From Gemmatimonadota bacterium (lineage in GTDB: Bacteria; Gemmatimonadota; Gemmatimonadetes; Palauibacterales; Palauibacteraceae), in contig JAJDUL010000053.1 in NCBI GenBank assembly GCA_022826685.1, positions 62,001-126,000 on the forward strand: DNA of 64,000 nucleotides, given 5' to 3'. The notes below the pieces were generated by a model that ran no database searches, was not told the origin of the DNA, and saw only the letters and a program-made list of their open reading frames with translations. This document shows, in pieces, positions 1 through 64,000 of this stretch. The translations under genes were made by a program, and so were the position numbers. Each line of letters begins with the position of its first letter. The first letter of the stretch is position 1.

Positions 1-2
1 AG

Positions 3-980
3 GCGCGCGCCCGGGCGACCCTCGCCCACCTCGCGAGCGACCGGATTTCGTCGGACTGGGGCGCGCACATGCTCTCCACGGAGAGCGAACTGTATCACCC
101 CCTCCAGTACAACATGGGAACGGTATGGCCCTTCGTGACGGGATACGTGTCGTGGGCCCAGTACCGGTATCGGCGTCCGTGGGCCGGCTTCCATCTCATG
201 GACGCGGTGAAACAGATGACCTTCGACTGGAGCCTGGGACGACACCCGGAGTTGCTGTCCGGAACGTTCTACGAGCCCCTCGACCAGACCGTCCCCCACC
301 AGTTCTTCGCGACCTCGGCGCTGGTGACACCGTTACTGCGCGGCGTCATCGGCTGGGAACCCGATGCGCCGCTGGACCGCGTGCGCCTCGCCCCGCAGCT
401 CCCGCCGGACTGGCCGGCCGTGACGGTGAGACGGCTCCGAGCCGGGGAGACGACGACGGACGTGGAGATCCGACAACGGTGGACGGAGGAAGGCGGGGAG
501 CAACGGACGACGCTCACGACCAGGGGGCCTGCGCTGACATTCGGCCTCGTACCCGACGTGCCGGCAGGCGCGCGGGACGTGTCCATCAGCGTGAACGGAG
601 TAGCCACCGAACTCACCGAGGATGGAACGGTGGAGATGACGCTGGGCGAGACCGGCGCTGCGGACGATCGCGCGGAAATCGTCGTGACGTGGAATGGCGG
701 ACTCGCGATCGCGCCGCCCCGGATCGACCTTGAGCCCGGCCAAGGGAGCAACGGCCTGCGCATCCTCGACTTCAACGCAGATCCCGACGGTTGGACTCTC
801 GAAGTGGAGGGGGTGGCAGGTCGGAGTTACGAGCTTGGAATCTTCGGCGCCACGGTCGAACCTGACGTCGTGGAAGGCGCCGCAACGACTGCCCTCGCCA
901 ACCGCGTGACCGTACGCATCACATTTCCCCCGGGCACCGCGGAACGCACGACAGCTGTGGTTCGTTTTATGACCCCGTAA
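3..980 (+). CDS. Glycoside hydrolase C-terminal part (six-hairpin/GDE-like), 5' truncated
   Basis: The reading frame is open to the left edge of the window, so at least 325 C-terminal residues are present and the true start lies outside. The motifs SDWGAHML, YHPLQYNMGTVWP and the following aromatic-rich helices look like the end of an (alpha/alpha)6 barrel as in glycogen-debranching or trehalase-like hydrolases. After it, 'LAPQLPPDWPAV' opens a C-terminal beta domain typical of these enzymes. The substrate, probably an alpha-glucan or other oligosaccharide, cannot be read from this part. The gene is convergent with the lysine/arginine operon. The family call is moderate and the exact GH number is not supported. 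Confidence 0.6.
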   Translation, partial: ARARATLAHLASDRISSDWGAHMLSTESELYHPLQYNMGTVWPFVTGYVSWAQYRYRRPWAGFHLMDAVKQMTFDWSLGRHPELLSGTFYEPLDQTVPHQFFATSALVTPLLRGVIGWEPDAPLDRVRLAPQLPPDWPAVTVRRLRAGETTTDVEIRQRWTEEGGEQRTTLTTRGPALTFGLVPDVPAGARDVSISVNGVATELTEDGTVEMTLGETGAADDRAEIVVTWNGGLAIAPPRIDLEPGQGSNGLRILDFNADPDGWTLEVEGVAGRSYELGIFGATVEPDVVEGAATTALANRVTVRITFPPGTAERTTAVVRFMTP

Positions 981-1063
981 GCGGGAGTCTGCTTCCCGCC
1001 GCTCCGCAACACTCGAATATCGCTAAATTGTCGTCGACTTGCGGTTGCCTGTCGCTTCACGGT

Positions 1064-1088
1064 CGCATACGATCAGCTATCGTATGCG
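1064..1088. terminator. Perfect 10-bp inverted repeat between convergent genes
   Basis: CGCATACGAT and ATCGTATGCG are separated by the 5-base loop CAGCT. It lies in the 265-bp gap between the hydrolase stop and the lysJ stop, which point at each other, so a bidirectional terminator is the simplest reading. There is no U-tract, and the arms are less GC-rich than expected for a terminator here, so a protein-binding operator is an alternative. Nothing else was seen in this gap. Confidence 0.4.
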
Positions 1089-1245
1089 TGCGAGTGGGGA
1101 TTGGGCGGTGTCCACGTGATCGCAAGGCTCGTGGCGACCTCCTCGGCTCGGCATAGCGCCGTCCAATCCCGCTCCGCGAACGAACTCCGGCGTCCGGTCG
1201 ATTCGGGCATCAGGGAATCGACGGCCCGGCGGCTCCCGGTCGGCG

Positions 1246-2400
1246 TCAGTCGGCCAGTACTTCCGTCAGCGTCTCGGCCACCTCGTCGATCTGCGCTTCG
1301 GTGATCACAAGCGGTGGCAGCAGCCGGATGACCGTGGTGCCGGCCGGGAGGGCGAGGACGCCGCGCTCCGCGAGGGCTTCGAGGTAGGGGCGGCAGCGCT
1401 CCCGGAGTTCGACGCCGATCATGAGGCCCACTTGCCGCACGGCGCGCACGCGAGCCGACCGGCGTCGGGCGAAACGCTCGCTGAAGCGAGAGCCCAGCGC
1501 CTCCGCCCGCTCGTCGAGCCGTTCGTCCCGCATGAAGCGGATCGCGGCCAGGGCGGCGGCGCAGGCGAGCGGGTTGCCGCCGAAGGTCGTGCCGTGCCGC
1601 CCGGGCGGCGGCTGCAGCCGTTCATGCGCCAGGACCGCTCCCAGCGGCACGCCGCCCGCGATCGCCTTCGCGAGGCAGAGAACGTCCGGCGCGACGCCGT
1701 AGCGATCGCAGGCGAACATGCGGCCGGTGCGGCAGAAGCCCGTCTGGATCTCGTCGAACACGAGGACCGCACCGGCCTCGTCGCAGATGCGGCGCGCCGC
1801 CGACAGATAGTCCTGACTGGCCGGCCGCACCCCCCCCTCTCCCTGCACCGGTTCGATGATGACCGCCGCCGTGTCCTCGCCCACGGCCGCGCGCAGCTTC
1901 TCGACGTGGTTGAAAGGTACGAACGAGAACCCCGGCACGAGGGGCTCGAACGGCTCCCGGTACTGCCTTTTATGCGTCGCGCTCAACGCACCCAGCGTTC
2001 GCCCGTGGAAGCCGCGCATCGCGGACACGACCCCCACCCGTCCGGTCGCAAACCGCGCGAACTTGATCGCCGCCTCCACCGCCTCCGCCCCCGAATTGCA
2101 GAGGAAGGCGCGCGTGAGCCCCGCCGGCGCGATCGAGACGAGTTCGGCCAGCAACCGCGCCCGGACATCGTTGTAGAAGATCCCGGGACAGGACACGAGC
2201 ACTCGAGCCTGTTCCGCCAACGCCTCGGCGACGGCCGGGTTGGCGTGGCCGATGCTCGCCACGCCGATGCCGCCCACGCAATCGATGTAGCGGCGACCCT
2301 CGTCGTCCCACACGCACGCGCCCTCGCCCCGCACGACCGCGATGTCGCGCTTCGGGAACACCTCGAGCGCGTACTCCCGCTCGGTCTCGCGCACGTTCAT
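1246..2400 (-). CDS. lysJ: [LysW]-lysine/ornithine aminotransferase (class III, PLP)
   Basis: This 384-residue protein is a class III PLP aminotransferase of the ArgD/LysJ group. The PLP-binding Asp is at about 216 (FDEIQTG) and the Schiff-base Lys at about 245 (LAKAIAGG). It would transfer an amino group, usually from glutamate, to the semialdehyde held on LysW, giving LysW-bound lysine or ornithine. It is the last gene of the operon, and its ATG overlaps the lysZ stop (ATGA), implying coupled translation. By sequence alone it could be plain ArgD; the LysW operon context decides the name. Cytoplasmic. Confidence 0.85.
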   Translation of the reverse strand: MNVRETEREYALEVFPKRDIAVVRGEGACVWDDEGRRYIDCVGGIGVASIGHANPAVAEALAEQARVLVSCPGIFYNDVRARLLAELVSIAPAGLTRAFLCNSGAEAVEAAIKFARFATGRVGVVSAMRGFHGRTLGALSATHKRQYREPFEPLVPGFSFVPFNHVEKLRAAVGEDTAAVIIEPVQGEGGVRPASQDYLSAARRICDEAGAVLVFDEIQTGFCRTGRMFACDRYGVAPDVLCLAKAIAGGVPLGAVLAHERLQPPPGRHGTTFGGNPLACAAALAAIRFMRDERLDERAEALGSRFSERFARRRSARVRAVRQVGLMIGVELRERCRPYLEALAERGVLALPAGTTVIRLLPPLVITEAQIDEVAETLTEVLAD

Positions 2401-3209
2401 CCGATGACCGTGCCCCGTCCGGCCAGCGCCTCCGAGATCGGATGTTCGACGCGCCCGTCCGCGATCACCACGCGCGTCGTGCCGGACTCCACGAGTCGCC
2501 TCAGGGCGAGCAGCTTCCGCTTCATGCGCCCGGTGACCTCGCCCTCCCGACGCGCAAGCTCCGCGAGCCCGAGCCGCGCGACGACCGACGCCGGATCGTC
2601 AGGGTCCTCGAGGAAACCGGGCGCCTCGATCAACTGGATCACGCAGTCTGCTCGCAGTTGGTTGCCCAGCAGGGTCACGACGTCATCGTTCTCCGAGTTG
2701 ATCGCCACGTTGTGCTCGTCGATCAGGGGCACGGTCAGCACCGGCGTGAACCCGCCGTCGAGGAGCAACGCCAACAGCTTGCGGTTCACCTCTACCGGTT
2801 TCCCGGACAGGTCCCGCTTGATCAGCGTCTTGCCGCCCTCTCTCACCCGGATTCCCCGGTTGCGGCGGCCGCGCACGAGCGCGCCGTCGAGCCCGGTGAG
2901 TCCGACCGCATTCACGCCCTGACCCTGCAGCAGTTCCACGATGCGCTTGTTTCGCAGGCCCGCGTAGGCCATGAGCATCACGTCGATCAGGTCACGGTCG
3001 GAACGTACGCTCTCGTGTCCGGACACGGACGTGAGGATGCGCTTCTCGACCCCGAGCCTCCGGGCCAGGGAATCGCGCAGCGCGTTCGCGCCGTGCACGA
3101 TGACGAGCGGACCGGACAGGTCCGCCAGGTCGCGAGCGATCCCGTCCAGATTGATGGATGCTCCACCGCCGATCTTGACGAGAAGCAGCCCGTCGGGTTC
3201 GCGTCGCAT
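2397..3209 (-). CDS. lysZ: [LysW]-aminoadipate/glutamate kinase
   Basis: This is a 270-residue amino-acid kinase of the ArgB/LysZ type. It starts with the glycine-rich phosphate loop LLVKIGGGAS and has the VIVHGAN segment. Near the C-terminus is GRMKRKLLA, where ArgB/LysZ enzymes have the conserved G-x-M-x-x-K motif that binds ATP phosphates. It phosphorylates the side-chain carboxylate of the substrate on LysW. The start lies 3 bp after the amidotransferase stop and the end overlaps lysJ by 4 bp. The N-terminus lacks the extension of arginine-inhibited ArgB enzymes. Whether the substrate is aminoadipate or glutamate cannot be told. Confidence 0.87.
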   Translation of the reverse strand: MRREPDGLLLVKIGGGASINLDGIARDLADLSGPLVIVHGANALRDSLARRLGVEKRILTSVSGHESVRSDRDLIDVMLMAYAGLRNKRIVELLQGQGVNAVGLTGLDGALVRGRRNRGIRVREGGKTLIKRDLSGKPVEVNRKLLALLLDGGFTPVLTVPLIDEHNVAINSENDDVVTLLGNQLRADCVIQLIEAPGFLEDPDDPASVVARLGLAELARREGEVTGRMKRKLLALRRLVESGTTRVVIADGRVEHPISEALAGRGTVIG

Positions 3210-3212
3210 CGG

Positions 3213-3860
3213 TCAGAACGTCCCTACGGCGCCGTTGGCCACCGGCGTCCACGCCCCCCGCCCGTCGGAAGCCGGATAGGGCGCCGAGCACAGGATCCGC
3301 ACGCCGTCCCGCCGGGCGGCATGCATCCGGAAGTAGTCCGGGTCCTCGCTGAATCGGGTCGCGAAGTGGACCCGCCGCGACGCGTCGGCGACGATCAGAT
3401 TCATCGCCCGCACGTAACGGGTACGCTTTTCGATCGCATCGAGTCCCCGCTCCAGCGCACGACCCATGTCTCCGTCATCGAAGCGCTTGACGAAGTTGAA
3501 CACCTTCTCCGCGCCGATCCGCCCCCGTTCCTTGATCCGCACTCCGTGCAGCTCTCCGTTGAAGATGAACGCGCGCTCCCCGTCGAAGAACGGCATGTTG
3601 TTCTCGACCCGTATCCCTTCGCCGCGATACGCGCTCCTCGCATGGGCGAGCAAGAGCGTCGTGCGTCCGGCCAGCGCCGCGGTGTCCTCCCACACCGGCG
3701 AGATGTTGCGGTAGACGCGCCACCCGTCGGCATCGATCCAGGCGCACCCCCACCCGTCGCCCTGATACTCGGGACTCTCTCGGGCGAGTTGCGCGAAGGC
3801 GGCGAGGTGCAGCTCCATGTCGAAGGGCTCGTCGCTCCGGACGCAGAGGATGCGGCACAC
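3213..3860 (-). CDS. Class II glutamine amidotransferase-fold (EgtC/YafJ-like) Ntn hydrolase in the LysW operon
   Basis: This 215-residue protein starts with GTG and has Cys as residue 2, the catalytic nucleophile of class II amidotransferases once Met is removed. Further family positions are DGWG (35-38), HAR (73-75) and NGEL (101-104, the oxyanion-hole Asn-Gly). The usual N-x-H-P-F is NNMPF here, and the His before NG is Phe. There is no fused synthase domain, so it is a stand-alone amidase or hydrolase like YafJ or EgtC. It lies 26 bp after lysY and 3 bp before lysZ, inside the operon. EgtC cleaves a gamma-glutamyl amide; a similar bond joins LysW to its cargo, so product release from LysW is a possible role (inference). 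Ammonia supply or glutamine degradation are alternatives. Confidence 0.75.
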   Translation of the reverse strand: MCRILCVRSDEPFDMELHLAAFAQLARESPEYQGDGWGCAWIDADGWRVYRNISPVWEDTAALAGRTTLLLAHARSAYRGEGIRVENNMPFFDGERAFIFNGELHGVRIKERGRIGAEKVFNFVKRFDDGDMGRALERGLDAIEKRTRYVRAMNLIVADASRRVHFATRFSEDPDYFRMHAARRDGVRILCSAPYPASDGRGAWTPVANGAVGTF

Positions 3861-3886
3861 GATGGATTCAGCTCCGCGTGTCGCGG

Positions 3887-4909
3887 TCAGGCCGGATGCA
3901 GCCCGGGGAACTCGAGCCCCCGCGACTCCGGCAACCCGTGCATCACGTTGAACGCCTGCACCGCCTGTCCCGCCGCTCCCTTCATGAGATTGTCGATCGC
4001 GCTCAGAACGACGACCCGGTTCGAGAGCGGATCGCGCTCGAACCCCACGTCACAGTAGTTCGCGCCCGCCAGGAGGTTGGGGTCGGGATAGCGGTGGATG
4101 CCGCTCCGCTCCTTGACGATGCGTACGAACGGTTCGTCGGCGTACGCGCTCCGATAGATCTTCCACAGCGCCTTCTCATCCAGCTCCCGGTTCAGGAACA
4201 CGTGACAGGTGGCGAGGACGCCGCGCACCATCTCGACCGCCGTCGCGGAGAAATGCACATCGCCGCCCAGCACCGCCGCGATCTCGGCCGCGTGGCGGTG
4301 ACCCGTGGGCCGATACGATCGCATGGCGCCGCTGCGCTCCGGATGGTGGCTGCCCTCGCTGGCGCGGTTCCCGGCCTCGCTCGATCCCACCTTCACCTCG
4401 ATCACGACCGAGTCCGCGACCTCCTCGCGGTACAGCGGGAGGAGCCCGAGGATGGAGGCCGTCGCGTTGCAACCCGCGCACGCGACGAGCTCCGCCTCCG
4501 CCAGCGCCTCGCGGTTCACCTCCGCGATCCCGTACACGAACGATCCCAGGAGCTCCGGCCGAGGGTGCGGCCGGCCGTAGAAGCGCTCATAGTCGGCGCC
4601 GTCCTCGAGCCGGAAGTCCGCGCCCAGGTCGACGATCCGCCCCGCCAGGGACCGGAACTCGCCGATGCGGCGGGACGATTCCCCGTGCGGGAGGCAGAGA
4701 AAGAGCACGTCGCACTCCGACAGCTCTTCGAGCGCGCTGAAGCGCAGTCGCGTGACGCCGCGCAGGTTGGGATGGACCCGGCGCGCGAACCGCCCGGCGA
4801 AGCGCTCCGATGTGATCTGCCGCACCTCGACGTCGGGATGACCGAGGAGGAGCCTCAACAGTTCCCCACCGGCGTAGCCCGAGCCGCCCGCGATCGACGC
4901 GCGGATCAT
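3887..4909 (-). CDS. lysY: [LysW]-aminoadipyl/glutamyl phosphate reductase
   Basis: This 340-residue protein is homologous to ArgC. The N-terminal Rossmann motif is [14 protein letters not shown], and the active-site Cys is about residue 147 in CAGCNAT. The HHPERSGAM and GHRHAAEI segments are the family's substrate-side histidines. It reduces the acyl phosphate on LysW to the semialdehyde with NADPH. Its ATG overlaps the lysX stop (ATGA). It differs from ordinary ArgC mainly by its operon partners, and the LysY assignment rests on lysW, lysX and lysZ next to it. Confidence 0.87.
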
Positions 4910-5754
4910 CGGTCCGCCGCCCGGTCCGGCGAGAGCACGTAGGACACGATCCTCTCCGGAATGTTCACGCCCGTCGCCTCGATGCTGTTCCGGAACTCCA
5001 TCGTGTAGTTCACCTCGTTGACCAGCAGCTCGCCGCCGCTCTCGAGCAGGTCCACCGCGACCACGCCCCCGCCCATGGCGGCCGCCGCGCGCAGCGACAG
5101 CTCTCCAATCTCGCTCGTCACCGGACAGTTCGAGGCCGTTCCGCCGCGTGCCGTATTCGTGATCCAGTGCTCGGACGACCGGTAGATGGCGGCCACGCAG
5201 TCGTCGCCGACGACGAACGCGCGGATGTCGCGCCCGCGCTTCTCGACATACTTCTGCACGAAGAAGATCGAGTGATGATAGCTGCCCAGGATCGCCTTGT
5301 GTTCGAGGACCGTCTCCGCCGCGTGCCGGTCGTTGATCCTCGACAGAAGGCGGCCCCAGGAGCCGACCGCGGGCTTGAGGACCACGGGATAGCCGAGTTC
5401 CTCGATGGCCTTGAGCGCGGACTCCTCGGTGAACGCGACCCTGACCTCAGGCTGCGGCACACCGCATTCCTGGAGCGATGCCGCGGTGAGGATCTTGTCC
5501 CCGCAGCGGCGCGACACCTCGTAGCGGTTCACGCAATCGAGACCGGCCCCCTCGAACAGTCGCAAGGCGTGCATGGCCCGCGAGTGGTTGATGCAGCGCT
5601 CGAGAACGACGTCGACGTCGGGGACGTTCCGGAAGTCGAACGCGAGCCTGCGGTCGTCCAGAAACACCAGTTCCACGTCGCTGCGCCCGCGCAACTCCGC
5701 GATCAGCAGCTTCTCGTCCTTGCGGATGAGCGAATGAAGAAAGCCGACTCTCAT
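4906..5754 (-). CDS. lysX: LysW-amino acid ligase (LysX/ArgX, ATP-grasp)
   Basis: This 282-residue RimK-type ATP-grasp ligase joins the amino group of alpha-aminoadipate (or glutamate) to the gamma-carboxyl of the C-terminal Glu of LysW. The [14 protein letters not shown] block at about 199-213 and [14 protein letters not shown] at 244-257 are very like the Thermus LysX pattern as I recall it. The second block carries the Glu/Asn metal ligands of ATP-grasp enzymes. The start overlaps the lysW stop (ATGA), so carrier and ligase are translated together. ArgX and LysX are close relatives, and the cargo here may be aminoadipate, glutamate or both. Confidence 0.9.
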
Positions 5755-5915
5755 TCGCCCCAGTCCTCCTCCGCGTCCGGCGCCTCTCCAAGGGTGATGG
5801 GGTCGAGTGCGAGGATCTCGAGTTCGACGCCGCAGTCCTCACATTCGAGCAACTCACCCTCGACGGGGTCGTCGGAAATCGTCGGTTCCGCGCCGCATAC
5901 AGGACATTCCGGCAT
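5751..5915 (-). CDS. lysW: Amino-group carrier protein LysW
   Basis: This is a 54-residue acidic protein too short for most gene callers. Two Cys pairs, CPVC and CEDC, form the expected zinc site. The C-terminus ends in EEDWGE, the conserved LysW tail whose last Glu carries the growing amino acid through a gamma-carboxyl amide. The start MPECP is chosen because GGAGG lies 9 bases upstream; another ATG three codons earlier abuts that GGAGG and is less likely. The stop overlaps the lysX start. As first gene of the operon it is probably preceded by the promoter in the 65-bp gap upstream. Confidence 0.93.
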
Positions 5916-5980
5916 GCCGTCCATCCTCCATTGGGGTTCTTTGTAAAGGGTTCTCCGTACAGGAAGAGAACTTGGTACCG

Positions 5981-6685
5981 TCAGTCTGGCGCCGGGTTCC
6001 GGAAAGGAAGCCGCAGCGCCAGAAAGAGCCCGATGGCCACGGGTTCGAGGAGCAGAATGTACCACGGCCAGCCCGGGAAGACGTCCAGTATCGATGTCGT
6101 CGGCGGCTTGTCGATGAGATACAGGTAGTTGGACCCGAGTACGCGGTTGATGGGATACACCGCGACGGCGTACACGTTCAGCAGGCCGAACGCCAGCCAG
6201 GGATCGCGCGCCTTCGGCCGGTAGTCCTCCACCGTCACCGCCCACAAGCCCGCGATGACGGCGATTCCGTGCGAGGCCATCGTCTCGTAGAAGGCGAAGT
6301 GGAGAACGCCGTGGGACGCATCGGGCGTCAGCACGGCCTGAACGGCCCCCGCGACGCCGAAGAAGTACATGAGCCGAAGGGTCCAGAGGTGCCGCGTCCA
6401 CAGCCCGTACACCGTCAACCAGGCCATCGCCGCGCACAGGTGCAGCGGGAGGTCGTTCTGCAGGGTCCACAGCCCCACCGACGCTTTCCACGTGTGCCTG
6501 AGGCCGAGGAGGAGGAGGATCGCCGCGCCCATGGCGAAGCGGAGGCGGCGGCGCCGATCCTCGTCGCCAGCCATGCCTGCCCGGATCAGACAGACTCCGA
6601 TCGCGACCAGGACCCCCATCGTCGCGAGATGGACCGGACCGAAGAGATCCAGCGGCACCGACTCCGTCCCGAAGAACCCGCCCAT
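5981..6685 (-). CDS. TIGR02206/YwaF-type integral membrane protein
   Basis: This 234-residue protein has six to seven predicted membrane helices. The start 'GPVHLATMG', the segment NDLPLHLCAA and the YPINRVLGSNYLYL region match the TIGR02206 family, which includes Bacillus YwaF. The biochemical function of that family is not known. It lies 44 bp after the NagB/PIG-L gene and 65 bp before lysW on the same strand. It may share a transcript with either, but nothing ties it to the amino-acid pathway. Confidence 0.7.
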   Translation of the reverse strand: MGGFFGTESVPLDLFGPVHLATMGVLVAIGVCLIRAGMAGDEDRRRRLRFAMGAAILLLLGLRHTWKASVGLWTLQNDLPLHLCAAMAWLTVYGLWTRHLWTLRLMYFFGVAGAVQAVLTPDASHGVLHFAFYETMASHGIAVIAGLWAVTVEDYRPKARDPWLAFGLLNVYAVAVYPINRVLGSNYLYLIDKPPTTSILDVFPGWPWYILLLEPVAIGLFLALRLPFRNPAPD

Positions 6686-6729
6686 GTCAGGCTGTCACGC
6701 CGCGCCGGCCGACCGGGTGCGCCACGGGT

Positions 6730-8643
6730 TCACGCGTCCGCGTCCGCGAGGGAGGAGGTGGGGATCTCCGGACCCTCCACCCGCCGTCCATCCCGCAGCG
6801 TCACGTACGCCTCCATGGCGTAGTAGGCCGGCAGGCCCAGGGCGGCGAGCCGGTTCGCGGTATCCCGGTTTCGTTCGACGACGCGCTGCCAGAATTCCCG
6901 CGGATCCGGACCGGGGAAGGGAGCCAGATCCTTCTGTGTTTCGTGTCGGAAGATCGCCTGGACCTTGCCGCGCAGTTCGCCTTCGGAGAGCGGCACGAGG
7001 ACGGTCGCTTCGTCGAGGCTCCACTCCTGCCACGCGCCGCGGTAGAGCCAGAGCCACGGCGGGTCGCCGCGGTAACCGGCGAGCGCCGCATCCACCGTCT
7101 CGAGGCACATGCGGTGCGTGCCGTGCGGATCGGACAGGTCTCCGGCGGCGAACACGATCGTCGGCCGCACCTGCTCCAGCAGCTGCGCGACGATCTCCAC
7201 GTCCTCCGATGTGATCGGGTTCTTCTTCACCGCTCCCGTCTGATAGAACGGCTGGTTCAGAAAGCGGGCGCGGTCGGCGGAGAGCCCCAGCGATTCGATC
7301 GCGGCCGTGGCCTCCGTCTCGCGGATGATCCGCTTGAGTTGTTGAACCACGCCGGGATCGATGTCCCCCGGCTCCTTGCGGGCGAGCCGGTCTTCGAGAG
7401 ACCGCAGCACCCCCTCGAGGCTCGCGGCGTCGCCAAGGTCGATGACGCCGGCCGCGCGCCGCAGGAAGTCCAGGTACCGGCGCACCTCGTGGTCGAAGAC
7501 GGCGATGTTCCCGGACGTCTGATACGCCACGGTGACGTGGTTGCCGTTCTCGACGAGCTTGCGCAGCAGTCCGCCCATCGAGATCACATCGTCGTCCGGG
7601 TGAGGCGAGAAGACGACGATGTTCTGGCCGCGCGGCAGCCGGCTCTTCCCCCGGATCTTGGAGATGAGCGCGTTGAAGACCTGTCCGTTGAGCGGCTCGG
7701 CCGAACCGTGCCGGGACGTGAGCGGCGCGAGGTGGTTCGCGCGATAGTCGTCGGTCGCGAGGTGCAGGATCGACTTGTCGATGCGTTCGCTCAGCCAGAT
7801 GACGGCCGCGGTCTCGCGCTCCGCCGTCCACTCCACATCGCCCACGAGCCACGGCGTGCGAACGCGCGTGAGGTCGGAAGCGGCGGCCGGATCGAGATAG
7901 ACCGTCGCGGCGGCGTGTTGCTGAAGAAAGGTCGCGGCGACGTCCGCGTGGACCTCCCCCTCGACGGCTCGACGCACGATCCCCGCCTTGTGTTCGCCGG
8001 TCGCGAGCAGGACGACTTCCCGCGCTTCGAGGATCGTCGCCACGCCCATCGTGATCGCCTGCGGCGGCACGTTCTCCTCGCCGAAGAAATCGGACGCCGC
8101 ATCGCTCCGGGTGACGGTGTCCAGGTAGAGCCGCCGGGTGCGCGAGTCGCGCTCGGACCCCGGCTCGTTGAAGCCGATGTGACCGCTGCGCCCGATTCCG
8201 AGAATCTGGAAGTCGATCCCGCCGGCCCGCCGGATTCGGCGCTCGTACTCGACGCAGTGCGCCTCGACCTCCGCTTCCGGCACATCGCCGCGAGGGATGT
8301 GGCATTGCTCCGGAGCGATGTTCACATGGTCGAACAGGTGCTCCCGCATGTAGCGGTGATAGCTGTGCAGGCTGCCGGGCCGCATCGGGAAGTACTCATC
8401 GAGGTTGAAGGCGATCGCGTTTGAGAAGTCGAGTCCTTCGTCCCGATGCAGGCGGATGAGTTCCCGATAGACGCCGACGGGCGTGGCGCCGGTTGCGAGG
8501 CCGAGAACGGCGGCGCGCCCGTTCTTCGCCCTCTCCCGCAGGAGCGCCGCGATCCGGCCCGCGACTTCGGCGGCGATGCTGTCGTGGTCCGGCATGACCC
8601 GGACCGGCACACGTTCCCTCCGCGCGTGTGCGGCGACGCTCAT
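6730..8643 (-). CDS. NagB-like glucosamine-6-phosphate deaminase fused to PIG-L/LmbE deacetylase domain
   Basis: This protein has 637 residues. Residues 15-270 are a NagB-type isomerase domain: FNLDEY (Asp82) and GHIGFNEPGS (His155, Glu160) match catalytic positions of NagB. The Asp normally two before the His is Ser153. Residues 340-600 are a PIG-L/LmbE zinc deacetylase with HPDDD at 348-352 and DPHGTH downstream. Similar two-domain proteins are known in Bacteroidetes. Together the domains could deacetylate an N-acetyl-amino-sugar derivative and then deaminate or isomerise it; this is inference. The start has GGAGG five bases upstream, preferred over an ATG ten codons earlier. It follows the M16 gene by 36 bp. 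Confidence 0.82.
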   Translation of the reverse strand: MSVAAHARRERVPVRVMPDHDSIAAEVAGRIAALLRERAKNGRAAVLGLATGATPVGVYRELIRLHRDEGLDFSNAIAFNLDEYFPMRPGSLHSYHRYMREHLFDHVNIAPEQCHIPRGDVPEAEVEAHCVEYERRIRRAGGIDFQILGIGRSGHIGFNEPGSERDSRTRRLYLDTVTRSDAASDFFGEENVPPQAITMGVATILEAREVVLLATGEHKAGIVRRAVEGEVHADVAATFLQQHAAATVYLDPAAASDLTRVRTPWLVGDVEWTAERETAAVIWLSERIDKSILHLATDDYRANHLAPLTSRHGSAEPLNGQVFNALISKIRGKSRLPRGQNIVVFSPHPDDDVISMGGLLRKLVENGNHVTVAYQTSGNIAVFDHEVRRYLDFLRRAAGVIDLGDAASLEGVLRSLEDRLARKEPGDIDPGVVQQLKRIIRETEATAAIESLGLSADRARFLNQPFYQTGAVKKNPITSEDVEIVAQLLEQVRPTIVFAAGDLSDPHGTHRMCLETVDAALAGYRGDPPWLWLYRGAWQEWSLDEATVLVPLSEGELRGKVQAIFRHETQKDLAPFPGPDPREFWQRVVERNRDTANRLAALGLPAYYAMEAYVTLRDGRRVEGPEIPTSSLADADA

Positions 8644-8679
8644 CCGATCCTCCGCTGGCCGTGGCGCCCCCACGCGATG

Positions 8680-11517
8680 CTAGGGGACCTTCGGCTCCGG
8701 AAGCAGGACAAACCGGGCGTACTGGTCGGTGCGGAGGTAACGGACGGCGGCCTGTTGCACCTGCTCCGCAGTCCAGCTTTCGATCCGCTCGTAGCTCGGG
8801 ATCCCGTTCAGGTCCCGGCCGGCCCGTTCGAACGAGGCCAGTTGCGACAGCCAGTACCGGTTCTCCTGCAGGCTCGTCTCCTTCCCGCGGCGCTGCGTCT
8901 CACGGACCTTGTCGACGGTCTCCGCGTCCGGTCCCTCCGCCTTCAGGCGTTCGATCTCCTCGAACACGACGGCCGACAACTCTTCCGCCCGTTCCGGGTC
9001 CGAGCCGAAGGAGATGCTGAAGCGGTACTCCTCGTCGGGCCGATAGCTCAGCGACCCGCTGACGCCGACGCCGTAGGTGCCGCCGAGGTCTTCGCGCAGC
9101 ACCTCCCGGAGGCGGATGTCCAGGACGTCCGCCATGGCCGAGATCGCGTTCGACTCCTCCAGCGAGTAGTCCGCTTCGCCCGCGAAGATGATCTGAGTGC
9201 GGCTCTGCGGCTCCAGGCCCTTGTAGACGGTCGTTTCGATCGTCCCCGCGGGCGGATCAATCCCGATATCCCGCCAGCTCTCGACACGCCCGAGATTCGG
9301 AAGTGCTCCGAGATACCGCTCCACGAGCGGCCGGATCGTCGCGAGATCGAAGGCCCCCGCGAAGTAGAAGGTGAAGTCGCTCGCGTCGGCGAAACGGTCG
9401 AGATAGAAGTCGTACGCGGCGTCGAGGTCGGCCAGCTCCAGGTACTCCGCAAACTGTGAAAACCTGAGCACCCTCGGGTGCCCCTGCGACATCGTGGCCG
9501 AGATCGTGTCGGAGAACACGAAACCGGGATTCGCGCCCGCATTGGCAAGGAACGCCGTCTGCTGGGCCTTCAGCGCCTCGAACATCGTCTCGTCCCTGCG
9601 CGGGGCGGAGAAGTACAGGTAGATGAGTTGGAACGCGGTCTCCAGGTCCTGCGGAGACGCGGATCCACCGACCCCCTCCGAGAGCGAACCCACCGAAGCG
9701 GTGACGCGCACCGCCTTGCCGGCCAGCTTCTTCGTCAACGCCGTCTGGTCGAACTCGCCGACGCCGGACTGGCTCACGACGCCGAGGGCGAACGACACCC
9801 TTCGATACAGGTCGTCAGATATGATCGACGTGCCGCCGGGACTCGTCGCGGAGAAGAGGATCTCGTCGTCCTTGAAGTCCGTGGGCTTGAGGACGACCCG
9901 GACGCCGTTCTCGAGCGTCCATTTTGTGACCCCCACCTCGTCGAGGACCTCCTCGCTCGCGACGGGCATGCCAGCGGGAGCGACGGGAAGGAGCGGGGCA
10001 TCGGCCGCCTCGTCCTCGTAGGCCTCGATCTCTCGCCCGCCCACCGCGGCGAACACGCTCAGGAGGTCGTCTTCCGTCGGGGGTTCCAGGCCTTCCTTCA
10101 CGGGTGCGCTGGCGAGGACGACGCGCCCCTGTTCGGCCAGCCACGCCTGGGCGACGCCGTTCGTCTCCTCCAGCGTGATCCCGGGCAGGAAGGCGTCCAC
10201 CAACTCCATCTGCGTCTCGATACTCGGGTAGGAGTTCCCCTGGAGGAACACCTGTATGTAGCGGTTCGCGAGCGCGCCGGATTCCTGGTTCTCCCGCTCG
10301 GCCAGACGGCGTTCGTACCTCCGGCGGGTGTTCGTCTTTTCGCGATCCAGTTCGCTGTCGGTGAACCCGTTCTGAACGACGCGCTCGGCCTCGGTGAGGA
10401 GCGCTTCGAGCCCGCGCTCGATCCCGCCCTCGGCGACGACCGCGACGAGCTGGTAGGCATCCACGCCGCGCGCGAACTGCCCCTGACCCGAAAAACCGAC
10501 CATGAACGGCGGGTCGGCCTGGAGCCGGAGCTCGTTCAGCCGCGCGTTCAGCATGCCGGAGTAGAGCCCTTCGACCAGCCCGCGGCGGAAGTCGCCGATC
10601 GTGCCGCGCGGGGCGGGCGGCTGCTTGTACAGCACGCCGACCTGACTGCCCGGTGCTTCGGGGTCGGTCGCGATCGTGACGAGCGGCGGATGGTCGATCG
10701 GGACTTCGACCGCGATCCGGGGACGCGGCTCCACGGGCCCGGTCAACCCTGCAAACCGCTCGCGAATCGTCGCTTCCATTTCGGCGCCGTCGAAATCGCC
10801 GACGGCGACGATCGCCATCAGGTCCGGCCGGTACCAGTCTTCGTAGAAGCTGCGCAGCCGCTCGGCGGGGGCCGTCTCGAGGAGCTCCGGCTTCCCGATC
10901 GGGAGCCGTTCCGCGTACAGCGACCCCTGGAAGAGGACCGGGAACTGCTGGTCCTGTATCCGCGCTCCGGCTCCTCGCCGGCCGCGCCATTCCTCGATCA
11001 CGACCCCGCGCTCCTTGTCGACCTCCTCCGGGTCGAAGACCACGCCCTGCGCCCAATCCTCGAGGATCTGGAACGCCGTCGCGAGCGTCTCCGGGTCGTC
11101 CATCGGCACCTGGAGCATGTAGACCGTCTCGTCGAAGCTCGTGTACGCGTTGATGTCGGGGCCGAACTGCATCCCGATCGACTCGAGGTAGTCGACGAGC
11201 GCCTGCTTCTCGAAGTTCTCCGTGCCGTTGAACGCCATGTGCTCGACGAAGTGCGCGAACCCGAGCTGGTCGTCGTCCTCGAGGATGGAGCCCGCGTTCA
11301 CGACGAGGCGCAGTTCCGCCCGGTTCTCCGGCTGATCGTTCTCGTGCACGAAGTAGCGCAGGCCGTTGTCGAGCGTCCCGGTGATGACGGCCGGATCCGG
11401 CGGAATCGCATCCGTCGGGGCCGGGGTCTGCCCCGCCGCTCCGCGAGCGGAGAGGGACGAGAGGAGGATCACGGCGATCGAAACGAAAGCGAAACCGGAC
11501 AAGCGGGACGTCTTCAT
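8680..11517 (-). CDS. M16B zinc peptidase (PqqL-like), secreted
   Basis: This 945-residue protein begins with a signal peptide (about 30 residues, ending ARGAAGQ). The inverted zinc motif HFVEH is at 89-93, with the distal Glu in the ERGVVIEEW block. The second half repeats the M16 fold without HxxEH, as expected for the two-lobed M16B architecture; E. coli PqqL has nearly the same length. It likely degrades peptides in the periplasm. It is the first gene of a minus-strand series and diverges from the DUF1460 gene across about 200 bp that should hold both promoters; no clear boxes were recognised. Confidence 0.88.
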   Translation of the reverse strand: MKTSRLSGFAFVSIAVILLSSLSARGAAGQTPAPTDAIPPDPAVITGTLDNGLRYFVHENDQPENRAELRLVVNAGSILEDDDQLGFAHFVEHMAFNGTENFEKQALVDYLESIGMQFGPDINAYTSFDETVYMLQVPMDDPETLATAFQILEDWAQGVVFDPEEVDKERGVVIEEWRGRRGAGARIQDQQFPVLFQGSLYAERLPIGKPELLETAPAERLRSFYEDWYRPDLMAIVAVGDFDGAEMEATIRERFAGLTGPVEPRPRIAVEVPIDHPPLVTIATDPEAPGSQVGVLYKQPPAPRGTIGDFRRGLVEGLYSGMLNARLNELRLQADPPFMVGFSGQGQFARGVDAYQLVAVVAEGGIERGLEALLTEAERVVQNGFTDSELDREKTNTRRRYERRLAERENQESGALANRYIQVFLQGNSYPSIETQMELVDAFLPGITLEETNGVAQAWLAEQGRVVLASAPVKEGLEPPTEDDLLSVFAAVGGREIEAYEDEAADAPLLPVAPAGMPVASEEVLDEVGVTKWTLENGVRVVLKPTDFKDDEILFSATSPGGTSIISDDLYRRVSFALGVVSQSGVGEFDQTALTKKLAGKAVRVTASVGSLSEGVGGSASPQDLETAFQLIYLYFSAPRRDETMFEALKAQQTAFLANAGANPGFVFSDTISATMSQGHPRVLRFSQFAEYLELADLDAAYDFYLDRFADASDFTFYFAGAFDLATIRPLVERYLGALPNLGRVESWRDIGIDPPAGTIETTVYKGLEPQSRTQIIFAGEADYSLEESNAISAMADVLDIRLREVLREDLGGTYGVGVSGSLSYRPDEEYRFSISFGSDPERAEELSAVVFEEIERLKAEGPDAETVDKVRETQRRGKETSLQENRYWLSQLASFERAGRDLNGIPSYERIESWTAEQVQQAAVRYLRTDQYARFVLLPEPKVP

Positions 11518-11724
11518 CTATGACTCTCGGCAGAGGGAGCGGCCTTCAGCGTGGAAGCCACCAAGATAGCCGACCTTCCCTGGGTGCGCATACGCGAGGG
11601 AAGGCCATGCGGGTCTGGCCGGATTCCAGCGCCGGATGCGACACTGGTGGACGGTGGTGAATCGCTCGCTTCGGATCGAATACAGGGAAAGGGAGGAACG
11701 AGTCGTGCTCAACCTCAGTTCGAC

Positions 11725-12711
11725 ATGAGATGGCGCAGCGTCTTCACGCTGGCGAAAGTCGTCGGCTGTATCCTTGCCACCGTCGCCGTCATCGCGGCGC
11801 TCGCCTGGTCGCAGGCCCAGCCTTCCACGTCGACCGTGGTTGACGAGACGGGCGGCGTCGGCGCGGAGTCTTCCGCGCCTTCGGACGGAACCGCCTGGGC
11901 CCCGGACGACTGGACGATCTTCGAGGAGAGAGTGCGGTTCGCCGCGGAGCGCGGGCTCGCGGAGATGGACTTGGGCGACGCCATCGTTCAGCTTGCCGAA
12001 ACCTTCGTCGGGACGACGTACGAACCCGGCACGCTCGAAGTCCCCGGACCCGAGCGCCTCGTGATCAACTTCCGCGAACTCGACTGCGTGACCCTCGTCG
12101 AAACCGTCCTCGCGCTGACGCGGTTCGTCCGCGAGCAGGGTGTCGAGGCCCTTTCGGATCCCCCCGTCGCGCAGGCCGGTTACGAGGCCCACCTGACGGC
12201 GCTCCGATACCGCGGGGGCCGGCTCGACGGGTACCCGAGCCGCCTGCACTACTTCTCGGAGTGGCTCGCGGACAACGAAGCCCGCGGGATCGTGCGCATC
12301 GCGACCGGTGAACTGGATCCCGCCATCGATCCGGAGCCCGTGAACTTCATGTCCCGGCACCCCGAAGCGTATCGGCAACTCTCCGAGCCCGGCGTGCTCC
12401 GGGCCATCGCGGCCACCGAGGCGCGGCTCGACGAGGGGCCCGGCCGCGAATACGTGCCGCAGGATCGGATCGCGCAGGTGGCGGACCGGATCCGCAACGG
12501 CGACGTGATCGCGGCCACTTCGACCGTCGAAGGGCTGGACGTCGCCCACACCGGATTCGCCGTGTGGCGCGACGGGGCGCTTCACCTCCTCCACGCCCCC
12601 CTCGTCGGAAGGTCCGTGGAGATTTCGGAGCGGCCGCTGGCGGAGCGGATCCTCTCCATCGACTCGCAGGACGGCATCATGGTCGCACGCCCCGTCGAGC
12701 CGCCGCGCTAG
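11725..12711 (+). CDS. DUF1460 family exported amidase-like protein
   Basis: This 328-residue protein has an N-terminal membrane/signal segment (VVGCILATVAVIAALAW), which decided the start; the frame runs 58 codons further upstream without such a feature. The segment ELDCVTLVETVLALTRF carries the Cys typical of DUF1460, a papain-like NlpC-related fold. FMSRHPEAYRQL and VAHTGFAVW (a candidate catalytic His) follow. DUF1460 members are often annotated as N-acetylmuramoyl-alanine amidase-like, so action on peptidoglycan peptides is plausible but unproven. Its TAG stop overlaps the stop of the convergent TonB receptor by 4 bp. Confidence 0.72.
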   Translation: MRWRSVFTLAKVVGCILATVAVIAALAWSQAQPSTSTVVDETGGVGAESSAPSDGTAWAPDDWTIFEERVRFAAERGLAEMDLGDAIVQLAETFVGTTYEPGTLEVPGPERLVINFRELDCVTLVETVLALTRFVREQGVEALSDPPVAQAGYEAHLTALRYRGGRLDGYPSRLHYFSEWLADNEARGIVRIATGELDPAIDPEPVNFMSRHPEAYRQLSEPGVLRAIAATEARLDEGPGREYVPQDRIAQVADRIRNGDVIAATSTVEGLDVAHTGFAVWRDGALHLLHAPLVGRSVEISERPLAERILSIDSQDGIMVARPVEPPR

Positions 12712-15700
12712 TTGATCGTGTAGGTCATGCCGGCCTTGATCCGCCGTCCCTTGGGATCGTGCGTGAGACCGTCGTACGACCCCTCCTGATTCACGAGGGG
12801 GGGCGCCGAATCGAACAGGTTGAAGCCCGTCACGAAGGCGTCGATGTTGTCCGTCAGCCTCATCATCAGCGTAGCATCGAAGGTGCCGAAGGCGTCGATG
12901 ACGCGGTGCGCGTACGCCGGGTCGCCTGCGTTGAGGTCGTCCTCGTAGGAGGAGATGTAGTTGACGTTGCCGATGGCCGAGTAGCGCGCGCCGTGGTATC
13001 CGGCCGATACCGACCACTTCCACCGGGGCAGCGGCCAGGCGAGCGGGTTGAAGCGGTTGAGCTTCCCGGCTCCCTCCGTCCCGCTCACCAGCTCCACATT
13101 GTTGTACTGGAGCGCCTTGATGTCGTAGGTGCGCGTGTACGTACCGTCGATTCCGAGCGAGAGCTCGCCGTTACCGAGCGGGCGGCGCGTGGACAGACTC
13201 CAGTCGAAGCCCGAGGTCTGCATGCCGGGCCAGTTGACCAGGTCGATCCGGATGCGCTCGATGAGGGCCGAGTCGCAGGTCCCCGTGTTCCACCCGTCCG
13301 GGCACTTCACGAACTCCTGCACGGCGGCGCGGCTCGCCCCGCCCTCGTGATAGAGGCGCGTGATGCTCGAATGGGGAATCACGTTGATCACGTCCCTGAA
13401 GTCGTACGTCCAGTAATCGAACGTCGCCTGCAGGCGGCTCGGGAAGTGGAAGAAGATGAGCCCCACGTTGCCGGTCGTTGCCCGTTCCGGCTCGAGGTCG
13501 GGGTTTCCGAAGGTGTCCACCGCCTTGTAGACGTCGACTTCCTGCACGTACTCGAGCGCCGTGATCTGGTCCGTGTTCACGTCATCCACCGACGGGACGC
13601 GGAAAGTGGACTGAAGCGACCCGCGCAGGGACAGCTGGTGATCGCCCGATTCGGACAGCCTCAGCCGAAGGGACATCTTCGGGTCGAAGCTGCTCGCGAC
13701 ATCGTGGAACTCGTAATTGGCCGCCACCTGTACATCGAGACGGTCCCCCAAACTGATCGGGATCTCGCCGTAGAAGCGGTGCAGCGTCTGCCCGTCTTCA
13801 TACGGGAAATACCCCGTCGTGAAGGTGAACGGCCCCGCCTGCTCGAGGCAGGTCCGATCCCCCGGCACCTGGCAGGGGTTGATCGCCTGGTTGCCCGGGT
13901 CGTTGGGGGTCCCCGTCACGTCGAAGCGGCGGAACTGATAGCCGAGGGCGTAACCGAGCGCCTCCGTGAACTGGCCCGTGAAGGTGGCCTCCGCCACGAA
14001 CAGGTCGGCGGTGTTGAAGAGATCGACCTCCTCGTTGATCCAGTCGATGAGCTCTGCGGAGTTCGCCCCGCCGGCCACGTAACCCGGGTTGTCGGCGCCG
14101 GTGTAGCGCGTCCCGGGCTGCTCGGCGCGCTGGATCGCGTTGCTGAACGGGTTGTAGAACATGCAGTCGCCCTGCCCGGCCACGGCGCCGCCCGTCGGGC
14201 CGAGCGACATGCCGGAGGGCGATGTCGGATCCACAACCACGTCGACGCCGCAGTTCGGGCCCCCGAAACCGCGGAAGGCGAGGTGTTTCCGGTAGGCGTA
14301 CTCGGCCGGCTGGTTCACGTTGCCCGTCGCCCGCGAATAGCTGACCGAGAGGTCCAGGTGGCCCCCGGTCGCCTCGAAGTACCGGTCCAGCGAGGCCGCG
14401 ATCCTCTGGGTGCGCGACGACCGGTGCAGCGTGCGTCCGGGGCCGCTGTTCCCCACCAGCCGCCCGTAGAAATACCAGTCGTCCTCCAGGCAGTCGGCGG
14501 CGGAAGCGAACCCGGCGTGGGCCGCGTTGGCGGCGCAGAACGCCTGGCGCCCCGGGTTCGCGGACGGCACGATCTGGTTCCCGTCGTACAGTGAGATCGG
14601 CGGGAACGAGGGCGTCGTGCGCCAGTCGGGGATCGTGGCCTCGGACCACAGGCCCTCGAGATGGAGCGTCGTGCCCGTGCCCAGTTCGGTGTTGAGCTCG
14701 CCGAAGGCCCGTATGTGGTTCTGCTTGTCGATCAGGTTGTCGTACGGCTGGTAGCGGAACCGGCAGGTGACGCCTTCGTTCACGCCACCGAAGTTCTCGC
14801 ACTCCGGATCCACGAACAGGTTCGGGTTGGCGCCGAACTGCGAATCGATGAGCGTGCTCACGAACTGCGCGGGGGTCTCGTTCCCGGTCAGCGTGGGCAT
14901 CAGGAACGCGCCGGGGTTCCCGTAATAGGACCAGCCGCCCCCGCCGGGTCCCGGATAGGGCCGCAGACCCCAATCACGCTCCTGCGGCCTGAGTTCCCGC
15001 CGCGCCGCCCATTCGGCGGAGAGGACCACGTTCGTCGACCCCATGCGTCCGCCCCATATCGCGGCCGCGTTCGAGTCCCCCGCCCCGCTGAAGTAGTCGT
15101 GCGCCGCGGTGACCTCGAAGCCCTCGAAATCCCGTCGCGTGACGAAGTTCGCCACGCCGGCCACCGCGTCGGAGCCGTAGATTGCGGAGGCTCCCTCCTT
15201 CAGCACTTCGATCCGGTCCAGCGCGATGGACGGAAAGGCGTTCACGTCCACGAACCGACCGCCGGGAAGCCGCGACGGCGTGTACACCTGACGACGTCCG
15301 TTGAGCAGCACCAGCGTGCGCGAAGCCCCGAGACCCCTGAGGTTGACGCTCGCCACGCTCTCGGGGATCAGCGCACCGCTGCGGTTGTACCAGCTGTTCC
15401 GTTCCCCGAGGGACCCGTGGTTGGCCCCGAGCCGCTTGAAGAAGTCCACGACCAGCGGCGATCCCTCCTCCTGCATCTCCTCGCGGCTCGACACGTCCAC
15501 CGCATACGGAAGATTGATCGGCGGTGCCTCGAAGTGTGTGCCCGTCACCACCGCCGTCAGTTCCGCGAGCGTCACGGTTCGCAGGGAGACGAGTTCCACG
15601 TCGACGACGGTTCGTGCGCCGGCAGTCACCGCGACGCCCGCCCGTGTCTCGAGCGAGAAGCCGGGGTAGACGAACCGCAGCGAATAGCTCCCCGCCGGGA

Positions 15701-15932
15701 GCCCCGTAAGGGCGTAGACGCCCTCCGCGGAGGTAAGGGCAGTACGCGATTCGCCCCCGAGCGCCGGTCCGGTGGCCGTCACGCTCACCGTGGGCAGGGC
15801 GAGGCCGTCCTCGTCGGTGACCGTCCCGCCGATTGCTCCGTCCTGCGCGAGGGCGGCCGCCGGCCACACAAGCGCAAGAGCGGTAGCGAGTCTGACTCTG
15901 AGCATGCTCGTTCTCTCGATCTTCATGGTCAT
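12708..15932 (-). CDS. TonB-dependent receptor with N-terminal carboxypeptidase-like domain
   Basis: This 1074-residue outer-membrane receptor starts with a signal peptide ending AAALAQ. A beta-sandwich CarboxypepD_reg domain follows (about 35-105: GTVTDEDGLALP, YALTGLPAGSYSLRF). The plug has ASRTLVLLNGRRQ and IEVLKEGASAIYGSDAVAGVANFVT. The remaining roughly 800 residues form the barrel and end in an aromatic beta-strand. Its start overlaps the amidase stop (ATGA), so the two are probably made together and the imported ligand is likely an amide-containing compound. The ligand cannot be named. The domain layout is SusC-like, but no SusD partner is present. Confidence 0.9.
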   Translation of the reverse strand: MTMKIERTSMLRVRLATALALVWPAAALAQDGAIGGTVTDEDGLALPTVSVTATGPALGGESRTALTSAEGVYALTGLPAGSYSLRFVYPGFSLETRAGVAVTAGARTVVDVELVSLRTVTLAELTAVVTGTHFEAPPINLPYAVDVSSREEMQEEGSPLVVDFFKRLGANHGSLGERNSWYNRSGALIPESVASVNLRGLGASRTLVLLNGRRQVYTPSRLPGGRFVDVNAFPSIALDRIEVLKEGASAIYGSDAVAGVANFVTRRDFEGFEVTAAHDYFSGAGDSNAAAIWGGRMGSTNVVLSAEWAARRELRPQERDWGLRPYPGPGGGGWSYYGNPGAFLMPTLTGNETPAQFVSTLIDSQFGANPNLFVDPECENFGGVNEGVTCRFRYQPYDNLIDKQNHIRAFGELNTELGTGTTLHLEGLWSEATIPDWRTTPSFPPISLYDGNQIVPSANPGRQAFCAANAAHAGFASAADCLEDDWYFYGRLVGNSGPGRTLHRSSRTQRIAASLDRYFEATGGHLDLSVSYSRATGNVNQPAEYAYRKHLAFRGFGGPNCGVDVVVDPTSPSGMSLGPTGGAVAGQGDCMFYNPFSNAIQRAEQPGTRYTGADNPGYVAGGANSAELIDWINEEVDLFNTADLFVAEATFTGQFTEALGYALGYQFRRFDVTGTPNDPGNQAINPCQVPGDRTCLEQAGPFTFTTGYFPYEDGQTLHRFYGEIPISLGDRLDVQVAANYEFHDVASSFDPKMSLRLRLSESGDHQLSLRGSLQSTFRVPSVDDVNTDQITALEYVQEVDVYKAVDTFGNPDLEPERATTGNVGLIFFHFPSRLQATFDYWTYDFRDVINVIPHSSITRLYHEGGASRAAVQEFVKCPDGWNTGTCDSALIERIRIDLVNWPGMQTSGFDWSLSTRRPLGNGELSLGIDGTYTRTYDIKALQYNNVELVSGTEGAGKLNRFNPLAWPLPRWKWSVSAGYHGARYSAIGNVNYISSYEDDLNAGDPAYAHRVIDAFGTFDATLMMRLTDNIDAFVTGFNLFDSAPPLVNQEGSYDGLTHDPKGRRIKAGMTYTIN

Positions 15933-17566
15933 CGCATCTCCGGGAAACCGTCCGGGGGACGGCGGTGTCGTGTCGCCTGTTCGTATCCGTACGCGAGCCG
16001 GAAGAGAAGCCCTTCGTCGTACGGCCGGGCAAGAATCTGCAGTCCCGCCGGAAGCTTGCCGTAAGTGTACCCCATCGGGACCGTGATCGCGGGCATCCCG
16101 GTGGCCGGAGCCACGCGTTGGCTGTTGTCGCCGCAGTATTCCTCGTCCCCTCGGTCAATATGGGCGGGCACGCAGAGCCACGACAGGTAGAGGATCGCGT
16201 CCAAGCGTTCCTCATCCATCGCTTCCACGAGGCTCGCCAGGTAGGCCTGACGGCCCTCGTTCTCCGCGTAGTCCGGGCACGGTTCGTCCCATTCGGACGG
16301 ATGTACGTCGAGCGGGGCTCCCTCGTTCCGCCGCAACGACGACTGCGCGTAGTCGGAGTATCGTCCGTCCTCCAGCACCTCCAGGACGTCGGTCATCGGC
16401 GCCGCCGGCCCCAGCGACCGCAGATAGACCCACATGTCGTAGCGGAAGCGGCGGCAGAACATCCCCTCCCGCCCCAGTTCCGCCGCGTCGTCGAAATCGA
16501 AGGGGTCCACGATCTCGGCCCCGAGTGCCGCCAGATCGTCGATGGCCGCTTCGAAGAGCGCGAGAATCTCCCCATCGGTCTCCTCCGGATCCGCCAGCGC
16601 GCGCAGGACCCCGATCCTCGCGCCCCGCGCCCCGTCGGCGTCCAGGAAGGCCGTGTAGTCCTCTTCCGCGCGGCCGCGTCCCGCTTCCGTGTAGGGATCC
16701 GCGGGATCGTAGCCGGCCACGACATTGAACACGCGCGCGACATCCTCCACGGTCCGGCCCATCGGACCCGCGATATCGCGGTCGAAGGAGAGGGGGATGA
16801 CGCCATCGCGGCTCGTGAGGCCGATCGTCGAACGGATCCCGACCAGAGCGAGGTGGGAACTGGGTCCGCGGATCGAGTTGCCCGTGTCGCTGCCCAGCCC
16901 GATGATGCCGAACGAGGCGGCGACCCCCGAGGCCGTTCCCCCGCTGGATCCGGCCGGGACGCGGTCGAGCGCGTAGGCGTTGCGCGTCGTGTCGAAAGAG
17001 GAACTGACGGACTGACGCGGACTGAACGCCCATTCCGCCATGTTGGTCTTGGCAATCACGATCGCGTCCGCCTCGCGGATCTTCCGCACCATGAAGGCGT
17101 CGTCGGGCGGAACGTTTTCCACGAGCGCGATGGACCCTCCGGTCGTGACCATGTCGTGCGTGTCGAAGTTGTCCTTGACGAGCATGGGGACGCAGAAGAG
17201 CGGTCCCATCGTCTCGCCGGCGGCCTGCGCCGCGTCGAGCCGATCCGCCCGTTCGAGAGCCCGGGGGTTGAGCACGGTGATCGCGTTGATCGCGTCTTCG
17301 TGGGCCGCGATCCGGGCGAGGTGCTGCTCCACGACCGCGCGGCAGGTCGTCGTCCCGTCGCGGATCGCCGCCTGCACGTCGCCGATCGTCGCCTCCACAA
17401 CCCCGAAGCCCGCGTCGCCGTCGGCGCCGGATTCGGGAGTGCACGCAACCCACCCCATCGCGAGCGCAGCGGACAATAAGGCCGGGGTCGAGCGGTGCTT
17501 CCGCCGGACGCCGTTGACGGTCCGCAGACGCCAAGGTGTCCCGGGTGCGTTGCTCCTCGGTCGCAT
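15929..17566 (-). CDS. Amidase signature family hydrolase, exported
   Basis: This 545-residue protein shows the amidase signature: the catalytic Lys in MLVKDNFDT, the glycine/serine block AGSSGGTASGVAA, and the nucleophile Ser in GSDTGNSIRGP. A hydrophobic stretch ending GWVAC suggests export, perhaps as a lipoprotein although the lipobox is weak. No clear ribosome-binding site precedes the ATG, so leaderless translation is possible. It cleaves a carboxamide; members range from glutamyl-tRNA amidotransferase A-like to peptide or aryl amidases, and export argues against the tRNA role. It is coupled to the TonB receptor gene. Confidence 0.85.
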   Translation of the reverse strand: MRPRSNAPGTPWRLRTVNGVRRKHRSTPALLSAALAMGWVACTPESGADGDAGFGVVEATIGDVQAAIRDGTTTCRAVVEQHLARIAAHEDAINAITVLNPRALERADRLDAAQAAGETMGPLFCVPMLVKDNFDTHDMVTTGGSIALVENVPPDDAFMVRKIREADAIVIAKTNMAEWAFSPRQSVSSSFDTTRNAYALDRVPAGSSGGTASGVAASFGIIGLGSDTGNSIRGPSSHLALVGIRSTIGLTSRDGVIPLSFDRDIAGPMGRTVEDVARVFNVVAGYDPADPYTEAGRGRAEEDYTAFLDADGARGARIGVLRALADPEETDGEILALFEAAIDDLAALGAEIVDPFDFDDAAELGREGMFCRRFRYDMWVYLRSLGPAAPMTDVLEVLEDGRYSDYAQSSLRRNEGAPLDVHPSEWDEPCPDYAENEGRQAYLASLVEAMDEERLDAILYLSWLCVPAHIDRGDEEYCGDNSQRVAPATGMPAITVPMGYTYGKLPAGLQILARPYDEGLLFRLAYGYEQATRHRRPPDGFPEMR

Positions 17567-17626
17567 ACAACTAAACTTGCCAAATCGTACCGATATGCCA
17601 AGCGCCGGAACCGCGAGGTGTCGCCG

Positions 17627-18835
17627 ATGAAGCGGAGAATCGAGACCGCCCTCTTCACCCGTCGAGATTTTGTGCGCGCCGCCGGCGCGGGATCCGCCGC
17701 GGCCTGGCTCGCCGCCTGCGGCCCCGCGGGAGACGCGGGGTCATCGGCGGACGCCGAAGCCGCCATCGCCTCCCGCGGGGAGCGGCCGCCCCGGTGGGCG
17801 AAGGATCCATCGCCCTTCATCCAGCGCACCCTGAATCTGGAAACGCGGCTCGAACTCGTCGACGGGTTCATCACGCCGAACGAGCTGTTCTTCGTCCGAA
17901 ACCACTCGCCAACGCCGGCGATCGATCCGGAGGGCTACTCGCTTCGGGTCGAGGGCGACGGCGCCGAGACCGAGCTGCGGCTCGACCTGTCCACCCTGGA
18001 GTCGCTGCCGCAGCATACCATTACCGCCTACCTGGAGTGCGCCGGCAACTGGCGAGGTCTTTATCCCGAACTCACGGGCACCCGGGCGAGCGGCGGCCAG
18101 TGGACGACCGGAGCCGTGGGGTGCGCGGAGTGGTCGGGGCCGTCGCTCGCCACGGTGCTCGACCTGGCCGGCGTGCGGCCGGAAACGGTCGATGTGAATC
18201 TCGTGGGGCTGGACGGCTCCGGATTCGAGCGCGCCATGCCGCTCGCGAAGGCGCGGGATCCCGATACCATCATCGCGCTGCGAATGAACGGCGAGCCGCT
18301 TCCCGCGGATCACGGATTCCCGGCGCGGTCCGTCGTTCCCGGATGGTCGGGGTCCAGCAGCATCAAGTGGCTGGGGTCCATACAGCTCTCCACCGAGCGG
18401 GTGTGGAACTCGAACAACACGTCGTCCTACGTCCTCATCGGCGACGAGTGGCCGGCGGAGGAGTATGCGCCCGCTCAGGGAGCGGTGATCACGGAACTCG
18501 TCGTGAAGAGTGCGCTGGCCCTTCCGAGGCCCGCGCAACTGGCGCCGGGGTCCCACGTCCTCCACGGGTTCGCGCACGCGCCGGCGGGACCGGTATCCGC
18601 CGTCGAATGGAGTCCGGATGGCGGAACGACGTGGATGGAGGCCGAGATCGTGGATCCGATTCTGCCCCTCGCGTGGCAACGCTTCGAGTTCCAGTGGGAC
18701 GCGACCCCGGGGGCGCACACGCTGGCCACCCGCGCCACGGACGCGGCAGGGAATACGCAGCCGGACGAGCCTCTGATGAACGAAAAGGGCTACCTGCTGA
18801 ACGTCCCGCTCCCGCACCCCGTGCAGGTGGAGTGA
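17627..18835 (+). CDS. Sulfite oxidase-family molybdopterin oxidoreductase, Tat lipoprotein
   Basis: This 402-residue protein begins with a Tat signal (TRRDFVRAAG) followed by LAAC, so it is probably a Tat-exported lipoprotein. The start has GAGG about eight bases upstream. The Moco ligand Cys lies in AYLECAGNWRG, and GLDGSGFERAMPL and GFPARSVVPGW are typical of the oxidoreductase molybdopterin-binding domain. The C-terminal immunoglobulin-like dimerisation domain has SAVEWSPDGG. It should oxidise sulfite or a similar compound, or act like MsrP. No haem domain is fused and no cytochrome gene is nearby, so the electron acceptor is unknown. A related gene lies downstream in opposite orientation. 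Confidence 0.85.
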   Translation: MKRRIETALFTRRDFVRAAGAGSAAAWLAACGPAGDAGSSADAEAAIASRGERPPRWAKDPSPFIQRTLNLETRLELVDGFITPNELFFVRNHSPTPAIDPEGYSLRVEGDGAETELRLDLSTLESLPQHTITAYLECAGNWRGLYPELTGTRASGGQWTTGAVGCAEWSGPSLATVLDLAGVRPETVDVNLVGLDGSGFERAMPLAKARDPDTIIALRMNGEPLPADHGFPARSVVPGWSGSSSIKWLGSIQLSTERVWNSNNTSSYVLIGDEWPAEEYAPAQGAVITELVVKSALALPRPAQLAPGSHVLHGFAHAPAGPVSAVEWSPDGGTTWMEAEIVDPILPLAWQRFEFQWDATPGAHTLATRATDAAGNTQPDEPLMNEKGYLLNVPLPHPVQVE

Positions 18836-18874
18836 AGCGACCCCGGACGACGCGCTGACGGAGGCCGAATCGCC

Positions 18875-19252
18875 GTGCTGTACCGGTTGCTCGCAGACCT
18901 CGTCCTCGTCGTCCACCTGCTCTTCATCGCGTTCGTCGTCGCCGGCGGGTTCGCGGCGATCCGCTGGCCGAGGCTCGCGTGGGCGCACGTCCCCTGTTTC
19001 GTGTGGGGGGCGCTGATCGAGTTCGCCGGCTGGATCTGCCCGCTCACGCCGCTGGAGGTGAGGCTCCGGATCGCGAGCGGTCAGGCCGGTTACTCCGGCG
19101 GCTTCATCGAACGTTACCTGCTACCGGTCATCTATCCCGGCGCGCTCAACCGGGAGATCCAGATCTGGCTCGGGCTGTCCGTGCTGGCGCTCAACGGCGT
19201 GGCGTACGCCTGGCTCCTGCGCCGACTGCGCCGCGCCCGAGCCGTTCGCTGA
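18875..19252 (+). CDS. DUF2784 family membrane protein
   Basis: This 125-residue protein starts with GTG, preceded by GGAGG at about nine bases. It has three to four membrane helices and the DUF2784 pattern LVLVVHLLFIAFVV ... RWPRLAWAHVP ... GWICPLTPLE ... SGGFIERYLLPVIYP. DUF2784 has no established function. It lies 39 bp after the first sulfite-oxidase-type gene on the same strand and is likely cotranscribed. The coding end runs into a 26-bp tandem repeat. Confidence 0.75.
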   Translation: MLYRLLADLVLVVHLLFIAFVVAGGFAAIRWPRLAWAHVPCFVWGALIEFAGWICPLTPLEVRLRIASGQAGYSGGFIERYLLPVIYPGALNREIQIWLGLSVLALNGVAYAWLLRRLRRARAVR

Positions 19253-19292
19253 GCCGCCGCCCCCGAGCCGTTCGCTGAGCCGCCGCCCCCGC
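19241..19292. repeat. 26-bp tandem duplication across a stop codon, next to a convergent junction
   Basis: Two copies of a 26-base unit beginning GCCGTTCGCTGAGCCGCCGC lie head to tail, differing only in the last base. The first copy contains the TGA stop of the DUF2784 gene; the second lies outside the gene. Just after it, CCCCGCTCGCGAGCCGGGG can fold on itself and may act as the terminator for the two converging genes. Confidence 0.6.
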
Positions 19293-19317
19293 TCGCGAGC
19301 CGGGGCGAGGGGGACGG

Positions 19318-20478
19318 TCAGTCGATGACGACGTTCCGGGTGAGCTGTCCGTTGCTCTCCCAGTAGGTCCGCTTGTTGACGAGCATCGGGTCGTCCGCCG
19401 CCGGCTGGACGTTGCCGTCCGCGTCGATCGCCCTCGAGACGATCGCGTGCCGACCCGGCGCGGCGTCCCAGTCCATGCGCCAGAACGTCCACGTGTACGG
19501 GTCACCCTGGCCTTCGCCCAGCGTCGCCGCCTGCCACGGGCCCTCGTCCACGCGGACCTCGACGCCGGCGATGTCCGCGCCCCACGCCGCCCCGTGGATC
19601 GCGTAGACGTCGCCGTTCCGTGTGACCTTCGCGGGGACGGAGTTGATGTTCACGCGCCCCACAGAGGTCTCCGTCCACACCGTCTCGCCGTCGCGCTCCT
19701 CCGCCCGCAGGGTGACGTAGTCGCGGGCCATGAACTTGCCCATGAAGCGGCGGTCCCGGAGTTCGATCCGCGTGAGCCATTTCACGTTCGCGATGCCGTA
19801 CCAGCCGGGGGCGATGACCCGCAGCGGGAACCCGTGCGCAGTCGGCAGCGGCTCGCCGTTCACCTCGTAGGCGAGGATGATATCGGGATTCATCGCGTCC
19901 TCGAGGGAAAGGCTGCGGGCGAAGTTCTGCGTCACCGTGTTGCCCCGGATCTCCTCCTCGCCCTCGTCCGCCCCGAAAAAGACGACCTCGATTCCGTCCT
20001 CCTGAACGCCCGCTTCCGTGAGCACGTCGGCCAGCCGGGCCCCTGCCCAGCGCGCGTTGTGGACGCCGCCGATGAACGAGGGACGGCCGCGGTTCCCGGA
20101 GCACTCCAGCGTGAACACGACCTCCTGGCGGGGCCGTGCCTTCATCTCGGCGAGGCTGAACGTCCGCGGCCGGTCGACGAGTCCGCCGATCTCGAGATTC
20201 CAGTCGCTCTCCGCGATGACCGGCAACCCGTAGTGCCCCACGCGGAACATCTGACTGACCGGCGTGATCCAGGAATCCAGCTCCTCCCAGTTCAGGATGT
20301 TCATCCGCTCCGTCAACCCGGGATGGGGCCGCTGAACCCACGGGATCACCGCTTCCTGATCGAACCCGGCGAGCCAGCCGCGGAAGATGTCCGTCGGCAG
20401 GACCGCGAGACCGGCGGCCGCCGCGCCGCCCTGGATCAGCACCTGTCGTCGTGGAATCGGATTTCGCTGGCTCATCAT
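19318..20478 (-). CDS. Sulfite oxidase-family molybdopterin oxidoreductase, Tat-exported
   Basis: This is a 386-residue paralogue of the upstream sulfite-oxidase-like protein. It has a twin-arginine signal (PRRQVLIQGG) but no lipobox, so it should be soluble in the periplasm. The Moco Cys is in FTLECSGNRGRP, and GFPLRVIAPGWYGIANVKWL is the matching core. GAGG stands six bases before two adjacent ATGs and the first was used. Its C-terminal domain has RVDEGPWQAATLGE. Two such enzymes face each other here; whether one uses sulfite and the other an organic sulfoxide or thiosulfonate is not visible. Confidence 0.85.
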   Translation of the reverse strand: MMSQRNPIPRRQVLIQGGAAAAGLAVLPTDIFRGWLAGFDQEAVIPWVQRPHPGLTERMNILNWEELDSWITPVSQMFRVGHYGLPVIAESDWNLEIGGLVDRPRTFSLAEMKARPRQEVVFTLECSGNRGRPSFIGGVHNARWAGARLADVLTEAGVQEDGIEVVFFGADEGEEEIRGNTVTQNFARSLSLEDAMNPDIILAYEVNGEPLPTAHGFPLRVIAPGWYGIANVKWLTRIELRDRRFMGKFMARDYVTLRAEERDGETVWTETSVGRVNINSVPAKVTRNGDVYAIHGAAWGADIAGVEVRVDEGPWQAATLGEGQGDPYTWTFWRMDWDAAPGRHAIVSRAIDADGNVQPAADDPMLVNKRTYWESNGQLTRNVVID

Positions 20479-20563
20479 GTCAGACCTCGCCTTCGGGGAT
20501 CGGATGTTGCAAGCTCGGGTCGGATCACGCGTCGGAGCAAGACGTCGGCCGCAACGGCGCCTC

Positions 20564-22024
20564 TCAGCGAGCGGGTCTCCACGCGGACTCCTCCGAGGCA
20601 TCCGCGGGCCCGATCCTGCCCTCCGCCGTCGCGAGGAGCTCATCCGGCGAATGAAGGCGTCCCCGCGCGAAGACGAACCAGACGTCGCGGGCGGCCCGGA
20701 CATCCTCCAGCGGGTTCCCCCGCACGATCACGAGGTCCGCGATCTTCCCTTCCTCGATGCTGCCGAGTTCGTCATCGAGGCCCATCGCGCGCGCCGAATT
20801 GAGGGTCGCGATCCGGAACACGTCCGCGGGCGGGACGCCGGCACGCGCGAACGCGAGGAGTTCGCGGTGTACGGCGAACGGCGACCAGTACCGCCCCCAG
20901 CTCGGGAGGTCCGTGCCGAGCGTGATGAGGTCGCGTCCACCGCTGTCGTAGAACGCCTTCAGCGTCCGGCGCTTGATCGGCGACATCTTCGCGAACGACT
21001 CGTTCACGGGGCGGGGTGGCCGGGCTTCGACGGTCTCCCGCATGTACGGCGTCAGGAAGCGAAGTTCGTCCGTCCAGTACTCCGTCATCTCCGGGTCGTG
21101 CGGACCCCAGTACCCGTAGATGGAGAGCGTGGCGTCGAAGTACACGCCGCGGTCCACGTAGAGGTCGATGATGTCGCGGAGCGCGTCCCCCTCGAAATCG
21201 TCGAACTCCTGCAGCGAAGCGTAGGCCGAGCGGTCGGCCGGCATCATGTCGCCCCCGAGGAAGTGCTCGACACGGTCGATGCCCATGAGGATCGCGTCGC
21301 GGGGGTTCACCGTGTTCCCGAACCCGGAATCGAGGTGGGCGGTGACGGTGAGTCCGTGCTCGTGCGCCTGTTCGATGAGCACGGAGAGCTGCTCCGGCCC
21401 GGCCCCCTTCGCCTTGAAGCCGGCCGTGCCCTGCGCCGCCCAGTGGTCCACCTCGCGGCGGATCGAATCGGGCGTCATGGCGTCGTCGTCCCAGCCCCGC
21501 CGCCACGATCCGAAGTACGGGCCCGAGTTGAGGAGCCGGGGACCCCTGCGCTCGCCGCGCTCGATCGCGAGCCGCAGCTCCCGCATGCGGACCGGATCCA
21601 GCTCGCCGGCCGGGAAGGTCGTCGTCACGCCGTTGGCGAGGAAGAGTTCGGGATAGGCGGCCGTCTCATCGACCCGGCCATCGCCGAACAGGTCCACCGC
21701 GTAGTGAGCGTGCAGGTCGAAGAACCCCGGAAGGATCGTCGCTTCCCGGTCGAGGTCGATCGTAATCGTGACGGTGGCGTCATCCGCCGGAGGGCCGATG
21801 GAGACGATCCGCCCGTCGCGAATCGTGATGCCCTCGTTCTCGACGAGCGTGCCGGTGTGCACGTCCAGCCAGTGACCCCCCGTGACCACGTAGGTCGCGT
21901 TCTCATCGACGAGATCGACGAGGTCCATCACGACCGCCTCGCATCCGGCAAGGGTCAGGACCAGGCCGCCGAGTCCCATGGCGAGGAACGACCTTCTCCG
22001 CTGCATCCGTTGTCTCCGAACCAT
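20564..22024 (-). CDS. Amidohydrolase (imidazolonepropionase-like), lipoprotein
   Basis: This protein of about 486 residues has a lipoprotein signal (RRRSFLAMGLGGLVLTLAGC). Metal ligands follow the amidohydrolase order: HAH in FFDLHAHYA, later His in VTAHLDSG and VEHFLGG, and Asp in TLGTDLPSWG. The closing block GSIEEGKIADLVIVRGNPLEDV is the small beta domain. Two ATGs six codons apart both have purine-rich sites, so the start is uncertain. Relatives hydrolyse cyclic amides or dipeptides such as prolidase-type substrates. It diverges from the MFS gene. Confidence 0.82.
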   Translation of the reverse strand: MVRRQRMQRRRSFLAMGLGGLVLTLAGCEAVVMDLVDLVDENATYVVTGGHWLDVHTGTLVENEGITIRDGRIVSIGPPADDATVTITIDLDREATILPGFFDLHAHYAVDLFGDGRVDETAAYPELFLANGVTTTFPAGELDPVRMRELRLAIERGERRGPRLLNSGPYFGSWRRGWDDDAMTPDSIRREVDHWAAQGTAGFKAKGAGPEQLSVLIEQAHEHGLTVTAHLDSGFGNTVNPRDAILMGIDRVEHFLGGDMMPADRSAYASLQEFDDFEGDALRDIIDLYVDRGVYFDATLSIYGYWGPHDPEMTEYWTDELRFLTPYMRETVEARPPRPVNESFAKMSPIKRRTLKAFYDSGGRDLITLGTDLPSWGRYWSPFAVHRELLAFARAGVPPADVFRIATLNSARAMGLDDELGSIEEGKIADLVIVRGNPLEDVRAARDVWFVFARGRLHSPDELLATAEGRIGPADASEESAWRPAR

Positions 22025-22246
22025 CGATGACACCTCGCGGCACACGTGTCGGCCTCCGGTTCACCCGAAACGCGGACGGCCGGAACATTCAACATAGATG
22101 CGCGCGCGTCCCTCCACGACGGACTCGATCCTGTTACTGTGAGCCGTCAGCACGCAGCTGCCATCCGAACGGGATCGGAGTTCACCCTGCACGAACCGAG
22201 CGCGGCGCTCGCCAATCCTCCCAGCGGCCTCTCGGGACGCACGTCG

Positions 22247-23407
22247 ATGCGCCCGGCGGCGGTCGTGGCGCTCATCGTCGTCTCGCACACGACGATCGAT
22301 GCGTACACCGCGTTCCTGCCGCCGCTGCTGCCGCGGATCATGGACAACCTCGGCCTCTCGATCACGCTGGCCGCGACGCTGTCGACCGTACTCTCCATCT
22401 CGACTGCGCTCCCGCAGCCGGCCTTCGGCTACCTCGCGGACCGCTTCGGGAGGCGCGCCTTCCTCGCCGCGGGGCCGATCGTGGGGGGCGTGTTCATCTC
22501 GCTGCTGGGGATGGCGCCCAGCTACTTCGTCCTCCTCCTCCTGCTCACGGTGGGAGGACTGGGGTCGGCCGCCTTTCACCCGCCGGGGGCTTCGCTCGTC
22601 GCGCGCGCCGGAGACGGTCGTGGAAGCGGCGTACGCATGTCCATCTTCTCCTTCGGGGGGGCCGCGGGCTTCGCGCTGGGCCCGATCAGCGCGGTCGCCA
22701 TCGTGGGACTGTTCGGGCTCTCCGGCCTGTGGATCGCGATGATCCCGGGGGTCGTGCTCGGGGTCGCCCTCTGGTTCGTCGCGAAGGGTCGGACCCGGGT
22801 GGGGCCGGGGACCCCCCCGCCTCCCCCGCTGGAGGTGCTCCGCAAGCTCAGGGGGCCGCTCGGTCTCGTGTTCGGGATCTCGGTCGTCGGGTCCTTCGCG
22901 CAGAAGGCGATCCTCACCTTCATCCCGATCATCGCCCACCGCGCGGGCGAGAGCGAGACGGCGGGCGCCATCGTGCTCAGCGTCTATCTCGGCGCCCAGG
23001 GCCTGGGGACGCTCGCCTCCGGCTTCCTCACCGACCGGTTCAACCGGCAGCACCTCCTGGCCGCGATCAGCGTACTCGCCGTGCCCACGCACATCCTCGC
23101 ACTCACGCTGGCGCCGGCGAGCCCCGCGGCGATCGTGATGGCGGTGTGCGCGGGCTTCCTGAACATGGCGCTGCTGCCTCCGATCGTCGTCGTGGCGCAG
23201 GAGATCCTCCCCTCGGGGACGGCGGTGAGTTCGGGCATCGTCATGGGGCTCGCGTGGGCCGTGGGGACGCTGGCGATTCCCGTCGTGGGCGGGTTCGCGG
23301 ACGCGTTCGGGCCCGTCGCCGCGACCGCGTGGTCGATGCCGCTCCTGCTGCTCGGGGCGCTCTTCGCGATGCAGCCCTCGCTGCGCCCTTACCGCAGAGC
23401 CCAGTGA
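22247..23407 (+). CDS. MFS transporter, fosmidomycin-resistance (Fsr)-like
   Basis: This protein of about 386 residues has twelve membrane helices. The loop DRFGRR after helix 2 is the MFS A motif. The segment GGLGSAAFHPPGASLVAR resembles Fsr-type drug exporters. The start was placed at the ATG before the first helix; an in-frame GTG 36 codons upstream is possible, but its added residues do not look like an MFS protein. The TGA stop overlaps the ATG of the next amidohydrolase (TGATG), linking the two. The substrate is unknown; export of a small polar compound is inference. Confidence 0.78.
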   Translation: MRPAAVVALIVVSHTTIDAYTAFLPPLLPRIMDNLGLSITLAATLSTVLSISTALPQPAFGYLADRFGRRAFLAAGPIVGGVFISLLGMAPSYFVLLLLLTVGGLGSAAFHPPGASLVARAGDGRGSGVRMSIFSFGGAAGFALGPISAVAIVGLFGLSGLWIAMIPGVVLGVALWFVAKGRTRVGPGTPPPPPLEVLRKLRGPLGLVFGISVVGSFAQKAILTFIPIIAHRAGESETAGAIVLSVYLGAQGLGTLASGFLTDRFNRQHLLAAISVLAVPTHILALTLAPASPAAIVMAVCAGFLNMALLPPIVVVAQEILPSGTAVSSGIVMGLAWAVGTLAIPVVGGFADAFGPVAATAWSMPLLLLGALFAMQPSLRPYRRAQ

Positions 23408-25164
23408 TGAACCGATCGAACCCATCCGTCGTGGTGTTGGCCGGCGCCTTCCTCGCTGCCTGCGGGGGGTCGCCGCCGGCCGACCCGGCCGACCTGATCC
23501 TCGTGGACGGACGCGTCATCACGCTCGACGCGGAGAGCCGCGTCGCCGAAGCCGTTGCGGTGCGAGGCGAACATGTCGTGGCGGTCGGTTCGACGGCGGC
23601 GGTCGAGGCGCTCGCGGGCCCGGAGACCCGCCGGATCGACCTCGCGGGACGCGCGGTGACGCCCGGCCTCATGGACGCGCACGTCCACTTCGCGAATGGC
23701 GGTGCAAACCGCCTGTACCGCCTCGACCTCAGCTACCCGAACGTCGAGAACATCGCGGACGTGCAGGGCATGGTCGCGGAGCAGGCCGGGCGGCTGTCCG
23801 AGGGCGAGTGGGTGCGCGGCGGCGGCTGGGACGAGGGGAAGCTCGAGGAGTTGCGTTACATCTACGCCTCCGACCTCGACGCGGTCGCGGCGGGGCAGCC
23901 CGTGTGGCTGGCGCATACGATGGGCCACTACGGCGTGGCCAACTCCCTCGCCCTCGACATGGCGGGCATCACGGCGGACACGCCCGATCCGCCCGGCGGC
24001 ACGATCGACCGCGATGCCGCCGGCGAGCCGACGGGTGTTCTCAAGGAGTCCGCGATGGGTCTCGTGACCCGCCTCATCCCGCCGCCCGGGCCCGGCGCGC
24101 GGCGCGAGGGGATTCGCGCGCTCGCCGACGCCTTCAACGCCGAGTGCATGACCGGCGGCAAGGACCCCGGGATCGGCCGCCGCACGTGGGAGGCCTACCG
24201 CGATGTCCTCGCCGACGGCGACCTCACGGTGCGGATCTTCGCCCTGTGGGATGCCCGAGACGGGACGCTGGACGACGTCCGCGCCTACGCAGACAGCCTC
24301 GCGACCTTCACGCGACCCTACGAGTCGACGGGGGACGACCGACTCATCCCCGGCGGCGTAAAGTTGTTCAGCGACGGCAGCGGCGGCGCCCGCACGGCCT
24401 GGCTTTACGAGGACTGGAACCGGGAGCGCACGGAGACCGACACCGGCAACCGCGGCTATCCGACGATGGACCCGGACGAACTGCGCCGCCGCTTTCGGGC
24501 CTATCACGACGCCGGCCTCCACGTCTCGATCCACTCCATCGGCGACCGCGCGATCGACTGGACCGTCGACAGCTTCATCGAGGCGCTCGAGGCCACCCCG
24601 ACCCGCGGGCTCCGGCACGGGATCATCCACTCGAACATCCCCACGAATCGCGCGCTCGACGCGATGGCCGAACTCCAGCGGGAATGGCAGGCCGGCTACC
24701 CGGAGCCGTCCCCCACGTTCACGTGGTGGATCGGCGACACCTACGCCGGGAACTTCGGGCCCGATCGATCCCTGCGGCTGAATCCGCTCCGCTCCTATCG
24801 GGACCGGGGCATGATCTGGGCGAGCGGCTCCGACTTCTTCGTCACGCCCTACCCGGCGCGCTACGGCGTCTGGGCCTCCGTCGCCCGCGAGCCGCTGCTC
24901 GGCGTCTACGGGAGCGACCCGTACGGCGCGGCCGAGTCCGTCGATGTCGAGACGGCGCTGCGCTCGTTCACGACCTGGGCCGCGCACCAGATGTTCCTCG
25001 AGGAGAAAGTCGGGACGATCGAACCCGGCAAGTACGCGGATCTCGCGGTCTGGGACCGCAACCCGCTCACCGTCCCGACGATCGAACTGCGGGACATGTC
25101 GTGCGAGATGACGGTCTTCAACGGTGAGGTCGTTTTCGACCGCGCGAGCGTCCCCAAGCCATGA
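23407..25164 (+). CDS. YtcJ-type amidohydrolase, lipoprotein
   Basis: This 585-residue protein starts with a lipoprotein signal (AGAFLAAC). [10 protein letters not shown] carries the HxH metal pair, [15 protein letters not shown] is the YtcJ signature, [13 protein letters not shown] gives another ligand, and [11 protein letters not shown] the Asp. The C-terminal block is [19 protein letters not shown]. YtcJ relatives deformylate N-substituted formamides or hydrolyse other amides. The overlap with the MFS gene suggests the transporter and hydrolase handle the same compound. Confidence 0.83.
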
Positions 25165-25211
25165 CGCGCCCCGGCCGCTGCCGTGTTCTCCCGACGTGGA
25201 AAGGATAGCGA

Positions 25212-25745
25212 ATGCGACCTCGACCCCTCGCGACGGAACGTCCCATCCCGGAGAGTTGGGAGCCGGACCTCAATGCGACCCTCCTCTACATCGTGCGGGG
25301 AGGCGAAATCCTCCTCATTCACAAGAAGCGCGGCCTCGGCGCCGGCAAGCTGAACGGGGCCGGGGGCAAGGTCGAACCCGGCGAGAGCACGATCGAGGCC
25401 GCGATGCGGGAGTTTCAGGAGGAACTGCGTGCGCGGCCCCTGGCGCCCCGGAAGGTCGGCGAAGTGGGATTCGAGGTGTTGAGCGGCATGTCCATCCTGA
25501 TCCACGTCTTCCGATCGGACGCGCTGGAGGGAGAGCCGGTCGAGACGAGCGAGGCGACCCCCGTGTGGGCGCCCGTCGACGACATCCCGTACGATCGGAT
25601 GTGGGAAGACGACCGCCACTGGCTGCCGCACCTGATCGAGGACCGCCGGTTCGAGGCGTACGCGCGTTTCGAGGGCGACGACATGGTGCACTGCCAAGTG
25701 GTCTGTCTCTCCGACACCGACAGCTTGCGCCCGGAGTCGCTCTGA
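25212..25745 (+). CDS. NUDIX hydrolase, MTH1-like (8-oxo-dGTP diphosphatase type)
   Basis: This 177-residue protein has the complete Nudix box GGKVEPGES...REFQEEL at roughly 57-79, with the catalytic Glu pair. KKRGLGAGKLNGAGGK before it and YDRMWEDDRHWLPHLI after it are the features of human MTH1-like members, which remove oxidised purine nucleotides from the pool. Substrate is inferred from these family features only. It lies 47 bp after the YtcJ-type gene, on the same strand, and is convergent with htpX. Confidence 0.8.
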   Translation: MRPRPLATERPIPESWEPDLNATLLYIVRGGEILLIHKKRGLGAGKLNGAGGKVEPGESTIEAAMREFQEELRARPLAPRKVGEVGFEVLSGMSILIHVFRSDALEGEPVETSEATPVWAPVDDIPYDRMWEDDRHWLPHLIEDRRFEAYARFEGDDMVHCQVVCLSDTDSLRPESL

Positions 25746-25799
25746 AGCACCCGCGGCTTCCGGCCGCCGAGTTTCTCCGCGGCTGAACCGTCCCGCCGC

Positions 25800-26642
25800 C
25801 TACTCCCGGCCGGCGGCCTGGGCTCTCAGCGCGGCGACCCGCTCCTCCGTGGGCGGATGGGTCGTGAAGAGGGATGTGAGACCGCGCCGACGACCGGCGA
25901 AGGGGTTCACGATCGCGAGTGAGGCGCCGGCCGGGTTCACCTCCATCGGGATGCGGCGGGCACCCGATTCGAGGCGCCTCAGGGCGCCGGCCAGACCCAT
26001 GGGATCGCCGGTGATCTCGCCCCCGGTGCGGTCGGCCTGAAACTCGTTGCGGCGGCTGATCGCCATCTGGATGATGACGGCCGCCAGCGGGGCGACGATG
26101 GCCATGACCAGCATGCCGAGCGGGTTGTCGCCGTCGTCGCGGCCTCCGCCGAAGATGAACCCCCAGCGGGCGATGGAGGCGATCATCGCGATGGCGCCCG
26201 CCATCGTCGCCGCGACGGTGCCGACGAGCATGTGCCGGTGCTTGATGTGGGCGAGTTCGTGCGCGATCACGCCGTCGAGTTCGCGGGGAGGCAGCGCGCG
26301 CAGGATCCCCTGCGTGAAGCAGACCACGGCGTGCTCCGGGTTCCGCCCCGTCGCGAAGGCGTTCGGCTGCGGCTGAGGCGAAACGGCCACGACCGGTGCC
26401 GGCAGGCCCGCCCGCTTCCGCAGGCGCTCCACCCGATCGTACAGATCCGGCGCCTGCGACCGGTCGACGACCTGGGCCCGGTACATGCGCAGGACGACCC
26501 GGTCGCTGAACCAGTACATCCCGAAGTTCATCGCCCCCGACAATACCAGGAACAGGACGGCGCCCTGCTGTCCGAACAACATCTGGCCGGCGAACACCAG
26601 GAGAAGCGTCAGGCCCGTCATGAGGCCGAATACCTTGAACAT
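25800..26642 (-). CDS. htpX: Membrane-bound M48 zinc protease HtpX
   Basis: This 280-residue protein has two N-terminal membrane helices, a cytosolic metalloprotease domain and two more helices. The zinc motif HELAH and the third ligand in RNEFQADR are present, as is the HtpX/CAAX-type NAFATGRNP segment. HtpX degrades damaged or misfolded inner-membrane proteins. Length and order match E. coli HtpX. The gene stands 44 bp downstream of the PP-loop ATPase on the same strand and could belong to its transcript. Confidence 0.9.
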   Translation of the reverse strand: MFKVFGLMTGLTLLLVFAGQMLFGQQGAVLFLVLSGAMNFGMYWFSDRVVLRMYRAQVVDRSQAPDLYDRVERLRKRAGLPAPVVAVSPQPQPNAFATGRNPEHAVVCFTQGILRALPPRELDGVIAHELAHIKHRHMLVGTVAATMAGAIAMIASIARWGFIFGGGRDDGDNPLGMLVMAIVAPLAAVIIQMAISRRNEFQADRTGGEITGDPMGLAGALRRLESGARRIPMEVNPAGASLAIVNPFAGRRRGLTSLFTTHPPTEERVAALRAQAAGRE

Positions 26643-26686
26643 CCCTTATCCCTCCGAAGTCCCTCTACGTCTCTCTTCTCGGTCCA

Positions 26687-27403
26687 TCATCCGACCGCGA
26701 TGCCCTGCGCCGCAGCGATGTCCGCATCCGCCGCCAGCAGGTCGCAGAACACGAACCCGTCCCGTTCCACGACCTCGCCGCGTGCGACCGGGATCGGTCG
26801 CGGCAGGATCGGACCGTCCCACACGAAGGTATGGAACTCTCCGTTCTCCCCGCACGGATCGACACCTTCCGGGAGATCGGCGAGGAAGCGGCCATCGAAG
26901 GCGCGGCCCGCGAAGGAGGCGTCCAGCACCGCCGGGTTGATGCACACCGCGATGGCCTCGAACCCGTCCCGGATGAAGGAACGCGCGAGCGCCCCCGTGG
27001 GTTGCCTCCAGATCGGAAAGAGACATTCCAGCCCCGAGGCGGCGAGTTGCCGCTCGCGGTACTCGCGGAGGTCCTCCAGGAAGATGTCTCCGAAGGCCAC
27101 GCGGCGGATCCCGTCCTCGTAGAGGCGGTCGAAGGCCTCTCCCATCGCCCGTTCATAGATTTTATTCGAGGACTGCGGCGGGACGACGACCTCGACCAGC
27201 GGGATGCCGATGGCCTCGGCTTGGTCGCGCACGAGCGCGCGCCGCACGCCGTGCATGCTCACCCGGTCGTAGGCGTCGGTCACCGTCGTGATCAGCGCCT
27301 CGACCCGCCAGGCTCCGGACTGCTGGAGCGCATGCAGGGCCAGTGCGCTGTCCTTGCCGCCGCTGAAGCACATCGCGATGCGTTCGCCCGCTCCGGCGCT
27401 CAC
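26687..27403 (-). CDS. Dph6-like PP-loop ATP pyrophosphatase
   Basis: This protein of about 238 residues has the PP-loop MCFSGGKDSALALHALQ close to the N-terminus, and VSMHGVRRALVRDQAEAIGIPL and GDIFLEDLREYRE further on, all typical of the diphthine-ammonia ligase (Dph6/MJ0570) family. Bacteria do not make diphthamide, so the true substrate is unknown; ATP-dependent amidation or thiolation is likely. The start is taken as GTG in a GTGA overlap with the preceding stop; an ATG ten codons later (MCFSGG) is possible. It is the last of three coupled genes. Confidence 0.78.
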   Translation of the reverse strand: MSAGAGERIAMCFSGGKDSALALHALQQSGAWRVEALITTVTDAYDRVSMHGVRRALVRDQAEAIGIPLVEVVVPPQSSNKIYERAMGEAFDRLYEDGIRRVAFGDIFLEDLREYRERQLAASGLECLFPIWRQPTGALARSFIRDGFEAIAVCINPAVLDASFAGRAFDGRFLADLPEGVDPCGENGEFHTFVWDGPILPRPIPVARGEVVERDGFVFCDLLAADADIAAAQGIAVG

Positions 27404-28905
27404 TCCATGACCGTCGCCTGGAACGCCCCCGTGAGCACGCGGCCCTCCCGCTTGACCTGCACCCAGATCGTGTACTCGCCCGGCTGCGGGAATGCGAACG
27501 GGAACTCGACGACGCCGGTGGGGGACGACGCGCCGCCGCCGCCCATCGGCGACCCTTCGCCCCTCGGCGACCCTTCGGGCGCGAGCACCGAGAGCGAGCC
27601 CATGGAAATCGTGCCCGCGGGATGCAGGTGTACGAACACCGTCCCGTCTGCTCGCGTGAGCGCGGCGTGGCTCCGCATCCCCATGTAGGGTTCCAGTTCG
27701 GCCGGCTTCTCGTCGGGATCCCAGACCCGGAACGTGAGGACCGTCTCCTCGTCCACCCGGAGATCCTGGTCGCCCTGCCATTCGAGGATCGAACCGTCGG
27801 CCAGCGGCGCCTCGGAGCGCGGCCCGGCGACCGCCATCGGAAGGCCCGTCCACGCCGAGTCGTCCGCGTCCGGCAGCAGCGTCGCGCCCTCGCCGACCTC
27901 ACCGTCGATCGCGAGCGCCGCCGCGTCGACGGTCACCGTGTCGACGACCGTCTGGGCGAAGCCGGACTCCTGGACGATGTCGCCGTAGATGCGGTACTCG
28001 CCCGGCGGCAGGTCCGGCCACGGGACGCGGAAGGTGGACGAGTCCACGGGGACCGGGTGCACGTGGGCGAACGCGTCCATGCCCGGCGCCCCGACGACGA
28101 ACATGTGCATGAGCTTGCCGTGGTCCGGCACCAGCGGAGTCCAGTCGCGGCCCCGCCAAGCGGGATCGGTGATCGTGATTTCCAGAGCGGGCGTTCCTCC
28201 GTCGCGCACGATCGCGCCCTCCACGGCGAGGCGCTCGAAGATCCCGCTGCGGACGTCCCGGTCGACCGCCTCCCACCAGGCGTTCCCCAGGTAGAGGAGG
28301 CCCGCGACTCCCACAGCGGTGAGGACCATGGCGATCCGGGCGCGGCGATGCCGCCCGGGACCCGCCGCCTCCCCCGCCGGAACCTGGCTCTCCCGCACCG
28401 CCGCACCCGTGATCGAGACCACGCCGGCGACCAGGAGCAGCGCGAGCGCGGCCAGGATCCAGCCGAGACCCGGCGGCAGGTCGAGCACTCCAAGCATGAC
28501 GGAGGTCACGGGAACCGAAACCTCGCCGCTCCCCCGAGCCCCCTCCACCGCGACCTCGACCCGGTACGCGCCCACCGTCATGAGCCACAGTTCCGCGGCG
28601 TACAGCTCAGGATCGCCCGCCACGGGAACGGCGACATCGGGGGGCGGCGCGCCACCCTCCGGGGCCGCGTCCCAGCGCACGGGGCGCACGGTCACGCGGT
28701 CCGCCCCGCCGCCCGACACGCGGACGGAGACCTCCGCCAGCCCCGGGATGACCTCCGGCGGACGGATGACGACGGAGACGGGGTAGGGCCCCGCCTCGCC
28801 GGAGAAGAAGACGTTCTTGCTCCCGACGTGCCCCGCCGCCACGACGTACAACCCGGCCACGAACGCGGCCGTCCGCGCAAGGCGGGCGACCCGGCCGGGC
28901 CTCAC
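27400..28905 (-). CDS. Membrane-anchored protein with tandem His/Met-rich beta-sandwich (YtkA/FixH-like) domains
   Basis: This protein of about 501 residues begins with GTG overlapping the upstream stop (GTGA). It has a membrane helix at the N-terminus, a first beta-sandwich (about 25-150), two further helices (about 165 and 215), then two C-terminal sandwich units. One unit carries HGKLMHMF and FAHVHP, the other FVHLHPAGTISMGS. Paired His and Met on such folds are common in periplasmic copper-binding proteins, so metal handling is inferred. Between the sandwiches is GEYRIYGDIVQESGFAQT, a YtkA-like strand pair. No exact family was recognised. Confidence 0.6.
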   Translation of the reverse strand: MRPGRVARLARTAAFVAGLYVVAAGHVGSKNVFFSGEAGPYPVSVVIRPPEVIPGLAEVSVRVSGGGADRVTVRPVRWDAAPEGGAPPPDVAVPVAGDPELYAAELWLMTVGAYRVEVAVEGARGSGEVSVPVTSVMLGVLDLPPGLGWILAALALLLVAGVVSITGAAVRESQVPAGEAAGPGRHRRARIAMVLTAVGVAGLLYLGNAWWEAVDRDVRSGIFERLAVEGAIVRDGGTPALEITITDPAWRGRDWTPLVPDHGKLMHMFVVGAPGMDAFAHVHPVPVDSSTFRVPWPDLPPGEYRIYGDIVQESGFAQTVVDTVTVDAAALAIDGEVGEGATLLPDADDSAWTGLPMAVAGPRSEAPLADGSILEWQGDQDLRVDEETVLTFRVWDPDEKPAELEPYMGMRSHAALTRADGTVFVHLHPAGTISMGSLSVLAPEGSPRGEGSPMGGGGASSPTGVVEFPFAFPQPGEYTIWVQVKREGRVLTGAFQATVME

Positions 28906-30122
28906 CGGCGGACGCGCAGCCACCAGTTCCCCAGCCACAGGCCCGAGCGGGCCGAGACGAACGCGATCGGCAGCGCCCACCACGCCGCGGCGACAAACCG
29001 CGATGCGGAGAAGTCGCCCGCGAGGTACGGGCCGCCGTGCCAGAACACGTTCTGCCAGGCGCCGGGCGCCGCCGTGTAGCCCCACGTGTCGCCCTGGAAG
29101 AAGTAGTTTCGCGCGCCCTCGGAGAGCATGAAGTCGGCGAAGACCCACTGGATCGCGCCGAAGATGGCCACGAACGCGACGCCCCCCACGGCCGCGATCC
29201 GCCAGTCCGTCGAGGCCCGTCCGGGCGCCTCGCCCGGCGCCGAATGTCGCCGCAGCAGGAGATCGATCACGATTGCCGGCGCGAACAGCAGGAGCGGGAA
29301 CTCGGGCGCCACCATGTGGGTGACCGGACGCAGGATCGGCGCGAGCATCGGCTCCGCCGGGAAGAGCGGCAGCACCCACATCATCGCGAGCGAGACGCCG
29401 GTATAGACGAGCGCCGCGCACGTCGCCGGCCAGCGCATCTGCCCGGCCCTCCCGATGGCGAAGAAGAGAACGGGGAAGACCGCCGCCATGATGAGGTGGA
29501 ACGTCGCCCCGTGCATCTGGTTCGGGAACGTGTACTCCAGCAGCAGCACCGAGAGCGACAGGATCAGCATCGCGGCGCTGAACACGTAGGCCCACGCGAG
29601 CTTGCGCCGGCCCGTCTCCGAGGCGCGGTTGTGCCACGACAGCGCCATCAGCAGGGCGCCCACCTGGATCGCATAGATCCCAAGCGCCAGGACCACGTGG
29701 GGCGGGCTCAGGATCTCGACGTCGAGCCCGTACGCGTTGTGCCACCAGTCGTCGAGCGGCGCGGACGTGAGCATGGCGATCGCGCCCCAGATCGCCACCC
29801 AGGCCCCGAGCGGCGCCCGGAAGCCCCACATGCGGACGGAGCGTCCGACCTCCGCATCCGTCCCCGAGAACGTCGTCTTCAGCGCGAGCCACCCACAGGA
29901 CAGCCCCGCCGCCAGCCCGCCCGCGTAGACGAGCAGGTGCGCGGGCGTGAAGAGGGTGTCCCGCCCGATCGTCCGGTGCCACGAGATGTCCCACGTGATG
30001 CCCACGATCACGGCCCCCGAGGCGAACAGGACCGCGGCCAGAGGCCACGGGATGCTGTCCGCCGACTCCGCCGCGCCCTCGCGCCGTGCGAAGACGGAGG
30101 CAGGTGCTGCTGTCGATTCCAT
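28902..30122 (-). CDS. Polytopic membrane protein with repeated D-x-x-W-H motifs, unknown function
   Basis: This 406-residue protein has about ten predicted membrane helices. Two similar turns, WDISWHR near residue 40 and DDWWHNAYG near 110, put Asp, Trp and His together, and further membrane His occur in SPPHVVLA, QMHGATFHL and VTHMVAPE. These could be metal or haem ligands, but no known family was recognised. The ATG has GGAG six bases upstream; the frame extends 76 codons further without a plausible start. It leads a three-gene coupled unit. Confidence 0.62.
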   Translation of the reverse strand: MESTAAPASVFARREGAAESADSIPWPLAAVLFASGAVIVGITWDISWHRTIGRDTLFTPAHLLVYAGGLAAGLSCGWLALKTTFSGTDAEVGRSVRMWGFRAPLGAWVAIWGAIAMLTSAPLDDWWHNAYGLDVEILSPPHVVLALGIYAIQVGALLMALSWHNRASETGRRKLAWAYVFSAAMLILSLSVLLLEYTFPNQMHGATFHLIMAAVFPVLFFAIGRAGQMRWPATCAALVYTGVSLAMMWVLPLFPAEPMLAPILRPVTHMVAPEFPLLLFAPAIVIDLLLRRHSAPGEAPGRASTDWRIAAVGGVAFVAIFGAIQWVFADFMLSEGARNYFFQGDTWGYTAAPGAWQNVFWHGGPYLAGDFSASRFVAAAWWALPIAFVSARSGLWLGNWWLRVRR

Positions 30123-30241
30123 TGCTTTCTCCCGAAATCCTTCCTCCCGCAGCCGGCTGCTCAATGGGCTGCGGGCTATCGACACATCCGATCCACCGCC
30201 CGAAGATAGGTCTGGTTCAACCGAGATGCAGGAGATTCGAC

Positions 30242-31741
30242 GTGAGATCAGAGAGATTCCGGCACCCGCGCCCGGGGTGGCCCGGGAGCGCGCTCGCCGC
30301 AGCGGCCCTCGCCCTTGGCGTCGCCGGCTGCGCCGGGCCGGATCCGACACTGGACCCCACCGCCTCCGACTCGTTCCCCGCCGCGCTTGCGGCAGACCAG
30401 ATCGACGCGATTCACGCCATCGTCGCGTCCCCGATCGAGGCGGGTCGCGCCGCCGGCATGTCCATCGCGGTCGTGCGCGGGACGGACACGCTCCTGATCG
30501 GGGAGTTCGGTCACGCCGATCTCGAACTGGGCGTGCTCACGCCCCCGGACGCCGTCTACGAGGTCGGATCCGTGACCAAGCAGTTCACCGCGGCGGCCGT
30601 TCTCCTCCTGCAGGAGGAAGGGAAACTCTCCCTCGACGACCCGCTCACGAGGTGGCTGCCCGACTACCCCGTCGGGGACCGGACCGTCACCGTCCGGCAA
30701 CTCCTGGACCACACCTCGGGCATCAAGGGCTACACCGAGATGGAGCACCTGTGGGCGGAACTCGCTCCCCTCGAACTCCCGCGGGACACCCTCGTCACGC
30801 TCTTTTCCGCCGAGCCGTTCGATTTCGAACCCGGCACGGCGATGACCTACAACAACTCGGGCTACTTCCTCGCCGGACTCGTCATCGAGGCGGCGAGCGG
30901 AATGAGCTACGAGGACTTCGTCGAAGAGCGCCTCTTCGGCGAAGCCGGGATGGAGGACTCCCGCTACTGCCACAAGGACGAACTCACCCCCAACCGGGCG
31001 AAGGGATACGAGCCGGGCGACGACGGCCTGCACCCGGCGCCCTACCTCGACCACCAGTGGCCCTACGCCGCGGGATCGCTCTGCTCCACGGTGCGCGACC
31101 TCGTCGCCTGGAACCAGGCCCTCCACGGAGACGGAGAGGGCGGCGGGATCCTGACTCCCGAGAGCTATCGCCTGATGATCACGCCCGAGCCCCTGCTCGA
31201 CGGCACGGAGCTGCGCTACGCGAAGGGTCTCGCGATCACGGATCGGGATGGGACCCTGCGGATCGGGCACGGCGGCGGGATCTTCGGCTACGTCACCGAC
31301 CTCCGCTATGTCCCATCCGAGGATCTGTCCATCGCGGTGCTCATCAACACGGCCGGAGGCGCCTCGTCCGGCGGGATCGCGGGCCAGATCGAAGACGTGG
31401 TGCTCGGCGCGCCCGCGGAGCCCGCCGCGGCGCCCTTCGAAGGCGATCCCTCACCCTACGCGGGCCGCTACGAAGGTCCCGCCCGCGGCCAGCGCATCAC
31501 CGCGACGGTGGCGGCCGAGGACGGACAACTGACGATCGACACGGGGGGCGGCGGGCCGGCCACCCTCTCCTGGCTGGGCGGCGACGAATTCGCCGATGGG
31601 CGGACCCATTATCGTTTCATCCGCGGAGACGATTCAGGAGACGCCGAAGCCGCCGGAGGTGCCGGTGCCGCCGCCCCCTTCAATGAACTTCGGATGGACG
31701 TCGTTTCGGGACACTTCGTCCTGCGGAGGGTAGCCCCATGA
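30242..31741 (+). CDS. Serine hydrolase, beta-lactamase/D-aminopeptidase class C fold, lipoprotein
   Basis: This 499-residue protein starts with GTG, with GGAG seven bases upstream. A lipoprotein signal ends VAGC (Cys30). The active-site SxxK is S110-V-T-K113, the YxN motif is in MTYNNSGYF, and the third motif is HGGGIFGY. A C-terminal lipocalin-like domain (about 385 onward: GRYEGPARGQRI) is typical of peptide-acting members of this family. Its stop overlaps the start of the DUF885 gene (ATGA). Likely substrates are peptides, D-amino acid amides or esters rather than antibiotics. Confidence 0.82.
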   Translation: MRSERFRHPRPGWPGSALAAAALALGVAGCAGPDPTLDPTASDSFPAALAADQIDAIHAIVASPIEAGRAAGMSIAVVRGTDTLLIGEFGHADLELGVLTPPDAVYEVGSVTKQFTAAAVLLLQEEGKLSLDDPLTRWLPDYPVGDRTVTVRQLLDHTSGIKGYTEMEHLWAELAPLELPRDTLVTLFSAEPFDFEPGTAMTYNNSGYFLAGLVIEAASGMSYEDFVEERLFGEAGMEDSRYCHKDELTPNRAKGYEPGDDGLHPAPYLDHQWPYAAGSLCSTVRDLVAWNQALHGDGEGGGILTPESYRLMITPEPLLDGTELRYAKGLAITDRDGTLRIGHGGGIFGYVTDLRYVPSEDLSIAVLINTAGGASSGGIAGQIEDVVLGAPAEPAAAPFEGDPSPYAGRYEGPARGQRITATVAAEDGQLTIDTGGGGPATLSWLGGDEFADGRTHYRFIRGDDSGDAEAAGGAGAAAPFNELRMDVVSGHFVLRRVAP

Positions 31742-33606
31742 GCGTGCATCGAACCCCTGCTCTCCGCGCTTCCCACGTGTTCCCTGCGGGGCTGGTCCCG
31801 GCCGTCACGGCCCTTGCCGCCGCGTCGGCCACTTCCACCCCTCCCGCGTCGGCCCAGGACGTCGCGGGGCTCGTCGGGGCCGAATCGAGCGAACTCGCAC
31901 CGGTCGTGGAGCGCTACTCCGCCGACCGCGTCGCCCTCGGGCGCCGGTGGACCGTCTCGTACTCTCCCGAACGCACCCACCGATTCCACGAGTTTTTCTC
32001 CGGCTGGCAACAGGAGATCGGCGCGCTTGATTTTGAGGCGCTGAGTCTCGAGGGACGCGTGGATTACGTCCTCCTTCTCAACGAACTGCGCTACCAACTG
32101 GAACTGCTGACGCGCGAGGCGGGGCTTGCCGCCGAGATGGACGGATTCATCTCCTTCACCTCGCTCATCGTGGAACTGGAGGAGCGTCGTCGGCGCCGCG
32201 AGCCGGTGGAGTCGGAGGCGGCCGCGGCCCGCCTCGCGGAACTCCCGGCCGAGATCGAGGCCGTCCGAGGCGAAGTCGAGGCCCGGCTCGGGGGCGGAGG
32301 AGACGTCTCGCGGATCGTCGCGCTCCGGGCGGTGACGACGCTGGCCGAGCGCACGCGTCTCCTCGAGGACTGGTACGAGCACTACGCCGGCTACGATCCC
32401 GTCTTCACCTGGTGGAACGAGGACCCGTACGCCCGCGCGAAGGCCGCGCTCGACGGCTACGCGACCTTCCTCCGCGAGTCGGTCATCGGCTACCGGGAAG
32501 GCGAGGACGAACCCATCGTCGGCGACCCGATCGGGGCGGAAGGGCTGGCCGCGGACCTGCGCCGCGAGATGATCCCCTACAGCCCCGCAGAGCTCATCGC
32601 GATCGCCGAGCGCGAGTACGCGTGGTGCGAGGAGCGGATGATCGAGGCCTCCCGCGAACTCGGCTACGGGGACGACTGGCGGGCGGCCCTCGAGTACGTG
32701 AAGACGCTGCACCGCGACCCCGGCGACCAGCCGCAGATGATCCGCGAACTCGCCGACGAGGCGCTCGCCTTCGTCACTGAACGCGACCTCGTCACCGTCC
32801 CCCCGCTCGCCGACGAGATCTGGCGCATCGAGATGATGTCGCCCGAGCGGCAGAAGGTGTCGCCCTTCTTCCTCGGCGGAGAGGTGATCCAGGTCTCCTT
32901 CCCCACCGACGGGATGGAGCACGAGTACAAGCTCATGAGCATGCGGGGGAACAACGAATACTTCTCCCGCGCGACCGTCCACCACGAACTCATCCCCGGG
33001 CACCACCTGCAGGGGTTCATGACGAGCCGCTTCAACTCTCACCGGCGCGCCTTCTCCACCCCGTTCTGGGGCGAGGGGTGGGCGCTCTACTGGGAGATGC
33101 TGCTCTGGGACCTCGGCTTCCCGTCGACCCCCGAGGACCGCATCGGCATGCTCTTCTGGCGCATGCACCGCACGGCCCGGATCATCTTCTCCCTCTCCTT
33201 CCACCTTGAGCGCATGACCCCGCAGGAAGCCATCGACTTCCTCGTCGAGCGCGTGGGGCACGAGCGCGCGAACGCCGAGGCGGAGGTGCGGCGGAGCTTC
33301 AACGGCTCCTACTCCCCGCTGTACCAGGTCGCCTACATGATCGGCGGGCTCCAGTTCCGGGCCCTGCACGAACAGCTCGTGCAGCCGGGGGAGATGACGA
33401 ACCGCGCCTTCCACGACGCGATCCTCAGGGGCGGCCGCATGCCGGTCGAGATGGTGCGCGCGCGCCTGCTCGGCGAGGCGCCGGCGAAGGACTTCGAATC
33501 GGCGTGGCGCTTCCAGGGCGACCCGCTGCGCCGCACGACCTCCGAGGAGCCGGGCGCGCCGGAGCCGACCGCGAAACGGCCGGCCTCGCCGGAGACCGCA
33601 CACTGA
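31738..33606 (+). CDS. DUF885 family exported metallopeptidase-like protein
   Basis: This 622-residue protein has a signal peptide ending ASAQ. The motif VHHELIPGHHLQG at about 415 holds an HExxxGHH-type zinc site, and EGWALYWEMLL follows at about 440. FSLSFHLERMTPQEAIDFLV and SYSPLYQVAYMIGG are further family landmarks. DUF885 proteins are M32/M2-like in fold and thought to be peptidases. Translation is coupled to the serine hydrolase before it, and the S9 gene follows 19 bp later, so three periplasmic hydrolases are probably produced together. Confidence 0.83.
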   Translation: MSVHRTPALRASHVFPAGLVPAVTALAAASATSTPPASAQDVAGLVGAESSELAPVVERYSADRVALGRRWTVSYSPERTHRFHEFFSGWQQEIGALDFEALSLEGRVDYVLLLNELRYQLELLTREAGLAAEMDGFISFTSLIVELEERRRRREPVESEAAAARLAELPAEIEAVRGEVEARLGGGGDVSRIVALRAVTTLAERTRLLEDWYEHYAGYDPVFTWWNEDPYARAKAALDGYATFLRESVIGYREGEDEPIVGDPIGAEGLAADLRREMIPYSPAELIAIAEREYAWCEERMIEASRELGYGDDWRAALEYVKTLHRDPGDQPQMIRELADEALAFVTERDLVTVPPLADEIWRIEMMSPERQKVSPFFLGGEVIQVSFPTDGMEHEYKLMSMRGNNEYFSRATVHHELIPGHHLQGFMTSRFNSHRRAFSTPFWGEGWALYWEMLLWDLGFPSTPEDRIGMLFWRMHRTARIIFSLSFHLERMTPQEAIDFLVERVGHERANAEAEVRRSFNGSYSPLYQVAYMIGGLQFRALHEQLVQPGEMTNRAFHDAILRGGRMPVEMVRARLLGEAPAKDFESAWRFQGDPLRRTTSEEPGAPEPTAKRPASPETAH

Positions 33607-33625
33607 CGCGCTGAAAGGACGACAC

Positions 33626-35554
33626 ATGGCTCGCGATCCGCAGTTGACGGCGATCACCGGTATCCTCCTCGCTCTGGGCGCCGTGGCCGGCGGCGCAAGC
33701 GAGCTTCACGCGCAGGACGGCGGCAGGAGCGGCGGCGCCGACGGCGCCCTCTCGGTCGACCAGCTCCTCTCCATCGAGTCCGTCGTCGGAGGCGCACCCG
33801 TCTGGTCCCCGGATGGCTCGGCGATTTTGTTCGAGTCGGGGCTCTCGGGCGGTCTCATGACCTTGCCTCCCGAGGGCGGCTTCCCCACCCGCGTACCCGT
33901 GGACATGGGCGGCTCCGGCCACTTCCTCTCCTCCCAGATGCCGGGCTGGTCACCGTCCGGGACGTGGATCTCCTATGTGTCGGACAAGAGCGGCGCCCCC
34001 GAGATCTGGCTCTGGTCGACGCGGGACGGGACCGACGTCCAGCTCACCGATCTCGGGGCGCGCATAAATTCCATGAGCTGGTCCCCGGACGAACGCTCGA
34101 TCGTCTTCGCCGGCGACCGCTACGGGAACTACGACATCTGGAAGGTGGACGTCGCCACGCGGCGCGTGGACCGCCTCACCGAGGACAAGCGCTATGAGGT
34201 CTTCCCCACCTGGACGCCCGATTCACGGCACGTCCTCTACGTGCGTCTCGACGACACGTGGGAGGACCACGACGTGATCGAGGTCGATGCCGCCGGCGGC
34301 AGCCCGCGCACAGTGATCGAGGACCGCGACTTCTTCGACTACGGCGCGGGGGCGACGTTCGGGTACCCGAGCGTGTCCCCCGACGGGAGCTCGATCCTCT
34401 TCCGCTCGCACCGGAGCGGCTGGATCAACTACTGGCTCGCGCCCCGCGACGGAGGCGACGCCCGCCTGATCGCCCCGGCCGAGGCCGACCAGAGCGCCGC
34501 CGCATGGTCTCCCGATGGACGCTGGATCGCCTACACCGAGAACCATAACGGACACCACGACCTCCGCGTCGTGGCGGCGGACGGGGGCGAGCCGCGGGTG
34601 CTCGTGTCGCCGAAGGGCGGCGTCGCGTCGAGCCCCTCGTGGTCTCCGGACGGCCAGGCGATCGCGTACCTCCAGGAGGACCTCCTGCGCCCGCGCGACC
34701 TCCATGTCGTGTCGCTCGAGGACGGGAACAGCCGGCAGCTCACCTCCTCCATGCCCGCCGGCCACTTCGGCGACCGGCTCGTCGCGCCGGAGAAGATCCG
34801 CTACGAGAGCACGGACGGGTACTCGATCCCGGCCTACCTCTATCGACCTCCCGGGGCCGCGGCCGGGGACGGCCTCCCCGGCGTGATGTGGATCCACGGG
34901 GGTCCCACGTCGCAGTTCCACGACACCTTCCAGCAGCACGTCCAGTTCTTCGTCCAGCGCGGATACGTCGTCCTCCTGCCCAACATCCGCGGGAGTTCGG
35001 GCTACGGGAAGGCGTTCGCCGACGCGAACAACGGCTGCTGGGGGCACTGCGACCTGGAGGATGTCGTCGCGGGCGCGGACTACCTGCGGGCGCTCCCGGA
35101 GGTGGACCCCGAGCGGATCGGAATCACGGGGACGAGCTACGGCGGTGTGATGAGCATGTACGCGGTGGCCTTCGCGCCGGACGCCTTCCGCGCCGCGATC
35201 CCGGGTTCCGGATACACGGACTGGGTTCACTTCCAACACGGCGAGAACGAACTCCGGCACATCAAGCTGCTCGACCACGAACTGGGGCCGTTCGAGACCA
35301 GCGAGGACGTGTGGAGCCACAGTTCGTCGATCTCGAACGTGGCCGACGTCTCGACGCCGATCCTTCTCGTGCACGGGGTCGGTCGCTATCCCGGATCGGA
35401 CCAGTCGGAGATCTTCGCGCGGGCGCTGGAGAATTACTACAAGCCCTTCCAATACAAGACGTACCCGAACGAGAACTACTACGTGTACGGGAAGGCGAAC
35501 CGCCGGCAGATGCTGCTCGACATGCTCGACTTCTTCGAACAGTTCCTGAAGTGA
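33626..35554 (+). CDS. S9 family peptidase-like protein with beta-propeller; Asp and His of the triad not at usual sites
   Basis: This 642-residue protein has a signal peptide (ending ASELHAQ) and repeated propeller blades with WSPDG/WSPDER motifs (about 50-370). An alpha/beta hydrolase domain follows with WIHGGPTSQF and the nucleophile Ser504 in GTSYGGV. Where S9 enzymes have HG-x-x-D and EGH, this one reads HGVGRYPGSDQ and YPNENYYVYG, so the usual Asp and His are absent. It may be inactive, use other residues, or have another role. It lies between DUF885 and a cyclophilin gene whose GTG overlaps its stop. Confidence 0.82.
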   Translation: MARDPQLTAITGILLALGAVAGGASELHAQDGGRSGGADGALSVDQLLSIESVVGGAPVWSPDGSAILFESGLSGGLMTLPPEGGFPTRVPVDMGGSGHFLSSQMPGWSPSGTWISYVSDKSGAPEIWLWSTRDGTDVQLTDLGARINSMSWSPDERSIVFAGDRYGNYDIWKVDVATRRVDRLTEDKRYEVFPTWTPDSRHVLYVRLDDTWEDHDVIEVDAAGGSPRTVIEDRDFFDYGAGATFGYPSVSPDGSSILFRSHRSGWINYWLAPRDGGDARLIAPAEADQSAAAWSPDGRWIAYTENHNGHHDLRVVAADGGEPRVLVSPKGGVASSPSWSPDGQAIAYLQEDLLRPRDLHVVSLEDGNSRQLTSSMPAGHFGDRLVAPEKIRYESTDGYSIPAYLYRPPGAAAGDGLPGVMWIHGGPTSQFHDTFQQHVQFFVQRGYVVLLPNIRGSSGYGKAFADANNGCWGHCDLEDVVAGADYLRALPEVDPERIGITGTSYGGVMSMYAVAFAPDAFRAAIPGSGYTDWVHFQHGENELRHIKLLDHELGPFETSEDVWSHSSSISNVADVSTPILLVHGVGRYPGSDQSEIFARALENYYKPFQYKTYPNENYYVYGKANRRQMLLDMLDFFEQFLK

Positions 35555-36222
35555 CGGGTGCAGGGCGCGCCGCGCGTTTCCTCGCGGCGACTCTCATCCT
35601 CGTGAGCTGCGAGCGCGTCGAGTCCGTCCCGTCCTCCGATGTCGGCGCGGATGCCATCGCCCTCCGCGCCGCGGCCGAGGTCGGCCCGGTGGAAGTGGCC
35701 GTGGAGACGAGCCAGGGGGAGTTCGTCATCGCCGTGCACCGCGAGTGGGCGCCGCTGGGGGCCGAGCGGTTCCTCACCCTCGTCGAATCCGGCTACTACG
35801 ACGACGCCCGCTTCCACCGCGTCGTCCCCGACTTCATCGTCCAGTGGGGACTCGCCGGCGACCCCGCCCTCACCGCCGAGTGGATGAACGCCTACATCCC
35901 CGACGACCCCGTCGTCGCCTCCAACACCCGCGGCCGCATCGCCTTCGCCTTCACCGACCCCGGTACCCGCGCGACCCAGGTGTATATCAGCCTCGTGGAC
36001 AACTCGCGGCTCGACTCGACGGGATTCGCCCCCTTCGGCGAGATCGTGAGCGGGATGGAGGTCGTGGATGCGCTGTACTCCGGCTACGGAGAGAACTCCG
36101 GCGGCGGCCTGCGCCGCGGCGACCAGAGCCGCATCGTCGTCGAGGGCAACACCTACCTCGACCGCGAGTACCCCCTCCTCGACCGCCTCATCCGAGCTGC
36201 TCCTCGCGGCGCCCCGAAGTAG
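35551..36222 (+). CDS. Cyclophilin-type peptidylprolyl isomerase, lipoprotein
   Basis: This 223-residue protein begins with GTG inside a GTGA overlap with the S9 stop. A short signal with LVSC predicts a lipoprotein, so it acts in the periplasm as a proline isomerase and chaperone. VETSQGEFVIAVHREWAP, RFHRVVPDFIVQWG, RGRIAFAF and FAPFGEIVSGMEVVD are the cyclophilin core; the catalytic Arg is in FHRV. The final part overlaps RNase PH on the other strand by 35 bp. Confidence 0.86.
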   Translation: MTGAGRAARFLAATLILVSCERVESVPSSDVGADAIALRAAAEVGPVEVAVETSQGEFVIAVHREWAPLGAERFLTLVESGYYDDARFHRVVPDFIVQWGLAGDPALTAEWMNAYIPDDPVVASNTRGRIAFAFTDPGTRATQVYISLVDNSRLDSTGFAPFGEIVSGMEVVDALYSGYGENSGGGLRRGDQSRIVVEGNTYLDREYPLLDRLIRAAPRGAPK

Positions 36223-37039
36223 ACCGTTCCTGCTCGGCCTCCTGCCTCGCTCTGTCACGGTCGTACAGTTCCTCGCGAGTCAGGTTGTCCGACATTCGCA
36301 GTCCCACCCCGCGGGCATCAAAATCCTCGAATACCAACTGTGACCTCTGCAGGCGGATCAGTTCGTCGGCGCCTGCTGCCCCCAACGCGAGTAGCTCGTC
36401 CAACTCGTCGCGCGTGAAAGGCGCGCCCTCGGCTGTCCCCTGTACCTCGACCAGGCGTCCGTCCTCGAGGTGGACGAAGTTGAAGTCGACGTCAGCCGCC
36501 GCGTCCTCCACGTACTCCAGGTCCAGTCTCGCCTCGCCGTCCACCATGCCGGCGCTGATCGCGGCAACCCACTGGCGGAGCGGGCTCGCGTCCAGCACAC
36601 CCTCGGAGACCAGACGCTGGAAGGCCATCTCGAGCGCCACGCACGCTCCGGTGATCGAGGCCGTCCGGGTCCCGCCGTCGGCGACGAGGACGTCGCAGTC
36701 GACCGTCACCGTCCGCTCGCCGAGCGCTGTGAGGTCGACCGCCGCGCGGAGCGAGCGGCCGATGAGGCGCTGGATTTCCTGGGTGCGGCCTCTCGCGCCG
36801 CGACGCTCCCGGCGGGTGCGCTCCGCCGTGGCCCGGGGCAGCATGGCGTACTCGCCCGTCACCCAGCCGCCGCGCCCCTCGCGCCACGGCGGGACGCTCT
36901 CCTCGACGGAGGCCGTGCAAAGCACGCGCGTCATCCCCATCGTGATCGTGCAGGATCCCTCGGCGAAGGGGGCCGTTCCCGTCTCCAGGGTCGTGGGTCG
37001 CAGGGCGTCCAGCGCCCGCCCGTGTGGACGTGCCGGCAT
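36188..37039 (-). CDS. rph: Ribonuclease PH
   Basis: This 283-residue protein trims the 3' ends of tRNA precursors by phosphorolysis. EGSCTITMGMTRVLCTASVEE, GRGGWVTGEYAMLPRAT and RTQEIQRLIGRSLRAAVDL are the conserved core, with DCDVLVADGGTRTASI as the phosphate/catalytic region. The start has GAGG seven bases upstream. Ordinary RNase PH has about 240 residues; here a charged tail of about 40 residues rich in Arg, Glu and Asp follows. That tail is encoded in the part overlapping the cyclophilin gene. It diverges from the next amidohydrolase with only 36 bp between the starts. Confidence 0.93.
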   Translation of the reverse strand: MPARPHGRALDALRPTTLETGTAPFAEGSCTITMGMTRVLCTASVEESVPPWREGRGGWVTGEYAMLPRATAERTRRERRGARGRTQEIQRLIGRSLRAAVDLTALGERTVTVDCDVLVADGGTRTASITGACVALEMAFQRLVSEGVLDASPLRQWVAAISAGMVDGEARLDLEYVEDAAADVDFNFVHLEDGRLVEVQGTAEGAPFTRDELDELLALGAAGADELIRLQRSQLVFEDFDARGVGLRMSDNLTREELYDRDRARQEAEQERSTSGRREEQLG

Positions 37040-37075
37040 GGGGCAGCCTCGGTCGAAGGTCGAAAGGGAGAACCG

Positions 37076-38752
37076 ATGAACGTCGAGCGCGTTGAGAGTA
37101 TGCCGGACGCGATCCCGCTGCGATGGCGGATCCCCGCCGCGAGTCTCGTGCTGGCGGGCGTGACGGCGGCTTGCGCGCCGGGCGACGCCCCCGAGGGGGA
37201 AGCGGAGATCGTCCCGACGAGCGTGCTGTTCACCGGGGCGACGGTGATCGACGGGTCGGGGGAGGCTTCGTTCGCGGCCGACGTGGCGGTGGAGGGCGAC
37301 CTGATCACCTTCGTCGGCGACGCTGCGGAGAGCGAGGCAGCGCCCGCCACGCAGGACACGATCGCGCTCGATGGTCTCCTGCTCACGCCCGGCTTCATCG
37401 ACATGCACAGCCACATCAGCGTCATCAGCGTCGGCGAGGCGTACGGGCTCTCCGCGGTCGAATTCCTCACGCAGGGGATCACGACGGGCGTGATCGGGGT
37501 CGACGGCTCGAGCAGCACGGACCTCGCCGCGCTCTACGCGGATCTCGAGGCGTCCGGCGTCGGGAAGAACATCGTCTCCTATATCGGACACGGCTCCGTG
37601 CGGGGGACGGTCATGGGCATGGACGACCGCGCCCCGACCGCGGCGGAACTCGATGAGATGAAGGTGCTCGTCCGAAAGGGGATGGAGGACGGCGCCTTCG
37701 GGCTCTCCACCGGACTCTTCTACACGCCCGGCTACTACGCGGAGGCCGACGAGGTCATCGAGCTCGGCCGGGTGGCGGCGGAGTACCCCATCGGCGGCGA
37801 GCACGCCCCGGTCTACGACACCCACGACCGGGATCTCGGGGCGGCCTATCAGGGCATCGGCTACCACAACTCGATCCGTGAAGCGATCCACATCGGAGCG
37901 GAGTCGGGGCTGCGCACGATTTTCAGCCACTTCAACGCGCAGGGGGCCGCCCTCTACGGCCGGGCCGCGGAGGGCGCGGCGATCATCGACTCGGCGCGCG
38001 CCGAGGGCATCGAGGTGGCGGGCGCACAGCACGTCTACACGTCGACGATGTCGAGCCTGCGCGCCTACACGATCCCGCGCTGGGCGCAGGCCGGCGGTCC
38101 GGAGCAGATGGTGCGCCGCTTCGCGAACCCGGACACGGCCCGGATCCTCGACGTGCAGACGATGGAGATGCTCGAGATCCGCGGCGGCCCGGAGAAGATC
38201 GTGTTCGCGGACGCGAGGCCCGAGTTCAACGGCAAGACGCTGGCCGATGTGGCGGCCGAGCGGGAGCTGCCCGTCCCCGAAGCCGTGCGCGAGATCATGT
38301 CCGAGTCGAACCCGTGGGTGATGAACCGCGATCTCTACGACGTCGAGAACACGCGCTATCTCGCCACGATGCCGTGGATGATGACGTGCACCGATGGCGC
38401 CACGCCCGCCCCCGGGGCCGAGATCGTGCACCCCCGCGTGTACGGGACCTTCCCGAAGAAGATCAAGGACTTCGTGGACCGGGACGGCGCGATCGGGCTG
38501 CCGTTCGCGATCCGGGGCATGTCGGGCCTCGCCGCGGACTTCCTGCGCCTCGACGACCGCGGTTACGTCCGCCAGGGAATGGTCGCCGACATCGCGGTCA
38601 TCGACCTCGACCGGTTCACGGACCGCGCGACCTACGACGATCCGCACCAGTTGTCCGAGGGTGTCGTTCACGTCCTCGTGAACGGCCGCTTCGCGATCCG
38701 CGACGACGAAGTGACCGGCGAACTCGCCGGCCGTCCGTTGCGCCGCCCCTGA
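37076..38752 (+). CDS. N-acyl-D-amino-acid deacylase family amidohydrolase, lipoprotein
   Basis: This 558-residue protein has a signal ending VTAAC, probably a lipoprotein. The metal site has FIDMHSHIS, and GAFGLSTGLFYTPGYYA is the hallmark of the D-aminoacylase/dihydroorotase-like group. ISHF-like TIFSHFNAQG and VYTSTM follow. It should release the acyl group from N-acyl amino acids, freeing D- or L-amino acids. GGGAG lies five bases before the ATG. It is followed after 50 bp by an S15-type peptidase. Confidence 0.83.
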   Translation: MNVERVESMPDAIPLRWRIPAASLVLAGVTAACAPGDAPEGEAEIVPTSVLFTGATVIDGSGEASFAADVAVEGDLITFVGDAAESEAAPATQDTIALDGLLLTPGFIDMHSHISVISVGEAYGLSAVEFLTQGITTGVIGVDGSSSTDLAALYADLEASGVGKNIVSYIGHGSVRGTVMGMDDRAPTAAELDEMKVLVRKGMEDGAFGLSTGLFYTPGYYAEADEVIELGRVAAEYPIGGEHAPVYDTHDRDLGAAYQGIGYHNSIREAIHIGAESGLRTIFSHFNAQGAALYGRAAEGAAIIDSARAEGIEVAGAQHVYTSTMSSLRAYTIPRWAQAGGPEQMVRRFANPDTARILDVQTMEMLEIRGGPEKIVFADARPEFNGKTLADVAAERELPVPEAVREIMSESNPWVMNRDLYDVENTRYLATMPWMMTCTDGATPAPGAEIVHPRVYGTFPKKIKDFVDRDGAIGLPFAIRGMSGLAADFLRLDDRGYVRQGMVADIAVIDLDRFTDRATYDDPHQLSEGVVHVLVNGRFAIRDDEVTGELAGRPLRRP

Positions 38753-38802
38753 CGGCCGCGGAAGATCAGCGGCCACGTATCGACAGATCGGGAGCCAACC
38801 CC

Positions 38803-40695
38803 ATGATTGCGTCGCGCTTCGCAGCGCCAGCAGCGCCCTTTCTCGCGTTCGCCCTCCTTCCGGCGGCGGCCGCCGCCCAGACCGGGCTCGTCATCGAGGA
38901 CGGGCAGGCGCAGATCGTCCCGGCCTTCGCCGATTCGTCGACTTGGATCCGGCACGATCTGTGGGTCGAGACCGGGTTCGACTCCGACGGCGACGGCCGC
39001 CCGGACCGCGTCCACGTGGATGTGACCCGTCCGGCGCAGACCGAGAGCGAGGGGCTGAGGGTCCCGGTCATCTACGAGACGAGTCCGTACTACTCGGGCG
39101 TCGCCGGCATCGACTTCGCGCACTTCTGGGACCTGCGCCAGGAGGTGGGCGGCGAGCCGCCGCCGCGCGATCCCTTCCCGCCCACGATCCGTCACATCGC
39201 GAGCCAGCCGAGGATCTCGAACTCGCACGTGGCGACCTGGCTGCCCCGGGGGTTCGCGGTCGTCCATTCGCAGTCGCCCGGGACAGGCCAGTCCCAGGGG
39301 TGTCCGACGGTGGGCGGCGCGAACGAGTCGCTGGCGCCCAAGGCGGTCATCGACTGGCTCAACGGCCGGGCGCGGGGCTTCACGAGCGTGAACGGAGACG
39401 AGGAGGTACGGGCCTCGTGGGCGACGGGGAAGGTCGGGATGACGGGCACCTCCTACAACGGGACGCTCCCCCTCGCGGCCGCGACGACCGGGGTCGAGGG
39501 CCTCGAGGCGATCATTCCGGTCGCGCCCAACACGTCCTACTACCACTACTACCGCTCCAACGGGCTCGTGAGGGCCCCGGGCGGATACCCCGGCGAGGAC
39601 ATCGACGTCCTCTTCGACTTCATCTTCAGCGGGTTCCCCGAGGTGCGCGATTACTGCCTCGCGAACGTCCGGGACGAGATGACCGCGCAACTGGACCGGG
39701 CGACCGGCGACTACAGCGATTTCTGGGCCGGGCGGGACTACCTGAACCACATCGACGGCGTGCGCGCTGCCACCCTCATGAGCCACGGCTTCAACGACTG
39801 GAACGTCATGCCCGAGCACAGCCACCGCATCTCGATGGCGCTGCGGGAACGGGGCGTGCCGCTCCAGATTTTCTATCACCAGGGCGGCCACGGCGGCCCG
39901 CCGCCGCTCGAACTCATGAACCGGTGGTTCACCCGCTACGTCGTCGGCGTTGAGAACGGAGTGGAAGACGACCCCGAGGCATGGATCGTGCGAGAGGGAG
40001 ACGACCCGCGGGAGCCGACGCCCTATCCGAGCTACCCGCACCCCGAAGCCGAGAGCGTGGCCCTCCATCCGGGAGGCGACGGGCACTGGACCGGGACCCT
40101 CTCCCTGGACGATTCCGAGGGCGCCGGCCAATCAGGGGCTGCCCCCGGCGCGGGGGCCGGAACCGGAACGATCGTCGACAACTTCTCCTTCGCGGGGGAC
40201 CGACTCGCCGCCGCCGAGTGGTCGAACCACCGCCTCCTCTATGCGACCCCCGAACTGCGCGAGGACGTCCATCTCTCGGGCGTCGCCACCGTCCGTGTGC
40301 GGGTGTCGGCGGATGCGCCCGCGGCCAACCTGTCCGTGTGGCTGGTGTCGCTGCCCTGGGCCGGGGCCGGGGAGATCAACGACAACCTCATCACGAAGGG
40401 CTGGGCCGATCCGTCCAACGCGCGCGCCGAGGACATCGCGTCGCCCCGCACCGGCGCGCCGCTAACGCCGGGAGAGTTCATCGAACTGGAGTTCGCCCTG
40501 CAACCCGACGACCAGGTCATCCCCGCCGGCGCCCGCATCGGCCTGATGATCTTCTCCAGCGACCAATCGTTCACGCTGCATCCCGACCCCGGAACCACGC
40601 TGACCGTCGACCTCGGTGCCACGAGCATCTCACTGCCCGTCGTGGGAGGGAACGCAGCTCTGCGGCGCGCCCTGGGAGTGCCCGCCTCCCAGTAG
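38803..40695 (+). CDS. CocE/NonD-type X-Pro dipeptidyl-peptidase (S15-like), secreted
   Basis: This 630-residue protein has a signal peptide ending AAAAAQ. The alpha/beta hydrolase nucleophile is in GMTGTSYNGTLPL, the Asp in SHGFNDWNVMPEH, and the His in YHQGGHGGP. The last 200 residues form a jelly-roll domain (SGVATVRVRVSADAP...), as in X-Pro dipeptidyl peptidases and cocaine esterase. DSDGDGRPDRVHVDV near residue 60 is a typical opening. It likely removes X-Pro dipeptides or hydrolyses esters and amides in the periplasm. Confidence 0.86.
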   Translation: MIASRFAAPAAPFLAFALLPAAAAAQTGLVIEDGQAQIVPAFADSSTWIRHDLWVETGFDSDGDGRPDRVHVDVTRPAQTESEGLRVPVIYETSPYYSGVAGIDFAHFWDLRQEVGGEPPPRDPFPPTIRHIASQPRISNSHVATWLPRGFAVVHSQSPGTGQSQGCPTVGGANESLAPKAVIDWLNGRARGFTSVNGDEEVRASWATGKVGMTGTSYNGTLPLAAATTGVEGLEAIIPVAPNTSYYHYYRSNGLVRAPGGYPGEDIDVLFDFIFSGFPEVRDYCLANVRDEMTAQLDRATGDYSDFWAGRDYLNHIDGVRAATLMSHGFNDWNVMPEHSHRISMALRERGVPLQIFYHQGGHGGPPPLELMNRWFTRYVVGVENGVEDDPEAWIVREGDDPREPTPYPSYPHPEAESVALHPGGDGHWTGTLSLDDSEGAGQSGAAPGAGAGTGTIVDNFSFAGDRLAAAEWSNHRLLYATPELREDVHLSGVATVRVRVSADAPAANLSVWLVSLPWAGAGEINDNLITKGWADPSNARAEDIASPRTGAPLTPGEFIELEFALQPDDQVIPAGARIGLMIFSSDQSFTLHPDPGTTLTVDLGATSISLPVVGGNAALRRALGVPASQ

Positions 40696-40803
40696 CGCCC
40701 GGCGGATGCAACCCCGGGGCCACCCATCAGCATCTACCGAGGTGAGGCCGTTGCCTGCGGGCACGGTTCGTTAACGCCGAGGAACCAAGCCGGGGTGGAA
40801 TCC

Positions 40804-41988
40804 ATGAGCCGACTCCTCTTCGCCGGACTCCTGTGCACGAGCCTGGCCTGTGCCGACCCCGGCTCCGAGGGGGATGCCCCGCCCCCACGAGCAGTTCTGG
40901 TCTCCGATTCGGCGGGCGTCACGAACGTCGATCTTGGCGCGGTCGAGGAACTGGCGCTCCCCGGCCTGACGCCAACCCTCGTCTTCTCCACGCGGGATCT
41001 CGGGATCGAGTTGTTCTGGGTCGGCGATGCCGTCCTGCTCGGAAACGGCGGCCTCGCGCTGGCCAACACCGGTTCGAGCGAGGTGCTGCTCTTCTCCGGC
41101 GACGGTTCGCTGACGGCCCGGATCGGGGGGCAGGGTGAGGGGCCCGGCGAATTCAGCAGCGTCAGCACACTCCTCGCCACGGACGAAGGGTTCCTGGCCT
41201 ACGACGCGCGCCTGGCTCGCCTTAGCGAGTTCTCGGAGAGCGGAGAGTTTCTCACGTCAGCCCCTCTCTCCCCCCAGAGCGCCATCGTGTCCCTGAAACC
41301 GCTCGCGAGGGACAGGGGCGGAAACATGCTGGCGATCCTGGGAGAGCAGCGCTTCTTCCTTCCGGAGGGGATGAAGAGGGATACGACCCCAATCCTCTCG
41401 TTCACGGATTCCGGGACGGAGCCCGACACGCTCGGCATGCTGCCTGCCCAGGAATGGGCCTACGGTGGCATGCCCGGTGGCGGGATGACGCGCACCGAAC
41501 CGGCGTTCGGGCGGAACATCGTGGCTGGCGGCTTCCGCGACCGGGCCCTGATCGGCGACAACGACGTACTGAGCCTTTCCGTCCATGCGGCCGACGGGCG
41601 TCTCACGCGTCTCATCCACGGTTCCGGTGGCGGGTGGATGGTCACGGACGAAGAAATCGAGGCATGGAGAGCGGCACGGCTCGCCCGCAGGGGTCCGGAC
41701 GTCCCCGACTATTACGTGGAATTCGTCCGGAACGCCCCCTGGCGGGAGACCTATCCAGCCTTCCACTCCGCGGTCTTGGGGCCCGATGAGATGGTGTGGA
41801 TCGGGCTCGCGGCCCGGGCGGGCGACGAAACGCGACGCTGGCTCGTCCTCGGCCCTGGCGGGCAGCCGCGCGGACAGCTTCGCCTCCCCGCGGAAGGGAG
41901 CGTGCTGGCGATCGATGCCGACCGCTTCGTGCTCCTCCAGACGAACGCTCTCGACGAGGAGGAGGTCGGACTCTACCGCTACCGGTAG
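40804..41988 (+). CDS. Lipoprotein with 6-bladed beta-propeller features
   Basis: This protein of about 394 residues has a short signal ending SLAC. The sequence shows repeated strand units such as GGQGEGPGEFSSVSTLLA, a motif frequent in 6-bladed propeller lipoproteins. DEMVWIGLAAR and VLAIDADRFVLLQ mark later blades. The function is unknown. An in-frame GTG three codons earlier is an alternative start. It stands alone between the S15-type gene and the DUF305 operon. Confidence 0.65.
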   Translation: MSRLLFAGLLCTSLACADPGSEGDAPPPRAVLVSDSAGVTNVDLGAVEELALPGLTPTLVFSTRDLGIELFWVGDAVLLGNGGLALANTGSSEVLLFSGDGSLTARIGGQGEGPGEFSSVSTLLATDEGFLAYDARLARLSEFSESGEFLTSAPLSPQSAIVSLKPLARDRGGNMLAILGEQRFFLPEGMKRDTTPILSFTDSGTEPDTLGMLPAQEWAYGGMPGGGMTRTEPAFGRNIVAGGFRDRALIGDNDVLSLSVHAADGRLTRLIHGSGGGWMVTDEEIEAWRAARLARRGPDVPDYYVEFVRNAPWRETYPAFHSAVLGPDEMVWIGLAARAGDETRRWLVLGPGGQPRGQLRLPAEGSVLAIDADRFVLLQTNALDEEEVGLYRYR

Positions 41989-42033
41989 CCTCGCTGGCCG
42001 GACCCCGCCTCCCACCCGCGAAACCGTCGGCGA

Positions 42034-42063
42034 TTGAATTCGGTACGGTTCTCCCGGTATGCT
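42034..42063 (+). promoter_or_regulatory. Possible sigma-70-type promoter before the DUF305 gene
   Basis: TTGAAT and TATGCT are separated by 18 bases, a fair match to -35 and -10 boxes, in a gap that is otherwise GC-rich. It lies about 70 bp before the DUF305 start. The match is partial (four of six bases in each box), so it is only a candidate. Confidence 0.3.
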
Positions 42064-42133
42064 GATCCGTCGTTCCGGGTCGTGACCCGCCCGCGAACGA
42101 GGGACCCGGACGAACGGTACCAAACGGCGAATC

Positions 42134-42805
42134 ATGAGGACCCAGCGCAGGCTTCTCATCCTCCTCACAGGACTTCTCGCGGCCGCCCAGGCGTGCGCGA
42201 GTGCGGGGCGCGGTCCGTCAGACGAGGCCGTCAGACCGGACGCGGCGCGCGTGGCGGAACTCGAGGCGCTCTACCGGGCGCGCGCGGAAGCGGCACTCGA
42301 TGGTGCGCACGAGGCGGACATCCGCTTCATGACGCACATGATTCCGCACCATGCCCAGGCGCTGGTCATGGCGGGGTTCGCGCCGGACAACGGTGCCAGC
42401 CCCTCGATCCGGACCCTCTGCGCGAGGATCATCAACGCCCAGACCGATGAGATCGCCGTCATGAGCCGCTGGCTCTCCGACCGCGGTCTGCCCGTGCCCG
42501 AGACCGGAGACATGCGGGGCCACGCGGACGGGGCCATGCTCATGGCCGGGATGCTGACCCCGGAACAACTCGCGGAACTCGAGGCCGCGCGCGGTCCCGA
42601 CTTCGACCGCCTCTTCCTCGAATACATGATCCAGCACCACAAGGGCGCCGTCACAATGGTTCGGGAGTTGTTCGCGACGGACGGCGCCGCGCAGGATGAC
42701 TTCGTCTTCAAGCTGGCCTCCGACATCCACGTCGATCAGGCCACGGAAATCGCCCGCATGGAAATCATGCTCGAGGCGCTCGCGGCGCCGGAGCCGGGCG
42801 GCTGA
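42134..42805 (+). CDS. DUF305 family exported protein
   Basis: This 223-residue protein has an N-terminal signal (LLILLTGLLAAAQAC). Two matching His/Met units occur: FMTHMIPHHAQAL at about 66-77 and YMIQHHKGAVTM at about 166-177. Each is followed by a helix with an E-I-x-x-M pattern, the DUF305 ferritin-like four-helix fold. These His and Met suggest metal binding, often proposed as copper. It is directly followed (33 bp) by the LVIVD-repeat protein, a pairing that implies a shared role. Confidence 0.83.
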   Translation: MRTQRRLLILLTGLLAAAQACASAGRGPSDEAVRPDAARVAELEALYRARAEAALDGAHEADIRFMTHMIPHHAQALVMAGFAPDNGASPSIRTLCARIINAQTDEIAVMSRWLSDRGLPVPETGDMRGHADGAMLMAGMLTPEQLAELEAARGPDFDRLFLEYMIQHHKGAVTMVRELFATDGAAQDDFVFKLASDIHVDQATEIARMEIMLEALAAPEPGG

Positions 42806-42838
42806 TTCGTGAAGTTCACCCCAATCGAAGGATCCGAC

Positions 42839-44875
42839 ATGTCCGCAGTGACGAAGGAACGCGACGACACCCGTTTCACTACCCGCCTCGCGACAGTGCT
42901 CGCCGGCGTGATCGCCGTGGGAGGGTTCGCCGGCTGTGCGTACCAGTCGGCACAGACCGGCATGGCCACCGCTCCCGCGGCTCCCGCCGCCGCGCCCACG
43001 GGGCTTCAGGTGAATCCGCCCACCCCGGACCCGCGCGTCGGGCTGCCGGCCGGCATGTTCGACGCGGGCGAGGCGATCTGGAACCTCGACCTCGTGTCCG
43101 CCACGCCGCCGCCGGACCCGTTTGTGGGCAAGACGAACTCCGATCTCGCCTTCTCCGGCCCGTACGCGATCCAGGGGAACTACGACGGGATTCAGATCTG
43201 GGACATCTCCGATCCCGCCAACCCGCAGACCGTCGTCACCTACGTCTGTCCCGCCTCCCAGAGCGACGTGTCCGTGTACGAGCACCTGCTGTTCGTCTCG
43301 GGCGAGGGGTTCGGCGGGCGGTTGGACTGCGGCGAGGAGGGGATCGAGGAGGCCGTGAGCCACGACCGGCTCCGCGGCATCCGGATCTTCGACATCTCCG
43401 ACATCACGGCGCCGGAGTACGTGGCCAACGTCCAGACGTGCCGCGGGTCGCACACGCACACGCTGCTGGAACACCCCGGGGATGACGAGAACGTCTACGT
43501 CTACGTCTCCGGCTCGGCCCCGGTGCGTCCGGCCGAGGAACTTGCCGGCTGCTCGGCTGCGCCACCGGCCGAGGATCCGAACTCCGCCCTCTTCCGTATC
43601 GAGGTCATCCGCGTGCCGCTAGCCGATCCGGCCAGCGCCGAGATCGTGAGTTCGCCCCGCATCTTCGAGGACCTCGTCGCACCCCCGACGCACGGCCCGG
43701 CCCCCGACGACATCGCCGCGCTCGAGGCGGCCCGGGAGCGCGGCGCCTTCATCATCGAGGTAATGGGGGAGGAGATGGTGCTGCCCGACCAGTCCGCCGC
43801 CGCGATGCTCGGACAGTTCGTGGCCCAGCGCGGAGGCGAAGGCCCGCCGACCGCCGCCGACAGCGCGGCGCTGCGGGAAGCACTGCCTGCGATCGTGGCG
43901 CAGATGATGGGAGGGCAGGGAGACGGGGACGGCCCCGCACCCGGTCCGACGCAGTGCCATGACATCACGGTCTATCCCGCCATCGGCCTCGCCGGCGGCG
44001 CGTGCGAGGGCTACGGCATGCTGATCGACATCAGCGACCCGGCGAATCCGGTGCGGCTCTCCGCGGTGGCCGACTCCAACTTCTCCTACTGGCATTCGGC
44101 CACCTTCAACAACGACGGCACCGCCATCCTGTTCACGGACGAGTGGGGCGGCGGCGGCGCGCCGAAGTGCCGGGCCTCGGACCCGGTGGAGTGGGGCGCG
44201 AACGCGATCTTCACCATCGAGGGCACGGAGATGGAGTTCCAGAGCTACTTCAAGCTGCCCGCGCCGCAGACCCCGGAGGAGAACTGCGTGGCGCACAACG
44301 GGTCGCTGATCCCGATCCCGGGCCGCGACATCATGATTCAAGGCTGGTACCAGGGCGGAGTCTCGCTCATCGACTGGACCGATCCGACGAACCCGGCCGA
44401 GATCGCCTACTTCGACCGCGGTCCGGTGAACCCCGACCGCATGCAGATGGGCGGCAGCTGGTCCGTCTACTGGTACAACGGCGTCATCGTCAATTCCGAG
44501 ATCGCCCGCGGCCTCGACATCCTCGAGCTGGTCCCGAGCGAGGCCTTGACGCAGAACGAGATCGACGCGGCCAACTCCGTTCGGCTGACGCACCTGAACT
44601 CGCAGGGCCAGCCCATCTTCGAGTGGCCCGCGACGTTCGCGCTCGCGAGGGCCTACCTCGACCAGTTGGAGCGGCACGGCGGACTCTCCGCCGACCGGAT
44701 CGGCGCGATCCGCGCTGAACTGTCCGGCGCCGAGGGGATGTCCGGATCCGGCCGGGCCGGCGCGCTGCGGTCGCTGGCCGACGATGTGTCGGGTAACGCC
44801 GCCGGGGCGGGAGACGCCGCGAAGGTCCGCCTGCTGGCCGATGCCGTCCGCGCTCTCGCGAACGCGGGGATGTAG
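42839..44875 (+). CDS. LVIVD-repeat beta-propeller lipoprotein
   Basis: This protein of about 678 residues has a lipoprotein signal (GGFAGC). LVIVD-type blades are visible: IQIWDISDPANPQTV, IRIFDISDITAPEYV, LIDISDPANPVRL and SLIDWTDPTNPAEI. They build a secreted propeller, and the Cys-rich blade ends suggest disulfides. A C-terminal helical region (about 600-678) follows. The start with AAGG about seven bases upstream was chosen over a GTG ten codons earlier. The pairing with DUF305 suggests periplasmic or surface binding of a metal or ligand; function unknown. Confidence 0.8.
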   Translation: MSAVTKERDDTRFTTRLATVLAGVIAVGGFAGCAYQSAQTGMATAPAAPAAAPTGLQVNPPTPDPRVGLPAGMFDAGEAIWNLDLVSATPPPDPFVGKTNSDLAFSGPYAIQGNYDGIQIWDISDPANPQTVVTYVCPASQSDVSVYEHLLFVSGEGFGGRLDCGEEGIEEAVSHDRLRGIRIFDISDITAPEYVANVQTCRGSHTHTLLEHPGDDENVYVYVSGSAPVRPAEELAGCSAAPPAEDPNSALFRIEVIRVPLADPASAEIVSSPRIFEDLVAPPTHGPAPDDIAALEAARERGAFIIEVMGEEMVLPDQSAAAMLGQFVAQRGGEGPPTAADSAALREALPAIVAQMMGGQGDGDGPAPGPTQCHDITVYPAIGLAGGACEGYGMLIDISDPANPVRLSAVADSNFSYWHSATFNNDGTAILFTDEWGGGGAPKCRASDPVEWGANAIFTIEGTEMEFQSYFKLPAPQTPEENCVAHNGSLIPIPGRDIMIQGWYQGGVSLIDWTDPTNPAEIAYFDRGPVNPDRMQMGGSWSVYWYNGVIVNSEIARGLDILELVPSEALTQNEIDAANSVRLTHLNSQGQPIFEWPATFALARAYLDQLERHGGLSADRIGAIRAELSGAEGMSGSGRAGALRSLADDVSGNAAGAGDAAKVRLLADAVRALANAGM

Positions 44876-44916
44876 AGACCAGGGACAGCGGGAGGACGCC
44901 CGGCCCGGTCCCGGAC

Positions 44917-45279
44917 ATGCCCGTTTTGATCGAAGCCCCGGCCGTCATCGAGGCGGCCGGGAACAAGCCCAAGCGGATCGAGGAATACGCCGGCCGCGTC
45001 CGAACGGGGCACGATGGCGTCAGCGTGGCGCGCATGGTGGCGCCCTCCGGCTGGGTCGAATCCGGTCAGCGCCCCGAGTTCGAGGAGATCACCGTCGTGC
45101 TGCGCGGATCACTGCGCGTCGAGCACGAAGGCGGCGCCCTGGACGTTGAGGCGGGCCAGGCGGTCGTCACGCACGCCGGCGAGTGGGTCCGCTACAGTAC
45201 GCCGGGCCCCGAAGGCGCCGAGTACATCGCCGTCTGCCTCCCCGCCTTCTCCCCCGACACCGTCCACCGCGATCCCTAA
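44917..45279 (+). CDS. Small cupin-domain protein
   Basis: This 120-residue protein is a single cupin barrel: EEITVVLRGSLRVEHEGGALDVEAGQAVVTHAGEWVRYS matches cupin motifs 1 and 2, though most metal-ligand His are replaced, leaving Glu and one His. Enzymatic use of a metal is therefore doubtful, and it may bind a small molecule. It is 41 bp after the LVIVD gene, and its TAA stop overlaps the stop of the convergent methyltransferase gene by 4 bp. Confidence 0.72.
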   Translation: MPVLIEAPAVIEAAGNKPKRIEEYAGRVRTGHDGVSVARMVAPSGWVESGQRPEFEEITVVLRGSLRVEHEGGALDVEAGQAVVTHAGEWVRYSTPGPEGAEYIAVCLPAFSPDTVHRDP

Positions 45280-46124
45280 GGGGAGAACCCCTCCCAGCGG
45301 AGGTCGTCCACCGCCTCGAATCGTTCGGCCATCACTTCGAGCGCTTCCGGGTTGTCGTCAACGAGGAGGAAGTCCCGTCCCAGTTCGTGGGCGGCCATAC
45401 CGGTCGTGCCGCTGCCGGCGAAGAAATCCAGCACGAGGTCGCCGGGGTTGGACGACGCGGTGATGATGCGGCGCAGGATGCCGAGCGGCTTCTGGGTCGG
45501 GTATCCCGTCCGCTCCGAACCGCTCGTGGGAACGATCGTGTGCCACCACGTGTCCGTGGGCAGCTTGCCGCGCGCGGCCTTCTCCGGGCCCACCAGGCCG
45601 GGAGCCATGTAGGGGATCCGCTCGATCTCGTCCACGTTGAAGACGTAGTTCGACAGGTCCTTCACGTAGAACAGGATGTTGTCGTGCTTGGCCGGCCATC
45701 GGGTCTTGGGGCGCGCGCCGTAGTCGTACGCCCAGATGATCTCGTTCAGGAGATGGTCGGAGCCGAACAGGTCGTCGAGGAAGAGCCGGCAGTGGTGCAC
45801 TTCCCGGTAATCGACATGGAGATAGAACGATCCGTGCGGTGCGAGAACGCGGTACGCTTCGACGAGCCGGGGCCCGAGGAACGCGAGGTAGTCGTCGAAC
45901 CGGTCATCGAACCGGCGCGTGCCCACCGCGGTCGTCTCGTAGCGCGCTCCTTGGAAACCCGTCCGGTCCCCGCCCTCGCCATCTGCGGCGCGACGCGTCC
46001 GGATCCGGGTCCGTCGCTGCGTCCGGCCGGTGTTGAAGGGTGGGTCGATGTAGATGAGATCCGCGTAGCCGTCCGGCATGCCCCGGAGTGCCTCCAGGTT
46101 GTCCGCAAGCATGATCTTGGGCAT
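45276..46124 (-). CDS. Solitary beta-class DNA methyltransferase (N6-adenine or N4-cytosine)
   Basis: This 282-residue protein has the catalytic motif IV, LIYIDPPFNTG, near the N-terminus and the SAM-binding motif I, LDFFAGSGTTGMAA, near the C-terminus, the order of the beta class. YPTQKPLGILRRII precedes motif I as usual. DPPF favours N6-methyladenine. An insert with many Arg (about 34-60) could be part of target recognition. No restriction endonuclease or specificity gene is beside it, so it may be an epigenetic regulator or a remnant of a lost system. Confidence 0.87.
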   Translation of the reverse strand: MPKIMLADNLEALRGMPDGYADLIYIDPPFNTGRTQRRTRIRTRRAADGEGGDRTGFQGARYETTAVGTRRFDDRFDDYLAFLGPRLVEAYRVLAPHGSFYLHVDYREVHHCRLFLDDLFGSDHLLNEIIWAYDYGARPKTRWPAKHDNILFYVKDLSNYVFNVDEIERIPYMAPGLVGPEKAARGKLPTDTWWHTIVPTSGSERTGYPTQKPLGILRRIITASSNPGDLVLDFFAGSGTTGMAAHELGRDFLLVDDNPEALEVMAERFEAVDDLRWEGFSP

Positions 46125-46185
46125 CGCGTCTCCCGGCGCCGCGCCGCGCCGCGGGAATCCCCGCCGAAGCCGCCTCCGCCGGGGG

Positions 46186-46596
46186 CTAATCTGCGCCCGT
46201 CGCGCCGTCCGTTCGTCCTGCCCGGATCAGCTCGCGCACCTCGGCGAAACCCGCGTCCATCTCCTCACGGAGGGCCGCCATCTCCTCCCGAAAGATCGCC
46301 ATCTCCTGACGGAGGGCCGCCATCTCGTTCTGGAGGAACGTCATGTGCATTTCGACGCGCGAAACCCGGTCGACAAGCGTGAGCTGCGTCGCATGGAAGG
46401 CGTTCATCCGCTGCCATATGAGCGAATAGAAGCCGGCCAGCACCGCCAGCGAGATGAAAAGCGACAGGGCGAGATTCCAGCGTGTGATCACGATGCCGTC
46501 CGGCGCGTGGCGCCCTGGCGACTCCGTCACGGCACCGACGGCGGTTGCGTCGGTCACGGGTGGAGATTCCGAGGGCGATGGCTTGGACTCGGACAT
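46186..46596 (-). CDS. Small membrane-anchored coiled-coil protein
   Basis: This 136-residue protein has a disordered Ser/Pro-rich start, one membrane helix (about 44-62: ALSLFISLAVLAGFYSLIW) and a C-terminal coiled coil with repeats of the type EMAALRQEMAIFREEMAALREEM. GGGA lies five bases before the ATG. It is 61 bp downstream of... the methyltransferase start lies beyond its stop on the same strand. No known domain is recognised; such proteins act as scaffolds or tethers. It is divergent from the symporter. Confidence 0.6.
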   Translation of the reverse strand: MSESKPSPSESPPVTDATAVGAVTESPGRHAPDGIVITRWNLALSLFISLAVLAGFYSLIWQRMNAFHATQLTLVDRVSRVEMHMTFLQNEMAALRQEMAIFREEMAALREEMDAGFAEVRELIRAGRTDGATGAD

Positions 46597-46942
46597 GTGA
46601 TTCCCTTTCGCGGAGGTCGAACGTAGCTCTCTCTCGCGCCGCAAGGAACCGGCGCAAGGCTCTCGGTGCACAGGAATCCGACCCGGGGTCAACGCACCAT
46701 CAACGACGCGATCGGCAGGCCTCCCGGGAGGCCGGTCCGGTCCCCTGCCTTGCCACGCGGGCCTCGTGACCCGCCGCCGAATCAGATCGTGTCCTGGCTG
46801 CCCCCGTTGCCCGTCGGAGACGAGTGGGCCACGATGGTGGCGCGAAAGATCGATCGTTCGAACAGCGGTTGGACCGCCTCGGCGTCCGGCCGCCCCAGAC
46901 GCTGGACATGCGCCGCTGGGCGGCGCCGCACCGGAGACGCCA
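46597..46942. other. 346-bp intergenic region between divergent genes
   Basis: This stretch separates the coiled-coil gene (leftward) from the symporter gene (rightward) and should hold both promoters. The visible elements are a 16-bp perfect palindrome near its left third and, at its right end, GGAG six bases before the symporter ATG. Frames running through it have coding-like stretches such as RSFEQRLDRLGVRP but no start and no domain, so no gene is called. Confidence 0.5.
46718..46733. promoter_or_regulatory. 16-bp perfect palindrome (operator candidate)
   Basis: GGCCTCCCGGGAGGCC reads the same on both strands. It lies in the gap between divergent genes, about 210 bp before the symporter start and 120 bp before the coiled-coil start. 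A dimeric regulator could bind here, but palindromes of this length are not rare in GC-rich DNA. Confidence 0.25.
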
Positions 46943-48205
46943 ATGGAATACGATCCCACCCTTCCCTGGTACCGCCGCCTCCACTGGCAGGTGCTGTCCG
47001 CCATGATTCTCGGCCTCGGCGTGGGCTGGGCCTTCGGGTTGCCGGCGGCCAACGCGATCGGCTGGATCGGCGAGCTGTTCATGAAGCTGCTCCGCATGAT
47101 CATCGTGCCGCTCGTGCTCACCTCGATCGTGTCCGGGGTCGCCTCCGTGGGCGGGGGGAGGGCGATCGGCCGCCTGTTCGGCAAGACGATGGGCTACTAC
47201 GTGCTTTCGAGCATGCTGGCGGCGCTGACCGGGCTCCTGATGGTGAACCTCATCCGGCCGGGGCAGAACGCGGACATGGGCGCGGCGGCCCAACAGGAGG
47301 TCCCCGAACTCAGCACGCCGGACTCTGCGGTCGATCTCATCCTCGACATCGTCCCCAACAACTTCTTCGCCGCCGCCTCCGCGGGAGACATGCTGGCGAT
47401 CATCTTCTTCTGCATCGTCTTCGGCGCGGCGATCACCGGGCTGCCGGAGAAGCCCCGCGTGGTGGTCACCGACATCTTCAACGCCTTCTTCCAGGCGATG
47501 ATGGCGCTCACGTCCGGGATCATAAAGTTCCTCCCCATCGGCGTCTTCGCGCTCATCACGAAGATGGTGGGGGAGACCGGATTCGACCGCTTCGCCGCGC
47601 TCGCGAAGTACTTCGCCACGATCGGGTCGGGGCTCACGATCCACCTCTTCATCACGATGCCGCTACTGCTCATCGTGCTGGGCCGCATCAAGCCCCTGGT
47701 CCACTTCGCGAACCTGCGGGAGCCGCTCCTGACGGCGTTCTCGACGAGTTCGTCGGGGGCGACGCTCCCGGTCACGATCAAGACGCTGCGCGAGAAGGTC
47801 GGCGTCTCGAACAAGGTCTCCTCGTTCGTGCTCCCGATGGGGGCCACGGTGAACATGGACGGCACCGCGATCTTCGAGTGCGCCGGCGCCCTCTTCATCG
47901 CGCAGGTGCTCGGGGTCGACCTCACCATAGGTCAGCAGGCGATCGTCGTTCTCACGGCGCTCCTCGCCTCGATCGGCGCGGCGGCGGTGCCCTCGGCCGG
48001 CGTCGTCGTCATCTTCATCGTCCTGAACGCGATCGGCCTCGGCGACAACCCGGAGGCGATCACGATCGTGGGCGCGATGCTCGCCATCGACCGGCCGCTC
48101 GACATGTACCGCACCGCGGTCAACGTGTTCAGCGACTCGTGCGGCGCCGCGATCATCGCCCGCTCCGAGGGGGAGGAGGGGGTGGACACCGAAGTCCGCC
48201 ACTGA
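46943..48205 (+). CDS. DAACS family dicarboxylate/amino acid:cation symporter
   Basis: This 420-residue protein has eight membrane helices and two re-entrant loops. The signatures are STSSSGATLPVT (hairpin 1), MGATVNMDGTAIFE (Na+ site), SIGAAAVPSAGVVV (hairpin 2) and DRPLDMYRTAVNVFSDS (transmembrane helix 8 with the substrate-binding Asp and Arg). The Arg in the last motif favours acidic amino acids such as glutamate or aspartate. It imports them with Na+ or H+. GGAG six bases before the ATG decides the start. Confidence 0.92.
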   Translation: MEYDPTLPWYRRLHWQVLSAMILGLGVGWAFGLPAANAIGWIGELFMKLLRMIIVPLVLTSIVSGVASVGGGRAIGRLFGKTMGYYVLSSMLAALTGLLMVNLIRPGQNADMGAAAQQEVPELSTPDSAVDLILDIVPNNFFAAASAGDMLAIIFFCIVFGAAITGLPEKPRVVVTDIFNAFFQAMMALTSGIIKFLPIGVFALITKMVGETGFDRFAALAKYFATIGSGLTIHLFITMPLLLIVLGRIKPLVHFANLREPLLTAFSTSSSGATLPVTIKTLREKVGVSNKVSSFVLPMGATVNMDGTAIFECAGALFIAQVLGVDLTIGQQAIVVLTALLASIGAAAVPSAGVVVIFIVLNAIGLGDNPEAITIVGAMLAIDRPLDMYRTAVNVFSDSCGAAIIARSEGEEGVDTEVRH

Positions 48206-48259
48206 CGGCGGTGCGACCGGGCGGACAGCGCGGGTAGCGTCGCGGGAGGGAGCGTTCGA

Positions 48260-49714
48260 ATGCCGGATCGCAGGGAGTTTCTGAGTCTTGCAGGCGTCGG
48301 TGGGGGGAGCGCGCTCCTCGGCGCCTGCGCGGGAGGGGCCTCGTTCGATGCCGGCCGAGCGGGTGCCGAGGGACTGGACCCGACCGCGCGGGCGCTGCTC
48401 GACGAGTTGCGCGAGATTCCTGTCGACGACACGCACTGCCACCCGCTCACCTTCGACGACGCGCAAACCGATCCCGACGCGTTCGTCGAGCGGCTCGCGC
48501 TCTCCGCCTTCCCCATGGATCGTTACTTCCCGGCTGGCGTCTACGGGCGCTGGCAGGCGGGCGACGCCTCCGAACGCTCCGCGCTCGACGCCGAATTCGA
48601 CATCGCCGCCACGCGGGCGCGCGTCCTCGAGCACGCGGGGGAGACCGTCTTCCTCCGCTATCTCGCGAAGGAACTCGCCGCCTTCCTCGACTGCGACCCG
48701 ACCTTCGACGCCGTGATCGAGGCCCGGAACGAGAGAGGCCGGGACTACGCGAGCTATCTCGGCGCCCTGTTCGCCGACGCGAACATCGAGAACGCGATGC
48801 TCGACACCGGCTACCGCGAGGGCATGGACGAGGCGGGTATGAACCGCTTCAAGGACGCGATTGCCCCCGCCCGCGGCCGCCACGTCCTGCGCGTGGATAC
48901 GATCCTCGGCGGCCTCATGGGCGACGACCTCGACCTTGGCATCGACGAGATCGAGACGCAGATGATGGCCGAGATCGAGGCGGGACTCGACGGCGACGGC
49001 AACCTCGGAGCCCCCTCGTACGGGATGAAGTCGTACCTGCTCCCGCGGCTGGGACTCCTGAAGCCGCACTTCGACCGGGCCGCGGCCCGCCGTTCGTGGG
49101 ACGCGTTCCGGGCCCGCCGCGCGCGGGGCGAGGTCCCCGCGGCCGACGCCCAGGACCGCGACGACTACTGGCAGCTCCAGAGCGCGGCCCTGCGGTACCT
49201 GCACTCGCTGGCGCTCGAGGCCTGTCTGGACCGCGACATGCCGATGCAGTTCCACGCCGGCGATGGCGAGGGGCCGCGCGGCATCATGCGCAACCAGGAC
49301 CCGTTCCTCATGGAGGAGATGGTCCGCTTCGAGCGCGGCGGCGTGATGCGCATGCCGCAGGTCATCCTCATCCACGCCGGCTACCCGCTCATCGGCCAGG
49401 CCGCGTGGCTCACCCACCTGTACGCGAACTGCCACTTCGAACTGTCGCTCGCCGCGCCCCTCATCCACCACGGCATGCTGCGCATGTTCCTCGAGGTGAT
49501 GGAGGTCGTCCCCCTCTCCAAGATCCTGTTCGGGAGCGACGCCTATCACCTGCCGGAGTTCTTCTGGCTCGGGGCCAAGTGGGGCCGACGATTTCTCGCG
49601 CAGGCACTCGGGATCTACGTCGACGCCGGAATCCTGACCCGCGACGAGGCCGTGGCGGCCGCGCGCATGATCCTGCACGAGAACAACCGCCGCCTCTACC
49701 ACCTCGATGACTGA
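48260..49714 (+). CDS. Amidohydrolase family 2-like TIM-barrel hydrolase, Tat lipoprotein
   Basis: This 484-residue protein has a Tat signal (DRREFLSLAG) and LGAC, so it is a predicted Tat-exported lipoprotein. Metal-binding motifs include DDTHCHPL at about 55, MQFHAGDGEG, ILIHAGYP and LFGSDAYHLPEF (the Asp). These are typical of amidohydrolase 2, a mixed group including decarboxylases and hydrolases. GGAGGG precedes the ATG. It lies 54 bp after the symporter and its stop is 13 bp before the next amidohydrolase, so a single operon is likely. Confidence 0.82.
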   Translation: MPDRREFLSLAGVGGGSALLGACAGGASFDAGRAGAEGLDPTARALLDELREIPVDDTHCHPLTFDDAQTDPDAFVERLALSAFPMDRYFPAGVYGRWQAGDASERSALDAEFDIAATRARVLEHAGETVFLRYLAKELAAFLDCDPTFDAVIEARNERGRDYASYLGALFADANIENAMLDTGYREGMDEAGMNRFKDAIAPARGRHVLRVDTILGGLMGDDLDLGIDEIETQMMAEIEAGLDGDGNLGAPSYGMKSYLLPRLGLLKPHFDRAAARRSWDAFRARRARGEVPAADAQDRDDYWQLQSAALRYLHSLALEACLDRDMPMQFHAGDGEGPRGIMRNQDPFLMEEMVRFERGGVMRMPQVILIHAGYPLIGQAAWLTHLYANCHFELSLAAPLIHHGMLRMFLEVMEVVPLSKILFGSDAYHLPEFFWLGAKWGRRFLAQALGIYVDAGILTRDEAVAAARMILHENNRRLYHLDD

Positions 49715-49727
49715 CCTCGGAGGACCC

Positions 49728-51392
49728 ATGAAAACGACCGACCGCGCCATCCGAAGCGCGCTGACCGCCATTTCGGCGCTGATCCTCCTGGCCACGGCGG
49801 CTGCGGCCGTGCAGCCGATGCAGATGATCGGGGCACCCGACCGGGGCCCTGACGAGGGCGAGGGACCGTACGACCGTCTCATCATCCGCGGCGCCACGGT
49901 GATCGACGGCACCGGCGCGCCCCCCATAGGGCCGATGGACATCGTCATCGAGGGGAACCGCATCGTCGACGTCCGCGGCGTCGGCGTCCCGCAGCGGCCC
50001 ATCGACGAGTCGCGGCGGCCCGGACTCGCGGTCGAGGGCAACCCGGACGCGGTCGTGCATGAAATCGACGCGACCGGCATGTACGTCCTGCCGGGCTTCG
50101 TCGACCTCCACCTCCACACCGGCGGCGTCCCCAAGGCGCCCGAGGCGGAGTACACGTACAAGCTGTGGATGTCGCACGGGATCACGACCGGGCGCGGAGT
50201 CGCCTTCGGCCCCCACGACTGGTCCGTCCAGGAGAAGGCGCGGAGCGCGGCAAACGAGATCGTGGCCCCCCGCATGTGGGTCTATCCCTTCACCGGCGCG
50301 GGCGGCGAGGGGTGGGGCGGCCGCATCATCGACACCCCGGAGGACGCGCGGGACTGGGCGCGGTACGTGAAGGAGTCGGGCGGCGACGGGCTCAAGCTCA
50401 ACTCGTTCCGCCCGGAGATCATGGAGGCGCTGCTCGACGAGGCCGCCCAGCTCGGACTCGGCAGCACGGCCCACCTCGGCCAGATGGGCGTCGCGCAGAT
50501 GAACGCGCTCGACGCCGCGCGCCTCGGCCTCGGCACCGTCACGCACTTCTACGGCCTGTTCGAGGCGCTGTACAAGGACTACGACGTCCAGCCGTGGCCC
50601 CCGGAGATGAACTACAACGACGAGCAGCACCGCTTCGGTCAGGTCCCGATGCAGTGGAACCTGATCCACGACCGCGGCGGCCCCGAGTGGAACGCCTTCC
50701 TCGAGGAGATGCTCTCGCTCGATGTCACCCTCGACCCCACGATGACGGCCTACCAGGCGAGCTGGGACGTGGACGACCAGATGAACGCGGCGTGGCACCA
50801 GACCTACACATTGCCGACGCTGTGGGAGTTCTACGAGGCGAACCGCGAGGACCACGGTTCCTACTACTTCGACTGGACGACGTGGGAGGAGGTCGCCTGG
50901 CGCGACTTCCTCGAGGTGTGGCACGACCTGCTCAACGACTACAAGAACATGGGCGGCCGCGTCACGGCGAGTTCGGACGCGGGCTACATCTACAACCTCA
51001 TGGGCTTCTCCACGATCCAGGAGATGGAACTTCTGCAGCACGCCGGGTTCCATCCGCTGGAGGTGATCCGCGCCGCGACCATGCACGCGGCCGAGACGCT
51101 GTTCAAGCCGACGGGCCGCCCCATCGAGTTCGGCGTCGTGCGCCGCGGCCTGCTGGCGGACCTCGTGATCGTGGACGAGAACCCGATCCACAACCTCAAG
51201 GTCCTGTACGGGACAGGGGCGCGGCGCCTGAACGACGAGACGGGAGAGGTGGAGACCGTCGGCGGCATCCTCTACACGATCAAGGACGGGATCGTCTACG
51301 ACGCGAAGCAATTGCTCGCCGACGTGGCCGAGATGGTCGAGGAACAGAAGCGCGCGATGACCACCGCCACCACCACCGACAACGGGGATTGA
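49728..51392 (+). CDS. Imidazolonepropionase-like amidohydrolase, exported
   Basis: This protein of about 554 residues begins with a signal peptide (ILLATAAAAV); the start with GGAGG four bases upstream is preferred over an ATG seven codons earlier. HLHTGG holds the HxH ligands, GSTAHLGQMG and LGTVTHFYG later ones, and TASSDAGYIYN the Asp. The end EFGVVRRGLLADLVIVDENPIHNL is the standard C-terminal subdomain. The substrate is unknown; peptide or cyclic amide hydrolysis is typical. The following msrA starts 4 bp later. Confidence 0.82.
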   Translation: MKTTDRAIRSALTAISALILLATAAAAVQPMQMIGAPDRGPDEGEGPYDRLIIRGATVIDGTGAPPIGPMDIVIEGNRIVDVRGVGVPQRPIDESRRPGLAVEGNPDAVVHEIDATGMYVLPGFVDLHLHTGGVPKAPEAEYTYKLWMSHGITTGRGVAFGPHDWSVQEKARSAANEIVAPRMWVYPFTGAGGEGWGGRIIDTPEDARDWARYVKESGGDGLKLNSFRPEIMEALLDEAAQLGLGSTAHLGQMGVAQMNALDAARLGLGTVTHFYGLFEALYKDYDVQPWPPEMNYNDEQHRFGQVPMQWNLIHDRGGPEWNAFLEEMLSLDVTLDPTMTAYQASWDVDDQMNAAWHQTYTLPTLWEFYEANREDHGSYYFDWTTWEEVAWRDFLEVWHDLLNDYKNMGGRVTASSDAGYIYNLMGFSTIQEMELLQHAGFHPLEVIRAATMHAAETLFKPTGRPIEFGVVRRGLLADLVIVDENPIHNLKVLYGTGARRLNDETGEVETVGGILYTIKDGIVYDAKQLLADVAEMVEEQKRAMTTATTTDNGD

Positions 51393-51396
51393 ATAG

Positions 51397-51951
51397 ATGA
51401 GTGAGAGAACGGAGACGGCGACGTTGGCCGGGGGGTGCTTCTGGTGCCTCGAGGCCGTGTACCAACTGCTCGAAGGCGTCCACGGCGTGAAGTCGGGTTA
51501 CGCCGGGGGGCATGCGGCGAATCCCACCTACCAACAGGTGTGCACGGGTCGCACCGGGCACGCGGAAGCGGTGCGGGTCACGTACGATCCGGATGCGGTT
51601 TCGTTCGACGACCTGCTGGATGTCTTCTTCACGATTCACGACCCCACGACGTTGAACCGGCAAGGTGCGGATGTGGGGACGCAGTATCGCTCGGCGATCT
51701 TCCATGAGAGCGAGGCACAGAGGGAAGCGGCCGAGCGCAAGATCGCGGAGATCACGGCGGCCGGGATCTGGCCGGACCCCATCGTGACCGAGGTCACGCC
51801 GCTGCAGACCTTCTACCCGGCGGAGGCGTATCACGACGACTACCTGAATCGGAACCCGGCCCAGCCCTACTGCCAGGCCGTCGTGGCGCCGAAGGTGGCG
51901 AAGTTCCGGCGGCAGCACCTGCAGCGCCTGAAGCGGGGAGCGGGCGTCTGA
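51397..51951 (+). CDS. msrA: Peptide methionine (S)-S-oxide reductase
   Basis: This 184-residue protein repairs oxidised methionine. The catalytic motif GCFWCLEA puts the nucleophile at Cys14. [26 protein letters not shown] and [24 protein letters not shown] are the full family core, and the recycling Cys is in YC near residue 167. Length and order match cytoplasmic MsrA. It is joined to the amidohydrolase gene by a 4-bp gap and ends just before a strong hairpin. Confidence 0.95.
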
Positions 51952-51968
51952 CGGAGCCCTCGCCGGCT

Positions 51969-51999
51969 CTAGCAGCCCGTGGCGGCCACGGGCTGCTAG
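51969..51999. terminator. 14-bp perfect stem-loop downstream of msrA
   Basis: CTAGCAGCCCGTGG and CCACGGGCTGCTAG flank a 3-base loop (CGG), giving a very stable hairpin 17 bp after the msrA stop. No U-run follows, so it would be an atypical terminator or an RNA-stabilising element. A related GGCGGCCACGG segment occurs just after it, as if the arm had been partly duplicated. Confidence 0.55.
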
Positions 52000-52024
52000 C
52001 CCCGCGGCGGCCACGGACGGCCGG

Positions 52025-52660
52025 GTGACGACGCCGGCGCACGCGGCGCTCAGTCTCATCGTTCTGGGCCGGTCGGAGCGCAACGCCCTGCCGGTCGCGC
52101 TCGGGGCGGTCGCCCCGGACGTCACGATGCTCGTCTTCTACGTCTGGGAGCGGCTCGCGCGCGGAGTATCCGAGAGCCGGATCTGGTCCGAGCGCTACTT
52201 CGATCCCGGCTGGCAGGTCGTGTTCGACATCCCGAGTTCAATCCCTCTCCTCGTACTCGCCCTGTGCATCCTCCTGGTGCTCATCGGCCGACGTTCGACC
52301 ACTGGGCACATCCCGTCGGCGGGGGTGGCCGCCGCGCCGCGGCGGACGAAGCTCACCGCAGCGACTCTGTTCGTCGCGAGCATGATCGTCCACGCGCTGG
52401 GCGACCTGCCGCTGCACCGGGAGGACGCGCACCGCCACTTCTTCCCGTTCAGCGACTGGCGGTTCATCAGCCCGGTGTCCTACTGGGACCCCGACCACTA
52501 CGGGGGATACGCGGCCGCCGGCGAAGTCATCCTCGTCCTGGCGGTTTCCGTCTTCCTCTTCCGAGCCTACCGCGGCCGGGGCCGCTGGATCGTCGCCGCC
52601 GTGGCTGGAATCTATGCGCTCTTCATCGGCTTCGCCGTGCTGACGTGGTCCGGGCTTTGA
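52025..52660 (+). CDS. YdjM-like membrane protein (putative metal-dependent hydrolase)
   Basis: This 211-residue protein starts with GTG. It opens with THA-type residues (TTPAHAALSLIVLG) and has four to five membrane helices. Asp/His groups in GAVAPDVTML, HALGDLPLHREDAHRHFFPFSDW and YWDPDHYGG may bind metal. The YdjM/DUF457 family of LexA-regulated membrane proteins shows this kind of PDxD...HR pattern. Function is unknown. The start is supported by the gap after the msrA hairpin. Confidence 0.6.
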   Translation: MTTPAHAALSLIVLGRSERNALPVALGAVAPDVTMLVFYVWERLARGVSESRIWSERYFDPGWQVVFDIPSSIPLLVLALCILLVLIGRRSTTGHIPSAGVAAAPRRTKLTAATLFVASMIVHALGDLPLHREDAHRHFFPFSDWRFISPVSYWDPDHYGGYAAAGEVILVLAVSVFLFRAYRGRGRWIVAAVAGIYALFIGFAVLTWSGL

Positions 52661-52694
52661 TCGACTTCTCCGCGGACGGGGACCGGGCTGGACG

Positions 52695-53894
52695 GTGAGC
52701 GAGTCCCGGAGCGACCGGTTTCCCTTGGGGGCGGGGGTGCGACTCTCGGATCTGGCCGTCGACCCCTATCCGATCTTCGCGGGCTTGCGGCAGGCGGAGC
52801 CCGTGACCTGGGTGCCGGAGATCGAGCGCTGGTTCCTCACGCGGCGCGACGACATCCTCGCCGTGCTCCGAGACCCCGATCTCTTCACGACGGATGCTCC
52901 ATCCACGATCCGCGACATGTTCGGCGTCCACATGATGACGACGGAGGGTCCGGCGCAGATCCGCTACAAGCGGAAGTGTCTCCCGCCGTTCCACGCCTCC
53001 CGCCTGAAGACGGCTTCACTGCCGCCCCTGGTGGCGGAGGTCGAGCGGCTGGTGGCAACGCTGCGGTCTGGCGGTCGGCGCGCCGGGGAAGTGCGGAGGA
53101 CCGTGGCCCGACCCGTCGCGCTGCATTCGGTGTTGTCCGTGCTCGGCATCCCCTTGAGCGAGACGGAGCGCGTCAACGAATGGTACGAACACTTCGCGCG
53201 GGCGCTGGCGAACTTCGCGGGCGACCCGGACCTGCGCGCCGAGGGCAAGGGAGCCGCGGACGCGTTCGGCCGGGCGCTCGAACCGATCATCGAGGCACTC
53301 GAACGGGATCCGGACGGCAGCCTCCTCTCCGACCTGGTGTGTGACCACGTCGATCCGCTCACGGCGGAAGAGATCCGTTCCAACGCGCTCATCATCCTCT
53401 TCGGTGGGATCGAGACGACGGAGTCCATGATCGCGAACGCCGTGTGGGCGCTGCTCTCGCACCCCGAGCAAATCGGGAGCGCCCGGTCGAGCCGCGAGGC
53501 CCTGGATCTGGCGATCGAGGAGACGCTGCGCTGGGAGCCGGCGGTGCAGTCGGCCGCGCGCCACGCGACCCGCGACACCGAGATCCGCGGCGTCCGCATC
53601 GCGGAGGGCGACGTCATCCACTGCATGCTGGGCGCCGCGAACCGGGACCCGGCACACTTCGAGGACCCCGACCGCTTCTACGTGACCCGCCAAAACGCCG
53701 GCGACCACCTGTCCTTCGCGGTGGGCCGACACTTCTGCCTCGGGGCTCCGCTCGCCCGCCTCGAGACACGCGTCGTACTCGAAACCCTGTGGGCCCGCTG
53801 CCCCGGACTCCGCCTTGACGCGGACCGCCCCACAGCCCCGCACGGCTACGAGTTCCGGAAACCGGCGACGCTGTGGGTGGAGTGGAAGGCCTGA
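52695..53894 (+). CDS. Cytochrome P450
   Basis: This 399-residue bacterial class I-type P450 starts with GTG. The I-helix has LFGGIETTES, the ExxR motif is EETLRW, and the haem-binding loop FAVGRHFCLGAPLARLE has Cys at about 347. It hydroxylates an unknown substrate using two electrons from ferredoxin, but no ferredoxin or reductase is nearby. Its 4-bp spacing to the convergent serine hydrolase leaves no room for a terminator between them. Confidence 0.93.
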   Translation: MSESRSDRFPLGAGVRLSDLAVDPYPIFAGLRQAEPVTWVPEIERWFLTRRDDILAVLRDPDLFTTDAPSTIRDMFGVHMMTTEGPAQIRYKRKCLPPFHASRLKTASLPPLVAEVERLVATLRSGGRRAGEVRRTVARPVALHSVLSVLGIPLSETERVNEWYEHFARALANFAGDPDLRAEGKGAADAFGRALEPIIEALERDPDGSLLSDLVCDHVDPLTAEEIRSNALIILFGGIETTESMIANAVWALLSHPEQIGSARSSREALDLAIEETLRWEPAVQSAARHATRDTEIRGVRIAEGDVIHCMLGAANRDPAHFEDPDRFYVTRQNAGDHLSFAVGRHFCLGAPLARLETRVVLETLWARCPGLRLDADRPTAPHGYEFRKPATLWVEWKA

Positions 53895-53898
53895 ACTG

Positions 53899-55008
53899 TC
53901 AGCAGTCCGCGCCGCAGTGCGCAGCGACGAGGCGGGTGAGGATGCCCATGTAGTCGTCCCACGGCGTCTGGGCGTCCGGCACCGTCTTGTGGGCGACGAC
54001 CATGTCCAGCGAGGGGATGACCGTGATGAACTGGCCGTAGGCGCCGCGGCCGGTGTACGCCCCCTCGAACCCCTCCGGCACGGCAGGGCCGTCCCACACC
54101 CACCACATGTACCCGTAGCCGAACTCGCCGCCTCGAAGGCCTTCCGGATTCATCTCCTCCGAGGGCGTGACGACGCTCCTGATGCGCTCGGCCCACCCCT
54201 GCGGCAACACGCGCGCTTCCCCCCACACGCCGCCAAGAAGCATCAGGTGGCCGATCCGGGCCATGTCCCGCGTGGAGAGGACCATGTGGTAGGCGAGATT
54301 CCGGGAGCGCGTCGCGTCCCCCGACTTGCGGTGGATCGACCGGTCCCAGTCCTCGAAGCCGAGCGGCAGCGCGAGGTCCGTCTCCAGCGCGTCGTAGATG
54401 TTGCGGTCCGTGAGCTGCTCGAAGACGGCCCCGGCCGCGTTGAAGTCCCAGTTGCTGTACAGGTAGTAGGTGCCGGGTTCCTGCGAGCCCCGGGGCGGGG
54501 CGTCCGCGAGGTTGTCCCCCGCGTTCGACGCGGGGTGATAGACGCCGGAGCGTGCGGTGACGAGGTCGAGGACGCGGGCGCGCTTCTCGACCGGGAGGAG
54601 GCCCTGGACATCGTCCATGCCGAGGTCCTCGAGGGTGAGGTCGAGGTCGATCGTCCCGTCCGCCACGTAGTTCCCGTACAGCATGGCGAGGATGCTCTTC
54701 CGCACCGAGGCGAGATAGCTCAGCGAGTCCACCGGTCCATGCTCGAACACCACCCGTCCCCCGACGACGGCCATCACGGCCGACGTATTGATCCCCTCGA
54801 CGTAGGGATGGATCGCGTCCAGCGCCTCGGCCGAGAACCCGGCCTCCGCCGGATCCTCGATCCGCTCCCACGACGCGCCCGGGTAGACAGCGTCCGCCGC
54901 GCTCTCGACCACCGGCGCCCGAGCGCACCCGAACCCCGCCAGGAGCGCCAGAACCACCGCCAGCGCGACGCACCCTTTGACGCGGCTCCCATGTCGGTCG
55001 ATCATCAT
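53899..55008 (-). CDS. Serine hydrolase, beta-lactamase class C fold, lipoprotein
   Basis: This 369-residue protein has a signal ending GFGC (Cys28). The SxxK motif is S101-V-R-K104, the second motif is LYSNWDFN, and the final one appears as TGRGAYGQ near residue 320. It is probably a periplasmic esterase or peptidase rather than a true beta-lactamase. It is convergent with the P450 and diverges from the oligopeptidase B gene across about 140 bp. Confidence 0.83.
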   Translation of the reverse strand: MMIDRHGSRVKGCVALAVVLALLAGFGCARAPVVESAADAVYPGASWERIEDPAEAGFSAEALDAIHPYVEGINTSAVMAVVGGRVVFEHGPVDSLSYLASVRKSILAMLYGNYVADGTIDLDLTLEDLGMDDVQGLLPVEKRARVLDLVTARSGVYHPASNAGDNLADAPPRGSQEPGTYYLYSNWDFNAAGAVFEQLTDRNIYDALETDLALPLGFEDWDRSIHRKSGDATRSRNLAYHMVLSTRDMARIGHLMLLGGVWGEARVLPQGWAERIRSVVTPSEEMNPEGLRGGEFGYGYMWWVWDGPAVPEGFEGAYTGRGAYGQFITVIPSLDMVVAHKTVPDAQTPWDDYMGILTRLVAAHCGADC

Positions 55009-55147
55009 GTCCCGAATCCCCCGGAAGAACCGGAGAGAGAGAAATTCTCAGTGCGATACGTGCGGCCTCGCCCCACCACACCCCCCGAAGAAGATGTCGG
55101 CCGCCCGTGGTGCGGCAAGGCAGCCGTGTGAAGCGAAGGAGTCGTCG

Positions 55148-57331
55148 ATGCCGCGAGCGAAGGCAGCATGCCATGACCGTTTCCCCCTCATCGCGGTGCT
55201 GCTCGCCGTGAGCGTCCAGGCCGCCGGCTGCACCGGAGATGGTGCCGATCCCGCCTCCGAATCCCCGGCCGACGCCGGGGTCGCACCCCCCGTCGCACGC
55301 GTGATCCCGGAACAGCTGGAGACGCACGGACACACGCGGATCGACAACTACTACTGGCTCAACCAGCGCGAGGATCCCGAGGTCATCGCATACCTCGAGG
55401 CGGAGAACGGCTATACCGACGCGCTGATGGCGCACACGGAAGACCTCCAGGACACGCTGTTCGAGGAGATCAAGGGGCGGATCCAGCAGACCGACCTCTC
55501 CGTGCCGGTGAGGGAGGGCGACTTCTTCTACTACAGCCGCACCGAGGACGGCCGGGACTATCCGATCTACGCCCGGAAGCGCGGGTCTCTCGACGCGGAC
55601 GAGGAAGTCATCCTCGACGTCAACCCGCTCGCCGAGGGCCAAGATTACTACGCCGCCTTCCCGGAAGTCAGCTCCGACGGCGACCTGATGGCGTGGGCCG
55701 AGGACACCCGCGGGCGCCGCATCTACACCATCCGGGTCCGGAATCTCGTCACCGGTGAGGACTACCCGGAAGCGATCGAGGGCGCCTCGGGCAACATGGT
55801 ATGGGCCGAGGACAACCGGACGCTCTTCTATACGAAGCGGGACCCCGGCACGCTGCGTTCATACCAGATCTACCGGCACCGGCTCGGGACCGATCCCGCG
55901 GACGACGTGCTCGTGTACCAGGAGGACGATGAGGAGTTCAGCTCAGGCGTCCGCAAGACGAAGTCGAAGCGGTACCTCGTCATCTCCTCCTCACACACCC
56001 TGATGGACGAGCACCGCTTCCTCGACGCGATGAACCCCGAGGGCGAGTTCACCCTCTTCCTCCCGCGCGAGCGCGGGCACGAGCACCGTTTCGACCACTT
56101 CGGGGACCACTTCTACATCCGGACGAACCTCGACGGGGCCGAGAACTTCAAGCTCATGCGGACTCCCGTGAACGGGACCGCGACGGACAACTGGGAGACG
56201 GTCGTCCCGCACCGGAGCGACGTCTTCCTGCAGGGGTTCGAGCTGTTCCGGAACTACCTCGTGCTCTCGGAACGCGCGGGAGGACTCACGCGCCTGCGCG
56301 TCCGGGCGTGGGAAGGGGAGGAGCACGAGATCGCGTTCGACGAGCCGGCCTACCTGGCTTCGCTGTCGGCCAACCCCGAACTGGATACGAACATCCTTCG
56401 CTACGGGTACACGTCGCTCTCGGCGCCGCGTTCCGTCTACGACTACGACATGTCCACGCGCGAGCGCACGCTGCTCAAGGAGGACGAAGTCCTCGGCGGC
56501 TACGACCGCGCGGACTACGTGGTGGAGCGACTGCACGCCCCCGCCCGCGACGGCGCCGTGGAAGTCCCGGTGTCCCTCGTCTACCGGAGCGGTCTCGAGA
56601 AGGACGGCGACAACCCGCTCCTCCTCTACGCCTACGGCTCATACGGGGCGAGCATGGAGCCCACCTTCTCCTCCACCCGCCTGAGTCTCCTCGACCGCGG
56701 GTTCGTCTACGCGATCGCCCATATCCGCGGCGGACAGGAACTGGGCCGGGCGTGGTACGAGGACGGGAAAATGTTCAACAAGAAGAACACCTTCACCGAC
56801 TACGTGGACGTGGCGGATTTCCTCGTCGCGGAAGGCTACACGAGCCCCGAGAAGCTCTTCGCCCGCGGCGGGAGCGCCGGGGGCCTGCTCATGGGCGCGG
56901 TCGTGAACATGCGGCCGGAACTGTTCCGGGGCGTCGTCGCGCACGTCCCGTTCGTCGATGTCGTGACGACGATGCTGGACGAGTCGATTCCGCTCACGAC
57001 CTTCGAGTGGGACGAATGGGGCGATCCCCATGAACTCGAGTCGTACCGCTACATGCTCTCCTACTCCCCGTACGACCAAGTCGAGGCGAAGGACTACCCC
57101 AACCTGCTCGTCACGACGGGACTGCACGACTCGCAGGTGCAGTACTGGGAGCCGGCGAAGTGGGTCGCGAAGCTGCGCGCGACGAAGACGGACGACAACC
57201 GCCTCCTCCTCAAGACACACATGGACGCCGGCCACGGCGGCGGTTCCGGCCGCGACCGACGGTACGAGGAACTCGCCTTCGAGTTCGCCTTCATCCTCGA
57301 CCTGCTGGACGAGACCGCCTCACCCCGCTGA
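55148..57331 (+). CDS. ptrB: Oligopeptidase B-like S9A peptidase, lipoprotein
   Basis: This 727-residue protein has an N-terminal signal with AAGC, suggesting export, unlike cytosolic PtrB. The propeller domain (about 85-440) precedes an alpha/beta hydrolase with the nucleophile Ser576 in RGGSAGGLLMG. The Asp is in TGLHDSQVQYWEP and the His in MDAGHGGGSGR, so the triad is complete. AHIRGGQELGRAWYEDGK is a PtrB signature. It cuts short peptides after basic residues (family knowledge). GGAG lies six bases before the ATG. Confidence 0.9.
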   Translation: MPRAKAACHDRFPLIAVLLAVSVQAAGCTGDGADPASESPADAGVAPPVARVIPEQLETHGHTRIDNYYWLNQREDPEVIAYLEAENGYTDALMAHTEDLQDTLFEEIKGRIQQTDLSVPVREGDFFYYSRTEDGRDYPIYARKRGSLDADEEVILDVNPLAEGQDYYAAFPEVSSDGDLMAWAEDTRGRRIYTIRVRNLVTGEDYPEAIEGASGNMVWAEDNRTLFYTKRDPGTLRSYQIYRHRLGTDPADDVLVYQEDDEEFSSGVRKTKSKRYLVISSSHTLMDEHRFLDAMNPEGEFTLFLPRERGHEHRFDHFGDHFYIRTNLDGAENFKLMRTPVNGTATDNWETVVPHRSDVFLQGFELFRNYLVLSERAGGLTRLRVRAWEGEEHEIAFDEPAYLASLSANPELDTNILRYGYTSLSAPRSVYDYDMSTRERTLLKEDEVLGGYDRADYVVERLHAPARDGAVEVPVSLVYRSGLEKDGDNPLLLYAYGSYGASMEPTFSSTRLSLLDRGFVYAIAHIRGGQELGRAWYEDGKMFNKKNTFTDYVDVADFLVAEGYTSPEKLFARGGSAGGLLMGAVVNMRPELFRGVVAHVPFVDVVTTMLDESIPLTTFEWDEWGDPHELESYRYMLSYSPYDQVEAKDYPNLLVTTGLHDSQVQYWEPAKWVAKLRATKTDDNRLLLKTHMDAGHGGGSGRDRRYEELAFEFAFILDLLDETASPR

Positions 57332-57480
57332 CCACGCGACCCTTCTTGCACGAGTCCTCTGTGGCTTCCATGACTTCGAGGAGGGCGGCGGAATCGTCAA
57401 GATCGACGCCAGGCCGGAGGCCGCCCTCCCCCGTGGTCGAGAGAGAAATCCGTTTCGGCGGGCTCGATGCCGCCCGGCGG

Positions 57481-58497
57481 TCATTCGCCATCGTTCATGG
57501 CCGCCTGGGCGCGGACCCACTCGACGGCTTCGCGGTGCGTCCCGAACCAGACGTCGGGCTTCGACCGCATGTGCTCGATGAGTTCGCGCAGGATCACGAT
57601 CCGGGAGCGGTGGCCGATGTAGTGCGGGTGCATGGTGAGGAGGAACATCGTCCCCTCCTCGTAGGCCACGTCGAACTCGTCCTTGAAGACCTCGAGCACC
57701 TCGCGCGGGTTGGAGTAGCGGTCGCCGAGCGGGTTGAAGAGCGGCGCGTCGTCCAGGATCCAGTCCACGGGGAGTTCGACGAGGCCCGTGGGTTCGCCGT
57801 TCGCGTTGATCTCGTAGGGCCGGTCGTCCGCCATGAGCGATGAGTCGTACAGGAAGTCCATCTCCAGCAGGAGGTCGAGCGTCGAATCGCTGAAGTTCCA
57901 CGACGGCGCACGGTAGCCGACGGGGCGTTCGCCCATGAGTTCGGTCAGCCGCTCGATGGCCATGCGCAGGAGACGTTCCTCCTCGTCGCGCGGGAGCGTG
58001 GCGTTGCGCTCGTGGATCCAGCCGTGGACGCCGATCTCGTGGCGGCCCGACGCCTGGATCATGTCGACCTGGTGCGGCGCGAGGCTGAAGCTGAGCGCGG
58101 GTCCGAAGAACGAGGCGGCGATGCCGTACTCGTCGAGCAGATCGATGACGCGGCCGAGGGCGACCCGCGAGCCGTACTCTCCCTGCGAAAGCCCGCCCAC
58201 GTTGGTGTCGCCGTTCCGCAGCCAGATCGTCTCGTTGTCCACGTCGAAGGAGAGGAGCACGGCGACGCGGCCCCCGTCCGGCCACGAATCCGGGTTCAGG
58301 TCGCGGCCCGCGCGCACGCGGTTCACGGCCTCGAACACCCGCTCCTCGGACCAGCGCCACGGCGGGTCGTCCGCTTCCTGCGCGGCTATGGGCGCCGCCG
58401 GCGCCGTCCACAGCGCCGCCAGGCCGCAGAGCGCGACCACGAGTCCGCGCGCCGGCGAACGAGTCGAGGAGAGGTTGGATTGTATGCGCCCGGTCAT
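57481..58497 (-). CDS. Polysaccharide deacetylase-family protein, exported
   Basis: This 338-residue protein has a signal peptide ending AAPIAAQ. The NodB-type motif 1 is LLSFDVDNETIW, motif 2 is GVHGWIHERN (His pair), and YRAPSWNFSD is motif 3. This form resembles the PuuE/allantoinase-like branch, which acts on N-carbamoyl or N-acetyl groups. The substrate is unknown. The gene is convergent with oligopeptidase B and diverges from pckA. Between 57332 and 57480 I see nothing. Confidence 0.82.
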   Translation of the reverse strand: MTGRIQSNLSSTRSPARGLVVALCGLAALWTAPAAPIAAQEADDPPWRWSEERVFEAVNRVRAGRDLNPDSWPDGGRVAVLLSFDVDNETIWLRNGDTNVGGLSQGEYGSRVALGRVIDLLDEYGIAASFFGPALSFSLAPHQVDMIQASGRHEIGVHGWIHERNATLPRDEEERLLRMAIERLTELMGERPVGYRAPSWNFSDSTLDLLLEMDFLYDSSLMADDRPYEINANGEPTGLVELPVDWILDDAPLFNPLGDRYSNPREVLEVFKDEFDVAYEEGTMFLLTMHPHYIGHRSRIVILRELIEHMRSKPDVWFGTHREAVEWVRAQAAMNDGE

Positions 58498-58665
58498 GAC
58501 GATTCCCCCGTTTCGGTAGTCATCTCAAGTCAGAAGGCTTATTTTAACAGATTGCTCGTGAATCGGACGGTCGGCGCCGATTCCGTACGGCGCTGAGATA
58601 TGTCCCCGATTCGTGGGCTCGTCGCCGTGGTGCCGGCCCTCCCCTGATTATGGCGACGACGACAC
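58498..58665. other. Divergent regulatory gap between deacetylase and pckA
   Basis: This 168-bp gap holds an unusually AT-rich patch, CTTATTTTAACAGATTG, the lowest-GC spot nearby. It is a likely promoter core for one or both divergent genes, but no well-spaced -35/-10 pair was recognised. Confidence 0.35.
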
Positions 58666-60273
58666 ATGACGACTACAACGGCCGAAATCGGCACCATGGA
58701 CCTCAGCGCGCACGGGATCACCGTCGCCCGCATCAAGCGGAACCCCTCCGTCGATGAGATCTACGCGGATGCCCTGAGCGGACGCGAACCCGGCGCGGTC
58801 AGGGCGGCGAACGGAGCCCTCGTGGCCTTCTCCGGCGCCAAGACCGGTCGCTCTCCGAACGACAAGCACGTGGTGCGCGATCCGGAGACCGCCCGGGACG
58901 TCTGGTGGGGTCCGGTCAACTTCCCCCTCGAGCGCGAGAGCTTCCTGCGGAACAGGGCCCGCGTCCGGGCCTTCCTGAACCGGCAGGACCTCCTGTACGT
59001 CATCGACGGCTTCGCGGGCTGGGACCCGGAGTACCGGCTCAACGTGCGGATCATCTGCAACCGCCCGTACCACGCCCTCTTCATGCACAACATGCTCATC
59101 CGCCCCACGCCGGCGGAGCTGGCGGAGTTCGGCGAGCCCGATTTCGTCGTCTACAACGCGGGCCAGGAGGCGGCGGACCCCTCCGTGGACGGCGTCACGT
59201 CGCCGACGAGCGTGGACCTCTCCTTCGCGGACAACGAGGCCTGCATCCTCGGGACCGAGTACGCGGGGGAGATGAAGAAGGGTGTGTTCACGATCATGAA
59301 CTACCTCATGCCGAAGCGGGACGTGCTCTCGATGCACTGCTCGGCGACGACCGACCCGGAGACCGGGGCCTCGTCGCTCCTCTTCGGTCTTTCCGGGACG
59401 GGGAAGACGACGCTCTCGGCCGACCCGCACCGGCGGCTCATCGGCGACGACGAGCACTGCTGGACCGACTCGGGGATCTTCAACATCGAGGGCGGCTGCT
59501 ACGCGAAGACGATCGACCTCTCCGAGGAGAAGGAGCCCGACATCTACCGGGCGCTCCGCTACGGCGCGGTGCTGGAGAACGTCGTACTGCGCGACGACGG
59601 GAGCGTGGACTGGTCGGACTCGTCGATCACGCAGAACACGCGCGGCAGCTATCCGATCGAGTTCATCGACAACGCGCAGGTGCCGTGCGTGGCGGGGCAC
59701 CCGACGGACGTGATCTTCCTGACGGCGGACGCGTTCGGCGTGCTGCCGCCGGTGAGCCGGTTGACGCCCGAGCAGGCCATGTACCACTTCATCAGCGGGT
59801 ACACGGCGAAGGTCGCGGGCACGGAGGTCGGCGTCACCGATCCCGTGGCCACGTTCTCGCCCTGCTTCGGGGGCCCGTTCCTCGTGTGGCACCCGGCGAA
59901 GTACGCGCGGCTGCTCGCGGAACGAATGCATGAGCACGGCGTGAACGTGTGGCTCGTGAACACAGGCTGGAGCGGCGGGCCGTTCGGCGTCGGGGCGCGG
60001 ATCGACCTGCCGCACACGCGCCGGATGGTCGACGCCATCCACGCGGGCGAACTGATGGACGCGCCGACGGAGCCGGACCCGGTGTTCGGGATCCACGTCG
60101 TGACCGAGGTTCCGGGCGTGCCGAGCGAGATCCTGCGGCCGCGCGCAACGTGGCCGGACCCTGCAGCGTACGATGAGAAGGCCACGCACCTGGCGCGGCT
60201 CTTCAAGGAGAACTTCACGGAATACGAGGACGACTGTCCGCCGGAGGTCTGTACGGCGGGCCCCGTGGTCTGA
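58666..60273 (+). CDS. pckA: ATP-dependent phosphoenolpyruvate carboxykinase
   Basis: This 535-residue enzyme converts oxaloacetate and ATP to PEP, CO2 and ADP, the first committed step of gluconeogenesis. The P-loop FGLSGTGKTTLSAD and kinase-2 region GDDEHCWTDSGIFNIEGGCYAK are intact, and ALVAFSGAKTGRSPNDK binds substrate near the N-terminus. Length matches E. coli PckA. A nearby ATG 15-16 bases upstream is out of frame. It fits a cell living on amino acids. Confidence 0.96.
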   Translation: MTTTTAEIGTMDLSAHGITVARIKRNPSVDEIYADALSGREPGAVRAANGALVAFSGAKTGRSPNDKHVVRDPETARDVWWGPVNFPLERESFLRNRARVRAFLNRQDLLYVIDGFAGWDPEYRLNVRIICNRPYHALFMHNMLIRPTPAELAEFGEPDFVVYNAGQEAADPSVDGVTSPTSVDLSFADNEACILGTEYAGEMKKGVFTIMNYLMPKRDVLSMHCSATTDPETGASSLLFGLSGTGKTTLSADPHRRLIGDDEHCWTDSGIFNIEGGCYAKTIDLSEEKEPDIYRALRYGAVLENVVLRDDGSVDWSDSSITQNTRGSYPIEFIDNAQVPCVAGHPTDVIFLTADAFGVLPPVSRLTPEQAMYHFISGYTAKVAGTEVGVTDPVATFSPCFGGPFLVWHPAKYARLLAERMHEHGVNVWLVNTGWSGGPFGVGARIDLPHTRRMVDAIHAGELMDAPTEPDPVFGIHVVTEVPGVPSEILRPRATWPDPAAYDEKATHLARLFKENFTEYEDDCPPEVCTAGPVV

Positions 60274-60310
60274 CTCCGGCCACGGGCGGCGAACAGGAGG
60301 AGGAAGCCCG

Positions 60311-61945
60311 ATGCGGCGACGTGATCTGATGTTGGCGATGGGCCTGGCGGTGCTGGTGGCCGGGTGTTCGAGCGGGCAGCGCGACGCGCCGCAGCTGGCG
60401 GGCGCCTCCATGGGGGGCGCGGCGCAGGCGGGCAACGGCGACGGGAACTCCACGCCGCTCTACGGCAACCTCGGTCCGCACAACCGGCCGGTCACCACGG
60501 CGTCGGAGAAGGCGCAGGCCTACTTCGACGAGGGCCTCCTCTTCATGTACGCCTTCGGCACGTCGACCGCCGAGGAATCGTTCCGCGCCTCGCAGAAGGA
60601 GGATCCGGAGTGCGCCTCCTGCTATTGGGGCGAGGCGTGGTCGCTGGCGCCGTACCTGAACGGCGGCATGTCGCCCGGGAACGAACGCTCGGCCCACGCC
60701 GCCATGCAGAAGGCGAAGGAACACAGGTCGGGCGCGACCGAGGTCGAGCAGGCGCTCATCGATGCCTTCGACGTACGGTTCGAGGCCGACCCCGAGCGCT
60801 CCCGCCGCCGCATGCTCGACACGCTGTACGCGCGCGAGATGGACAAGGTCGCGGCGCGCTACCCGGACGACCTGGACGTGCTCACGCTGCAGGCCGAGGC
60901 CTGGATGCTGCTGCGCCCCCGGCGCGGAGACGTGGACCTCGAAGCGAAGGATGTGAAGAAGATCCGCCCCATCCTCGAAACCGTCCTGGCGCGGGACATC
61001 CGTCACCCCGGCGCCTGCCACCTCTACATCCACCTCGTGGAGGCGTCGCAGGATCCGGGTCTGGCCGAGGCGTGTTCGGATCACCTCGGCAGCCAGATCG
61101 CGGTGAGCCACATCCACCACATGCCGACACACATCTACATGAACATCGGCCGCTGGGGCGACGCCGTGCGCGGCAACCAGCAGGCGTGGCACGCGGACCA
61201 GAAGGCTGCGCACGGCGGCCCTCCGGGCGTCTATCCGTCCCACAACCTGCACATGCTGCTCAACGCCGCCGTCATGGACGGGCAGAGCGCGGTCGCGATC
61301 CAGGCCGCGAAGGACCTGGCGGGACACCGCGGACCGTGGGGGGCGTACATCCCGCTCACCTACGCGGCGTTCGGCCGCTGGAGCGAGATTCTGGCGGGCG
61401 ACGGTCCGAAGTCGGACGATCCCATGGAAGTCGTCGCGTGGAGCTTCTCGCGCGGCCTCGCCTACCTCCGGATGGGGCACATCGACGTCGCGCAGGACCA
61501 CCTCGGGGAGATCGACCAAGCGCTCGAGGACGCCGATCCCTCCGCCACCTTCCGTTACAGCCCGCTCGCGGACGTCGTCGCGCTGCCGCGCTCGATCCTC
61601 GCGGGCGAGATCCTGAACGCGAAGGGGAAGGCGGAGGAGGCCGTGGCGGTGCTGAAGCACGGGATCGAGAAGGAAGACGGACTCATCTATTCGGAGCCGC
61701 GGGCGTGGCACATGCCGGTTCGGCATACGCTCGGCGCCATCCTGCTCGAGAACGACCGGGCGGGGGAGGCGGAACAGGTCTACCGCGACGCGCTCGAGGA
61801 TCTGCCCAACCAGGGATGGGCCTGGTTCGGACTCACGCAGGCGCTCAAGGCGCAGAAGAAGACCGCACAGGCGCAGGAGGCGGGGCGCGAGTTCGACCGT
61901 TACTGGGTCCGTGCGGACACCTGGCTGCGCAGCTCGAGGTTCTGA
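60311..61945 (+). CDS. TPR-repeat lipoprotein
   Basis: This 544-residue protein has a lipoprotein signal (VLVAGC) after GGAGGAGG and a spacer. TPR-like helical pairs run through the chain: KAQAYFDEGLLFMYAF, ASCYWGEAWSLAP, WGAYIPLTYAAFGRW, GEAEQVYRDALEDLP. His-rich spots PTHIYMNIGRW and SHNLHMLLNAAVM stand in the middle. Function is unknown; such proteins usually scaffold complexes. It begins 37 bp after pckA and ends 25 bp before the PPK2 gene. Confidence 0.75.
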   Translation: MRRRDLMLAMGLAVLVAGCSSGQRDAPQLAGASMGGAAQAGNGDGNSTPLYGNLGPHNRPVTTASEKAQAYFDEGLLFMYAFGTSTAEESFRASQKEDPECASCYWGEAWSLAPYLNGGMSPGNERSAHAAMQKAKEHRSGATEVEQALIDAFDVRFEADPERSRRRMLDTLYAREMDKVAARYPDDLDVLTLQAEAWMLLRPRRGDVDLEAKDVKKIRPILETVLARDIRHPGACHLYIHLVEASQDPGLAEACSDHLGSQIAVSHIHHMPTHIYMNIGRWGDAVRGNQQAWHADQKAAHGGPPGVYPSHNLHMLLNAAVMDGQSAVAIQAAKDLAGHRGPWGAYIPLTYAAFGRWSEILAGDGPKSDDPMEVVAWSFSRGLAYLRMGHIDVAQDHLGEIDQALEDADPSATFRYSPLADVVALPRSILAGEILNAKGKAEEAVAVLKHGIEKEDGLIYSEPRAWHMPVRHTLGAILLENDRAGEAEQVYRDALEDLPNQGWAWFGLTQALKAQKKTAQAQEAGREFDRYWVRADTWLRSSRF

Positions 61946-61970
61946 GATCCGCCGGTCCGAGGCGCCCCGC

Positions 61971-62852
61971 ATGATCGACTTCTCGCCGCCCGGGGGTCCG
62001 TACCGCGTCAGCTACGACGCCGACTTCGACATCTCCCGCGCGGTGACCGCGCCGCCGCCGGACGCGCCGTCCGAGGCGGCGATGAAGAAGGAGCTGAAAC
62101 GGACGGTGCGCGAGATCTCTCGGCTCCAGCGGCGTCTCCATGCGCACCGCCACTACGCGGTGCTGCTCGTCTTCCAGGCGATGGACGCGGCCGGCAAGGA
62201 TTCGACGCTGCGGGCGGCCATGACGGGCGTGAACCCCGCGGGCTTCCGGATCAACGCCTTCGAGGCGCCGTCCAACCTGGAGGCGAGACACGACTTCCTG
62301 TGGCGCACGACGCGCCGCCTCCCGGAGAAGGGCCGGATCGGGATCTTCAACCGGAGCTACTACGAGGAAGTACTCATCGTCCGGGTCCACCCGAAATACC
62401 TCGACAGGCAGAAGCTTCCCCGGCGGCTGCCGATCATCGAACGGTGCGAGGAGCGCTACCAGTCGATCCGGGACCACGAACGGCACCTGGCCCGGAACGG
62501 AACGGTGATCCTGAAGTTCTGGCTCAACATCTCGAAGGACGAGCAGGCCCGCCGCTTCCTCCGCCGCATCGACCGCCCCGACAAGAACTGGAAGTTCAAC
62601 CGCGCCGACATCGAGGAACGGCAGCACTGGGACGACTACATGGACGCCTACGAGGACGCGATCAACGCGACCTCCCGCCGGTGGGCGCCGTGGTACGCGA
62701 TCCCCGCCGACTCGAAGCCCTGGATGCGGCTGGTCGTCGCCCGACTCGTGCGCGACCAGCTCGCCACCCTCGACCTCACCCACCCGGAGCTACCCGAGGA
62801 AGAACGCGCCGAACTCCAGGGCTACCGCGCCCACCTCGCCGCCGAACTGTAG
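61971..62852 (+). CDS. Polyphosphate kinase 2 family (PPK2, class III-like)
   Basis: This 293-residue protein has Walker A GMDAAGKDST-like (QAMDAAGKDSTLRA) and Walker B IGIFNRSYYEEVLIVRVHP, with the lid-region RIDRPDKNWKFNRADIEER. These match the PPK2 nucleotide phosphotransferase group (TIGR03709), which uses polyphosphate to make ADP and ATP from AMP or ADP. It is cytoplasmic. The start is the ATG before DFSPPGG; longer in-frame starts lie inside the TPR gene. Confidence 0.9.
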   Translation: MIDFSPPGGPYRVSYDADFDISRAVTAPPPDAPSEAAMKKELKRTVREISRLQRRLHAHRHYAVLLVFQAMDAAGKDSTLRAAMTGVNPAGFRINAFEAPSNLEARHDFLWRTTRRLPEKGRIGIFNRSYYEEVLIVRVHPKYLDRQKLPRRLPIIERCEERYQSIRDHERHLARNGTVILKFWLNISKDEQARRFLRRIDRPDKNWKFNRADIEERQHWDDYMDAYEDAINATSRRWAPWYAIPADSKPWMRLVVARLVRDQLATLDLTHPELPEEERAELQGYRAHLAAEL

Positions 62853-62866
62853 CATGGTTCTCTTAT

Positions 62867-62885
62867 TCCCGTCTCGAAAACGGGA
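62867..62885. terminator. Weak stem-loop between PPK2 and the small-gene cluster
   Basis: TCCCGT and ACGGGA flank a 7-base loop (CTCGAAA). It lies 14 bp after the PPK2 stop and before the end of the leftward mini-gene cluster, so it could serve as a bidirectional terminator. With only six pairs it is weak. Confidence 0.35.
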
Positions 62886-62906
62886 TCCGCGTTGCAGATG
62901 GCACGT

Positions 62907-63068
62907 TCACTCTAGGCCTCTGGTGAGCTTTTCGACCTTGATGAGTCGTTGAAACTCCTTGGCCTCGGCCGGGGTCAGGGTCCTGAGCAGGGTTGGTATA
63001 ACCCACTCGTCGCCTTGGCGGATGAGCCGGATGAGGACCGTGATGAGTGTCAGGTCCTGAACGGACAC
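62907..63068 (-). CDS. Very small hypothetical protein (53 aa)
   Basis: The start is uncertain; a GTG 53 codons before the stop avoids overlapping the preceding gene. The product would be rich in Leu, Ile and Arg, with a hydrophobic first half (LTLITVLIRLI) and a charged end (LTPAEAKEFQRLIKVEKL), like a small helical protein. It is the last gene of the cluster. No family is recognised. Confidence 0.35.
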   Translation of the reverse strand: MSVQDLTLITVLIRLIRQGDEWVIPTLLRTLTPAEAKEFQRLIKVEKLTRGLE

Positions 63069-63138
63069 GCGAACCTGTAGCGAGGAGAGGAGTACACGGT
63101 GGACGATCGCCCTTTCAAGAACCTGTCGGACAGGAAGC

Positions 63139-63348
63139 TCAGGAGTCTGGACCGGGCGATTCGCCCGGAAGCCATCGCAAGGGGTGCTGTTGAGGAAGCC
63201 CCTGGCGCCACTCCGACTCGGCTCGAACATGAACATAGAGTTGCCGAAGCTCGTCGTCTGAAAGAGCTTGTACGACCGGACTGCCCAGCATGTTCTGCTC
63301 TACGCAACGAACAATAAACTCCAGCAGGGACGTTTCCGACAGCGACAT
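63139..63348 (-). CDS. Small hypothetical protein (69 aa)
   Basis: GGAG lies eight bases before the ATG, inside the end of the upstream gene, which supports this as a real gene. It is mostly helical (SETSLLEFIVRCVEQNM, LSDDELRQLYVHVRAE) with a Pro-rich tail. It starts 3 bp after the upstream stop. No domain or signal is recognised. Confidence 0.5.
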   Translation of the reverse strand: MSLSETSLLEFIVRCVEQNMLGSPVVQALSDDELRQLYVHVRAESEWRQGLPQQHPLRWLPGESPGPDS

Positions 63349-63351
63349 GGC

Positions 63352-63633
63352 CTAGTCTCCGATGACGGCTTGCGCAATGATGGCAATCAACGACCCCAGC
63401 CCCAGCCACAGGGCCATAAGGAGGATGGTGGCCCACCTGCCCGTCTCCTTGATCGCCGCCATTAGGGGGTGGCGCCGCTGCCCTGCCGGCTGTTCGGCGT
63501 GCTGCTCCATCCGCCTGTCAAGCTCGGGCTGGATTACGAGTAGGTCCTGCTCCACCAAGCACGCGAAACAGACGCCATGTAGCAGGCCGTAGCTGGCCGC
63601 CAGGTCCCGCTCAAGCTGTTCCTGTGACGCCAC
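63352..63633 (-). CDS. Small membrane protein (93 aa), unknown
   Basis: The GTG start is chosen because it lies 8 bp after the stop of the 44-residue gene and follows AGGCGGA. An ATG 18 codons earlier would overlap that gene. The N-terminal half is soluble with Cys (VCFACL), and the C-terminus is a membrane helix (WATILLMALWLGLGSLIAIIAQAV), giving a tail-anchored layout. Such proteins occur among phage lysis and toxin genes, but nothing specific is recognised. Confidence 0.5.
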   Translation of the reverse strand: MASQEQLERDLAASYGLLHGVCFACLVEQDLLVIQPELDRRMEQHAEQPAGQRRHPLMAAIKETGRWATILLMALWLGLGSLIAIIAQAVIGD

Positions 63634-63641
63634 GGGTCCGC

Positions 63642-63776
63642 CTACAGCGTGAATCGGCCGTGCATAGGTGCCGGATCCGACATCCATGCTGTGCCATAAC
63701 AGGGGTTTACGGCCTCCACGTCGAACAGTTCTTCGTCTTGTTTCAACTCCAAATTCACCTTCCGTTTCGGTACCAT
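63642..63776 (-). CDS. Very small hypothetical protein (44 aa)
   Basis: An ATG-to-TAG frame encodes 44 residues beginning MVPKRKVNLELKQDEELFDV. Charged and hydrophobic residues alternate as in real proteins, and a purine-rich AAGAAGAG precedes the ATG. It leads the cluster, 8 bp before the next start. It is too short for standard gene calling. No family is recognised; the evidence is context and composition only. Confidence 0.4.
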   Translation of the reverse strand: MVPKRKVNLELKQDEELFDVEAVNPCYGTAWMSDPAPMHGRFTL

Positions 63777-63897
63777 CTCTTCTTGGCCCTCCCTGCTTCA
63801 GAGCGTCCTTCGCCCGGAGTCGAAACCGGAAGCGCCGGCTGGCCCGGTGCCATCAACGCTCGGCTCAACCGCCGTAAGCCGCGAAGGACGAAACACA

Positions 63898-64000
63898 CTA
63901 CTCAGCTTCGCAGCCGCCCTGCGGAATCGTGATACCAGCCGTAGCCGCCATCCTACTCACCGTCGCCTTGCATGGGGGGAAGCCCAAGCCGCCACCTTCC
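63898..64000 (-). CDS. Possible 3' end of a gene entering from the right edge
   Basis: A frame is open from the window edge to a TAG stop and reads through about 33 residues ending AGITIPQGGCEAE. The run is short and may be chance. Between it and the 44-residue gene, about 120 bp show nothing recognisable. Confidence 0.2.
   Translation of the reverse strand, partial: EGGGLGFPPCKATVSRMAATAGITIPQGGCEAE

Follow-up and report, generated by a model that had tools for sequence, protein, structure and literature searches.

The window that we analysed is a stretch of 64,000 nucleotides from a Gemmatimonadota bacterium. Its minus strand encodes, at positions 1246-5915, an operon with the order lysW-lysX-lysY-GATase-lysZ-lysJ. 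LysW (5751-5915) is a carrier protein of 54 amino acids that ends in EEDWGE, with the codon for the terminal glutamate (GAA) at 5754-5756, and scores 58.4 bits against TIGR01206 (cut-off 53.2). LysX (4906-5754) is the ATP-grasp ligase that loads an amino acid on LysW (330.4 bits against TIGR02144, cut-off 275.6); it contains the LysX-type stretch WITNTARGG as well as GSWGR, so that both hallmarks of a LysW carrier system, the LysW tail and GSWGR, are present. LysY (3887-4909) is an argC-like LysW-aminoacyl-phosphate reductase (378.2 bits against the argC model TIGR01850, cut-off 233.6), and LysZ (2397-3209) is a LysW-aminoacyl kinase (241.1 bits against NF010659, cut-off 223). LysJ (1246-2400) is an argD/lysJ-type aminotransferase that is above the cut-off for argD (TIGR00707; 440 bits, cut-off 410.05) and under that of the LysJ equivalog model (NF042418; 481.1 bits, cut-off 700). 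The lysW/lysX, lysX/lysY, and lysZ/lysJ pairs overlap by 4 bp each, while gaps of 26 bp and 3 bp separate the GATase gene from lysY and lysZ, respectively. These coordinates and the family scans bear out the gene order and tight spacing that had been described in a sequence-only reading of this DNA.

The remaining gene of the operon (3213-3860) encodes a stand-alone protein of 215 amino acids with a class II (Ntn) amidotransferase fold, which we propose is a LysW C-terminal gamma-amidase. Translation begins at a GTG codon and the next codon (3855-3857) encodes cysteine. As the sequence-only reading had stated, the protein contains Cys2, NGEL, DGWG, and NNMPF, and we found no synthase domain in it. 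It matches the Pfam family GATase_4 (30.1 bits, cut-off 23), but neither Pfam nor NCBIfam has a curated name for its family. The model for EgtC (TIGR03442), the gamma-glutamyl amidohydrolase of ergothioneine synthesis, gives 45.2 bits, far under its cut-off of 218.65; of 47 members of the GATase subfamily, 46 match this model at E <= 0.001. A structure model that begins at Cys2 (214 amino acids, with the start residue left out) has a pLDDT of 91.6, and its 13 best matches in the PDB are all EgtC chains. The TM-scores by query to EgtC (4zfj, 4zfk, and 4zfl) are 0.73-0.78, at 20-22% identity, and the best E values are 2.8e-13 for EgtC, 5.5e-9 for GlmS, and 1.5e-8 for a PurF-type enzyme. The predicted structure is thus that of a class II (Ntn) amidotransferase, with EgtC as the nearest structure. 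EgtC uses its N-terminal cysteine to hydrolyse a gamma-glutamyl amide, and its substrate is a small molecule that bears a free alpha-amino group.

We compared the key residues across 84 GATases. (One more, from genome G211, consists of two matches that flank unknown bases; we counted it as GATase-positive but left it out of the residue count.) Cys2 is present in all 84, as are Arg75 (codon 3636-3638), which we take to bind the alpha-carboxylate, and Asn101 (3558-3560) and Gly102, which presumably form the oxyanion hole. In GlmS, the free alpha-amino group of glutamine is bound by Asp123. This canonical aspartate is present in all 8 EgtC-like rows and the one GlmS row of our alignment, but it is replaced by glycine (Gly116 in the window, codon 3513-3515) in 84 of 84 GATases. 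Also unlike EgtC, 83 of the 84 have methionine instead of the histidine of NxHPF. The seed peptides of our scan of 77 loci (FIFNGELH and GRIGAEKV) favour glycine at the aspartate position; glycine is also found there in 14 relatives from a protein search and at 6 further loci from a profile search. The change from aspartate to glycine suits a substrate that is the C-terminal glutamate of LysW: we propose that the aspartate was lost because the alpha-nitrogen of the last residue of LysW sits in a peptide bond. Given this change, the GATase need not be an amidotransferase that acts on free glutamine, despite its fold.

The GATase is linked to LysW genes far beyond the genus of the window. When we checked how often it lies between lysY and lysZ, we found this arrangement in 73 of 85 loci, so the linkage is conserved. 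The remaining 12 comprise partial operons, loci at a contig edge, and different gene orders. At two loci (L156 and L114), the GATase gene follows lysJ. The neighbours of the GATase are genes of the LysW pathway. The loci come from lineages with roughly twelve different labels at the level of phylum or class, archaea among them, and all 14 strong GATase homologues among the first 60 relatives sit between lysY and lysZ. The linkage exceeds chance. A search for the GATase on plasmids gave no match.

The known enzyme for the last step of this pathway is LysK ([LysW]-lysine/ornithine hydrolase, TIGR01902), an M20 metallopeptidase that detaches lysine or ornithine from LysW, where the amino acid is bound to the gamma-carboxyl of the last residue. 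LysK thus shares its reaction and its position in the pathway with what we propose for the GATase, but the folds and chemistries are unrelated: the GATase, a putative Ntn cysteine amidase, is not a homologue of the M20 metallopeptidases. The sequence-only reading had noted that no lysK-type enzyme lies in the window, and this extends to the whole genome, where no protein is above the curated cut-off for LysK (best 64.7 bits, cut-off 163.1). The genome has 13 M20-family matches; we considered 8 of these as candidates for LysK and rejected them, as they lie below any LysK cut-off (the best has 74.1 bits for TIGR01902, with only the matched stretches scored). Similarly, none of 48 genomes with the GATase (48 of the 77 loci; 10 of them chromosome-level records by title) has LysK above the family cut-off. 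We sorted 48 LysX-positive genomes, drawn from two phyla, by which of the two enzymes they encode: the GATase occurs alone in 30 and LysK alone in 16, 2 genomes lack both, and none combines them. In no genome that we searched for both enzymes did the two co-occur. This exclusivity corresponds to one switch on a tree of LysX and LysY (with low branch support, 24) and does not amount to many independent events. There is also a swap within a class: the operon at locus L151 has the order W-X-Y-Z-J-K and lacks the GATase.

The C-terminus of LysW itself differs between the two groups. Of the 74 GATase-linked loci with a readable LysW end (11 of the 85 have none), 22 encode a terminal glutamine and 52, including that of the window, encode a terminal glutamate with the GATase gene still in place. 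The glutamine form is found, for example, in Sulfidibacter corallicola (L102) and Acanthopleuribacter pedis (L098), both of which are named organisms whose records are not MAGs. In contrast, none of 18 LysK-linked LysW proteins ends in glutamine (Fisher p 0.005; p 0.01 to 0.03 from a branch-length estimate). By parsimony, the end of GATase-linked LysW changed between glutamine and glutamate at least 15 times. The LysK side comprised 21 loci, of which three Streptomyces plasmid loci (L183, L184, and L186) were left out, their "lysW" being a neighbouring hypothetical protein. Separately, five loci (L152, L153, and L178-L180) were left out as duplicates or pieces of genomes that were already counted. 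We consider the glutamine tails to be moderate evidence for the role of the GATase.

The GATase is probably an Ntn amidohydrolase that hydrolyses the C-terminal gamma-amide of LysW and takes the place of LysK. That it might be a non-homologous replacement for LysK had been suggested before, and the absence of LysK, the conserved linkage, the swap at L151, the aspartate-to-glycine change, and the glutamine or glutamate at the end of LysW all support this. We infer its catalysis, substrate, binding mode, dual use, and products as follows. LysX, LysZ, LysY, and LysJ would attach glutamate or alpha-aminoadipate to LysW, via the gamma-carboxyl of its last glutamate, and convert this cargo to ornithine or lysine. 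Removal of the initiator methionine would expose the N-terminal cysteine of the GATase, which would attack the gamma-amide; the free amino acid would depart, and water would then free LysW-Glu for the next round. The pocket would have kept the arginine for the free C-terminal carboxylate and lost the aspartate for a free alpha-amino group. Where LysW is encoded with a C-terminal glutamine, the same reaction, with ammonia as the leaving group, would yield the glutamate form that LysX needs. The LysW of the window ends in glutamate and so needs no deamidation. If the GATase deamidates LysW-Gln, then the last codon of LysW would, in this clade, be free to encode either residue.

Alternatively, the GATase might only mature the carrier by deamidating LysW-Gln to LysW-Glu, with an unrecognised peptidase, such as an ArgE/DapE-family deacylase, freeing the product. 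The glutamine tails are found on the GATase side alone, the fold is that of glutaminases, and the genome of the window does encode M20 deacylases: L031 and L035 are above the cut-off for the ArgE/DapE family, and a deacylase of this type could release the cargo of LysW. However, maturation would not explain why the gene is kept where LysW already ends in glutamate (52 of 74), and LysK is missing from all 48 GATase genomes examined. Furthermore, in a genome from the Woesearchaeota (G126), the GATase belongs to a LysW operon that includes aminoadipate-type genes, and the LysK model has no match in this genome at E <= 0.001 (the completeness of this genome is not given). We consider a maturation-only role unlikely.

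We give slightly less credence still to a proofreading role, in which the GATase would take off amino acids that were loaded on LysW in error while another M20 peptidase releases the product. The chemistry would be identical, and the 13 M20-family matches offer candidates, but the GATase replaces LysK across genomes rather than accompanying it, three LysK sequences used as tblastn queries brought up nothing resembling lysK in the stretches examined around the GATase, and the release step would be left without a recognised enzyme. It is very improbable that the GATase is an ordinary glutaminase that feeds ammonia to a partner or an EgtC-type enzyme that acts on free gamma-glutamyl compounds. 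The class II fold and the weak likeness to EgtC would fit, but the protein has no synthase domain, is far under the EgtC cut-off, has glycine in place of the aspartate for a free alpha-amino group in all 84 members compared, and is strongly linked to LysW genes; also, we know of no ammonia-using step in the LysW pathway.

The cargo seems to differ among lineages, so the common substrate would be the tail of LysW. In the genus of the window, we found no ArgB above the cut-off, and lysA and argF are present; the product there is most likely ornithine for arginine synthesis. We consider lysine the likeliest product in several other lineages. A lysA gene above the cut-off is missing in 8 GATase genomes, and 18 of the 85 loci contain a homocitrate-synthase-like gene. 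(For L092, L094, and L114, this label rests on operon context because their scores, 354.8, 342, and 224.5 bits, are below the cut-off of 413.55; the homoisocitrate-dehydrogenase-like gene of L092, at 401.1 bits, is just below the subfamily cut-off of 409.8.) Many GATase genomes contain both ArgB and LysA, including two Binatia and several Gammaproteobacteria, and the LysW module of these lineages may make a third product. The WITNTARGG of the window's LysX is common to the chains from T. thermophilus and T. kodakarensis, while StArgX differs. This stretch, which probably holds the 5-residue signature of LysX (PMC10433800), is that of aminoadipate-type and bifunctional LysX and does not point to glutamate as the cargo in the window.

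We compared the GATase with two further enzymes. Dug3 of yeast glutathione breakdown is reported to be a class II glutamine amidotransferase tied to gamma-glutamyl cleavage. The partner of Dug3 is the M20-type Dug2, and its substrate is glutathione. Pup is linked via the gamma-carboxyl of its C-terminal glutamate and is encoded with glutamine in some species, and a single enzyme, Dop, is both deamidase and depupylase (PMC8599861). As described there, Dop is built on a glutamine-synthetase-like fold, and its catalytic phosphate is derived from ATP. Its likeness to the proposed role of the GATase, with deamidation of a carrier and release by one enzyme, is functional only, as the GATase has the Ntn amidotransferase fold; and Pup tags proteins, whereas LysW carries metabolites.

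Among the papers listed in our literature searches, none reported a GATase-type LysW amidase. Some bacteria and archaea seem to use the GATase instead of LysK to release the product from LysW, and this enzyme may have a second task in preparing the carrier. With somewhat less confidence than for release itself, we favour the broader view that this is a second, non-homologous class of LysW release enzyme, in which one Ntn amidase primes LysW-Gln and frees the product, whichever the cargo, in many bacteria and in Woese- and Nanoarchaeota. If so, LysW-dependent synthesis of lysine and arginine would gain an enzyme for its missing final step in many lineages, and a subfamily that is labelled, at best, as glutamine amidotransferase would have a role. 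A cysteine Ntn amidase would also have taken over from a metallopeptidase, a clear case of replacement by an enzyme that is no homologue of the first, and the encoded glutamine/glutamate switch on a carrier protein would repeat the logic of Pup and Dop in primary metabolism. Finally, where auxotrophy is predicted from the presence or absence of LysK or ArgE in a genome, organisms with the GATase could be judged unable to complete the pathway.

We propose that a stand-alone class II (Ntn) amidotransferase-fold protein, hereafter the GATase, may replace LysK, the known M20 metallopeptidase that releases lysine or ornithine from the carrier protein LysW. As the sequence-only reading had described, the LysW operon of the window (1246-5915, minus strand) has the order lysW-lysX-lysY-GATase-lysZ-lysJ, and family models upheld the identities of LysW, LysX, LysY (argC), LysZ, and the argD-type aminotransferase. 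The fourth gene (3213-3860, minus strand) encodes a 215-amino-acid protein that begins with M-C-R. It matches Pfam's GATase_4 at 30.1 bits and the EgtC model at 45.2 bits, far under the latter's cut-off of 218.65. Among 47 diverse members of the family, 30 matched GATase_4, 16 matched GATase_6, and 46 matched the EgtC model at E ≤ 0.001; no closer family was found in Pfam and NCBIfam, whose curated models leave this subfamily unnamed. In PDB, a profile of the family matched four distinct sequences, of which three are EgtC and one (3mdn) is a class II domain protein. An AlphaFold2 model of the GATase (pLDDT 91.6, pTM 0.90; the input was 47 sequences from the window and the other loci) had EgtC chains as its best 13 structural matches, followed by 1te5 (a predicted glutamine amidotransferase), GlmS, and PurF-type enzymes. 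On the same strand, 65 bp upstream of lysW, lies a gene for a TMEM164-related (TP0381) membrane protein (5981-6685), and 6730-8673 encodes a glucosamine-6-phosphate deaminase-like domain fused to a PIG-L deacetylase domain (PRK02122 family).

A strong homologue of the GATase was found in 14 of the first 60 related genomes, and in all 14 it lies between lysY and lysZ. These are 13 members of the genus (including the window's genome, G000) and one genome from another family of the class, and they are exactly those of the 60 with LysX over the cut-off. Scanning the genome_contigs collection with two family peptides as seeds (FIFNGELH and GRIGAEKV) yielded 77 GATase loci. Their record titles, which we take as given, name Gemmatimonadota, Acidobacteriota, Gammaproteobacteria, Calditrichota, KSB1, Binatia, Deltaproteobacteria, Phycisphaerae, Ignavibacteriaceae/Melioribacteraceae, Caldisericaceae, Woesearchaeota, Nanoarchaeota, and Aminicenantes. 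Adding the window and seven loci from Acidobacteriota brought the total to 85, and the placement noticed in the window, lysY-GATase-lysZ, recurs in 73 of them. The other 12 have lysY-GATase without a lysZ match (6 loci), GATase-lysZ without a lysY match (3), or a different arrangement (3). None of the 85 loci contains both the GATase and LysK. Three gammaproteobacterial loci have no lysZ or lysJ match after the GATase in the sequence covered (10 kb for L073 and L074, about 2.4 kb for L072). A locus labeled Nanoarchaeota (L108, 451-12638) has an operon with three copies of LysX, two LysW (both ending in Gln), and aminoadipate-type genes, and it has a weak match to "mobile mystery protein B", under the cut-off, between lysY and the GATase.

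The window lacks lysK, and a genome-wide search with the LysK model (TIGR01902, cut-off 163.1) extends this to all of G000, where the best score was 64.7 bits. LysK was also not found over the cut-off in any of 48 GATase genomes that were searched genome-wide (best score 111.1 bits); these were drawn from the 77 loci, and 10 are chromosome-level records by title, the completeness of the others not being stated. LysX was over its cut-off in 23 of 100 relatives; in the phylum of Sulfidibacter, 25 of 199 genomes had it. Among these 48 LysX-positive genomes, 30 have the GATase without LysK, 16 have LysK without the GATase, 2 have neither, and none has both (P = 7e-11, Fisher exact test, with relatedness ignored). 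As for the two genomes with neither, the contig of L155 ends just past a lysY-lysZ junction that has no GATase, and on the contig of L154, which is 5.35 kb long, we found neither gene in the roughly 1.7 kb that follow lysY. The only one of the 100 relatives with LysK over the cut-off, G060, belongs to the window's own class; its operon is lysW-X-Y-Z-J-K, with 13 bp between lysY and lysZ and no GATase. On a tree of LysX and LysY from 99 loci, the GATase/LysK label changes just once, on a branch with low support (24), so there was probably a single old swap that has been kept since, rather than many independent events. The arrangement already known is seen on a plasmid of Deinococcus sp. NW-56, where a [LysW]-lysine hydrolase is annotated. 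Streptomyces plasmid clusters (L183, L184, and L186) encode a LysX homologue, an M20 hydrolase, transketolase halves, and a small neighboring protein that is unlike LysW.

The main loophole is that another peptidase could in principle release the cargo in G000. This genome has 13 M20-family matches, and two of them (L031 and L035) are above the cut-off for ArgE/DapE-family deacylases; none of the eight that we read, these two among them, reached a LysK cut-off.

The active site of the GATase hints at its substrate. We aligned the GATase by profile to eight EgtC-like proteins from related genomes, with probabilities of 99.4 to 99.7, and by MAFFT to the same eight and one GlmS. These alignments pair G-R-I-G-A-E of the GATase with G-S-T-D-S-E, and the Asp is present in all eight EgtC-like proteins and in GlmS. 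Cys2, Arg75, Asn101, and Gly102 are each conserved in all 84 GATase sequences, and the His of the NxHPF motif is Met in 83 of 84. Gly also replaces Asp (Gly116 in the window) in 84 of 84; the seeded scan was biased toward Gly at this place, and the relatives from the protein search and six loci from the profile search agree. In GlmS, the Asp binds the α-amino group of glutamine and the Arg binds its α-carboxylate. The kept Arg and lost Asp thus predict, from sequence, a ligand with a free carboxylate and without a free α-amino group, and the terminal Glu of LysW would fit. According to one report (PMC10433800), LysX attaches aminoadipate through its amino group to the γ-carboxyl of LysW's C-terminal Glu54, and a GSWGR motif in LysX/ArgX recognizes the EDWGE tail.

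The last residue of LysW also differs between the two types of operon. Among 74 readable GATase-linked loci, LysW ends in Glu in 52 and in Gln (EDWGQ, with a CAG or CAA codon) in 22 (L072, L073, L076-L080, L088, L089, L091, L093, L098, L099, L102, L106, L108, L110, L111, L157, L165, L166, and L168). LysW ends in Glu in all 18 LysK-linked loci that have a genuine LysW, in both loci with neither protein, and in the three LysW sequences in PDB, so that among the loci read, the Gln ending is confined to GATase-type operons (plain Fisher test, P = 0.005). Close relatives can differ (L093 has Gln and L103 has Glu), and well-supported mixed groups include L085/L091, L093/L103, L094/L110, L092/L108, L075+L081/L077+L078, and L106+L088/L095. 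On the tree, there are at least 15 Gln/Glu changes among the GATase rows and none among the LysK rows; if changes fall by branch length, the probability that all 15 would be on the GATase side is 0.01 (0.03 without long rows). We consider these statistics to be supportive, not decisive. Because LysX requires a carboxylate, some enzyme in the GATase clade must deamidate LysW-Gln, and the GATase, as the operon's one glutaminase-fold gene, is the candidate.

Which amino acid is made appears to vary. Our searches for ArgB, lysA, and argF covered 56 genomes. The set includes G000 and 11 other members of its genus that have the GATase. In these 12, ArgB over the cut-off is absent (the single match in each is lysZ, with 119.7 of 151.3 bits in G000), yet lysA and argF are present (354.9 and 380.5 bits in G000), so ornithine is most likely the product in this genus. 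Counting against this, the window's LysX has a WITNTARGG stretch as in LysX from T. thermophilus and T. kodakarensis, not the StArgX form; the T. kodakarensis LysX is described as bifunctional in the same report (PMC10433800). Four members of the genus (G004, G006, G012, and G013) lack the GATase, LysX over the cut-off, and any ArgB-family match at E ≤ 1e-15, but they kept argF; they could be arginine auxotrophs, use another route, or have incomplete genomes. Elsewhere, 18 of the 85 GATase loci have a homocitrate-synthase-like gene within the operon, and two loci, L092 (Woesearchaeota) and L166, also encode proteins like homoaconitase and homoisocitrate dehydrogenase. The name "homocitrate synthase" rests on context because these genes score under the curated cut-off; the query also retrieves the annotated lysS region of Deinococcus. 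Eight GATase genomes have no lysA over the cut-off (G126, G127, G132, G133, G136, G142, G143, and G147), which points to lysine as their product, with the caveat that these genomes may be incomplete. Many other GATase genomes have both ArgB and LysA. Four loci labeled Binatia or Deltaproteobacteria (L084, L090, L097, and L100) have an additional lysJ-like gene upstream of lysW, and their LysW pathway may make something other than arginine or ordinary lysine because the two tested genomes behind them (G124 and G134) also have ArgB and LysA. Given these varied cargo genes, the GATase seems to go with LysW rather than with any single cargo.

In the mechanism that we infer, Cys2 would attack the γ-amide of the last residue of LysW, the leaving amine would be ammonia, ornithine, or lysine, and water would then liberate LysW-Glu. 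What we observed are the genes, how they are distributed, the mutual exclusion with LysK, the conserved residues, and the pattern of LysW tails; the activity, the binding mode, the pairing of deamidation with release, and the products are inferred from these. We found no account of such a LysW-linked enzyme or of a Gln-ending LysW among the titles and abstract openings that we covered in the open-access literature, where subscription journals are mostly missing; a rumen review (PMC6167468) contains both the words "LysW" and "amidotransferase". Pup and Dop follow this logic: where Pup is encoded with Gln at its C terminus, Dop deamidates it, and Dop also strips Pup from conjugates (PMC8599861); by analogy, one enzyme could serve for both carrier deamidation and release. 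The GATase fold and the LysW pathway are each known, but their combination and the Gln/Glu switch of the carrier appear to be new.
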